Assembly (NCBI GenBank): GCA_021604005.1
Contig: BQIV01000039.1
Coordinates: 1-39,125, forward strand
Reading direction: 5' to 3'
From: Nitrospirales bacterium
Lineage (GTDB): Bacteria; Nitrospirota; Nitrospiria; Nitrospirales; UBA8639
DNA length: 39,125 nucleotides
Part shown: positions 1 to 39,125 of the stretch, one piece after another
Numbering within the stretch: the first letter of the stretch is position 1
Layout: each line of letters opens with the position of its first letter
Translations under genes and position numbers: made by a program
Notes under the pieces: generated by a model
Seen by the model: only the letters and a program-made list of their open reading frames with translations
What the model was told of the DNA's origin: nothing
Database searches by the model: none

Positions 1-92
1 CTCATGGATTCGCCCCGCTGCCAGCGATCCCAAATGTCTGCTCGTTGTTCCGCGTTAAAGTAAATGCGGGTTCGGTGTTTCACACACCCCAT
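1..92 (-). CDS. IS30-family transposase, N-terminal 30 residues only (partial)
   Basis: Translating the minus strand from the ATG at 92-90 gives a protein beginning MGCVKHRTRIYFNAEQRADI and continuing WDRWQRGESM up to the window edge. This matches the N-terminal helix-turn-helix region of IS30-type transposases, which read roughly RIYFT.EQ...IW.RW..GES. The frame also stays open upstream of the ATG to about position 168. I chose this ATG because the upstream part overlaps the inverted repeat. The catalytic DDE domain lies outside the window, so whether the gene is intact is unknown. The family call rests on one short motif plus the adjacent inverted repeat. Confidence 0.55.
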   Translation of the reverse strand, partial: MGCVKHRTRIYFNAEQRADIWDRWQRGESM

Positions 93-138
93 CTCTCGAA
101 GATAAGATAAAGTGTTGCGTTGATCAATTGAACTCACA
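1..138 (-). mobile_element. Left end of an IS30-family insertion sequence, cut by the window edge
   Basis: On the minus strand, positions 138-112 read TGTGAGTTCAATTGATCAAC followed by GCAACAC. This closely resembles the terminal inverted repeat that I recall for IS30 (TGTAGATTCAAT.GGTCAACGCAACA). The transposase start lies 46 bp inside this end, which is the usual layout. Only the outer 138 bp of the element are visible, so the other end and the target duplication cannot be checked. Confidence 0.6.
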
Positions 139-642
139 GCCCATACGCCATCATCGATAAGCTTTCCAATCTACGTCAGCCCCAAAAGAAAACCCCGCTG
201 TAGCCGTTTCAAGTATAGCGAAACCGCAAAACGTTCAGCCGAATTGACTGGCCAGGCACAGCGCAAATACACACGGCGTACGAGCAAAGGTGCGGCTATA
301 ACTTCCGCGGAGTCAAACGTTGTACTGCGCGGAGTTCCTTGTATTTTTCCGTATGGAACGTATTTGGATTCGCTATAGTGCGGCGGGGCCGTTTCTTCAG
401 GTTTTCGGTAAGAGTCATCGTGTTTCGGCTCTTCAGGCATCTTCACCTTCAGCAAGCGTCTATGCATGCCAGCGCCTTCATCCGACCTTGCCCTCAACCG
501 ATGAGAATGCAGATAACATCGACAATGGCTACTGCAGCGAATAGATATGGAGACAACAGCCCAAACACTACGACGAGAATTTCTGTAGATATTGGAAATT
601 TTCTATCTTACTGAATGACTCTACCGGCACAACGTCTATGAA
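139..642. other. Intergenic stretch with no convincing gene
   Basis: Open frames exist here on both strands, but they overlap one another, lack ribosome-binding sites and do not resemble any family I know. The only structure seen is the MITE-like repeat at 295-378. A related fragment (tagccgtttcaagtatagcg) lies near 199-218. Confidence 0.5.
295..378. repeat. MITE-like repeat, copy A (TATAGC-ended)
   Basis: This stretch is bounded by GCTATA on the left and CGCTATA on the right. It shares its core with 20742-20837: TTCCGC.GA.TCAAAC, then .TGGTAC or .TTGTAC followed by .GCGCG, then a right part TTT...ATGTAT.T(A/G)GATTCGCTATA. No coding capacity is evident. The shared core and terminal TATAGC suggest a non-autonomous mobile repeat that inserts at TA. 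That interpretation is inferred from two copies only. Confidence 0.5.
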
Positions 643-1224
643 TCAGAAGCGATACTGAAGACCTCCACCCACCGAAATATAGTTGAGGGAATTGATGTCC
701 CCGCGAGGATCGACATAGGCCCCTTCAATATCAATCACCCAATTTTCCGTAAGATAGAAATCCACTCCCCCACCATACCGAAAGACGACATCCGTCTCAT
801 TCCTTGATAATCTGCCATTAGAGTTGACGAATACTAAGAATCCGTCTGTTGTGGCATTCATCGCACCAACTCCTAGTAACCCATAGGGTTGGACTCGTCC
901 GGTGAGGGCGAAAAATTTACTATTAAGCGTCGCTGTCCAGGTTTCTATATCTCCCTTGAATTGCTTCACGTCAAAACCCGTCGTCCGCTCTCCTTGCGCT
1001 TCAATTGCAATATGTGGATGAAGCCGATAGCCCGCTCGCAGATTGAACCCCGCGACATCATCGAAGGAAAGTGAGTTGGTCCTATTGAATTTTTCTATTG
1101 CGTACATACCACCCGCGCCAATATACAACCCTTTTCGAGCAAAATCTGAAGACTCTTCAGCAAATGCTATTGATGCACTGAGACCGATAACGCAAAGACC
1201 AAGCAACATAATGACTTTTTTCAT
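643..1224 (-). CDS. Outer-membrane beta-barrel protein (OmpA-type small barrel)
   Basis: This is a 193-residue protein. It starts MKKVIMLLGLCVIGLSASIA, a classical signal peptide probably cleaved after AFA, so it is exported. The mature part has alternating hydrophobic, aromatic strands with glycines between them (GLYIGAGGMYAI, FNLRAGYRLHPHIAIEAQGE, RYGGGVDFYL) and ends in GLQYRF. A C-terminal aromatic is the usual barrel-assembly signal. Length and pattern fit the small 8-stranded barrel superfamily. I chose the ATG at 1224 because AAGGAG sits at the right distance before it. An upstream in-frame ATG at 1254 lacks such a site. The gene is divergent from phhB. No specific ligand or function can be assigned. 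Confidence 0.8.
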   Translation of the reverse strand: MKKVIMLLGLCVIGLSASIAFAEESSDFARKGLYIGAGGMYAIEKFNRTNSLSFDDVAGFNLRAGYRLHPHIAIEAQGERTTGFDVKQFKGDIETWTATLNSKFFALTGRVQPYGLLGVGAMNATTDGFLVFVNSNGRLSRNETDVVFRYGGGVDFYLTENWVIDIEGAYVDPRGDINSLNYISVGGGLQYRF

Positions 1225-1460
1225 GAAAATGGTTTCTCCTTTATGGTTAACCAATAGTTGAAAATGACTTACCTGTAGCCCCTATGCAGGTGTACTTGTA
1301 TATTTTTTCTTTCTCAATTCCCCATTCGAGGGGGTAAGACAACATAGACTCCAGGCATTCACAGTGAAAAACTTACCGTCAATGGAATTGTGTAGAGATG
1401 TCGATCCATTTATAATTTCATCCCGGCTTTCATCATTTTCTGATACAAGGAGAAATCACC

Positions 1461-1805
1461 ATGAGTCTGGCAGATAACACCTGTGTACCCTGCAGAGGCG
1501 GAGTCCCGCCATTAGAGGCCACGAAGGCTCAGGAACTGTTAGGCCAATTAGAAAAAGGGTGGGAATTGAATCAAGATGGTCACATTGAACGTATGTATAC
1601 GTTCAAGAATTTTGCGGAAGCGCTCGCGTTTGTGAATCGCCTAGGCGCAGTGGCTGAAGCTGAAGGACATCACCCCGACCTTCATCTTGCCTGGGGAAAG
1701 TGTACGGTTGAAATCTGGACACATAAGATTAAGGGATTAACAGAAAGCGATTTTTTTATGGCGGCCAAAGCCGATCGCGCCTATCAGGCCAGTAGCGAAC
1801 AATGA
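1461..1805 (+). CDS. phhB: 4a-hydroxytetrahydrobiopterin dehydratase (pterin-4a-carbinolamine dehydratase)
   Basis: This 114-residue protein has the PCD/DCoH signature. The catalytic motif EGHHPDLHL is at about residues 73-81, and the C-terminal half KCTVEIWTHKIKGLTESDF carries the conserved W.T....GLT.DF pattern. The family dehydrates 4a-hydroxy-tetrahydropterin during pterin recycling for aromatic amino-acid hydroxylases. Many bacteria carry it without such a hydroxylase, and none is visible here. AAGGAG lies eight bases before the ATG. The N-terminus has an unusual CVPCRGG pair of cysteines, often seen in bacterial members. The gene appears monocistronic, with a gap of about 310 bp before the next gene. 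Confidence 0.93.
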   Translation: MSLADNTCVPCRGGVPPLEATKAQELLGQLEKGWELNQDGHIERMYTFKNFAEALAFVNRLGAVAEAEGHHPDLHLAWGKCTVEIWTHKIKGLTESDFFMAAKADRAYQASSEQ

Positions 1806-2050
1806 CGCACTAAGTATCACGCATGCTCAAGGCTTCCGTATTTTCGATCACTTTTCTTTTGCCGAAAAGCAATTGACGGCTGACCCGATGTCAGTCGACC
1901 CATGAAAATACTTTTCAAATACTTGGCGAACCTGAAATCGAATTCTTCAAATACATTGAGCATTTCGGGCATGAAGCAGAAACAACAAACGCTAATGTCG
2001 CACAAAGGGCATAAAACGAAGTCAAAACAGCCATTCATTCATTGTTTACG

Positions 2051-2079
2051 TTGACAATTTTTCTTATGCTTAGTACGCT
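2051..2079 (+). promoter_or_regulatory. Probable sigma70-type promoter upstream of the transglycosylase gene
   Basis: TTGACA at 2051-2056, a 17-base spacer, then TACGCT at 2074-2079. The -35 hexamer is perfect and the -10 is moderate. The start codon follows 38 bp downstream. This is the best candidate promoter in the 310-bp gap after phhB. Confidence 0.45.
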
Positions 2080-2117
2080 GTAAAGTTGTACACGAAATAA
2101 CCGAAAAGTCTCACAAC

Positions 2118-4043
2118 ATGACTAAGTTAGAAAAAATTTTTCCGAAGGGCCGTGGACTGTCTTTAACATCCCTGACTGCCGCATTCGGATGTGGGTTATG
2201 TATTGCCACGGCTGGCTTCGCACAACCACTTCAAAATCTGGATCATCGCTCTCACGCTCATGCGGCAACACATGAACGTCTTGATCAGCCAAATTTTGGC
2301 CATACGCAAAACGGGGGGTCATTCCAGGACCTTCCAACGTATCGAATGGCCAAAGACGCTGAAACCGAGCCGGCACACACACGAGAATCATCGTCATTTA
2401 CTCCACTACCAGGGCTTCCAACGCCTTGGACGCAAAGTAGTGAAGAACATTCTCACGCTCAAGATTTTCAACCGATGTCCGCGCAGACACACGTCAATTC
2501 CACGCTCAGAGGACAACAAGTCCAGCAAGAGTCTGGTAAGGCATATCCCGAGACCACCGACGCTGTGAGCCGGGACTTTAATGCTGAAGTCACGATGCCA
2601 ACCTTACCCACGTTGGTAGACTGGTCTCCCCAAACATGGACGCGCCTTGAACTAGAGACCGAGAAATCGCCGACACGCTCTTTGGCCAAGCCGCTACAGC
2701 GCTACGAGCCATTATTTCAACGGAATAGATCGTATGCACCTGCCGCCCTCACCCATCCCTATGGCACCGTGCCGCTCGTGCTCAACCGCCACGTCGAACG
2801 CAATCTTCATTATTTTCAAAATGGGATCCCTGAGCGATTTCAAAGCTACCTAGATCGATACGCGAAGTATCAAGATCTGGTTGAACAAATTTTCAAGGAA
2901 TTTGGCTTGCCAACGGAACTCGGACATCTTTCACTTGTCGAAAGCGGTTTTAACCCACGGGCGTACTCCCGGGCACGAGCTTCGGGACCCTGGCAGTTCA
3001 TGAAAGCCACTGGCCGAATGTACGGACTGAATGTCACATGGTATGTGGATGAACGCCGAGATCCTGTGAAGTCGACCATCGCCGCCGCCCATCACCTGCG
3101 TGACCTGTACGATCGGTTTGGGTCTTGGCCATTGGCACTCGGGGCCTATAATGCCGGAGGTGGAAAAATTAATCGAGCCATACGGAGAACCGGAAGTCGT
3201 GACTTCTGGAAAATTCGTAAAACTTGGTACATTAGACGGGAAACCAAAGAATATGTCCCACGCTTTGTCGCAGCCACGTTAATCGCCTCACACCCGACTG
3301 ATTACGGATTTACGGTCAAACAGGTTGCCCCCTATTCGTATGATGAAGTGTTGATTCATAAACGCGTACACCTCAAGGCTGTTGCCAAGACAACGGGAAT
3401 TTCATTTGAGGATCTGAGAGAGTTAAACCCCGAACTTCGTCGCAGCATTGTCCCGGCTCTTCGGAAGGGCTACCCACTGAAGGTTCCCGCGGGCGCGGGG
3501 CCGTTGGTCAAAAAACAACATGACCGGATCAAGCCATGGACCCAACCTCCACCGCCGGCCACAACATGGTATCGCGTCCGCTACGGCGATAGCCTTTCCG
3601 TAGTGGCTAAACGATTTGGGATGAAGGTGAGGGCTCTCAAAAACCTGAATAGGCTTTCCGGGAATCTTATCCGTGTTGGGGACCGTCTCCGAGTCAGAGA
3701 GAAAGACGCCCCGATTGACTTGAAATCTCGATGGTATATAGTCCGACGGGGGGACAATCTATCAAAGATTGCTAAAAGATTTGGAACAACGACACGCTCG
3801 CTAAAAAATCTCAATAATTTGTCCGGACACCTCATTCACGTCGGAGATAAATTACAGGTACGGGGAAAAGCTCCGTCGTCAACTCCGCGCAGTAATGAAA
3901 CAAAGTGGTATCGCGTTCGTCGTGGAGACAGTCTCTGGACAATTGCCCAACGGTTTCGAGTAAGCGTGACAGACTTAAAAGTCTTGAACAATCTGACTAC
4001 AAGTGTAATCAGAGCCGGAAAACTCTTGCTCGTCAGCCAATAG
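2118..4043 (+). CDS. mltD: Membrane-bound lytic murein transglycosylase D-like protein with LysM repeats
   Basis: This is a 641-residue exported protein with an N-terminal signal sequence ending near GFAQ (about residue 35). A low-complexity polar linker follows (to about residue 200). Then comes an SLT/lysozyme-like domain at about 255-370. Its catalytic glutamate lies in LSLVESGFNP (about E275), and SGPWQFM and ALGAYNAGGG are typical of the MltD group. One degenerate LysM-like segment (about 416-455) precedes three clear LysM domains at about 483-525, 538-582 and 596-641, each starting WY.VR.GD.L. The family cleaves peptidoglycan to 1,6-anhydromuropeptides, and LysM anchors it to the wall. 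No lipobox cysteine is positioned as in E. coli MltD, although GCGLC lies within the signal segment. The polar linker is longer than usual. The next gene converges with a gap of 33 bp. Confidence 0.9.
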   Translation: MTKLEKIFPKGRGLSLTSLTAAFGCGLCIATAGFAQPLQNLDHRSHAHAATHERLDQPNFGHTQNGGSFQDLPTYRMAKDAETEPAHTRESSSFTPLPGLPTPWTQSSEEHSHAQDFQPMSAQTHVNSTLRGQQVQQESGKAYPETTDAVSRDFNAEVTMPTLPTLVDWSPQTWTRLELETEKSPTRSLAKPLQRYEPLFQRNRSYAPAALTHPYGTVPLVLNRHVERNLHYFQNGIPERFQSYLDRYAKYQDLVEQIFKEFGLPTELGHLSLVESGFNPRAYSRARASGPWQFMKATGRMYGLNVTWYVDERRDPVKSTIAAAHHLRDLYDRFGSWPLALGAYNAGGGKINRAIRRTGSRDFWKIRKTWYIRRETKEYVPRFVAATLIASHPTDYGFTVKQVAPYSYDEVLIHKRVHLKAVAKTTGISFEDLRELNPELRRSIVPALRKGYPLKVPAGAGPLVKKQHDRIKPWTQPPPPATTWYRVRYGDSLSVVAKRFGMKVRALKNLNRLSGNLIRVGDRLRVREKDAPIDLKSRWYIVRRGDNLSKIAKRFGTTTRSLKNLNNLSGHLIHVGDKLQVRGKAPSSTPRSNETKWYRVRRGDSLWTIAQRFRVSVTDLKVLNNLTTSVIRAGKLLLVSQ

Positions 4044-4076
4044 GCCTCCCTGCGTTTCTTATCAACACCTTGCCTG

Positions 4077-4871
4077 TCACTCGCCTTCGGTCTTTTTACC
4101 CTCTTCGTCCGTCGATTCACTGTTGACCGGCTCTGCAGGCTCAGTCGGCTCAGATTCATCCTCTTCTGGAGATAAGACCTGTACACGAAGTGATGCTTCA
4201 CTGGCATAGGGAGAAGTAGGATATTGCTCTAATAACTCTTGGTAGCGTTTCAGGGCCTTTTCCATTGCACCATCAGCCTCGTCTAGTTTTGCCAACTCAA
4301 ACAAGACTTGATCTTTGTTGTACACATTTTGAGCAGACAAGATGCCTGTAAACTCTTGCAAGGCTTTCTCCTTGTCTCCATTGAGTAAGTGCGCATACGC
4401 TAATCGCTGACGAACAAGACCCAGCAACATCGAATTTCGACCATATTGAGCGATGAACTGTTGATAGGCCTCGATTGCACCGCTATAGTCTCCCTGCTCC
4501 ATCAGGCTGTTCCCTAATAAATAGACAGCATTTCTCGCTGGTTCGGTTCTAGGATACTCATTGAGAATTTGTCGATACAATTCTGCGGCCTTGCTCACGT
4601 TTTTCTTCGATTGCTCGGCATCATCAAGCGACCGGTCTAGATATTGTACCTGGGCTTTCCCCTCCAACTCCCACGCTTCTTGAGTCTGATTATGCTCATA
4701 CCACGCCACGCCTCCGCCTATACCGGCTGCCATGACAATAAAAAACACCCCTCCCAAGACAAGCTTTCGATTCTGTTCAACGAAAAGCAACATATGATCT
4801 TTTCGACTCAGGAGTTCCGTTTCATCTATGATTCCGCCTTCAGAGGTGTGCGTTTTTATCTTATAGCTCAT
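4077..4871 (-). CDS. Single-pass membrane protein with periplasmic tetratricopeptide repeats (YfgM-like)
   Basis: This 264-residue protein has a cytoplasmic N-terminus of about 35 residues and one transmembrane segment (LVLGGVFFIVMAAGIGGGVA, about 36-57). A helical region with TPR-type units follows: AAELYRQILNEYPRTEPARN, then NAVYLLGNSLMEQGDYSGAI, and later ALKRYQELLEQYPTSPYASE. The C-terminal tail of about 30 residues is very acidic. The topology and repeat arrangement are like YfgM/TPR_21 proteins, which assist periplasmic chaperone traffic at the SecYEG translocon. That role is family knowledge and not shown here. The gene faces mltD convergently and has tRNA-Val behind it. The acidic tail is not typical of YfgM. 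Confidence 0.75.
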   Translation of the reverse strand: MSYKIKTHTSEGGIIDETELLSRKDHMLLFVEQNRKLVLGGVFFIVMAAGIGGGVAWYEHNQTQEAWELEGKAQVQYLDRSLDDAEQSKKNVSKAAELYRQILNEYPRTEPARNAVYLLGNSLMEQGDYSGAIEAYQQFIAQYGRNSMLLGLVRQRLAYAHLLNGDKEKALQEFTGILSAQNVYNKDQVLFELAKLDEADGAMEKALKRYQELLEQYPTSPYASEASLRVQVLSPEEDESEPTEPAEPVNSESTDEEGKKTEGE

Positions 4872-4999
4872 GATTTCTGGTCCTAATCAGAAGGTTTACA
4901 TACTTGGCAGAAAGTCCTGTGACGACCTTTACGACTGGTCGTGCTTATACTTGCCCTTACGGTACATGTCAAATGTTTCTCTACATATGGTCTCGTGAG

Positions 5000-5027
5000 T
5001 TGACAACGACCTAGTGACTGATATAAT
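5000..5027 (+). promoter_or_regulatory. Consensus sigma70-type promoter of tRNA-Val
   Basis: TTGACA at 5000-5005 and TATAAT at 5022-5027 are separated by 16 bases. Both hexamers are perfect consensus. The tRNA starts 33 bp downstream of the -10 hexamer. This is the strongest promoter match I saw in the window, as expected for a stable RNA gene. Confidence 0.75.
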
Positions 5028-5059
5028 TGTGAAGGCGTTGAGTATTCTCATTGAAAATT

Positions 5060-5135
5060 AGGCGGATAGCTCAGTTGGGAGAGCGCTGCCTTTACACGGC
5101 AGAGGTCACAGGTTCGATCCCTGTTCCGCCTACCA
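5060..5135 (+). tRNA. tRNA-Val (anticodon TAC)
   Basis: A 76-nt cloverleaf. The acceptor stem AGGCGGA pairs with TCCGCCT, the anticodon stem is CTGCC/GGCAG around loop TTTACAC, the T-arm contains GGTTCGATCC, and CCA is encoded. The anticodon TAC reads valine codons. A consensus promoter lies just upstream. Confidence 0.95.
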
Positions 5136-5268
5136 GCCGATGCGTGTGAATGCTTACGGATGTTGTAATTCTAACATCGTGGTAATCCCAACGAGCAACT
5201 AGACTACGTATCAACTATGCTTCCTCGGTGACGAATGAAGGGGCATGTTGCCCTGCCAAGGATTAAAC

Positions 5269-5346
5269 GGGGCCGTCGTTCAGCCAGGTTAGGACGCCAG
5301 ATTGTCAATCTGGAAGTCGCGGGTTCAAATCCCGTCGGCCCCGCCA
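5269..5346 (+). tRNA. tRNA-Asp (anticodon GTC)
   Basis: A 78-nt cloverleaf. The acceptor GGGGCCG pairs with CGGCCCC, the anticodon stem is CCAGA/TCTGG around loop TTGTCAA, the T-loop is GGTTCAAATCC, and CCA is encoded. It lies 133 bp after tRNA-Val and 98 bp before tolQ. It may be co-transcribed with tRNA-Val. Confidence 0.95.
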
Positions 5347-5444
5347 TCCATTCCACATTTGAGACTACCTTGCCTAGAAAGCTCCAGCTTTTCTGGATAG
5401 ATTCATCAACGACCTATCGGAAGTAGGAGGCAGAGATACCGATT

Positions 5445-6167
5445 ATGTTATTTGCAGATCCTATGGAATTGCTTAGCTCCCTCGGGTCCCTTTCTATCGT
5501 GATTCTGCTCACACTCGCGATCTTTTCCGTCGTATCCTGGGCCATTATTGTTCACAAATGGAAACGTTTCAAAACTATTGAAGAAGAAGACCTGCAGTTT
5601 TTACGAGCCTATGAGGTCCGGCAACAGGAAGTCAACGAACTTCGGATCCAAGCTCAAGACCTAGAGGCAAGTCCGAGTGCCGCTGTCTACTTAGGCATCA
5701 TCGATCGCCTCCCCGCTCCTTCAGATCTTTTGAATACCAGCCATCAACTAGAACCTGCTCAACCCTATCGATTTCCTGAACATCAGTATCTGGAAAAAGT
5801 GTCTCAACACATCATTCAAAATCAGATAAGTCACCAAGAGGCCTACCTTCCCTTTCTTGCCACCACAGGGAACCTCACCCCGTTTATCGGATTATTGGGA
5901 ACGGTTCTTGGCATTATCAGTGCGTTCCGCGAAATTGGCGTGCAGGGATCGGCAAGTATTGCCTCCGTTGCGCCAGGCGTTGCAGAAGCGCTGATTGCAA
6001 CGGCAGCTGGGTTATTTGCCGCCATCCCGGCCGTCATTGCCTACAACTATTTCCTTGCTAAAATTCGAAAGACGATTTTTCGTGTTGAAGCCTTTGGCAT
6101 CGAGTTTCTCAATTCTGTCCAAGAGCTCAATCAAGAAACCAAAGAACCGGCCGAAATAGCACAATGA
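5445..6167 (+). CDS. tolQ: Tol-Pal system proton channel subunit TolQ
   Basis: This 240-residue protein of the MotA/TolQ/ExbB family has transmembrane segments at about 13-36, 142-162 and 180-203. The conserved [14 protein letters not shown] segment (about 145-158) and the [15 protein letters not shown] segment (about 176-190) line the proton path in this family. With TolR it uses the proton-motive force to move TolA, coupling inner membrane, wall and outer membrane during division. It is the first gene of the tol cluster. GGAGG lies some 14 bases before the ATG, which is a long spacing. The ATG at 5463 is an alternative start. The stop overlaps the tolR start by 4 bp (ATGA), so the two are probably translationally coupled. 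The cytoplasmic loop of about 100 residues is ordinary for TolQ. Confidence 0.93.
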
Positions 6168-6604
6168 TATCCGAATCACGCAATCGTCGATTTCTTTCAG
6201 AAATCAATGTCATTCCACTCGTTGATGTGGTATTGGTCCTTCTTGTCATTTTTATGGTAACAGCTCCTATGCTGCATCGAGGATTAGACATTACGCTGCC
6301 CACGTCATCGTCCAATAATATTAAAGCCCAAGAACGATTGGTGGTGACGATTAAACCAGACCAAACGCTCTATCTTGGAAATGAGACCATCAGTCCAATC
6401 GAACTGGGAGCAAAGCTCCGTGAAGCGAAAGCAGCCAACCCTCTGGTCTCCGTCTATCTTCGAGCCGACCAAACAGTTCCCTACGGAACAGTCGTTCAAG
6501 TCATGGATGAAATCAAGGGCGCGAAGATTGAGAGGCTTGGGATGGTCACAGGACCAAAGTCATCAGAGCAGATTGAAAGACAAGCGGTTAGAAACGCCTC
6601 ATAA
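6164..6604 (+). CDS. tolR: Tol-Pal system subunit TolR
   Basis: This is a 146-residue ExbD/TolR-family protein with a short cytoplasmic N-terminus, one transmembrane helix ([18 protein letters not shown], about 17-34) and a periplasmic domain. Asp21 within the helix matches the essential proton-carrying aspartate of TolR. The periplasmic part ([16 protein letters not shown]..., then [20 protein letters not shown]) has the conserved fold pattern of ExbD/TolR. The gene begins inside the tolQ stop codon, and tolA starts 14 bp after its stop. It pairs with TolQ as a stator-type channel energising TolA. Confidence 0.93.
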
Positions 6605-6618
6605 TCGCCCTCTCACCA

Positions 6619-8202
6619 ATGACGCATGCCGGTTCAGCCAATCTCATTTCATTGGGGGTCTCGTCAAGTATTGTTGACGAACACTCGTCGATTCGATGGT
6701 GGCTCGTCGGCTCGTTCGCCCTGCATGCGCTCATCATTATTTTTCTGACTACCTTGAGGTTTGCGCCAACCCTTGAACAGCCTCTCCATTCATATGAGGT
6801 GTCGCTCATCAATCCATCTGAATTAGAAGCCCCTCCAGCCAAATCTCCAGCAAAAACCAGATCGAAGCCCAAGCCCAGGCCACGTCAAGTACCTCCAGCT
6901 CCACCACCAAAAGCACAGCCAAAGGCACCCCCAACAGCACAGCCAACAGCGAAAACACGGCCTCCTGAACCTAAAGGCGAACCCCTAACACCGCTCCCGA
7001 CACAATCGGCATCTGAACGACTGTCAGATTCATTCTCGGGAGCCGTGAAGTCTGTTGTGGTTCCCAGTGAACGATCGGCCCCCGTCCCAACCGAAACACC
7101 GCCCCCCCCACCGACCGAAGCCGAACCTGAGCCCCCAAATGCGCTAGAATCTATTAAGCTCCCGACAACAGCACCAAAACTCTCACGCGCACAACGGCTC
7201 ACCCCGAAACCCTACGTGGCAGTTCCTGACCCAACGCCACCGCCAACAACTCGACAAGAGGAGCCCCCCACGCCTCAACCAAAAACACCGGCACCACGAA
7301 GTACGCCATCGAATAATACGAAAACGGGTCAATCGCTCAAGGCACCACCCGAAGCCCCGATATTAAAACCAATACTGCCATTTACACGGGCACCACGAAA
7401 AGAGAATCCAGAACCACAGACTGAAAAACTTTCAGATTCTTTCCGGAAAACCATTCAGTCAGTCAAAGTTCCGAAGCTTCGGAAGAAGCCGATCACCAAA
7501 AAATCGCCAAAAGAACTGAACCTGGCCGCGCCTCCAGCTCATACGCCGTTTGATGCAACCGATCCGGCCAAGAAAAAAATTGACGAACCTCCTGTCAAAA
7601 AAGAACGTCTAGCCGATTCGCTCAAACAAGTCCTCGGAACCGTGAAAATTCCAAAGTTACGTTCGACCCCGACCAAAAAACCGCCGCAACCGACACAACC
7701 CATTAAGCCACAACGGCAAGCGTCGCGCCGTAAACCCGACACGACAAGGTCTCAATCGTTACAGTCTGAAATCGACCAGCAACTCGCCAAACTGACTATT
7801 CCAGATGTCGCCCCGATTGAATCTCTCAAGGAACGGCTACAGGTCAAAATCGAAGCGGCCCCAGAACCGGATTCTTCGTCTGGGGGATCAGGCACACCCA
7901 AAAATTCGTCCGGCCAGAATCGGTATTTAGCCTTGATTGAAGCCAAAATTGAACAAAAATGGGTGGCCCCTCGCGTGTCGCTCAACGAAGATCATCCTCA
8001 AGTTATTTTACGTTTTCGAGTCCTACCATCAGGCGAAGTCATCAATCTTGGCATTAAACAGGGGTCCGGAAACGGATATTACGACGCAGCGGCCAAACGC
8101 GCCGTCAAAGCCGCAAGCCCGTTACCGCCGTTCCCCAAAGATATGAACTCATCACATCTCGATCTTCTTTACAAATTTAGAATAGGGGAGTCTCTCTCAT
8201 GA
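6619..8202 (+). CDS. tolA: TolA-like energy transducer with TonB-type C-terminus
   Basis: This 527-residue protein has one transmembrane helix near the N-terminus (about 27-47). The spacing S-x3-H in GSFALHALII matches the Ser/His motif that TolA uses to contact TolQR. A very long Pro/Lys/Ala/Thr-rich spacer (about 60-420) is followed by a TonB/TolA C-terminal domain (about 430-520: IEAKIEQKWVAP, VILRFRVLPSGEV, AAKRAVKAASPLPPFP). The spacer contains three copies of an E(R/K)L(S/A)DS(F/L) unit, near residues 132, 268 and 329, each running into VK(V/I)P or a similar end. TolA bridges the inner membrane to TolB-Pal. The spacer is Pro-rich and extended, not the helical Ala/Lys domain of E. coli TolA. 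Position between tolR and tolB decides the name over TonB. The stop overlaps tolB by 4 bp. Confidence 0.85.
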   Translation: MTHAGSANLISLGVSSSIVDEHSSIRWWLVGSFALHALIIIFLTTLRFAPTLEQPLHSYEVSLINPSELEAPPAKSPAKTRSKPKPRPRQVPPAPPPKAQPKAPPTAQPTAKTRPPEPKGEPLTPLPTQSASERLSDSFSGAVKSVVVPSERSAPVPTETPPPPPTEAEPEPPNALESIKLPTTAPKLSRAQRLTPKPYVAVPDPTPPPTTRQEEPPTPQPKTPAPRSTPSNNTKTGQSLKAPPEAPILKPILPFTRAPRKENPEPQTEKLSDSFRKTIQSVKVPKLRKKPITKKSPKELNLAAPPAHTPFDATDPAKKKIDEPPVKKERLADSLKQVLGTVKIPKLRSTPTKKPPQPTQPIKPQRQASRRKPDTTRSQSLQSEIDQQLAKLTIPDVAPIESLKERLQVKIEAAPEPDSSSGGSGTPKNSSGQNRYLALIEAKIEQKWVAPRVSLNEDHPQVILRFRVLPSGEVINLGIKQGSGNGYYDAAAKRAVKAASPLPPFPKDMNSSHLDLLYKFRIGESLS

Positions 8203-9548
8203 CTCGAATGCTCATCAGTCTCGTCATCATGTTTACCGTATTGACTGTTGGAAAAATATGGATGACCCCTGCCTCTCTTGCACAAGATGCGCTCCTTGAA
8301 GCCTCGAGACCGGACTTTCAACGTATCCCTATCTGGGTCATGCAATTTGGCAGCGGGAGTTCAGACGGCGCAACATCCCCTACAATCCATGAACAGGTCG
8401 TGCCTGTACTCAAAGCCGACCTCACGCGATCTCAAATTTTTTCCCCAGTCGATCTCCCGCTTACCCCAGGGAAATTTTCTGAGAGTCAATGCGTAAGCCC
8501 GACACATACGACTGAAACCACAAACCAGGGAGTGACCGTTTCGACATGGGGACGAGTTGGGGTCGGTCGAACAGAGAATGGAGGAATGGGGCTGGTCTTT
8601 GACGCGTGCGCCCATGATTCGGGAACCAAAGAATTTCTTCTTGGGAAACGGTACTTTTCACTGAAAGTCACAGATCCCCTCGTCCGGCTCATGGCCCATC
8701 GGTGGGCCGATGAACTGGTATATCGATATACCGGCGAACCAGGAATCGCGAGAACCAAGATTTCCTATGTCTCGGAACTGGGAAACGGACGGGAACTCTT
8801 CGTCATGGATTACGATGGATATGGCCCGCAGCAAGTCACGGCAGATGGGTTTTTAAACTTAATGCCCACGTGGGCTCCTGATCGAAAATCCTTAGTCTAT
8901 ACGGCTTATCGGCAACGAAAGCAGCAAATTATCCAGAGAACCTTATCCTCAGGGAAAGAAAAAGTCTTAGTTGAGCCTGCGAGTCTAAATATTACACCGG
9001 TCTTTTCGCCAAATGGGAAGCATCTCAGCTATGCCTCGGCCCAGGAAGGCAATTCAGATATTTTTACCCTGAACCTCGACACCATGGAAACTCAACAGAT
9101 TACATCACATCGAAGCGCCGATCTTTCGCCGTCTTGGTCTCCAGACGGGAAAAAACTCGCATTTACCTCCGACCGCGGTGGACGTCCTCAAATCTATATC
9201 ATGAATGCAGATGGCTCAAATATACGGCGATTAACCTTTAAAGGCGACTACAATGCGGCCCCAACTTGGTCCCCCCGTGGCGATTGGATTGCATTTGTGT
9301 GTAGAATTTCAGGAGAAGGGTTTAAGCTATGCCGGATTACCCCCGATGGCAGTCGACACGTTCAGATCACGTCCGGGCCAAGCATTGACGATTCCCCATC
9401 GTGGTCCCCGAACGGACGGCACTTAGCGTTCAGTTCGATACGAAGAGGAAAAAGCCATATTTACCTTATCAATAGTGACGGGACCGACTTAGAACAGATA
9501 ACATCGGGAGGGACTCACCATAGTTCTCCGGCGTGGTCACCATTATGA
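8199..9548 (+). CDS. tolB: Tol-Pal system periplasmic beta-propeller TolB
   Basis: This 449-residue exported protein has a signal peptide (MLISLVIMFTVLTVGKIWMT..., cleaved near SLAQ), an N-terminal TolB domain, and a six-bladed propeller. The blades show PD40 repeats: ISYVSELGNGRELFVMDYDG, then SWSPDGKKLAFTSDRGGRPQ, TWSPRGDWIAFV, SWSPNGRHLAFSSIRRG. TolB shuttles between Pal in the outer membrane and TolA. The length equals that of known TolB proteins. The ATG overlaps the tolA stop (ATGA), and pal follows after 47 bp. Confidence 0.93.
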   Translation: MTRMLISLVIMFTVLTVGKIWMTPASLAQDALLEASRPDFQRIPIWVMQFGSGSSDGATSPTIHEQVVPVLKADLTRSQIFSPVDLPLTPGKFSESQCVSPTHTTETTNQGVTVSTWGRVGVGRTENGGMGLVFDACAHDSGTKEFLLGKRYFSLKVTDPLVRLMAHRWADELVYRYTGEPGIARTKISYVSELGNGRELFVMDYDGYGPQQVTADGFLNLMPTWAPDRKSLVYTAYRQRKQQIIQRTLSSGKEKVLVEPASLNITPVFSPNGKHLSYASAQEGNSDIFTLNLDTMETQQITSHRSADLSPSWSPDGKKLAFTSDRGGRPQIYIMNADGSNIRRLTFKGDYNAAPTWSPRGDWIAFVCRISGEGFKLCRITPDGSRHVQITSGPSIDDSPSWSPNGRHLAFSSIRRGKSHIYLINSDGTDLEQITSGGTHHSSPAWSPL

Positions 9549-9595
9549 CCGACATTCAGCCATAAAGCGATCTTCAGCAAAAGGAGCACAAGATT

Positions 9596-10606
9596 ATGCG
9601 TCCAACATATCACACATCATCGATGATACTTATTTTAAGCATTCTGATATTGGTCAGTGCTGGGTGCGGAAAAAAACACCTCCACGTCTCAACTATGTCA
9701 GGTTCGCCAGGCGAAGAAGAATTGGCCATGGACCTGGATGCCTCCGATGACCAGAGTGGACTCGGAACTTCAGGGCTTGATGAGGCGGGACTCGATAATC
9801 AGGACGTTGAGGCGCCGCCAGAAGACCTAGAACCTCTCAACTTTACCCATGCGGTCCCTCCACTCGAACAATTCTCAGATAACCAAGCCGTCGAATCGCA
9901 ACCGGGAGACGCTCAATCGGACAACGATCTATTTGCCGGACTCGACGAGGGAACACCCCCATTCGACAATCAAGCGGAAGGACTCGAAAACACTGAACAG
10001 GGCATTCAATCGCAATCACCATCATTCGAAGATAGATTTGGTGGAACAAGCCTTGACGATGCCAGCACTGACGATCTCCCCCCCCTTGTCGCGTTTGATA
10101 CTCCACAAGACTCCATATCCTCAGAGTTTGGTAATCAAAACGGCAACGGAGCATCGGACTTGCCGATCGAAGAAATGCCTGGAAATATCGCTGTGGCCAA
10201 AGCCGATCCATCCGATACCTTTGGAGAACAATTTGATAAAATCAAAGAAGAAGAAGCGGCAACCTTGGCAGCTGGCCTCACTGACGTGTTTTTTGAATTT
10301 GATAGCTGGAACCTGACGTCGGAAGGCCGGCACGCGTTGGAACAAGGAGCCGAATGGCTTCATAAAAAGCATGCAGCCAAACTCTTGGTTGAAGGACACT
10401 GTGACACCCGAGGGACCCAAGCCTACAACCTTGTATTGGGAAAAAAACGGGCTGGCGCCATTCGTGACTATCTCGTTGAGCTCGGCATCACCCCGGAACG
10501 GGTGTCCATTATTTCATATGGACAAGATAAACCATTCTGTTCGGATCCCACGGAAGTCTGCTATCAACTCAACCGTCGGGGTCACTTACTCGTTCAAAAC
10601 CCATAA
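9596..10606 (+). CDS. pal: Peptidoglycan-associated lipoprotein Pal with a long acidic insertion
   Basis: This 336-residue protein has a lipoprotein signal peptide ending in LVSAGC (Cys24 is the predicted lipidation site). A region of about 200 residues rich in Asp, Glu, Gln, Asn and Ser follows. The C-terminal OmpA-type domain (about 228-336) contains DVFFEFDSWNL, VEGHCDTRGTQAYNL and LGKKRAGAIRDYL. The last two carry the Asp and Arg that bind diaminopimelate in this family. Pal anchors the outer membrane to peptidoglycan and is the outer partner of TolB. AAGGAG lies before the ATG. Typical Pal is about 170 residues, so the acidic region doubles its size. Codon usage and frame are continuous, so this looks like a real insertion and not a frameshift. 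The C-terminal motif FCSDPTEVCYQLNRRGHL has a Cys pair. Confidence 0.9.
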   Translation: MRPTYHTSSMILILSILILVSAGCGKKHLHVSTMSGSPGEEELAMDLDASDDQSGLGTSGLDEAGLDNQDVEAPPEDLEPLNFTHAVPPLEQFSDNQAVESQPGDAQSDNDLFAGLDEGTPPFDNQAEGLENTEQGIQSQSPSFEDRFGGTSLDDASTDDLPPLVAFDTPQDSISSEFGNQNGNGASDLPIEEMPGNIAVAKADPSDTFGEQFDKIKEEEAATLAAGLTDVFFEFDSWNLTSEGRHALEQGAEWLHKKHAAKLLVEGHCDTRGTQAYNLVLGKKRAGAIRDYLVELGITPERVSIISYGQDKPFCSDPTEVCYQLNRRGHLLVQNP

Positions 10607-10645
10607 ATGATTTCTTCGAGCCTGTACGTGGAGTAATTTGCACTT

Positions 10646-12493
10646 ATGATGAACTCGAGACAGATACCTGCGCACTCGTGCCGATCATTCCCCACACTGT
10701 CTTCCGGCCTTCTCGGTCTTGCCCTTATTTGTTGGGCGCTTGTGTTTTCCGGATGCGTGGCCCAAAAGGCCGACCTCGCACGAGTCCAGAAAGACTTGGA
10801 AGATCAAATCACACAGTTGAACCGCGATAAGCAAGAACTCGAGGAAATCATCTCCACGAATAGGGAAGAAGCCGAAACCTTACAAGCGCAACAAAGCGCA
10901 GCCATGAAAGATTTGTTTCGTGCACGCGCGGAAATACGGCAGGAACTCAAAGCCCTACGGGAAGCTGACCTCACAACCTTGACTGGAGATATTGAGGAAA
11001 TCAACTTTCGACTAAAGAACATCCGGCAGGATCTCGATGCACAAGGATCTGAGACCAATACTCGATTTCAAACGCTCGAAACACAAGTCGATGAACATGA
11101 AACGACTCTTGACTCTAAAACCGTCTCAACCGAGAGCCAATTAACCTCATTGATCAAACAAATCGACGAAGATAGTCAAACACGGAACCAACAAGCCTCT
11201 GACTTTCAAAACTCTCTTTCGTCCTTCAAGGAATCGATGGAAGGTCTGGGAAGTCAACTGGTTCAAGAAACGGAACGGGCCAATCAGGCTAATGCAGAAT
11301 TGCGAAACGAGTTGGAACTAAAAATCGATGGACTCAACGGTGCGGTGACTGAACTGGATAATAAATTCACCTCCTTAGAGACCGAAGTGCACACGCAACA
11401 GGCGAACCTTCAAGGTGTATCAGGATCGGTCGAACAAATCCGAGGCGCACTAGAAAAATCGGGAACACTTGTGGGCGGACAAGTCACGACGTTGGAAACG
11501 AGCCTGAAACAGCTCGAAACACATGTGAACTCGCTCACGGAAAAATTGAACGCTGACACGCAAGCATTACGAGGGTATTTAGAGAAAGACGTGCAAGCAA
11601 GCATCCAATCCCTGAACCAGACGGTTCAAAGTCAAGTTGAAGCCATCGAGACTCAGACACATAGCAACTCAACCCAAGTTGATGAATTAACCCAAGCCGT
11701 GCGCTCTCTGAAAGAAAAACAGGAATTTGTCGGAGGACTACTAGGCGAACGGGGTGACAAATTCATGCAAGAGTCCGGACGGTTAAACGAACGGCTGAAT
11801 CTTGTGGAATCTCATCAAGCAGACCTTACTCAAAAAATGGAGAGCAATACGCAAAGCGTGTCTAATCATCTCTCGGAAGTCAATACGAGCGTCGCCTCCG
11901 TCACGCAAGCTCTAGAACAGACCAATACCGACCTGCTCTCACGACTCGAGAACCAAGAACAGAAGATCAACAACCTTTCCAAGACCATCGACTCACTCCA
12001 GAAAGTCAAAGGCGATCTTGAGTCAAATCTCTCCACGCTCAAAACGACCTCTCAATCCTCAAACGAAATGCGAAAAGCGCTGAAAAATTTGAATACCCGA
12101 CTCCAAGACCTTGAAGTCCATCAATCAGGGTTAGTCGGTAAACTCGACGCAGACGGCCAGGCCATGAACAACCACCTGGCTGAAGTCAATGCCGGCATCA
12201 AGTCGGTTGCCGCAGCGCTGGAGCAAGTGGATAGTACGCTCAGATCAAAAATCAATGCGCAAAGCAAAAAACTCAACCAAGCCATGACAGCCTTCCAAAA
12301 TACGCAAGGCTCATCGGAAGACTCTCAAGCCAATATCGCTCATTTAAATCAGTTAACAAAGAGCCTCAATCAACTTCGCGATGTGGTCAATACCATTGGC
12401 ACAAAGTTGGGCGGACGCGTTGACCAACACGAGTCCCGGTTATCTGAGCTAGCGAAACGCGTGAATCTCTTGACTAGTCGAGGGAAAAGATAG
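10646..12493 (+). CDS. Large coiled-coil lipoprotein inside the Tol-Pal cluster
   Basis: This 615-residue protein has a lipobox LVFSGC (Cys37), followed by about 575 residues with almost no proline or aromatic residues. The composition is dominated by Leu, Glu, Gln, Asn, Lys, Ser and Thr in heptad-like spacing, for example LEDQITQLNRDKQELEEIIS and LKQLETHVNSLTEKLNADTQ. It is therefore predicted to be a long coiled coil anchored to a membrane by lipid. Repeated phrases (for example MxNHL(A/S)EVN followed by SVxxALEQ, near residues 405-435 and 510-530) show internal duplication. It lies between pal and cpoB. Its N-terminus (GCVAQKADLARVQKDLEDQI) resembles that of the downstream CpoB protein, so it may be an expanded relative of the CpoB coiled coil. 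I know no named family, and any envelope-spanning role is inferred. Confidence 0.75.
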   Translation: MMNSRQIPAHSCRSFPTLSSGLLGLALICWALVFSGCVAQKADLARVQKDLEDQITQLNRDKQELEEIISTNREEAETLQAQQSAAMKDLFRARAEIRQELKALREADLTTLTGDIEEINFRLKNIRQDLDAQGSETNTRFQTLETQVDEHETTLDSKTVSTESQLTSLIKQIDEDSQTRNQQASDFQNSLSSFKESMEGLGSQLVQETERANQANAELRNELELKIDGLNGAVTELDNKFTSLETEVHTQQANLQGVSGSVEQIRGALEKSGTLVGGQVTTLETSLKQLETHVNSLTEKLNADTQALRGYLEKDVQASIQSLNQTVQSQVEAIETQTHSNSTQVDELTQAVRSLKEKQEFVGGLLGERGDKFMQESGRLNERLNLVESHQADLTQKMESNTQSVSNHLSEVNTSVASVTQALEQTNTDLLSRLENQEQKINNLSKTIDSLQKVKGDLESNLSTLKTTSQSSNEMRKALKNLNTRLQDLEVHQSGLVGKLDADGQAMNNHLAEVNAGIKSVAAALEQVDSTLRSKINAQSKKLNQAMTAFQNTQGSSEDSQANIAHLNQLTKSLNQLRDVVNTIGTKLGGRVDQHESRLSELAKRVNLLTSRGKR

Positions 12494-12679
12494 GAAGCTG
12501 CCTTCAGTTCTATCGTGTTGTGTCATAACGACCTCCATTCCTGAGGACACTCAAGCCGGCGACCCTGTTGAGAGGCATGCGTGAGGCCTTTCTCTTTCGC
12601 CATTCTCCTGGTAAAATTTCTATGAGAGAGGCCTTGCTCCGTAAGGCCACCATGCTTTCATTCCACAAATGGTGAGCGG

Positions 12680-13594
12680 ATGGATCATCGGCGCGACCTA
12701 CGTATCGTTCGTTGTCTCACAGTACTAACCGGTACACTCTGCTTCGTACTTGGGCTCAGCGGGTGTGCGGCCGAGCTCAACCTATCTGACATCAGAAAAC
12801 AAGTCGAAATTTTAGAGACCCAACAAGGGGAACTCAAAAAACGTGAACGGCAATATCTCAATCGCATCGAAACCCTTGAGTCACAAGTCGACGAGCATGA
12901 CTTTCTGGTTGGAGAACTGATCAAAACTGAAGAAGAAGCGAGCGTCGATACCCGAAATCTCCTTGATAAACTTGAACGGACAAGTTCAAGCCTCCGCGAA
13001 CAAATCGAACAATCTCGTGCATCGGCTCAACGACGCGATCAGGATCTGTCCATCCGTGCGAAAGCCCTGGAATCCAGGATCGACAACATCCTTCAACAGC
13101 GACGTAGTGTTTCAGCCAAACCTGTTATTCTGCCTGGCAAGAAGAATACGACGTCTGACCAGCAAGCCAATCAAGAAAAAACCCGAAACCATGTCAATGG
13201 ACAAACGAAACAGGGTCCCAATAGCCAGGCCTCGGTGTTTCGTTCCGCATACAAAGTGTATTTGAATGGACAATATGAACGGGCGACCGTAGAGTTTAGT
13301 CGATTTCTAAAACAATACCCGACGGCCGTGTTGACCCCGCAGGCCTATTATTATCTCGGAGATTCACACTATATCCGAAAAAACTATGATGCTGCTTCGA
13401 CAGCCCTGCGGCATCTGCTTAAGGAATATCCAGAGAGTAAGTATGTATCAATCGCCTTATTGAAGTTAGGATTGGTCATGAAGGAAAGCGACCAAAAAGC
13501 ACAAGCCAAAGAATTATGGAGCCGTGTTATCCGCGAATTTCCCGATTCATCGGAAGCCGCATTAGCCAAAGAGCAAATTGAGAAAATCCGCTGA
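12680..13594 (+). CDS. cpoB: Tol-Pal accessory protein CpoB (YbgF) with coiled coil and TPR domain
   Basis: This 304-residue exported protein carries a lipobox-like LGLSGC near residue 29. A coiled-coil region (about 32-140: LETQQGELKKRERQYLNRIE...) and a polar linker precede a C-terminal TPR domain (about 180-304). The TPR units are FRSAYKVYLNGQYERATVEF, YYYLGDSHYIRKNYDAASTA and LLKLGLVMKESDQKAQAKEL. This is the YbgF/CpoB architecture. CpoB coordinates Tol with the PBP1B-LpoB synthase in E. coli, and partners here are unknown. A GAGCGG lies just before the ATG and is a weak site. The probable lipid anchor differs from E. coli CpoB, which is soluble. It ends the tol cluster, and mutL follows after 66 bp. 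Confidence 0.87.
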   Translation: MDHRRDLRIVRCLTVLTGTLCFVLGLSGCAAELNLSDIRKQVEILETQQGELKKRERQYLNRIETLESQVDEHDFLVGELIKTEEEASVDTRNLLDKLERTSSSLREQIEQSRASAQRRDQDLSIRAKALESRIDNILQQRRSVSAKPVILPGKKNTTSDQQANQEKTRNHVNGQTKQGPNSQASVFRSAYKVYLNGQYERATVEFSRFLKQYPTAVLTPQAYYYLGDSHYIRKNYDAASTALRHLLKEYPESKYVSIALLKLGLVMKESDQKAQAKELWSRVIREFPDSSEAALAKEQIEKIR

Positions 13595-13660
13595 ATCTCA
13601 AGGCCGCCACACGTCTATTGCCGTATCGAATCTCGACTCTTCATTGCGAAATCTCACATT

Positions 13661-15472
13661 GTGAATACGACATCCTCTTGTCACATTCAGATTCTCCCCG
13701 AAACCGTGTCCAGTCAAATTGCGGCTGGTGAAATTATCGAACGGCCATCGGCCGTCGTTAAAGAACTTGTTGACAACAGTCTCGATGCCGGCAGCAGCAT
13801 GATTTCCATTCACATCGAGCAAGGAGGGCGACAATTGATCCGTGTCACAGATAATGGCACGGGCATGAGTGCACGCGATGCACAACTCGCCTGTCACAGA
13901 TTTGCCACAAGCAAGCTTCGTCATGAATCCGACTTGCTGAACATTCACACGTTGGGGTTTCGCGGAGAAGCTCTCCCCAGCATTGCGTCTGTCTCACGAT
14001 TTCGCATTCTCACGCAATCAGCAGAATCCAACGTCGGAACGGAAATTCAATCAGACGGAGCTCTCGCATGGACAACCCAAGAAAAACCCGCCCCGCAAGG
14101 CACGCAGGTAGAAGTCAAAGATCTGTTCTTTAACACCCCTGGCCGGTTGAAATTTCTGAAATCTGTCGGAACCGAATTTTCGAGAATCAGCCTTGTCGTT
14201 CACCAGGCAGCTATGGTTCATCACACGGTGCATTTCCGCTTGATGCATAATGCGCATACGGTCGTTGATTTTCCTGCAACTCGTACTCGCTTGGACCGGT
14301 TAACCCAAATTTACGGCACCCGGTTCATCGACCACATGCTCTCCCTTGACTATGAAGATGCAGGGATTCGGGTCACCGGCTTGACCGTCAGCCCCTACCA
14401 TACCCGGTCCAGCCGTACGCCCCAAGAAATATTTGTCAATCGACGCGCGATTAAAAATACCACCATTACGCATGCCGCCTATGAAGCGTATGGATCATTT
14501 TTACCAAAAGGCCGGCATCCCGTCTTTTGTCTTTTCCTTGATATCTCTCATGCTGCCGTCGACGTCAATGTTCACCCGGCCAAACGCGAAGTCAGGTTTT
14601 CGCAAGGCGATGTGGTCCATGCCGTCATGAAAGCCGCTATTCGACAACCGCTCACAACACAGACCAATGTCCATATCGGATTCGAACCTGCCGACCCCTC
14701 TCAAACCCCAGCCTCGCCAGCTTCGCACGCCATGGCACCGCCTTCGTACCGAAAGCCCGAAAAAACATCAAGCACAGAATCCACAGCGTCCCTATTTATG
14801 CCGGACATGACTCAACCCATAGGAACGAGCCGCGATGTCCTCCAATCGCCGACGTCGCAGGAAACTTCTCATGGCTACGCATCAGATCCAGATGCCCTAC
14901 ACGTGATATCGCTTGGCCAAATCCATCACACATTTCTTATCGCGCAGGTCAATGGCGAGCTGCAAATCATCGACCAACACACCGCGCACGAACGGGTGTT
15001 ATTCGAACGGTTGTGGGAGGCCTGGCATCATCGCCAGATAGACACCCAACCATTGTTAATTCCGGAACCCATCGACCTTCCGCCTCATCAGAGTGAGCTC
15101 CTCGCCGAACATCTTCCGGAGCTGGCAAAGTTGGGCTTGGATATCGAGCAATTTGGAAGCCGGTCGTTTGTCATCCGAGCCGTTCCCACCCTTTTCACCA
15201 CCACATCGTACAGCGCATTCATTCACGACGTACTTGACGATCTCGCTGAATGGAAGTCTCACGACTCCATGGACACCAAAGTTCGGGCAGTCTTAGCCTC
15301 GATGGCTTGCCAAAGTGCCGTGCAAGCCGGACGTCCAATGAACGAACCCGAAATACAGACCTTGATCGTCGACTGGGCCAGAGAAGGATATCCAATGACG
15401 TGTCCCCACGGGCGACGCATAGCCTTACGCTTTTCTCCGCACGAACTCGATAAAATTTTTGGGCGCGCATGA
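13661..15472 (+). CDS. mutL: DNA mismatch repair protein MutL (endonuclease type)
   Basis: This 603-residue protein begins with the GHKL ATPase domain: AAGEIIERPSAVVKELVDNS, then VTDNGTGM, and LGFRGEALPSIASVS. These are motifs I-III of MutL. The transducer domain follows, and after a variable linker (about 330-410) comes the C-terminal dimerisation domain. That domain contains DQHTAHERVLFE (about residue 438), the DQHA(X)2E(X)4E metal-binding motif of MutL proteins with endonuclease activity. ACQSAVQAGRPM and CPHGRR complete the site. This implies methyl-independent, MutH-less repair. The start is GTG, because the next in-frame start would remove the conserved I.ILP segment. miaA follows, 31 bp after the stop. 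Confidence 0.95.
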   Translation: MNTTSSCHIQILPETVSSQIAAGEIIERPSAVVKELVDNSLDAGSSMISIHIEQGGRQLIRVTDNGTGMSARDAQLACHRFATSKLRHESDLLNIHTLGFRGEALPSIASVSRFRILTQSAESNVGTEIQSDGALAWTTQEKPAPQGTQVEVKDLFFNTPGRLKFLKSVGTEFSRISLVVHQAAMVHHTVHFRLMHNAHTVVDFPATRTRLDRLTQIYGTRFIDHMLSLDYEDAGIRVTGLTVSPYHTRSSRTPQEIFVNRRAIKNTTITHAAYEAYGSFLPKGRHPVFCLFLDISHAAVDVNVHPAKREVRFSQGDVVHAVMKAAIRQPLTTQTNVHIGFEPADPSQTPASPASHAMAPPSYRKPEKTSSTESTASLFMPDMTQPIGTSRDVLQSPTSQETSHGYASDPDALHVISLGQIHHTFLIAQVNGELQIIDQHTAHERVLFERLWEAWHHRQIDTQPLLIPEPIDLPPHQSELLAEHLPELAKLGLDIEQFGSRSFVIRAVPTLFTTTSYSAFIHDVLDDLAEWKSHDSMDTKVRAVLASMACQSAVQAGRPMNEPEIQTLIVDWAREGYPMTCPHGRRIALRFSPHELDKIFGRA

Positions 15473-15503
15473 GAATCCTCCCTTACATGTGTTACAAACG
15501 ATA

Positions 15504-16520
15504 ATGCGCTCGGTTTCATCACCGTCAACATCCTCACCCGTCATCGTCCTGACAGGCCCGACGGCCATCGGCAAAAGCCGGATTGCAATCGAAGTTGCCA
15601 CCGCTCTTGAGACCGAAATACTCACGGCAGACTCTCGACAGGTCTATCGGGGAATGGATATTGGTACAGATAAACCCACAATGACGGAACGCCAGGGCGT
15701 TCCGCATCAAATGCTTGACCTGGTCAATCCCGATGAACATTTTACTGTCGGCGATTATCGACAACTGGCAACAGCAACCATCGACCGACTACACCAACAA
15801 GGGAAAGTCCCCTTGATTGCAGGAGGGACAGGCCTTTATATTCGGGCGTTACTTCACGGCCTCTGGTCTGGGCCGGCAGCGAATTGGGAATTACGAAAAC
15901 AATTAGATAGCGAGGCGCAAGAAAAAGGGGTCGCGTATGTCCATCAGCGACTGTCTCGCGTTGACCCGGAATTGGCCAAACGTTTGCACCCGAATGACTA
16001 TGTGAAGGTACAGCGAGGACTCGAAGTCTATCACGCACTGGGCGTCCCTCTTTCGGAGGCACATCACAGGCACGGCTTTCAGGACACACCGTATCACGCA
16101 CTCATTATTGGACTGAACATGGAACGCGAATGTCTCTATCAACGTATTAATGCGCGCGTGGAGCTGGAAATTGAAAAGGGGCTCATTCAAGAAACCCGGC
16201 AATTACTCGATCAAGGATTTCATCGTGACCTGAGTTCCATGAAGAGCTTGGGCTATCGGCAAATAGCCGCATTCATCGCCGGCGACTGTGCCTATGAGGA
16301 AGCCGTTCGCATCCTCAAACGCGACACGCGGCACTTTGCCAAGCGTCAGATGACGTGGTTTCGAAAAGAGCCGAATATCACATGGATTCAACGGGAAAAA
16401 CAGGAATTTCCCAGAGACATCGCCGACCGTGTTCTCGAACATGTCCATACATTTTTATCCACACTCAACCATGGAGAGGCCCACAATCCCACGCACTCGG
16501 CCACGTCATTCGCAAACTAG
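15504..16520 (+). CDS. miaA: tRNA dimethylallyltransferase MiaA
   Basis: This is a 338-residue P-loop protein. The Walker A motif GPTAIGKS is at residues 18-25. LTADSRQVYRGMDIGTDKPT follows, a MiaA signature with the catalytic Asp. PLIAGGTGLYIRALLHGL and the C-terminal LGYRQIAAF...RQMTWFRK complete the family pattern. MiaA adds a dimethylallyl group to A37 of tRNAs reading UNN codons. The start at 15504 places Walker A where the family has it. An upstream TTG at 15459 would overlap mutL and has no better ribosome site. mutL-miaA adjacency is a common bacterial arrangement. The C-terminal tail (NHGEAHNPTHSATSFAN) is lineage-specific. Confidence 0.94.
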   Translation: MRSVSSPSTSSPVIVLTGPTAIGKSRIAIEVATALETEILTADSRQVYRGMDIGTDKPTMTERQGVPHQMLDLVNPDEHFTVGDYRQLATATIDRLHQQGKVPLIAGGTGLYIRALLHGLWSGPAANWELRKQLDSEAQEKGVAYVHQRLSRVDPELAKRLHPNDYVKVQRGLEVYHALGVPLSEAHHRHGFQDTPYHALIIGLNMERECLYQRINARVELEIEKGLIQETRQLLDQGFHRDLSSMKSLGYRQIAAFIAGDCAYEEAVRILKRDTRHFAKRQMTWFRKEPNITWIQREKQEFPRDIADRVLEHVHTFLSTLNHGEAHNPTHSATSFAN

Positions 16521-16554
16521 TACCTGGCAGTTGGGAAGGTAGTCTTTCATCATT

Positions 16555-17430
16555 ATGCCTCGCAAATCTCACGCAGAAATCGCCGTTATTGGTGGAAGTG
16601 GACTCTATCGTATGAAAGGACTTCGGAATATTCGTGAGGTCCAAGTCAAAACACCGTTTGGACGACCTTCGGACCGCATTGTCCTTGGCACCCTTGAAGG
16701 CCGACGTGTGGCCTTTTTAGCCCGGCATGGTCGCGGGCACTCCCTCTCACCAACCGCTATCAATTATCGAGCGAATATTTACGCACTGAAGTCATTAGGA
16801 GTCTCGCAAGTGTTCTCTATCAGTGCCGTTGGCAGTATGAAAGAAACGATTAAGCCTGGGGACCTGGTCTTGCCGGATCAATTCATTGACCGAACCACGC
16901 AGCGCTCAAGCACCTTCTTTGAGCAAGGACTTATCGCGCATGTATCGTTCGCCGACCCCATATGTTCCACACTCTCGTCCACGCTGGAGAAAGCCGCAAA
17001 AGAGAATGGCTCGACCGTTCACCGCGGCGGAACGTACGTGTGCATTGAAGGCCCGCAGTTTTCGACGAAAGCGGAATCGAAGCTCTATCGACAATGGGGA
17101 GTGGACATTATCGGCATGACCAATATTCCAGAAGCCAAATTGGCACGGGAAGCCGAATTATGTTATGCCACCCTGGCGTTAGTCACAGACTATGACTGCT
17201 GGCATGAGACTGAAGACGCCGTGTCTGTCGGCGCGATTCTTGACATCATGCACAAGAATGTGGAGGTCGCTCAGCACGTCCTGAAAGCCTCGATCAGACT
17301 CGTGCAGGAGACGCCACACTGTGCATGTCAAACGGCGTTAGCGCATGCACTCGTCACGGCACCGAAATCTATGACGGCAACCATAAAAAAACGATACCAA
17401 CTCTTGCTTGCTCGACAATGGAGCACATAA
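16555..17430 (+). CDS. mtnP: S-methyl-5'-thioadenosine phosphorylase
   Basis: This 291-residue protein belongs to the purine nucleoside phosphorylase family, MTAP subgroup. Diagnostic segments are IGGSGLYRM, FLARHGRGH, the phosphate/base-binding IEGPQFSTKAESKLYRQWG, and GMTNIPEAKLAREAELCYA leading to the substrate Asp residues in VTDYDCWH. It phosphorolyses methylthioadenosine, a by-product of polyamine and related metabolism, to adenine and methylthioribose-1-phosphate. The GMTN.PEA form favours methylthioadenosine over guanosine or inosine. It lies 34 bp after miaA and 26 bp before a PfkB kinase on the same strand, so these are probably one transcript. The last 35 residues (TAPKSMTATIKKRYQLLLAR) extend past the usual end. 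Confidence 0.93.
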   Translation: MPRKSHAEIAVIGGSGLYRMKGLRNIREVQVKTPFGRPSDRIVLGTLEGRRVAFLARHGRGHSLSPTAINYRANIYALKSLGVSQVFSISAVGSMKETIKPGDLVLPDQFIDRTTQRSSTFFEQGLIAHVSFADPICSTLSSTLEKAAKENGSTVHRGGTYVCIEGPQFSTKAESKLYRQWGVDIIGMTNIPEAKLAREAELCYATLALVTDYDCWHETEDAVSVGAILDIMHKNVEVAQHVLKASIRLVQETPHCACQTALAHALVTAPKSMTATIKKRYQLLLARQWST

Positions 17431-17456
17431 CACACTGATGAAGGAGTAAGACTATC

Positions 17457-18371
17457 ATGGGAAAGTTGTTAGTAGTCGGTTCAATGGCATTCGATACAGT
17501 CCGTACACCATTTGGTGAAGCCAATGATGTCCTAGGAGGGTCCGCAACCTATTTTTCAACATCTGCAAGCTTTTTTACAGACGTGGACTTGATTGCCGTT
17601 GTGGGGGAAGACTTTCCGGAAGAGCATCTGGCTTTTTTACGAGAGCGTGGCATTAATCTGGATGGCTTAGAACGACGTGACGGAAAAACCTTTCGCTGGA
17701 AAGGTGAATACACCTACCAACTGAATGAAGCACACACACTCGAAACGCATCTCAATGTGCTGGAAACGTTTCGGCCGAAAATTCCGGAACAATATTGCCA
17801 ACCCAACATGCTGTTTCTTGGGAATATCGACCCAGACCTTCAAATGGATGTCCTCAATAAAGTGACACGGCCATCGATCGTCGCCTGTGATACCATGAAC
17901 TTTTGGATTGACGGGAAACGTGATGCACTCTGGAAAGTTTTAGAAAAGATTGATATTCTAATCATCAATGATGGGGAGGCCCGCGCGCTCGGAGAGGATT
18001 CGAATCTCGTTCAAGTCGCTAAACGTATTTTAGCGAAGGGGCCTAAGCACCTCATTATCAAACGCGGTGAGTACGGCGTCTTGATGTTTACCGGCAAGCA
18101 GGTGTTTGGGGCTCCGGCGTTTCCACTTGAGCAAGTGAAAGACCCAACAGGTGCTGGCGATACATTTGCCGGCGGGTTTATGGGGCACGTGGCTTCAACC
18201 GGAGACGTAACGGACGAAGGGTTACGACGGGCCATTATCTTTGGCAGCGTCATGGCCTCTTTCAATGTCGAAGCCTTTAGTTTGGATCGTCTTCGCCATT
18301 TAGACCGGAAACAGATTGACGAGCGGTTTCGAGAATTCAAACAACTAACTCATTTTGACGACCTTTCATAA
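17457..18371 (+). CDS. PfkB-family carbohydrate/nucleoside kinase
   Basis: This is a 304-residue ribokinase-fold protein. The N-terminal GGSATYFST segment and the C-terminal PfkB signature DPTGAGDTFAGGFMGHVAS are both present. The Asp of GAGD is the catalytic base, and IINDGEARAL is the mid-domain motif. The family phosphorylates sugars or nucleosides with ATP. Substrate cannot be read from sequence. The position immediately behind mtnP suggests a product of nucleoside salvage, such as adenosine or a ribose derivative, but this is inference. GAAGGAG precedes the ATG at good spacing. The gene is full length. Confidence 0.88.
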   Translation: MGKLLVVGSMAFDTVRTPFGEANDVLGGSATYFSTSASFFTDVDLIAVVGEDFPEEHLAFLRERGINLDGLERRDGKTFRWKGEYTYQLNEAHTLETHLNVLETFRPKIPEQYCQPNMLFLGNIDPDLQMDVLNKVTRPSIVACDTMNFWIDGKRDALWKVLEKIDILIINDGEARALGEDSNLVQVAKRILAKGPKHLIIKRGEYGVLMFTGKQVFGAPAFPLEQVKDPTGAGDTFAGGFMGHVASTGDVTDEGLRRAIIFGSVMASFNVEAFSLDRLRHLDRKQIDERFREFKQLTHFDDLS

Positions 18372-18464
18372 ATGCATTAACCCGTTCAGGTATGACTCGC
18401 CTGCTCCTCCCCTCGAGGAATCGGCCACATATACTGTTTCATATACACACCGTAAAGTCTCAAG

Positions 18465-19370
18465 ATGAGCAACCTTGATGAACCCACGATGGCCTCGTCC
18501 GACTCGATTGGGGTCTATCTTAAGAAAATTCGAGAAGCTCAAGGACTGAGCCTTGATCAGGTTGCCTCACTCACAAGAATTCAACCCAAGTTTCTGCAAG
18601 CCTTAGAAGATGAAGTATTTGAGCAATTACCCGAACGCGTCTTTACGCGGGGATTTGTTCGAACCTATGCGCGGTCATTGGGTATTAGTGAAGAAGACGC
18701 CCTCCGTCGATTCTCGGACAGTTCAAACGACTATTATCAGCAAGGACAAAAAGCCCAACATCAAGCGCAGCTCCAAATTCAAGAAGAAAAGCGTGGGAAG
18801 CTCAACCGGAATCTGGTTATTATTATTTCCATCATTATCCTGGTGGCCTTAGGATTCTTGCTCCCCAATCAACAGGAACACCCTCAACCACCCACCTCAC
18901 CGCCTGAGGAGGAACGTGCGGATTTCACACCTCCTGCGCAACCAACCTTGGAAACACCCGATGCACAGACAGAAGATACGGAACCTGAGCCTACGCGTCT
19001 GACAGAGACATCTTCCCCGGCCCAAGAGCCGCAATCCACTCTCAGCTCAGAACCTGTCAGCCCACCGGCCGCCGATCCAGAAACGACGCCAACGGAGGCG
19101 GTCCCGGCTGAGCCAGAGACAACAGCAACTGATCCGATTCGCCTTGAAATCCAAGCGACCCAACTCACCTGGGTTGTCGTCAAATCCGATAGCGACAGTC
19201 CGCAAGAAGCCCTCTTGCAACCTGGCCAAACAGCTACGTGGGAAGCACAACAGCAATTCACCCTCACCTTGGGCAATGCAGCCGGATCCATCGTCAAGCT
19301 TAATGGAGAACCTCGCGGACCATTCGGCAAACCCGGTCAAGTTGTACGAGAAGTTGTCTTAAAACCCTAA
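18465..19370 (+). CDS. rodZ: RodZ-like protein: N-terminal helix-turn-helix, one membrane helix, DUF4115 C-terminus
   Basis: This 301-residue protein starts with an HTH_25 domain (about 15-85) reading YLKKIREAQGLSLDQVASLT and then LPERVFTRGFVRTYARSLG. This is the membrane-linked helix-turn-helix of RodZ, which binds MreB. One transmembrane helix follows (about 112-130: NLVIIISIIILVALGFLL). A Pro/Glu/Thr-rich periplasmic linker (about 135-220) leads to a DUF4115 beta domain (about 225-301). That domain contains TQLTWVVVKSDSD and the LNGE..GPFG pattern. RodZ couples MreB to the elongation machinery. No MreB is in the window. The stop codon abuts the next ATG (TAAATG), so the cytochrome behind it is probably translationally coupled. 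Confidence 0.85.
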   Translation: MSNLDEPTMASSDSIGVYLKKIREAQGLSLDQVASLTRIQPKFLQALEDEVFEQLPERVFTRGFVRTYARSLGISEEDALRRFSDSSNDYYQQGQKAQHQAQLQIQEEKRGKLNRNLVIIISIIILVALGFLLPNQQEHPQPPTSPPEEERADFTPPAQPTLETPDAQTEDTEPEPTRLTETSSPAQEPQSTLSSEPVSPPAADPETTPTEAVPAEPETTATDPIRLEIQATQLTWVVVKSDSDSPQEALLQPGQTATWEAQQQFTLTLGNAAGSIVKLNGEPRGPFGKPGQVVREVVLKP

Positions 19371-19829
19371 ATGACGAGTCAGCGAACGAATCTCAGCATC
19401 AGCACGTTTTGTCTATACTGCACATTATTTGCTTTTAGCCCTGCCTTCGCCTTACCCCCGGAGCACAAACCCCTTAAACCTCGAGTCCCGATCCAGCATC
19501 GCGCCTACTACCGAAGCCTCCAGGCTCCGATGTATCAAGATTCCAAAAATGTCTCGAGTGAATTGCTTGAGGCCGGAGCAAGCATTTATCAGCGTATTTG
19601 CGTGAATTGTCATGGAGAAAGCGGCAAAGGCAACGGAATTTCGTCCGGATTTCTCCCAATTCTCCCTCGCGACTTCACCAATTGCCTCTTTCAACATAAG
19701 CGAACAGATGGCGAATTATTTTATGTCATTAAATTTGGGAGTTGGCCTATGCCCCCCATGGTTCCGACAATAACCGAAGACGAAGCTTGGACAGTGATTC
19801 CGTACCTGCGAACATTCTGTAAAAAGTAG
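19371..19829 (+). CDS. Small monoheme c-type cytochrome, paralogue 1
   Basis: This 152-residue protein has a signal peptide (through AFALPP, about residue 28). It carries one haem-binding CVNCH (Cys77, Cys80, His81) followed by GESGKGNG, the class I cytochrome c pattern. A Met in WPMPPMVP is a plausible axial ligand. It shares with the gene at 20086 the segments KPLKPRVP/DPLKPRVP, FTNC.F..KR.DGE.F.VIK and a terminal CKK, so the two are paralogues. It is a periplasmic electron carrier or sensor, and its partner is unknown. It begins directly at the end of the RodZ-like gene with no spacer or separate ribosome site. It therefore probably depends on upstream translation. Confidence 0.88.
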   Translation: MTSQRTNLSISTFCLYCTLFAFSPAFALPPEHKPLKPRVPIQHRAYYRSLQAPMYQDSKNVSSELLEAGASIYQRICVNCHGESGKGNGISSGFLPILPRDFTNCLFQHKRTDGELFYVIKFGSWPMPPMVPTITEDEAWTVIPYLRTFCKK

Positions 19830-19928
19830 GGTGGCCAATATCCCTCAATTTAATTACCTAGCTATATTTACCTTCTCAAATTAATTCAATCTTTATTCTT
19901 CATATGCACGTTGTCATGGGTTCTTACC

Positions 19929-19958
19929 TTGACAGCAAGAAAATATGGTTGATATATT
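19929..19958 (+). promoter_or_regulatory. Probable promoter of the second cytochrome gene
   Basis: TTGACA at 19929-19934 and TATATT at 19953-19958 are separated by 18 bases. The cytochrome ATG lies about 128 bp downstream, which leaves a fairly long leader. No riboswitch-like structure was recognised in the leader. Confidence 0.45.
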
Positions 19959-20085
19959 GCAAAGCCTGTGATTTTCTCACAACTTACGAAGTCTATCCCT
20001 CTAAGAACAGACTTTGTAGTGAAGTAAGATCATCTTATTGCCAACGTGGTTTCTATTTTTTAATGTTAAGTGTAAGGAGGCCTTC

Positions 20086-20547
20086 ATGAAGCTATTTTTG
20101 CGTGCGACTGTGCTCTTAACTGCTGTGCTGTTTCTCTCCGCAGGTATGGCCGTAGCTGGACCGGAAAAGGATCCGCTTAAACCTCGCGTTCCAGCCGCTG
20201 AACGGGGTAAGGCCAAAAAAATGAAAACAGATCTGTACAAGAAGGCCAAGAAAGCCTCGCCTGAAATCATTGCCGAGGGAAAGAAGATTTATGAAGGAAA
20301 AGGCACATGCGTCAACTGTCACGGTAAATCCGGCGCAGGGGACGGGCCAGCCGGAGCAGTCCTGACTCCAGGTCCTCGGAACTTCACGAATTGCAAGTTC
20401 CACAAGAAACGGAAAGATGGCGAAATGTTCTGGGTCATTAAGAACGGCAGTCCTGGAACCGGAATGGTCTCCCTGAACCCAAGCGCCATCAATGACGAAG
20501 AAACCTGGAAAGTCATTGCGTACGAGCGAAGCCTTTGCAAAAAGTAA
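20086..20547 (+). CDS. Small monoheme c-type cytochrome, paralogue 2
   Basis: This 153-residue protein has a signal peptide MKLFLRATVLLTAVLFLSAG, cleaved after VAG. One haem site CVNCH (Cys75, Cys78, His79) is followed by GKSGAGDGPAG. A very Lys-rich stretch precedes the haem motif. Two further cysteines lie in NFTNCKF and at the end (LCKK). They are conserved in the paralogue at 19371, which suggests a structural disulfide. GGAGG sits 6 bases before the ATG and decides the start over an upstream in-frame codon at 20038. The gene has its own promoter and ends in a strong terminator, so it is probably an independent and abundant transcript. The lysine richness suggests docking to an acidic partner, which is inference. 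Confidence 0.9.
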   Translation: MKLFLRATVLLTAVLFLSAGMAVAGPEKDPLKPRVPAAERGKAKKMKTDLYKKAKKASPEIIAEGKKIYEGKGTCVNCHGKSGAGDGPAGAVLTPGPRNFTNCKFHKKRKDGEMFWVIKNGSPGTGMVSLNPSAINDEETWKVIAYERSLCKK

Positions 20548-20621
20548 TCGAATTTTTCATCGAGAATAGAGCGACTGATACGATTCTCGATTGATTATTC
20601 TTTACGAAACACTTAAAAAAA

Positions 20622-20653
20622 CCCTGTCCAGAACAGCTGGACAGGGTTTTTTT
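20622..20653 (+). terminator. Rho-independent terminator after the second cytochrome gene
   Basis: A perfect 10-bp stem CCCTGTCCAG/CTGGACAGGG with a 5-nt loop AACAG is followed by seven T. A run of A precedes the stem, so it may work in both directions. It lies 74 bp after the stop codon. Confidence 0.92.
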
Positions 20654-20678
20654 ATCTGAGCTCAAGAAACGCCTGCTC

Positions 20679-20698
20679 ACCTGTCAATATTGACAGGT
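20679..20698. promoter_or_regulatory. Perfect 20-bp palindrome, probable operator
   Basis: The sequence ACCTGTCAATATTGACAGGT is a perfect inverted repeat with no loop. It is AT-centred and the half site is ACCTGTCAAT. It overlaps the -35 hexamer of the candidate promoter at 20690-20719, the classic place for a dimeric repressor site. No T-run follows, so it is not a terminator. The cognate regulator is not evident in the window. Confidence 0.55.
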
Positions 20699-20719
20699 CT
20701 CGAATTTCTTGACTACACT
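20690..20719 (+). promoter_or_regulatory. Candidate promoter overlapping the palindrome
   Basis: TTGACA at 20690-20695, an 18-base spacer and TACACT at 20714-20719. The -35 hexamer lies inside the right half of the palindrome. The MITE-like repeat at 20742-20837 separates this promoter from the next gene at 20869. Confidence 0.4.
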
Positions 20720-20741
20720 GTTTACAATATTTTTTTTGTAG

Positions 20742-20837
20742 TTATAGCCGTTTCAAATAATTTCCGCTGATTCAAACATGGTACCGCGCGAAGCTTGTGG
20801 TACCTTCCTGTTTGAAATGTATCTAGATTCGCTATAA
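20742..20837. repeat. MITE-like repeat, copy B (TATAGC-ended)
   Basis: This copy begins TTATAGCCGTTTCAAATA and ends TCTAGATTCGCTATAA. The ends form an imperfect inverted repeat: TATAGC on both strands, with GGTACC at the inner side of both arms. The core is shared with 295-378. It is non-coding and sits directly upstream of the small gene at 20869, so it may carry or disrupt that gene's promoter. Confidence 0.55.
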
Positions 20838-20868
20838 TCTTACAGTGAAAAGGGAGCACAACTTTCGT

Positions 20869-21081
20869 ATGACTAAATCCAAGACACGCTCGCTGGATGA
20901 AGATAGGAAAATTTTACAGACAAAGGTTCAAGAGCGGAGAACACACGATCAGAGTTCTCAGGGGGATCGAACAATTCGATCTCTTCGAAAACGCTTAAAG
21001 CGTATTCAACGAAAGGTTCGAGGCGTAAAGGCAAGAGAAGCCAAAGCGGCTGCTGCCAAAACACCTGCGGCAGAATCGTAA
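20869..21081 (+). CDS. Small very basic hypothetical protein
   Basis: This 70-residue protein is rich in Lys, Arg and Ala with a predicted helical middle (IRSLRKRLKRIQRKVRGVKA) and an Ala-rich tail. The composition suggests nucleic-acid or ribosome binding, but I recognise no family. An AGGGAG lies 14 bases before this ATG. A GTG at 20845 would add eight residues but would put that AGGGAG inside the gene. The gene follows the palindrome/promoter and MITE-like repeat. It is a plausible but unproven gene, and the frame is short enough that chance is possible. Confidence 0.45.
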   Translation: MTKSKTRSLDEDRKILQTKVQERRTHDQSSQGDRTIRSLRKRLKRIQRKVRGVKAREAKAAAAKTPAAES

Positions 21082-21268
21082 TACGGGATACCTGCTCGAT
21101 TCGGGCTTAACGACTTCACGTCCATTCCTTGATTTACTTGAGAGGGCGCCTACAAGTCGAGTACACATAACGTGGCTTCTGCGTTGGAACCCTATCGAGG
21201 TTCCCCTCACCAGGAAATCACACAACCTTGAATGCTTGAAACCGACAGCGTGAAGGAAGGAATGTTCA

Positions 21269-22126
21269 ATGAGTGACGAAGCAAAAGATTCACAAGACGA
21301 ACTAGAAACAACAGACGTTCGGACAGACCACATAGAGAGTGATGTGAGTGACGAATTTGTTGACGAAGTCGCTGACGCCGTAACCGCTGAGGACGAGACC
21401 CCACCCGTCGAAGCCAGCGCGACGGAAGAAGAAACCGCGGAAGAAGCCGAAGAGGAATTTGAAGAAGAGAAAGTTAAAGATGAAATTGATATCCAGATTG
21501 ACCTGCTGCAAGACACTGAGTGGGTCGTTCGCCAAGAAGCGGTCATTACCTTGGGCGAAATGGGTGATGAGCGCTGCATCGAACCGCTCGTCCGATGCTT
21601 GCGAGATGGAGATTGGCAGGTCCGGGAAGCCGCGGTCGAAGCCGTGGCGTTGATTGGGTCACCAGCGGTGGACATGTTACTGAGATATTTGCGGGATTGG
21701 GATGCACGAAAGCATGCGATCAAGGCCCTGGGCAAGATAAACGATGAACGCGTTCTGGATCCGCTAATTTCCATGCTGAAGAATGATGAATTTAAAGACG
21801 ACGCGACTCAAGCACTCGCTGACCTTGGACAGCCTGCGGTAGAAAAACTCATTGACGGACTCAATGATAAAGATGAATTTGTCAGAAAACAGGCGGTGAT
21901 TGCACTGGGAGAAATCAAAGATGCCGCAGCGGTTGACCCCCTCATTGAAAATCTCAAAAGTGATGATTGGTGGATTCGCCTGACCTCTGCGGCCGCACTA
22001 GAAAAGATTGGTGACGAACGGGGACGCGAGGCCATTAAACCATTACTCAAAGACCCGGATGTCGTCGTGCAAATGCGAATTGAACGAATGCTGAGTTCGT
22101 GGAAAAAACAATCGGTGAATGCGTAA
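21269..22126 (+). CDS. HEAT-repeat protein with acidic N-terminus
   Basis: This 285-residue protein has an N-terminal stretch of about 70 residues dominated by Glu, Asp, Ala and Thr, without a signal peptide. About six HEAT/PBS-lyase-type repeats of roughly 31 residues follow. Examples are EWVVRQEAVITLGEMGDERC, DWQVREAAVEAVALIGSPAV and EFVRKQAVIALGEIKDAAAV. Such alpha-solenoids are protein-interaction scaffolds or, in phycobiliprotein lyases, chromophore-handling proteins. No enzymatic motif is seen. GAAGGAAGGA precedes the ATG. It is a single gene that faces a minus-strand gene convergently. The partner is unknown. Confidence 0.85.
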   Translation: MSDEAKDSQDELETTDVRTDHIESDVSDEFVDEVADAVTAEDETPPVEASATEEETAEEAEEEFEEEKVKDEIDIQIDLLQDTEWVVRQEAVITLGEMGDERCIEPLVRCLRDGDWQVREAAVEAVALIGSPAVDMLLRYLRDWDARKHAIKALGKINDERVLDPLISMLKNDEFKDDATQALADLGQPAVEKLIDGLNDKDEFVRKQAVIALGEIKDAAAVDPLIENLKSDDWWIRLTSAAALEKIGDERGREAIKPLLKDPDVVVQMRIERMLSSWKKQSVNA

Positions 22127-22176
22127 AACAAGGCTGAGTGTTAACAGCAGCAGCGAAGGCTGAAGAAAGAGATGAC

Positions 22177-22197
22177 GGGCAGGCATTCTGTCTGCCC
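22177..22197. terminator. Possible hairpin between convergent genes
   Basis: A 6-bp stem GGGCAG/CTGCCC with a 9-nt loop lies between the HEAT-repeat gene and the convergent gene ending at 22207. No T-run follows on either strand, so termination activity is uncertain. Confidence 0.3.
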
Positions 22198-22206
22198 TGT
22201 AATAAA

Positions 22207-22647
22207 CTAAGGAAGTAGGGCGTCAAGCTTGGCCTGAGCCAGGTCAAGAGTATCTCGCGAGATACCCTCCCCTTTCGTCAGGCGCTGCTGCGCTTCAAGT
22301 ATTTCGTACATCAGTTCTTCAACGCGTTTTCCAACCTGTCCATCTCCCTCAGCCGCTTTGGCCTTCCCTAAATGTTCAAACGCGTGCCCTAACTCCTCAG
22401 CGGCACTTGTATATTGATGGTCGAGTAACTTCGATTTCCCTTCGATGAGCCGCGCCTTTGCTTGCAGGAATTCGCGACGTAACGAAAGCTTCTGATCCAA
22501 ACCAATCGTCTGCTCAATCACATCGCCAGACAATTCCCGAATCTTCTGCTTTATCTCATCGGGACGCTGCCCCGTGTAGTACCCCAGACTAAAGACGACG
22601 GCAAACGCGACCAAGAACAACAATATCTTCACAAGGCACCCCCGCAT
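22207..22647 (-). CDS. Hypothetical single-pass membrane/exported helical protein
   Basis: This 146-residue protein has an N-terminal hydrophobic segment (VKILLFLVAFAVVFSLGYYT) that is either an uncleaved anchor or a signal peptide. It is followed by a wholly helical, charged region of about 115 residues (IKQKIRELSGDVIEQ, LRREFLQAKARLIEGKSKLL). I know no family. The start could also be a GTG five codons downstream of the ATG, where GGGGGTG provides a ribosome site. The helical part resembles a TPR-free coiled coil. It lies about 155 bp downstream of another uncharacterised minus-strand gene, and the two may be co-transcribed. Confidence 0.65.
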   Translation of the reverse strand: MRGCLVKILLFLVAFAVVFSLGYYTGQRPDEIKQKIRELSGDVIEQTIGLDQKLSLRREFLQAKARLIEGKSKLLDHQYTSAAEELGHAFEHLGKAKAAEGDGQVGKRVEELMYEILEAQQRLTKGEGISRDTLDLAQAKLDALLP

Positions 22648-22802
22648 TACAGGACATTAGAGAAGCGTAACATCATGACGCTCCATGTGACACGCACGTG
22701 AGTTAGCGTTCGCATGAAATTTTGAGAGGAACTGTGTTGGGAACGGTCACAGAATGTGTGGGTTCACGGCATGCGTGAGACAGATAGATTTCGTTCGGAG
22801 CG

Positions 22803-23666
22803 TTACGCATGCCCAACGGGTTGATCCCCGCTTGCTTGCGCCAGCGATGCAACAACCGCAAACCGTTCACCGATAATGCGAGTGACGCGATTCATATGTT
22901 GAGCCAACTCCTTGGCTTCCTGTGGTTGAAGGTCACGCTGGAACTGCGGATGAATCCCCCACCATGAGTCAATTTCTTCTCCAGAGATTTTTGACATTAC
23001 ACGAACGAGGGTAATGACCTGAGCCTTTCCTGAACTTTCCTGAGAGGCTGCCTCAGATGAATCGGAGACCTTCTGGGCTTCCTGCGCTACAGGCTCTTCA
23101 CTCGTGGACTGCGATGATGCCGTTGTCGCATCCTCAAAAAGCTTGGTTAAGGCTGGAATAACGGAACTCGCGCATAAAATGGCCGAAGAAGTCAGTCCCT
23201 TATTCCCTGATGCCCCCATTTTCCCGGTAACACGTATCGCAAACGCTTGGAAAAATTCATCACGTTCTTTGCTTTCTTCGGTCACGACAAATTTATACCG
23301 CTCATAAATTTGCCGACTTTCGGAGACAGTCTTTCCAATCGCTAAGGTCACTTCCATTTCGTCAACTTCCGATGCGCTCATCGTCGGAGCCAAGGCCGTT
23401 CGCAATTGCGCCGTCACGGTATCTTCAAGGCTGTTCATAAACTCGCGTTGATCCTGAATTGGGATGTGGAACGCCGACAACCGATCAACTAAATTAAACT
23501 GGACCCGGAGAAACTCTAAATACACTTCCCATTCTTGCGTACGATTAAGTTTTAACGACAATTGCTGGTCACTGCGTTTCATCAACCCGACGGATTCACG
23601 GGCAACGCCAAGCATGGTAGAAGCCAGATCGTGCAATATCGGTCCAAACGTGTCTGTCGATTTCAT
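22803..23666 (-). CDS. Hypothetical cytoplasmic protein, function unknown
   Basis: This 287-residue protein has no signal peptide or membrane helix. The N-terminal 180 residues are amphipathic and mostly helical (LHDLASTMLGVARESVGLMK, YLEFLRVQFNLVDRLSAFHI). A Ser/Gln/Glu-rich linker (about 190-225) joins them to a short C-terminal domain (ITLVRVMSKISGEEIDSWWG..., then QHMNRVTRIIGERFAVVASL). AAGGCGG precedes the ATG. I do not recognise a family. Codon usage is in keeping with the core genome. It is divergent from the helicase gene, with a repeat-bearing gap between them. Confidence 0.65.
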   Translation of the reverse strand: MKSTDTFGPILHDLASTMLGVARESVGLMKRSDQQLSLKLNRTQEWEVYLEFLRVQFNLVDRLSAFHIPIQDQREFMNSLEDTVTAQLRTALAPTMSASEVDEMEVTLAIGKTVSESRQIYERYKFVVTEESKERDEFFQAFAIRVTGKMGASGNKGLTSSAILCASSVIPALTKLFEDATTASSQSTSEEPVAQEAQKVSDSSEAASQESSGKAQVITLVRVMSKISGEEIDSWWGIHPQFQRDLQPQEAKELAQHMNRVTRIIGERFAVVASLAQASGDQPVGHA

Positions 23667-23786
23667 AAGGCCGCCTTACATGGAGGATAATAAAAGAAAA
23701 GTATACCGCATACTTTCCAGACCTGTCCAAGGCCACTGACGATTCACGCCCATACATTGCAACCCCGGAACCCGTGTGCTAGAAAA

Positions 23787-23851
23787 ACGTATCTCGTCTG
23801 GGGAAAACGTGAAGCGTCATTCGTGAAGCGTGAAGTGCAAGACGGGAAACA
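23787..23851. repeat. Intergenic CGTGAAGCG/TATCTCGT-type repeat cluster
   Basis: This stretch contains ACGTATCTCGT (23787-23797), CGTGAAGCGT (23808-23817) and CGTGAAGCGTGAAG (23822-23835). The same words, in either orientation, recur at 27060-27145, 32690-32770 and 33485-33517. It is dispersed non-coding repeat DNA. It lies just before the helicase start and argues against the upstream GTG start at 23830. Confidence 0.5.
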
Positions 23852-23880
23852 AAAGACGAACGACGGTTTCACGCGCTATT

Positions 23881-25896
23881 ATGGATTCACTCCACCCTGA
23901 CCCCAAAATCTACGTATTAAAACGACCTGCGGCCGAACCAGCGACACCGACACTCTCCCTCAACTATGCGGAAGAGTTGAATCCTCAACAATTAGCCGCT
24001 GTCGAAGCGGTGAATGGCCCCGCACTCGTCATTGCTGGAGCTGGAAGCGGCAAAACTCGTACGCTTGTCTATCGAGTCGCTCGCCTTATTGATTTAGGCA
24101 TTCCCCCCGCTTCCATCCTCCTGCTCACCTTCACGCGAAAGTCAGCACAAGAAATGCTCGACCGCGTAGGGTATTTGATTGGAAGCCGAAGCGAACAGGT
24201 CGCTGGAGGCACCTTCCACTCCGTCGCCAATATCCTCTTGCGGCGCCATGGTCGTTCCGTTGGCCTAGAGCCTGGGTTTACGATTCTCGACCGTGGAGAC
24301 TCCGAAGATCTGATTAATCTCTTGCGCAACCAAATGGGCCTGAATGATGTCGGAAAACGGTTTCCCCGAAAACGCACCATTGCCGATATTTACAGCAAAA
24401 GTGCCAATACCTTACAAAGCCCAGAAGATATTCTCTTGAATGACTATGCCCATTTTGGTGAATTTTTAGAGGAACTCACCAAACTCCAGCAGGCCTATGA
24501 AACCACCAAGCGCCAGCGTCAACTGGTGGATTATGATGATTTACTCGTCAAACTTCGTGAACTACTCCATACTGATGAAACCGCTCGTCACAATATCTCT
24601 CAAATCTTTCGATATATCTTAGTCGACGAATATCAAGACACGAACCGGCTACAAGCTGATGTGGTGCGACAACTGGCGGCCACCCACGACAATGTGATGG
24701 TGGTCGGCGACGACTCGCAGTCTATCTATGCCTTTAGAGGGGCTACATTCCGAAATATTATGGAATTCCCCACATTGTTTCCCGATACCACAATCTACAA
24801 ACTCGAAGAAAATTACCGCAGCACACAACCCGTGCTCCAACTCGCCAATCGCTTGATCGAACAGGCCCCAGAAAAATATACCAAAGAACTCTTTACGAAA
24901 AAACTGGAAGGCCCCCTTCCAGTCCTCGTGCAAGCGACGGGAGAGAATGCGCAATCGCGATTTATTGCGCAAAAAATTTTGGAACTGAGAGAAGAAGGCA
25001 TCGCACTGAATGAGGTCGCCGTGTTGTTCCGGTCCAGCTTTAATGCCTTCGATCTTGAGTTAGAACTCACTCGTTGCGATCTTCCCTTTATAAAGCGAGG
25101 AGGGTTTAAGTTTATTGAAACCGCCCATGTCAAAGACCTCTTGGCGCACTTGCGAGTCATGCATAATCCGCTCGACACCGTTAGCTGGAATCGCATTTTG
25201 CTCTTAATTGAAGGCGTCGGTCCGAAAAAGGCTAAAGATGTTCTGGCCGCACTGCTCAATACGGCGCAGCCGTATGAAATCCTAAAAAGCGGAACGGGGC
25301 GGTCAGCCCATGGCCTTCGGCACTTGGCAGCACTGCTCGAAGGCGCCGCGGAACATGACACGTTGCCTCCAGCCGAACTCATCAGCGAAACCATGGAATA
25401 TTATCTCCCTATTCTCAAAGATCAATATGATGACTATCCTAAACGCATTCGCGACTTAGAGCATTTAGGCGTCATGGCCGAACGGTATCATCAACTGAGC
25501 GACTTTTTGGCCGATCTCACGCTCGAGCCGCCGAACGAAAGCATCATCGACATCGAAGCCCCAGACCGCGACAACGAACGTCTTGTGCTCTCAACCATCC
25601 ACTCGGCCAAAGGCCTGGAATGGCGCTGCGTGTTTGTCATCTGGTTGGTTGATGGACGATTTCCTTCCGCCTATGCCTTCGCCGAGGACGATGAACTCGA
25701 AGAAGAACGGCGGCTCCTCTATGTCGCGATCACTCGCGCCAAACAAGAATTGTTTCTCACCTATCCCATTAATGTCTATGACAAAATGACCGGATCGGTT
25801 TTATCAAAACCCTCACGATTTCTCGATGACATCCCCTCATCATTCATGGAAACCTGGAATCTTATCGAAGAAGATCAAACATATCATTGGAGTTAA
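23881..25896 (+). CDS. UvrD/Rep-type superfamily 1 ATP-dependent DNA helicase
   Basis: This 671-residue protein has the SF1A helicase motifs in order: Walker A AGAGSGKT (about 52-59), LLLTFTRKSAQEM, the DEXX-type box VDEYQDTN (about 248), GDDSQSIYAFRGA, NYRSTQPV, STIHSAKGLEW and LLYVAITRAKQEL (about 612). These define a 3'-5' translocase of the UvrD/PcrA/Rep group used in repair or replication restart. It is somewhat shorter at the C-terminus than UvrD, without an evident RNAP-binding Tudor-like end. Naming it uvrD, pcrA or rep would be a guess. I preferred the ATG at 23881 because earlier codons lie in repeat sequence. The next gene starts 4 bp after the stop. Confidence 0.93.
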   Translation: MDSLHPDPKIYVLKRPAAEPATPTLSLNYAEELNPQQLAAVEAVNGPALVIAGAGSGKTRTLVYRVARLIDLGIPPASILLLTFTRKSAQEMLDRVGYLIGSRSEQVAGGTFHSVANILLRRHGRSVGLEPGFTILDRGDSEDLINLLRNQMGLNDVGKRFPRKRTIADIYSKSANTLQSPEDILLNDYAHFGEFLEELTKLQQAYETTKRQRQLVDYDDLLVKLRELLHTDETARHNISQIFRYILVDEYQDTNRLQADVVRQLAATHDNVMVVGDDSQSIYAFRGATFRNIMEFPTLFPDTTIYKLEENYRSTQPVLQLANRLIEQAPEKYTKELFTKKLEGPLPVLVQATGENAQSRFIAQKILELREEGIALNEVAVLFRSSFNAFDLELELTRCDLPFIKRGGFKFIETAHVKDLLAHLRVMHNPLDTVSWNRILLLIEGVGPKKAKDVLAALLNTAQPYEILKSGTGRSAHGLRHLAALLEGAAEHDTLPPAELISETMEYYLPILKDQYDDYPKRIRDLEHLGVMAERYHQLSDFLADLTLEPPNESIIDIEAPDRDNERLVLSTIHSAKGLEWRCVFVIWLVDGRFPSAYAFAEDDELEEERRLLYVAITRAKQELFLTYPINVYDKMTGSVLSKPSRFLDDIPSSFMETWNLIEEDQTYHWS

Positions 25897-25900
25897 CAAG

Positions 25901-26815
25901 ATGACGTGGAGCCGACTCAAAGCCGCAATCACCCTCCTCACACTCACGGTAAACCTCCTCATAACGTTTGCGTCTCAGCCAATATGGGCCGCCAACGATC
26001 AGACGCCACCGACACCAGCCCAGCACCCATGGCCGGCACTGATCGAGCAAGCCGAAGCCCATGGCCTGCCGACGGAGTTCCTTAAAGAAATCGACCCCAC
26101 GTTTGTCACCGTCGTTTTCGAAGACCTCCGGACGTATGCTGCGGAATATCATCCCGAAGACCATCGAATGATCCTCAATATGCGTCTTTCGTTCAACAAA
26201 GCCGGCGGAGTCTTAGCCGAACTGAATCGCATGACCCACCACGATCTCGGCCTGCTCTATCATGAATTATTTCATGCCTATCTGGACTTTCTCTTTTCTG
26301 CGTCTGATCCCCAGACACTAAGCTCAACGGGCCAAGCAATACTCAACCTCGCGAATGACCAGTTACGCTGCCACTACCGCTTTGTCCGGATCAATCCCAT
26401 TCGCCAACGAAAAGCGGCTACCGAATTACGCTTTCTCTCCAAAGAAGACGCCTGGGAAGTCCTTAACGAAACATGGGCCGTCTTTGTCGGGTGGGCCGTA
26501 TGGAGTAAACTGGAAATTCACAAAGGTGATATGACCAACGCAACATGGAACCCTGAGGCGGTAGACGAATGGACTCAACGACTAACCCAAGCTTCGCAAA
26601 GTGGAGAACTTTTAGGCTATTACGAACCAGACGACCCAGAAGAACGACGTGTGGCTCGAAAACGATTCATCGCCCCGTCGAATGGCATGACCGCACAAGA
26701 CGTCGAACGAATCCTGACGGATATTCTCAAATTGCCGTCAGCAGTTGTCCGAGCCTCGACCACCGTCACGGAAGAAGCCCAGAAAAGGGGCGAAGCACCA
26801 CCATCTTGTGAGTAA
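25901..26815 (+). CDS. Secreted putative zinc metalloprotease-like protein (HExxH)
   Basis: This 304-residue protein has a signal peptide (MTWSRLKAAITLLTLTVNLL..., cleaved after IWA, about residue 30). Residues 121-125 are HELFH, an HExxH zinc-binding motif in the context LLYHELFHAYLDFLF. About 65 residues later E190 in EVLNETWAVFVGW could be the third ligand of a gluzincin-type site. I recognise no named family, so protease activity is inferred from this motif alone. GGAG lies at good spacing before the ATG. The 4-bp gap behind the helicase stop suggests co-transcription, but a periplasmic protein and a helicase have no obvious joint role. The C-terminus ends in PPSCE. Confidence 0.7.
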   Translation: MTWSRLKAAITLLTLTVNLLITFASQPIWAANDQTPPTPAQHPWPALIEQAEAHGLPTEFLKEIDPTFVTVVFEDLRTYAAEYHPEDHRMILNMRLSFNKAGGVLAELNRMTHHDLGLLYHELFHAYLDFLFSASDPQTLSSTGQAILNLANDQLRCHYRFVRINPIRQRKAATELRFLSKEDAWEVLNETWAVFVGWAVWSKLEIHKGDMTNATWNPEAVDEWTQRLTQASQSGELLGYYEPDDPEERRVARKRFIAPSNGMTAQDVERILTDILKLPSAVVRASTTVTEEAQKRGEAPPSCE

Positions 26816-26979
26816 AGCGAAACCCAATAATACCATGCAAAAAAATACTGTCCGACACAGCGCAGGTAATACGAGGAACGTTCAAAGACTACTGGTACGG
26901 CTTTACCCTACCTTCCGTACTAGCTAGACTTCGATATTTAATCCATGCTAGCTTCAATTTTTGCTTGTTAAAGGATTCT

Positions 26980-27055
26980 GCGCCTGTAGCTCAGTGGATA
27001 GAGCACTGGCCTCCGGAGCCAGGTGCCGCAGGTTCAAATCCTGCCAGGCGCACCA
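26980..27055 (+). tRNA. tRNA-Arg (anticodon CCG)
   Basis: A 76-nt cloverleaf. The acceptor GCGCCTG pairs with CAGGCGC, the anticodon stem is CTGGC/GCCAG around loop CTCCGGA, the T-arm contains GGTTCAAATCC, and CCA is encoded. It lies 104 bp upstream of tRNA-Lys, with a repeat hairpin between them. Confidence 0.95.
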
Positions 27056-27059
27056 CAAA

Positions 27060-27145
27060 AACGTGAAACGTCGCTTGTTGCTCGTATCTCGTAAAAACTC
27101 TCTTTGCTTTTCACGAAATACGCTTCACGAACGACGAGATACGAA
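27060..27145. repeat. CGTGAAACG/TATCTCGT repeat pair forming an inverted repeat
   Basis: TCGTATCTCGT at 27082-27092 and ACGAGATACGA at 27134-27144 are perfect 11-bp complements. The loop contains ACGCTTCACG, and ACGTGAAACG lies just outside the left arm. The words match the repeat family seen at 23787 and in the prepilin leader region. It sits between two tRNA genes. Confidence 0.5.
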
Positions 27146-27159
27146 TTGCAAGACTCGGT

Positions 27160-27235
27160 GGGTCGTTAGCTCAGCTGGTAGAGCAGCTGACTCTTAATCA
27201 GCGGGCCACAGGTTCGATCCCTGTACGACCCACCA
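27160..27235 (+). tRNA. tRNA-Lys (anticodon CTT), integration target
   Basis: A 76-nt cloverleaf. The acceptor GGGTCGT pairs with ACGACCC, the anticodon stem is GCTGA/TCAGC around loop CTCTTAA, the T-arm contains GGTTCGATCC, and CCA is encoded. Its 3' half (27195-27236) is repeated exactly at 27955-27996, so it has served as an attachment site. The gene itself is intact. Confidence 0.95.
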
Positions 27236-27236
27236 T
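27195..27236 (+). repeat. Attachment-site repeat 1 (inside tRNA-Lys)
   Basis: A 42-bp segment from TAATCAGCGGGCC through CGACCCACCAT is identical to 27955-27996, 760 bp downstream. It covers the anticodon-arm 3' strand, variable loop, T-arm and acceptor 3' strand plus CCA. This is the usual crossover segment for tyrosine integrases acting on tRNA genes. Confidence 0.85.
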
Positions 27237-27294
27237 CTTTATTCGGAATCATTAAAATTCATAATCGAAGTTATTGGGCCGCTAGGAAAATGTA

Positions 27295-27573
27295 GTGACA
27301 TTTGAATGGGATTCGGCCAAAGCTTCCGCCAATCTTCGAAAGCATAAAGTATCATTTACTGAGGCTGCTTCCGTTTTTCTTGATCCTCTAGCTTTGACAT
27401 TCGACGACCCCGACCATTCCGGAGAGGAAAACCGTGAAATCACCATCGGAATCTCCAATAAAGAACGGACTCTATTTGTCTCGCATTGTTTGCGCAGTGA
27501 GCGTCTTCGGATAATTAGTGCTCGAAGGGCAACTAAAAGGGAGAAAATACAGTATGGCGAAACGATCGGATGA
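27295..27573 (+). CDS. brnT: BrnT-family ribonuclease toxin
   Basis: This 92-residue protein has the BrnT pattern from end to end: FEWDSAKASANLRKHKVSF, AASVFLDPLALTFDDPDH, then ITIGISNKERTLFVSHC and IRIISARRATKREKIQY. BrnT is a RelE-like RNase toxin neutralised by BrnA. The start is GTG, and the FEWD...A..N...H segment needs this start. It overlaps the start of its antitoxin by 20 bp, a normal coupling for this system. The gene lies 60 bp after tRNA-Lys, inside the 760-bp segment bounded by the 42-bp repeats. It is full length for the family. Confidence 0.92.
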   Translation: MTFEWDSAKASANLRKHKVSFTEAASVFLDPLALTFDDPDHSGEENREITIGISNKERTLFVSHCLRSERLRIISARRATKREKIQYGETIG

Positions 27574-27847
27574 TGAAATGCGAGCCGAATATGATGACTT
27601 TACTCAATTAAAGGGTGCTGTCAGAGGGAAGTACTACTCAAAAGCGAAAGCAGGCACGAATCTCGTACTTATCGACCCCGATCTTGCCAAGGTATTTCCC
27701 AACGACGAGTCCGTCAATCGAGCACTTCGACTATTACTTGAGACTGCCACTGATGCGACCGGAAAATCTCCGCGATCTCGTAAAAGGGTCAAGAATTCGC
27801 AAAAGACCAGCCATAAGAAACCAACTCGCATGACCACAAGTCGTTAA
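27554..27847 (+). CDS. brnA: BrnA-type antitoxin
   Basis: This 97-residue protein starts MAKRSDDEMRAEYDDFTQLK. The segment GAVRGKYYSKAKAGTNLVLI followed by DPDLAKVFPNDESVNRALRLLL is typical of the ribbon-helix-helix-type antitoxins paired with BrnT. The C-terminal 25 residues are Lys/Arg/Ser/Thr-rich, possibly disordered. It overlaps the end of brnT by 20 bp. As in known pairs it probably represses its own promoter. The ATG at 27554 is chosen because AGGGAG lies a few bases upstream. Confidence 0.87.
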   Translation: MAKRSDDEMRAEYDDFTQLKGAVRGKYYSKAKAGTNLVLIDPDLAKVFPNDESVNRALRLLLETATDATGKSPRSRKRVKNSQKTSHKKPTRMTTSR

Positions 27848-27924
27848 ATATGTAGCTGACTCCTATGGCCGAGCTAGTAAACATCAGGTGCCTGGTGTGG
27901 TGTATCACGCTGTGCCAGGTAGAG

Positions 27925-27971
27925 GGCTCAGCAAGGCACTACTTGGGTTCGCCATAATCAGCGGGCCACAG
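27925..27971 (+). repeat. Module right-end repeat, copy 1 (element sequence plus att core)
   Basis: This 47-bp segment (from GGCTCAGCAAGGCACTACTT to GCGGGCCACAG) aligns without gaps to 32453-32499 at about 38 of 47 positions. Its first 30 bp are not tRNA sequence, so the similarity extends beyond the attachment core into what should be element-specific DNA. Confidence 0.55.
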
Positions 27972-27996
27972 GTTCGATCCCTGTACGACCCACCAT
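27955..27996 (+). repeat. Attachment-site repeat 2 (tRNA-Lys 3' fragment)
   Basis: This is an exact 42-bp copy of 27195-27236. It lacks the 5' half and cannot form a tRNA. It marks the right boundary of the BrnTA module and the left boundary of the next one. Confidence 0.85.
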
Positions 27997-28042
27997 ATTT
28001 TTCAAGCACTTACGCGTGCCCCGCCGCTAGCCCCTTTTCCAC

Positions 28043-28064
28043 AAAACCTGTTTTAGACCTGTTT
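28043..28064 (+). repeat. 22-bp direct repeat left of the Mrr-like nuclease
   Basis: AAAACCTGTTTTAGACCTGT plus TT matches 29565-29586 at 20 of 22 positions in the same orientation. Each copy itself contains two ACCTGTTT units. The two copies bracket the nuclease gene and nothing else. Confidence 0.5.
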
Positions 28065-28303
28065 TCCTGGGTTGGGCTTTCCCAAAATTGAAGTTCAGAT
28101 CATTCCATGTTATTTGGAAGTAACCTTTTCTTCCAGATCCTATCCCACTCTTGGGTCCAAATTAGTAAACTAACGTCAATTCAGTGGGCGAGCTTTTAAA
28201 TTCTCATTATAGTAATGTTTAAGATATCCCATTAAGAATTGTTAAAACTAAGAGCCAATCAAAGTTACAGACTAAAACCTTCTGACCCTTCTAAAAGACC
28301 CAT

Positions 28304-29501
28304 ATGGATAAAAGCCCACTAGACACTGCACTCAGACATTTTGGGGCAACTGAAGCCAATCTTTTAAAACTGGAAAAGTTATGGAAGGAAATAAGGGAGT
28401 CCATTCCTGACGGCATTTCTTTTTACTCTGGCGAAAGCCCAGATTTCGATGACAAGTGCAGAAATTTTGATGAACTCTTGGAAGCAATTCCTAAAATTGA
28501 TGGATGGAAACCAGAAATTCATTTAATGGACTTGGATGCAATTGCTCAAAATAGGTTGGACGCTCAAGATGTAGGCGAGGTGAATTGCCTTGTTAGCGTG
28601 GAGCAGGAAATTAACGAACCGGGAAGGATATTGAGAGAATACCGTTTTCGATTTAACAAGAAGCGAAGGGAGCTCATCAAAGATTCGCTCATTGAACTGA
28701 TAAATATAATTGATAGTGACCTTCGTGAAATTTCAAAGGTACTTCAAATGGAAGCGGAAAGTAATAAAGCTTTTGCAGGTCCAAGATTTGGGGATCTAAA
28801 AAAAACATTTCGCTCAAATTGACATTCTTTTAGGGAGCAGCGTTTCACGACCACCAAGATGGTCTGATATGGCTCGGCACATACACTTTGGTCTAGTAGC
28901 TGATTTGCGGGATATCGTTGATCATGACTGGCCTTCAATCAAGCCAGGACTTCGTAAATTTCTCTATGGTGAAAGTGACCCTGTGCCTGTGGGAGTAGAA
29001 GATCTTTCGTTACTTGTTTCAAGCAAACCTCACGGCCCAATAACAACAAAGCTAGATTGGGAACGCCTTTCAGCAGAAGAGTTTGAAAGACTAATCTTTA
29101 CATTAATTTCCTCTGAAAAAGGATATGAAGACCCGGAATGGTTAACGAAGACTAATGCTCCTGATCGTGGAAGAGATCTTTCAGTATACCGTGTATATAC
29201 TGACCCTTTAGGAGGGACTCTGAGGCAGCGTGTGATTATTCAATGTAAGCACTGGCTAAGTAAGAGCGTAGGACCAGGGGAAGTTACTTTATCTAAGGAG
29301 CAAATGAAATTGTGGGAACCACCCAGGGTTGAAATTCATATTATCGGTACTACAGGGCGATTTACTTCAGATGCAATCGATCTAGTTGAAAAACACAACC
29401 AATCCGATAGTGCTTTGACTATTGAAATGTGGCCAGAGAGCCGGCTTGAGCGTTTACTGGCCAGTAGGCCAGCAATAATTGCAGAATTTAAACTGAGATA
29501 A
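28304..29501 (+). pseudogene. Mrr-like restriction endonuclease gene, split by a one-base shift at an A8 run
   Basis: Two frames, 28304-28822 (172 residues) and 28869-29501 (210 residues), fit one protein of about 398 residues if one A is removed from the A8 run at 28798-28805. Reading then goes from GDLKK into HFAQIDILLGSSVSRPPRW, DMARHIHFGLVADLRDIVDH and on to the nuclease. The second frame stays open back to 28800, with no ribosome site before its first ATG. The N-terminal part is helical and unknown. The C-terminal part has the Mrr-type PD-(D/E)xK site: RGRDL (Asp103 of the second frame) and IIQCKHW (Gln125-x-Lys127), with EEFERLI before it. This predicts a DNA nuclease. The shift may be a mutation, a sequencing error, phase variation or slippage. 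The region is AT-richer than the core. Confidence 0.65.
28798..28805 (+). other. A8 homopolymer at the reading-frame break
   Basis: Eight consecutive A occur exactly where the two nuclease frames meet. Seven would restore one frame (CTA AAA AAA CAT). Such a run is prone to slippage by polymerases, and to sequencing error. Confidence 0.7.
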
Positions 29502-29564
29502 AATTTATTATCAATTTGTGAACTACAGTTGATTGCTTTCGGGCAAGACTGGTTTCTCTGGCCA

Positions 29565-29586
29565 AAAACCTGTTTCGGACCTGTTT
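29565..29586 (+). repeat. 22-bp direct repeat right of the Mrr-like nuclease
   Basis: AAAACCTGTTTCGGACCTGT plus TT is the partner of 28043-28064, with two mismatches. It lies 64 bp after the nuclease stop codon and 92 bp before the IS256 end. Confidence 0.5.
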
Positions 29587-29678
29587 CTCTTAATCTGGGG
29601 CACAAGTCTAAAACACCATTAAAACCAATTTTTCATTGGTCAACGAGGGAGACCTATCCCACGTTATTGGGTTATAGC

Positions 29679-31068
29679 GAGCTATTATCAAATGTAGTGT
29701 CTGAGTCGTTGATTACGCGGCGACAGGGTCTTGCATGGTTTCCTCGATTCCATCGATAAACTGAATTTCGCTGATCACTTGTGCGAGCTGGCGAAACCCG
29801 CGAAGTCGGCGCCAGGTCTTTTCTGCACACCGGCCGAGCTTGAACATCATGTGCAGCATACTATCTCGCGTCAGAGAGCCGTTGGTCTGCTTCGTCCGAT
29901 GGCGAATGGTCCCAAACGTCAATTCAATCGGATTCGTGGTCCGCAGACTCTGCCAATGGGGGGCCGGAAACGCGTAGAACGTGAGCAGTTCCTCCCGATC
30001 TTTCTCTAAGCACGCGGTGGCTTTCGGGTACTTGGCTTCGTAGGTTTTCAGAAACACGTCGAATGCTCGGTCGGCTGCGCCTTTGGTCTCGGCTTGCCAA
30101 ATCTCGTGCAAGGCTTGCTTCGCTTTGGGCTGCACGCTCTTCGGTAATGCATTGAGCACGTTACGGGTCTTGTGCACCCAACAGCGTTGCTGGCGGGTGG
30201 TGGGATAGATTTCCTCCAAGGCTCCCCAAAAGCCCAACGCTCCATCGCCAATCGCCAAAGCTGGGGCATTCCTTCCTCGGGCTTTCAGATAAAGCAGCAC
30301 TTCTCGCCAACTCTGCGTCGACTCGCGCACGCCGTCGTCAATGGCCAAGAGCTGTTTCTCTCCTTTGCTCGTGACTCCAATCACAACCAATGCACACAAC
30401 CGGGGTCTCTCCCCTCGGAGCCCACTGTAAATGCCATCACTCCAGATATACACCCAGTCCTCTTCATCCAATTGGCATTGCCGCCAGGTGTGGTACTCGT
30501 CCCGCCAGGTCTGTTTCAAGCGGGCTACGGTACTGGCGGAGAGGCCCTTGGCCTCAGAACCCACTAAGGCTTCTCGGGCAGTCTGCATCTCCCCCGTCGA
30601 GATCCCTTTTCAATACAACCACGGTATCGCGGCTTCGAGGCTGGCCGTCTTGCGCACATAGGGTGGCACGAGCGTAGAACGGAAGGAGACCGGCTTCCCC
30701 TGCCGACTCCGGACTTTGGGGACCTGAACCGTCACAGGACCAATCCTGGTCTGAATCTCCCGTTCGGGTTGGTGCCCATTGCGAACGACCACGGCCCGGC
30801 CCGGCTCATCCCGTTCTTCTGCATACATCTCGAGTAACTCGGCCACTTCGGCTTCTAGCGCTTGTGTCAACAATTTCCTGGCACCCACGCGGAGTACTTC
30901 AGTCAACGTATCTCCCTTCGCTCGCTCTTCGGCCTCTGGTTTGGTACGCTTGCTCATCGTGGCGTCTCTCCTTTCATGGTTGAGCTGTGGATGTGTGGTA
31001 ACACCCATTTCAACCCGAGACGCCGCGTCTTTTCAACTCTCTTCAGACACCACTTTCGAATATAGCTC
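29679..31068 (-). mobile_element. IS256-family insertion sequence, about 1.39 kb
   Basis: The left end GAGCTATTATCAAATGTAGT followed by GTCTGA and the right end, read on the minus strand, GAGCTATATTCGAAAGTGGT followed by GTCTGA match at 21 of 26 positions. They enclose one transposase gene. Flanking 8-bp sequences (GTTATAGC on the left, CAAACATT on the right) do not match. No target duplication is visible, and one side may have rearranged. The transposase carries a nonsense codon. Confidence 0.7.
29713..30957 (-). pseudogene. IS256-family transposase with one in-frame TGA
   Basis: Translation from the ATG at 30957, preceded by AAGGAG, gives a typical IS256 N-terminus (LTEVLRVGARKLLTQALEAE, VVRNGHQPEREIQTRIGPV) up to PWLY. 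A TGA at 30612-30610 interrupts it, where homologues read PWLYLKGIS. The same frame continues as KGISTGEMQTAREALVGSEA through to 29713. The catalytic region shows WSDGIYSGLRG and IGDGALGFWGAL, giving the two Asp residues, and TTNPIELTFGTIRHRTK, giving the Glu. The total length of about 414 codons equals an intact IS256 transposase. A single base change from a Leu codon to TGA explains the break, so the element is recently inactivated unless readthrough occurs. Confidence 0.85.
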
Positions 31069-31120
31069 CAAACATTTATGTTTAACTATTGTCCAGTGTG
31101 GAAGGAGGGTCTTTTATCTA

Positions 31121-31615
31121 ATGAGTAATTTAAAAATGAAGCTTGTAATTGCATTGTTCTCTATGTCTCTCTTTGGCTGTATTACTCCCTACAAATCTGT
31201 GACAACAGGATCACGTGCCAAAGTCACGCTGATGTCACATCAGAGTAAAATGTTATTTTCTGTATTTAAACCGGAAGCCGACGCCAATACTGGCCGCTGT
31301 CGTTCTCGGGAACTCGGTACTGTCAAAATCGCGCACGGAGAAAAAAATAAGTCCGTTTTTCTCCCTGCCGGTTCGAGGATAAATATTGGCCTCGCGATCT
31401 TCCACGAACCAGAGTTATTTAGGTCTTATGGCACATCCTCGGAGATGTTTTCGTTTGTCCCTCAAGAAAACTGGGAGTACCAAATCGAGTACATTGATCT
31501 CGGTTACGACCTTGAAGCATCAAGTAAGAACTTTAACCTTGAGTATTGGGAATACACCGAGCGAGGAAAGAAGAATGAGTGGGAAATTGAATATATAAAA
31601 GGGTGTGGAAACTAA
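31121..31615 (+). CDS. Putative lipoprotein, paralogue A
   Basis: This 164-residue protein has a signal peptide with lipobox (MKLVIALFSMSLFGC; Cys near residue 20). The mature part is a mixed-beta polar domain of unknown family (SRAKVTLMSHQSKMLFSVFK, KSVFLPAGSRINIGLAIFHE, SFVPQENWEYQIEYIDLGYD). GGAAGGAGG lies 12-18 bases before this ATG. The ATG at 31136 is an alternative with more usual leader length. It shares order and motifs with the following gene: (A/P)Y.SV......RAKV near the start, FVPA or FLPAG....N/V in the middle, and EN(W/Y)EY.IE.ID toward the end. The two are probably tandem duplicates and possibly co-transcribed. The gene begins 53 bp after the IS256 end, so its native promoter may have been replaced. 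Confidence 0.7.
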   Translation: MSNLKMKLVIALFSMSLFGCITPYKSVTTGSRAKVTLMSHQSKMLFSVFKPEADANTGRCRSRELGTVKIAHGEKNKSVFLPAGSRINIGLAIFHEPELFRSYGTSSEMFSFVPQENWEYQIEYIDLGYDLEASSKNFNLEYWEYTERGKKNEWEIEYIKGCGN

Positions 31616-31634
31616 ACATAATATTTACAAGTAT

Positions 31635-32141
31635 ATGAAGTATAAAGCACTGCTAGTAAGTGTTCTGCTCTTGTGTGCCTCTTTCGCAGGATGCCTAAAG
31701 ATTCCCGTTCCGGCTTATCAGTCCGTGATAGATGCCCCAAGAGCTAAAGTAATTTTTTCTTCTCCACAATTGCACGGGGCAAGTTTCGGAGTCATCCTCG
31801 AGTTATATATCTATGACCATAGTCCAGAGTGTGCATTTACTCCCAAAGGACGTGTCGCACTCACCTTGAAGGATCCAACAAAAACTGTGTTTGTCCCAGC
31901 AAATACGCGGGTATACTTCCGAGTTGCACATCTCCGACAAAATATGCCAAGGAGTGCCAGCACGCACAAGAAAGACTTTTCCTATGTCCTCAAGGAAAAC
32001 TATGAGTATACGATTGAGCATATAGATAACCGTCCTAACAAACTTACACTGAATTTCTTTGAATCAGATGGAGTATATCCAAAGCACCCTTTAGAGGTTC
32101 AGCCAGTCATATGTCATGCCGAGAAGCCAAACTCCAGGTGA
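31635..32141 (+). CDS. Putative lipoprotein, paralogue B
   Basis: This 168-residue protein has a lipobox signal peptide (MKYKALLVSVLLLCASFAGC; Cys20). The mature domain is related to the preceding lipoprotein: VPAYQSVIDAPRAKVIFSS, KTVFVPANTRVYFRVAHLRQ, SYVLKENYEYTIEHIDNRPN. No known family is recognised. The ribosome site is weak for this ATG. A GTG at 31605 would overlap the previous gene by 11 bp and add ten residues, but it would give an atypical leader. Two cysteines remain in the mature part (PECAFTP, VICHAEK). An envelope role is inferred from lipidation only. Confidence 0.68.
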   Translation: MKYKALLVSVLLLCASFAGCLKIPVPAYQSVIDAPRAKVIFSSPQLHGASFGVILELYIYDHSPECAFTPKGRVALTLKDPTKTVFVPANTRVYFRVAHLRQNMPRSASTHKKDFSYVLKENYEYTIEHIDNRPNKLTLNFFESDGVYPKHPLEVQPVICHAEKPNSR

Positions 32142-32620
32142 CAGATCTACCTTCGCGAAAATACAACAAAGATTTACAAAACGCATTACTTTGCCAGATT
32201 TTTTCGATTAAGAGAGAGTCAAGTCTTTGGTTAACTAATACCTGAGGACAAACTTTTATGCACTGTAGCTAAAAGAATAGCAAAACATACAATAGTCATA
32301 TTTCTATAAAGCTGTTGATTCGGTTGTTGAGTGGGGGCGTAAGGCGTAGGGTAATTCTTTGGCGGGTTTTTTCTCTTCAGGCTTTCTCATGAGGTCGGGG
32401 CGTGCTTCTTGTCTTTGGGGTCAAGTCTAGTTTTATGATATATTTAATGATTGGTTCAGCTAGAAACAACTTGGGTTCGCTATGGTTAGCGGGCCACAGT
32501 TTGGTTTCCAATAGAAACATCAGGATGGTTGGTTTGTCTTGCATTTGCCGTTAATCTTAAGGACCTTCTCTCCATAAACTCATTTCGAAGCTGTGCCAGC
32601 CTAGATATTTCCTCCTCTAG
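32142..32620. other. Gene-free stretch with degenerate attachment site and transposase-leader relic
   Basis: No gene is supported in this stretch. It contains a REP-transposase-type leader word (GGGGTCAAGTCTAGTTTTAT at 32417-32436) and the degenerate module end at 32453-32499. It therefore marks the right border of the tRNA-Lys-linked modules. Confidence 0.5.
32453..32499 (+). repeat. Module right-end repeat, copy 2 (degenerate att site)
   Basis: GGTTCAGCTAGAAACAACTT, then GGGTTCGCTATGGTTAGCGG and GCCACAG, align ungapped to 27925-27971 at about 38 of 47 positions. Sequence after GCCACAG diverges from the tRNA (TTTGGTTTCC against GTTCGATCC), so the att core is eroded. It lies 4528 bp from the other copy. 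Confidence 0.55.
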
Positions 32621-32623
32621 GTG

Positions 32624-33472
32624 ATGCCTTTCTTAAAGAACCTCCATCTAACCACCGAAATAATCTACAGAAGTCTATCTCGAACCCTAGCTCGTGAAGG
32701 GTCTCTCGTGAATCGTGAAGCATATCTCGAAACAGATGGATCTCGTCGTCCGTTGTTCGTGAAATATTGCCTGGGCAACAAGCCTACTGGCCTTTCTTTT
32801 TCGAGATACCAGATTCGAGAGACAAACCACGGGTTTACTCTGATCGAAATGATCGGGGTGTTGGCGGTGATTGCGATTCTCGTGGCGCTGTTGCTTCCCA
32901 AGGTGTTTGAGATCATAGCGGAATCCAAAGCCAATTCCTTGGTCGCGGCCGTCAGGACGTATGAGACGGCCATCGTGGATTATTATGCTGATATTGGATC
33001 CATCCTTCCACTGGATGTGGGAGGTACTCCAGTTGTTGAACAAGGTGGCGATAGTGCGAATCCCCTATCATTGCCCGCCCGTCTTACCTTGGATAAATCT
33101 GACCCCTTGAACACAGAAACCAATAGTTGGGTGAAATTCAATGGGCCTTATTTAGTGAAATTTTCAACAAATTCTCCTCCGGGATTGGGCTCCGCGGTGC
33201 AAATGAAAACTCGAACCCCCAACCCATATGGAACGGCAACGAACGCAAGCAATGGGACCTACGACTTTAATAATGATGGAAACAGTGACATTCCAACGAA
33301 TGCGTATCTTGCATTCCTACGTATTACAGATGTTGGTCTAAAAGACTTTGAAAGAGTTGATAACATTCTTGACCGAGGTATTGGAGCGACGCCCACAGAA
33401 CGCCAGCTTCGCGGTCGAGTGAAATATAACACGGGATCAAATGTGATGCGGATCTACCTCATGCATAAGTAA
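32624..33472 (+). CDS. Type IV prepilin-like / pseudopilin protein, start uncertain
   Basis: The segment HGFTLIEMIGVLAVIAILVA (cleavage between Gly and Phe, with Glu at position 5 of the mature form) is the type III signal of type IV pilins and pseudopilins. The mature protein of about 212 residues has one N-terminal hydrophobic helix and a C-terminal globular domain rich in Asn, Thr and Gly (NGTYDFNNDGNSDIPTNAYL). The frame is open from 32621, giving a leader of some 70 residues. That leader overlaps intergenic repeat DNA, so a later start is likely. GTG at 32759 would give a 25-residue leader. No other pilus gene is nearby, so it is an orphan that would depend on a prepilin peptidase elsewhere. 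It may be functional or a stranded relic. Confidence 0.75.
   Translation: MPFLKNLHLTTEIIYRSLSRTLAREGSLVNREAYLETDGSRRPLFVKYCLGNKPTGLSFSRYQIRETNHGFTLIEMIGVLAVIAILVALLLPKVFEIIAESKANSLVAAVRTYETAIVDYYADIGSILPLDVGGTPVVEQGGDSANPLSLPARLTLDKSDPLNTETNSWVKFNGPYLVKFSTNSPPGLGSAVQMKTRTPNPYGTATNASNGTYDFNNDGNSDIPTNAYLAFLRITDVGLKDFERVDNILDRGIGATPTERQLRGRVKYNTGSNVMRIYLMHK
32690..32770. repeat. CGTGAAGCATATCTCG repeat overlapping the prepilin 5' region
   Basis: CTCGTGAAGGGTCTCTCGTG, AATCGTGAAGCATATCTCGA and TTCGTGAAATAT are variants of the CGTGAAGCGTATCTCG family seen at 23787 and 27060. They fall within the open frame before the prepilin signal. That suggests the coding sequence starts downstream, or that the repeat has replaced the original 5' end. 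Confidence 0.45.
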
Positions 33473-34032
33473 CAGGGGGAAGGCGTTGCTCGTAAAGGGA
33501 AAAAACGTGAAACGTGGTAGACACCTCTGACACCTCTGACACCTCAAACAGTTCCTAAAGCAGGTTTTATCCTGCGTAGTGAATGCTCAGATATTTGAGA
33601 TTCTTGCGTTTCTCCATCATAGGCCCACTGACTGATGATCAGTGGGTCTGTCTGACGAGCAACCCGTAGATTATCCCGCCATCTCGCTCTTTTAGGCATT
33701 CTCGCCGCTCGAGACCTTGGACTTCAGACTTCACTCTATATAATTTTTGTATTTTTGTTTTTGAAGATGAACAGACATTAAGGACCCAAGAAAAATCTCC
33801 TCAGTGATGCTGGTTCTTGATTCCAGCCACTCATCACACTCGCACGTATAAGCCAACTTCCACTTCTTCAAAACTTAGCCAAACAAACAATAATCATGTC
33901 CAGGGTTTATCAAGAAATCGTCACTTCAGGAAAGAATAAGCCTGGAGCATTTACTGTTCATAAGGCCGATTGGCTTACCAAGAAAACACCGACAGACAGA
34001 TAGATTAATAATCAACCGATTGGCACAACGCC
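33473..34032. other. Gene-free stretch with short repeats
   Basis: Contents are a repeat-family fragment (AAAAAACGTGAAACGTGG, 33500-33517), three 9-bp tandem units GACACCTCT/GACACCTCT/GACACCTCA (33520-33546) and a hairpin at 33624-33646. A 35-codon open frame at 33896-34003 (MSRVYQEIVTSGKNKPGAFT...) has no ribosome site and no recognised relative. Confidence 0.45.
33624..33646 (+). terminator. Hairpin, possible weak terminator after the prepilin-like gene
   Basis: An 8-bp stem CCCACTGA/TCAGTGGG with a 7-nt loop is followed by TCTGTCTG. This is T-rich but not a clean T-run. It lies 150 bp after the stop codon. Confidence 0.35.
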
Positions 34033-34329
34033 TTGGGAGAGGAGAAACAGAGGCCATATCATGTTGATAGGGTCCTTGAAACTGTTATCATGTTCCGACA
34101 AATACAGCAATTTCCTCAAGAGTTACAACGCGCTGCACGAAGGAAATTATTGTACTTACATGAAGCAGCCGAGTTGAAAGATTTGCGTGTTCCTCCTAGT
34201 AACAGGCTAGAAGCACTCAAAGGAACTTCGAAAGGACTGTCTTCTATTCGAATTAATGATCAATGGCGTGTGGTATTTCAGTGGGAGGGAGGAAATGCGA
34301 GTCATGGACAGATTGTGGATTATCACTGA
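34033..34329 (+). CDS. higB: HigB-family (RelE-type) mRNA interferase toxin
   Basis: The C-terminal two thirds match HigB closely: RAARRKLLYLHEAAELKDLR, VPPSNRLEALKGTSKGLSSI, then RINDQWRVVFQW and the end IVDYH. The family cleaves mRNA on the ribosome. The N-terminal 30 residues (MGEEKQRPYHVDRVLETVIM) do not resemble the usual SF..K..E.FF start, and the first codon is TTG. An ATG at 34090 would shorten the protein to 79 residues. The N-terminus may have been altered. higA follows after 24 bp, the normal toxin-first order of this pair. Confidence 0.85.
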   Translation: MGEEKQRPYHVDRVLETVIMFRQIQQFPQELQRAARRKLLYLHEAAELKDLRVPPSNRLEALKGTSKGLSSIRINDQWRVVFQWEGGNASHGQIVDYH

Positions 34330-34353
34330 ATACTCAGTGAACGGAGGAAACGT

Positions 34354-34611
34354 ATGAAGCAACCCCAAAATCCATTTCATCCTGGAGAGATGCTGCTAGA
34401 AGAATTTCTTGAGCCCGCAGGTATCAATCAATCCCAATTTGCTCATAAACTGGGGTGGACCCGCACCCGGCTCAACGAGCTCATTAAGGGCAAACGAGGG
34501 ATTACCGCCGATTCGGCGTTAGATCTTGCCAAGGCATTGGGGACTTCCGCCAAGCTGTGGATGAATCTCCAGGTCACATACGACCTTGCCCAAGCTGCAA
34601 AGCTTCGCTAA
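34354..34611 (+). CDS. higA: HigA-family antitoxin (XRE helix-turn-helix)
   Basis: This 85-residue protein begins NPFHPGEMLLEEFLEPAGIN, a HigA hallmark. Its helix-turn-helix (QSQFAHKLGWTRTRLNELIK, then GKRGITADSALDLAKALGTS) is followed by KLWMNLQVTYDLAQA. HigA binds HigB and represses the operon. CGGAGG lies before the ATG. The length is a little short of typical HigA (about 100 residues), but all core parts are there. Confidence 0.92.
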   Translation: MKQPQNPFHPGEMLLEEFLEPAGINQSQFAHKLGWTRTRLNELIKGKRGITADSALDLAKALGTSAKLWMNLQVTYDLAQAAKLR

Positions 34612-34741
34612 ACAGCTTACTTAATGAATTGATGATTAGAGATATAGCTTGCACGTCTATCTTTCAAGAGACAGAGCACAATCCTGAATCAGATAAAAGA
34701 ACTCCTCTTAATGTTAAACAAGTCAGAACGGAGAATTTAGC

Positions 34742-34909
34742 GTGAAACAATCCCATGTGAATCTTAAGAAAGTATCTCAACACCAAGCCAGGACCTTAGC
34801 TGGATCATTGAGTGTTTATGCTAAAGAAATGCACTCGAATAAAAATATCCGAGAGAACATAAAACGGAAGGTGGCTGTTGCCGCAGCCAAAGAAGCCACG
34901 TCTCATTGA
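34742..34909 (+). CDS. Small protein, possible antitoxin of a decayed PIN-type pair
   Basis: This 55-residue frame starts at GTG. It is basic and helical (VNLKKVSQHQARTLAGSLSV, IRENIKRKVAVAAAKEATSH). I do not recognise a family. Its end overlaps a frame reading RLIDTNVLLLLV, which resembles a PIN-toxin N-terminus. That is the arrangement of an antitoxin-toxin operon. Alone it would not be called, and the context gives it modest support. Confidence 0.35.
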   Translation: MKQSHVNLKKVSQHQARTLAGSLSVYAKEMHSNKNIRENIKRKVAVAAAKEATSH

Positions 34910-34952
34910 TACGAATGTTCTTCTTCTGGTCAATGAAAGATGTGATCCCTAA
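34878..34952 (+). pseudogene. Possible PIN-domain toxin remnant (N-terminal 24 residues)
   Basis: From a TTG at 34878 the frame reads MPQPKKPRLIDTNVLLLLVN followed by ERCDP and a stop. (L)IDTN.LLLL is the first strand and first acidic residue of PIN nucleases. The rest of the domain (about 100 residues) is absent, because the 477-residue gene's 3' end begins 24 bp later on the other strand. This is suggestive only. Confidence 0.3.
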
Positions 34953-34975
34953 CCAGACCCTCTCTCCTCAACCAT

Positions 34976-36409
34976 CTAGTTATTCTTTGGCCCTCCTCCA
35001 CCCCCTTGTTGGTTAATATTGAAGTACTGGGTGACTGAATTGATGCTGCTCGGAGTACTTTCTCCCGTAGCAGGACAGTGTATACACGGAAAAGTCCTTT
35101 GGCTTTGGGTTGGAGGGCCTGCTGGCAACACAATAAACTGCCCGGGAGCCACATGCTCGCTAAAAGCAGGTACTCGAGCGAACGTAGGAGGATTACCGCA
35201 CTCACATTTGCCACCAACCTTGGGAGCCGTTCGGTAAAAAGTTCGAGAGAAGGTTTCTATTCTCACCATCCTATCACCTGGTTTCCCCGGCACCTCCTCC
35301 ATAGGCCCTATTACAGTATCCCGTCGCGTCCAAGCACAGCAACAAGCGTTCTTTTCTTCGGTGATCTCCTTGTTGATAAGTGTAAGATCCACTGTATGCT
35401 TTATCACGACTCCAACCGCGTAGATGTCTAGAGCAACACCAACCGGAACGAGGGCTTTGCCAAGAACTTTCAGTGCAGCTTTCTTCGCAATCTTCTTGAC
35501 GACGCCATTCACCGCACCTTTCACGACCTTTTTTCCTGTCTTCGTAACTGTCTTGGCCCCGGTCTTGCCGGCACCGCCTAGCAACCGAGGCGCGCCAGGC
35601 GGGCGGACCGGTTTAGGCATGGTTTTTGGCGGTGGTGACAGGGCCGTTCCACCCGAGGTGATTATTTCACGAGACTCGAGAGGACGGGGAAGTGCAGGCA
35701 AAACTGGCTTGCCAGAGATAGATAGCTCTTCGGGCTCGAGAGGAGCAATTCCCTCTGCGTAAGTAAAGAGGCTTGGAAGTGGCCCATCGACACGAGCGTA
35801 GTAGAGACCCAAGCCCTCAGATAGGAAACCCTCGGCTTCGGCGATTGTCAGATAGTACCCTGGGCGGAGGTTCGCCAACGCTGAGCAACCTTCTCTGGCA
35901 GACTCAATACCATTAACAGTAACCAGAGCATCATTCGGCGACGTCGTTATTTCCAGTCTCGCTGGCAAGTCAACATACTCAGAATCAAGAAGCAAACGTT
36001 CCCGCCACGTCTCGAGATCCCACTCCAACGCTTCGCCAATTTCGCGCGAGTACGTGTTTTCATAAACTACGTCGCTTGCGACAGAGAACTTCTCTCTTTC
36101 ATCGAGACCGTGTGCGTGAACGGCAAGAATACATTCTTCGGCTCCACTGGGGAAACATTGCACAGAGACGCTATACTGCGTTTTGTTTTCATCACCCGGC
36201 GTACGAAACGACAGAGACAAACCCTCGAAATCCACCGTCGCGTCTCCGTCCCATTCTGCCAATGCAACCGCAGTCCAAAATACGTCCGAGGCGGACCTCG
36301 ACAAAGGCGTTTCCGTATATCGGTACTGGTATTGAGCTGAGTTCGGGAAGTTTTCGAAGTCAAACTCATTGTGCGGTTCAGGCAACGTGTTGTGTTCTTC
36401 TTTAGCCAT
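34976..36409 (-). CDS. Unusual 477-residue PEGA-like protein with hydrophobic basic core and Cys-rich C-terminus
   Basis: The protein has no signal peptide. Residues 1-150 are an unknown soluble domain (YQYRYTETPLSRSASDVFWT, VALAEWDGDATVDFEGLSL). About 150-205 resembles a PEGA domain (ARLEITTSPNDALVTVNGIE, LANLRPGYYLTIAEAEGFLS). A Pro-rich linker follows (about 230-275). Next is a Gly/Lys/Val-rich segment (about 276-340: GAGKTGAKTVTKTGKKVVKG, then VVKKIAKKAALKVLGKALVP and VGVALDIYAVGVVIKHTVDL) like the amphipathic or transmembrane stretches of polymorphic-toxin proteins. The end has three cysteine clusters (CCCAW, GGKCECGN, FPCIHCPAT) and a Gly-rich tail. GAGGAGG precedes the ATG. No immunity-like gene is obvious beside it. 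Effector or toxin identity is inference. I know no matching family. Confidence 0.75.
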   Translation of the reverse strand: MAKEEHNTLPEPHNEFDFENFPNSAQYQYRYTETPLSRSASDVFWTAVALAEWDGDATVDFEGLSLSFRTPGDENKTQYSVSVQCFPSGAEECILAVHAHGLDEREKFSVASDVVYENTYSREIGEALEWDLETWRERLLLDSEYVDLPARLEITTSPNDALVTVNGIESAREGCSALANLRPGYYLTIAEAEGFLSEGLGLYYARVDGPLPSLFTYAEGIAPLEPEELSISGKPVLPALPRPLESREIITSGGTALSPPPKTMPKPVRPPGAPRLLGGAGKTGAKTVTKTGKKVVKGAVNGVVKKIAKKAALKVLGKALVPVGVALDIYAVGVVIKHTVDLTLINKEITEEKNACCCAWTRRDTVIGPMEEVPGKPGDRMVRIETFSRTFYRTAPKVGGKCECGNPPTFARVPAFSEHVAPGQFIVLPAGPPTQSQRTFPCIHCPATGESTPSSINSVTQYFNINQQGGGGGPKNN

Positions 36410-36757
36410 GGTAACCTCCTCTACGCCTGTTAATAGTTTGGGGATATGGCGCTGGGGAGTCCCTATGCCTTCGAACGTTCGGCTGCACTAACAATCCTGT
36501 TCATAGAAGCGTGAAGCATCGGGATTCTCCTTCTTCCCAGCTAGTGGTTTGGCCTATAGCATGCATGGTTGTTTAGGACATCCATACCAAATTTGGCCTA
36601 CTCATTATCTGTAACTTAATACGAAGAAAGAGAGGAGAATGGATTCTTTGAAGGGAATTCCTCTTTAGAAATGCCGGAAACGGGGATAGATGGCAGCTAG
36701 TAGCAGTCAGGGCCAAATCTACTTTATTTACAATTATTGCTGGTAGACCTCTGAGGC
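36410..36757. other. Gene-free stretch upstream of the 477-residue gene and first Y1 transposase relic
   Basis: I see no supported gene. The end contains AGGGCCAAATCTACTTTATT (36707-36726), the leader word that also precedes the second Y1 transposase relic. Promoter elements for the minus-strand gene should lie here, but none is clear. Confidence 0.4.
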
Positions 36758-36991
36758 ATGGTTAGACCGTTACGCATATAATTCGAGGGAGCCTGGTACC
36801 ACGTGATGAACCAGGGGGACAACCGTCGAACCGTGTTCACCACTGATAAGCAATGTCAGTACTTCGTGGCCCTATTGGCCGATGCCTCCGACCGCTTCAA
36901 CGCCGAATGGCATGCCTATTGTCTGATGGACAATCATTATCATCTGATACTCCTTCCAAGAGCTTTCCTCGAGTACAAAGCATTAAAGTGA
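36758..36991 (+). pseudogene. REP-associated (Y1/IS200-like) transposase fragment 1
   Basis: From the ATG at 36758 the frame reads MVRPLRI, then TAA at 36779-36781, then FEGAWYHVMNQGDNRRTVFT, then DASDRFNAEWHAYCLMDNHY and H. Intact RAYT/TnpA_REP proteins start MARPLRIEFEGA.YHV..RG, so the TAA replaces a Glu codon. HAYCLMDNHYH contains the HUH-type histidine pair. After HYHLIL the sequence diverges and ends at 36991, so roughly two thirds of the protein, including the catalytic Tyr, are missing. It is a dead copy. It is nearly identical in its middle to the relic at 38700. Confidence 0.8.
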
Positions 36992-37200
36992 TTCAGGGCC
37001 TTGCGGATATACGTATTGCGAGGGAGTTTCAACCGTTTTCGAATTCTTTCGGTTTCCTGATATGCCGTATCATCAAGCTTCAATGATAAGACCTTACTCA
37101 TGACGGCTCTTATTCAATAGGTGCTACCGGAGGTTTAAGAGCTAAATCATCACACACGCAACATGCCCGATACTTTTCCTCTCAGTCATGGTCGCATCAA

Positions 37201-37485
37201 TCACTGCTTTCGGATCTCCATGATCTTCAACATCTTCATTTCACAAGAGCCGGTTGATTGCCTGGGATGCTTGCCCGGCTCCATCCACTCTTTGGTTTGG
37301 GTGGCCCAACTCCCTTCCAGGCTGGCTAATTGCTCGTGAGGAGCGCCGGAGATGGAGAGTTTCTGATAAGCTTCCATCATGGCCTGCATGTCCATTCCTT
37401 TGTCATAACGCTGTTCTGCTGCCTCACCGAGAGAGGTAGACATGATGAAACAGAAACACATGAATGTCATGAGTGCGAAACGCAT
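37201..37485 (-). pseudogene. Truncated DUF1579-type exported protein
   Basis: This is a 94-residue frame with signal peptide (MRFALMTFMCFCFIMSTSLG, cleaved after EAA). The segment MMEAYQKLSISGAPHEQLAS, then LEGSWATQTKEWMEPGKHP and STGSCEMKM, matches the N-terminal half of DUF1579 proteins, which read roughly P.H..L..L.G.W....K.WM.PG. The family is normally about twice as long, and no other frame continues it. It is therefore probably a 3'-truncated remnant. AAGGAGG precedes the ATG. It lies between the first Y1 transposase relic and the TerC gene. Function of the family is unknown. Confidence 0.6.
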
Positions 37486-37689
37486 GGTGGCCTCCTTGAG
37501 AGTTAAGAGAGGGTGTTCGTGTAGGCATCACTTCTAGTTTTATCATACATTAACGAATGGGCAATTGGGTCTTGTCGATAAGAGGGAGAAAATGAACAAA
37601 CATGTGTTTAAATACTTTCTCACGACTGATGAGACGATGTTTCAAGCTCACTATCAATTTCAGCATTCTGGTGTTATGAGGAGGATCAG

Positions 37690-38439
37690 ATGGATTGGAT
37701 TTTAGACCCGCAAGCATGGATCGCCTTAGCGACGCTTACCGCGTTAGAAGTAGTTCTGGGGATCGACAATATTATTTTCATTTCCATCCTGGCCGGCAAG
37801 CTTCCCGCACACCAACAGAGCCGTGCACGCTTTATCGGTCTCCTCGTGGCCATGGTGACAAGAATCCTCCTTCTCTTTTCCCTATCTTGGTTGATGAAGT
37901 TAACAACTCCTGTATTCACACTGATAGGCCAAGAACTGTCGGGGCGCGATCTCATCTTGTTAGCCGGAGGATTGTTCTTGATAGTGAAGAGCACACTAGA
38001 AATTCATGACAAACTAGAAGGTGAAGAACAAGGGAATTCCACCCGCGCGGCTGCTTCGTTCGCCGGAGTCGTGTTGCAAATTGGCCTGATCGATATCGTC
38101 TTTTCGCTCGACTCCGTCATTACGGCCATAGGCATGGCGAATCGTCTGGTCATTATGGCCCTGGCTATCGTGATCGCCGTCATCGTGATGATGCTGTCGG
38201 CCAATGCCATCAGTTCATTCATTGAACGACATCCTACGATTAAAATGTTGGCACTGAGTTTTCTTCTGCTCATCGGTGTGATGTTAATGGGTGAGGGACT
38301 GGATATGCATATACCCAAAGGCTACATCTACTTTGCTATGGCCTTTTCCTGTTGTGTTGAACTGTTGAACACGAAAATGCGAAAGACCCAAACACCACCA
38401 GTGAAGTTGCGATTGCCAGCAGCTGAGTCTTCACAGTAG
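37690..38439 (+). CDS. TerC-family integral membrane protein
   Basis: This 249-residue protein has about seven transmembrane helices. The TerC hallmark ALEVVLGIDNIIFISILAGK is near the N-terminus (about 18-37) and the second acidic repeat IDIVFSLDSVITAIGMAN is at about 134-151. These Asp-bearing helices are implicated in divalent metal, especially manganese, export in the family. The C-terminal end (KMRKTQTPPVKLRLPAAESS) is a short cytoplasmic tail. GAGGA precedes the ATG. It is apparently intact although surrounded by broken mobile DNA. It may be core or acquired. Tellurite resistance cannot be inferred from this gene alone. Confidence 0.9.
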   Translation: MDWILDPQAWIALATLTALEVVLGIDNIIFISILAGKLPAHQQSRARFIGLLVAMVTRILLLFSLSWLMKLTTPVFTLIGQELSGRDLILLAGGLFLIVKSTLEIHDKLEGEEQGNSTRAAASFAGVVLQIGLIDIVFSLDSVITAIGMANRLVIMALAIVIAVIVMMLSANAISSFIERHPTIKMLALSFLLLIGVMLMGEGLDMHIPKGYIYFAMAFSCCVELLNTKMRKTQTPPVKLRLPAAESSQ

Positions 38440-38699
38440 GGCTTGCTGCTTGGAGAGAGGGACCCTAGCACTATTCAGTAGAAATGATAGTGAACAGGCA
38501 ATAACAAATATGACGATGTCTTCTGCGAGTGGTTGCCGGTCGGACAAACAGGCGAGCACATCTCTGTCTTTGCTTGGACCGAAAGTTCGTCAATCGAGTC
38601 TAACTTCACTGCACAATTCGAGAGCTCCCTGCCCTTTCCGGCAGTAAATAGGGTCAAATCTAGTTTCATCGTATAGAGAAAAGGTATACATAACGCGTT

Positions 38700-38990
38700 A
38701 TGGCTAGACCGTTACGAATAACATTTGACGGGGCATGATACCACGTGATGAACCGCGGAGCTGGGTGCAGGTCGGTCTTTACCAATAATGAACAGCGCAA
38801 ATACTTCCTGGACTTATTGGCTGAGACCTCCGACCGCTTCAACGCCGAATGGCATGCCTATTGTCTCATGGACAAGCACTACCATCTGTTGGTACGGACT
38901 CCAGAAGCCAACCTCCAACGAATAATGCGGCATATAAATGGGCTCTATACCCAGTTTTACAATCGATTAGAAGGACGAGACGGCCCCTGA
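38700..38990 (+). pseudogene. REP-associated (Y1/IS200-like) transposase fragment 2
   Basis: The frame begins MARPLRITFDGA and then has TGA (38736-38738) where intact relatives have Trp. It continues YHVMNRGAGCRSVFTNNEQR, then RFNAEWHAYCLMDKHYHLLV and RIMRHINGLYTQFYNRLEGR, and stops at DGP. The HUH histidines (HYHLLV) and the YTQ.YN.R segment are present. The region after RDGP, where the family has LFRGRYKA, is lost. It is a nonsense-mutated and truncated RAYT. The leader word GGGTCAAATCTAGTTTCAT lies 51 bp upstream, as in the other relic. Confidence 0.8.
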
Positions 38991-39005
38991 CGACTCCCCA
39001 CAAAA

Positions 39006-39125
39006 TCACCCTGCATGAATTTTCTTGAGTTGCTGTCGAAGTTGAACGCAGGCTAGGCGAACGTGCCGTTTGGAGAGGACGTCAGTCCCTCGCCGTAAGA
39101 CGTATCGCCCAAGTGTCACGAAGGA
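39006..39125 (-). CDS. C-terminal end of an unidentified frame running off the window
   Basis: The minus strand is open from the window edge to a TGA at 39008-39006. It reads SFVTLGRYVLRRGTDVLSKR, then HVRLACVQLRQQLKKIHAG. The composition looks protein-like and could be the end of a transposase, but no family is recognised and the rest is outside the window. Confidence 0.25.
   Translation of the reverse strand, partial: SFVTLGRYVLRRGTDVLSKRHVRLACVQLRQQLKKIHAG

What the first reader, a model, noticed from the sequence alone, without database searches (positions are those of the whole stretch)
34976..36409. Uncharacterised PEGA plus hydrophobic-basic plus Cys-rich protein in the accessory region
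The domain order is unlike any family I know. It has a soluble N-domain, a PEGA-like module, a Pro linker, a Gly/Lys/Val amphipathic stretch, three Cys clusters (CCC, CEC, CIHC) and a Gly-rich tail, and no signal peptide. The amphipathic stretch recalls pre-toxin or pore segments of polymorphic toxins, and the cysteines could bind metal. It is intact with a strong ribosome site amid decayed genes, which suggests selection.
Basis: partly seen in the sequence, partly recalled or inferred. Interest (0 to 1): 0.62.

Follow-up and report, generated by a model that had tools for sequence, protein, structure and literature searches.

The report
Orphan multi-part protein, possibly effector-like
This is a real, intact 477-residue gene in a worn-out accessory stretch of a bacterial chromosome whose protein resembles nothing in the databases searched; its build loosely recalls injected toxins, but every test that could have tied it to a toxin system came back negative or inconclusive.

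Summary
The reading frame at 34976-36409 (-) is real. It is open for 503 codons, against at most 236 in 300 simulated sequences, and has an AGAGGAGG ribosome site. The listed modules are present: a soluble N-domain, a weak PEGA-like module (12.1 bits, below Pfam's cut-off), a Pro linker, a +12 basic stretch, a hydrophobic segment (residues 318-338), three Cys clusters and a Gly tail. There is no signal peptide.

It is an orphan. Pfam, NCBIfam, PHROGs, PADLOC, PDB sequences, phages, plasmids, IMG/VR, GTDB contigs, four other species of its genus, 269 genomes of its class and two samples of about 395 of its phylum gave no relative. AlphaFold2 without relatives fails (pLDDT 39 and 48).

The toxin reading is not established. 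The genome has no T6SS sheath or PAAR protein, and no immunity-like gene follows the ORF. It does encode a complete-looking eCIS with two DUF4157 proteins, but on another contig, and this ORF lacks most eCIS-effector marks. Codon usage is neutral, so selection is not shown. Best reading (0.35): an orphan accessory protein of effector-like build. A non-toxic membrane-associated protein is nearly as likely. Interest is low to moderate.

The parts
34976..36409 (-). orphan ORF, 477 aa
   Evidence: open frame, codon score, length against simulations
36415..36422 (-). AGAGGAGG ribosome-binding site, 5 nt before the ATG
   Evidence: read directly from the sequence
35969..36367 (-). N-terminal soluble domain, residues ~15-147; alpha-beta pattern inferred by eye
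   Evidence: no Pfam match; no relative in 395 phylum genomes
35810..35959 (-). PEGA-like module, residues ~151-200
   Evidence: PF08308 12.1 bits, sub-threshold; 11.2 bits in the six-frame genome search
35585..35728 (-). proline-rich linker, residues ~228-275
   Evidence: sequence
35456..35578 (-). Lys/Gly/Val-rich basic stretch, residues 278-318 (strongly amphipathic only in ~285-306)
   Evidence: net charge +12 over residues 280-322; helical moment 0.59 falling to 0.2
35396..35458 (-). hydrophobic segment, residues 318-338
   Evidence: Kyte-Doolittle mean 1.9 over 19 residues
35075..35344 (-). Cys-rich region, residues 356-445 (CCC, CEC, CIHC); two-strand hairpin in weak models
   Evidence: P about 2e-6 for Cys density; local pLDDT about 60-70
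34979..35005 (-). Gly-rich tail, residues 469-477
   Evidence: sequence
34755..34975 (+). remnant of an antitoxin-PIN toxin pair, truncated beside the ORF's 3' end
   Evidence: 77% DNA identity to relatives; fuller copies in L064 and L068; frames of the remnant

Best explanation
A genus- or strain-restricted orphan gene in an accessory region, encoding a single-gene protein of effector-like build. Shown: a real intact ORF; no relatives in the collections searched; a sub-threshold PEGA-like module; a basic then hydrophobic segment; dense cysteines; no Sec signal. Inferred: the N-domain and PEGA-like module form a soluble carrier part, the proline linker is flexible, the basic/hydrophobic segment engages a membrane, and the cysteines of the C-terminal hairpin hold a small metal- or disulfide-stabilised active or binding module. 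On this reading the C-terminal part is the cargo and the protein acts on another cell or on the membrane. Delivery route and target are not established.
For: Module order soluble / linker / basic-hydrophobic / small Cys-rich C-terminus, no Sec signal. Orphan status with patchy presence: absent from four other species of the genus. Accessory surroundings with toxin-antitoxin and transposon remains. The genome has an eCIS with DUF4157 proteins, so a delivery machine exists. The C-terminal 125 residues have codon usage that differs from the rest in direction (z -1.55 against +0.6 to +1.4), weakly compatible with a separately acquired C-terminal module.
Against: No T6SS sheath or PAAR; no immunity-like ORF downstream; no known toxin, pre-toxin or trafficking domain; not linked to the eCIS cluster and without DUF4157; no confident fold.
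Confidence: 0.35

Rival explanations
1. A non-toxic accessory protein anchored in the inner membrane by residues 318-338. The positive-inside rule (basic stretch before, acidic NKEITEE after) would put the N-domain and PEGA-like module in the cytoplasm and the cysteines outside, as disulfides.
For: Hydrophobic 19-mer at 1.9 with +12 before it; no immunity gene; no toxin domain.
Against: Asp and Pro lie inside the hydrophobic segment; PEGA was described from cell-surface proteins (PMC2447325), which fits poorly with a cytoplasmic PEGA; an orphan without relatives gives no function.
Confidence: 0.3
2. An effector loaded into the eCIS encoded on contig C6 of the same genome.
For: eCIS sheath, tube, spike, baseplate and AAA ATPase genes present; hydrophilic N-terminus; no Sec signal.
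Against: Different contig, while known eCIS toxins lie almost entirely within ten genes of the last core gene (PMC11297309); no DUF4157 (it is in two C6 proteins instead); no aromatic residue in the first eight and net charge -4 over residues 6-21, whereas the confirmed Pdp1 signal described there has two aromatics in its first eight residues and a positive N-terminal charge.
Confidence: 0.07
3. A composite or decaying ORF without function, kept open by chance in a gene graveyard.
For: No relatives found; neutral synonymous codon usage overall (z 0.6) and z -1.55 in the C-terminal quarter; surrounded by decayed genes.
Against: 503 open codons against at most 236 simulated; strong ribosome site; best codon score of the six frames over the whole ORF; clear modular composition. 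Intact accessory genes nearby also have neutral codon usage.
Confidence: 0.13

Closest known systems
PEGA domain (Pfam PF08308)
   Same: Residues ~154-197 match profile positions 4-46 in order, including the ITTSP...VTVNG...LRPGYY...AEGF pattern
   Different: 12.1 bits against a 20.8-bit cut-off; embedded in a protein without signal peptide
Polymorphic toxins (PMC3482391)
   Same: Long soluble N-part, hydrophobic segment before a small C-terminal module, accessory location
   Different: No recognised trafficking, pre-toxin or toxin domain; no immunity gene; no T6SS or PAAR in the genome
eCIS-associated toxins (PMC11297309)
   Same: Genome has an eCIS; hydrophilic N-terminus; no Sec signal
   Different: Unlinked to the cluster; no DUF4157; no aromatic and net negative N-terminus

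Membership tests
PEGA domain (PF08308) | profile score above the curated cut-off | tested here: not met
   12.1 bits against 20.8; right order and extent, p about 8e-6 as a single hypothesis, so PEGA-like only
Polymorphic toxin | recognised N-terminal trafficking or pre-toxin domain | tested here: not met
   no family in Pfam, NCBIfam, PADLOC or PHROGs
Polymorphic toxin | immunity gene next to the toxin gene | tested here: not met
   no ORF of note downstream on the minus strand, 34500-34975
Polymorphic toxin | toxic C-terminal activity | not testable with these tools
   needs an expression assay
T6SS effector | T6SS in the genome | tested here: not met
   no VipB sheath, no PAAR
eCIS-associated toxin | eCIS in the same genome | tested here: met
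   contig C6, 14940-31119, plus DUF4157 proteins
eCIS-associated toxin | within about ten genes of the eCIS core | tested here: not met
   ORF is on contig C39
eCIS-associated toxin | DUF4157 domain (common, not universal) | tested here: not met
   only C6 proteins exceed the cut-off
eCIS-associated toxin | hydrophilic, aromatic, positively charged N-terminus | tested here: inconclusive
   hydrophilic, but no aromatic in the first eight and charge -4 over 6-21; the published classifier itself was not run
Metal-binding Cys module | cysteine pairs brought together by the fold | tested here: inconclusive
   hairpin between CCC and CEC at pLDDT about 60-70 only; no alignment

The most novel reading that the evidence does not exclude
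A new family of delivered effector, with a soluble alpha-beta plus PEGA-like carrier, a membrane-active basic/hydrophobic segment and a new Cys-rich C-terminal activity, used without a dedicated immunity gene and therefore aimed at cells other than kin.
Probability: 0.12. Interest if true: 0.55.

Novelty: new variant of a known kind. Interest (0 to 1): 0.25.

Why it matters
If it is an effector, it would be a new carrier-cargo layout in a genome that has an eCIS but no T6SS. If it is not, it is an example of how orphan genes in accessory regions resemble toxin architectures by composition alone, which matters for toxin prediction.

Tried and rejected
Relatives were sought by tblastn in plasmids and phages, by peptide patterns in GTDB contigs and IMG/VR, and by whole-genome searches in genus, class and phylum. 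One search lists 79 genomes at E<=0.1 for the C-terminal part, but the best apart from itself is 1.1e-4 in one of 395 genomes with stops inside, and the matches scatter over unrelated frames: rejected as chance. The Leptolyngbya plasmid protein has a similar length by coincidence and aligns over 84 residues at 26% without the CCC or CEC clusters: rejected. PDB hits to Mog proteins (E 0.02-0.4) and Pfam hits to Ski7 domain II, Pyr_redox_dim and SasG_E are taken as low-complexity or chance. Fold searches were not run because both models are of low confidence (pLDDT 39 and 48). A frameshift inside the C-terminal part was considered; the other two frames contain stops there, although frame +1 is open from about residue 382 onwards, so it is not fully excluded. 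T6SS delivery rejected.

Full report
The ORF. The minus-strand frame 34976-36409 encodes 477 residues from ATG, with AGAGGAGG five bases upstream. Its 503 open codons exceed every one of 300 first-order simulations of the region (maximum 236), and over the whole ORF its frame scores best of six by codon log-likelihood from the window's core genes. Synonymous codon choice alone is neutral (z 0.6; C-terminal quarter -1.55), similar to several neighbouring accessory genes and unlike a core gene (z 7.3, though that gene was in the training set). So the gene is real or was recently real, and not adapted to this host.

The modules. The PEGA-like module is the only one with profile support: 12.1 bits to PF08308 over positions 4-46, below the cut-off, and 11.2 bits in the whole-genome scan, where two matches over the cut-off score 48 and 34. 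As a single hypothesis the p-value is about 8e-6. The stretch 280-322 carries +12; the helical moment is high only at its start (0.59 at residue 285) and the following residues 318-338 are hydrophobic (mean 1.9). Seven cysteines in residues 356-445 are an enrichment (P about 2e-6 for that stretch). There is no signal peptide.

Relatives. None found. Family libraries. PDB sequences. Plasmids and phages. GTDB contigs and IMG/VR by peptide pattern. Whole genomes: four other species of the genus, 269 genomes of the class, about 395 of the phylum with the C-terminal part and with the N-terminal part. At DNA level, no genome of the 48 in the family matched any of 34976-36409, whereas the flanks on both sides did match. 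The pattern searches need exact short peptides and would miss distant relatives, and metagenome collections could not be scanned, so 'orphan' means orphan in what was searched.

Structure. AlphaFold2 without relatives gives pLDDT 39 for the whole and 48 for residues 316-460. Both models show a two-strand hairpin running from CCC to near CEC at local pLDDT about 60-70, which would bring those clusters together, but this is too weak to claim a metal site.

Context. The ORF lies in a variable, decayed stretch: Mrr-like nuclease, split IS256-type transposase, lipoprotein-like pair, pseudopilin-like gene, HigBA-like pair, then an antitoxin-PIN pair cut off within the PIN gene next to the ORF's 3' end, and a truncated IS200-like transposase upstream. 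No immunity-like ORF follows the gene.

Delivery. The genome has neither a T6SS sheath nor a PAAR protein (the controls rang in E. coli). It does have a sheath-family protein (5.9e-7, just under the curated cut-off) inside a cluster on contig C6 that reads as an eCIS: tube, spike, baseplate, AAA ATPase (identified by reading the translations, not by profile), with two strong DUF4157 proteins beside it. Published eCIS toxins lie almost entirely within ten genes of the core and commonly carry DUF4157, and the N-terminal signal described for Pdp1 is hydrophilic, aromatic and positively charged (PMC11297309). This ORF is on contig C39, lacks DUF4157, has no aromatic in its first eight residues and charge -4 over residues 6-21; only the hydrophilicity fits.

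Verdict. My recollection that basic-hydrophobic segments followed by Cys clusters are common before the tips of polymorphic toxins is a lead from memory, not a test. I give 0.35 to an effector-like protein, 0.30 to a membrane-associated non-toxic accessory protein, 0.13 to a non-functional composite ORF and 0.07 to an eCIS effector in particular.

Noticed in passing
genome contig C6:9353-31119 (L076, L078, L079): Apparently complete eCIS cluster with two DUF4157 proteins (open frames of 456 and 1339 aa) in the window's own genome.
   Followed up: partly
window 27154-28000: tRNA-Lys 3' end is repeated at 27955-28000, enclosing a ~720-bp cassette with a small ORF (27555-27848); the cassette is shared by two other species of the genus and lacking in a third (G001): looks like a tRNA-targeted insertion.
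   Followed up: partly
window 34033-34611: Intact-looking HigB/HigA toxin-antitoxin pair next to the decayed antitoxin-PIN pair.
   Followed up: no
window 30779-32141: Two adjacent lipoprotein-like ORFs that look like paralogues, without Pfam match; the first overlaps IS256-type transposase DNA at its 5' end.
   Followed up: no
window 32621-33472: Pseudopilin-like protein with N-methylation motif about 69 residues in; the true start is probably downstream of the listed one.
   Followed up: no
window 28869-29501: Mrr-type nuclease domain protein matching PADLOC PDC-M58A, paired with an uncharacterised 172-aa ORF (28304-28822): possible defence pair.
   Followed up: no
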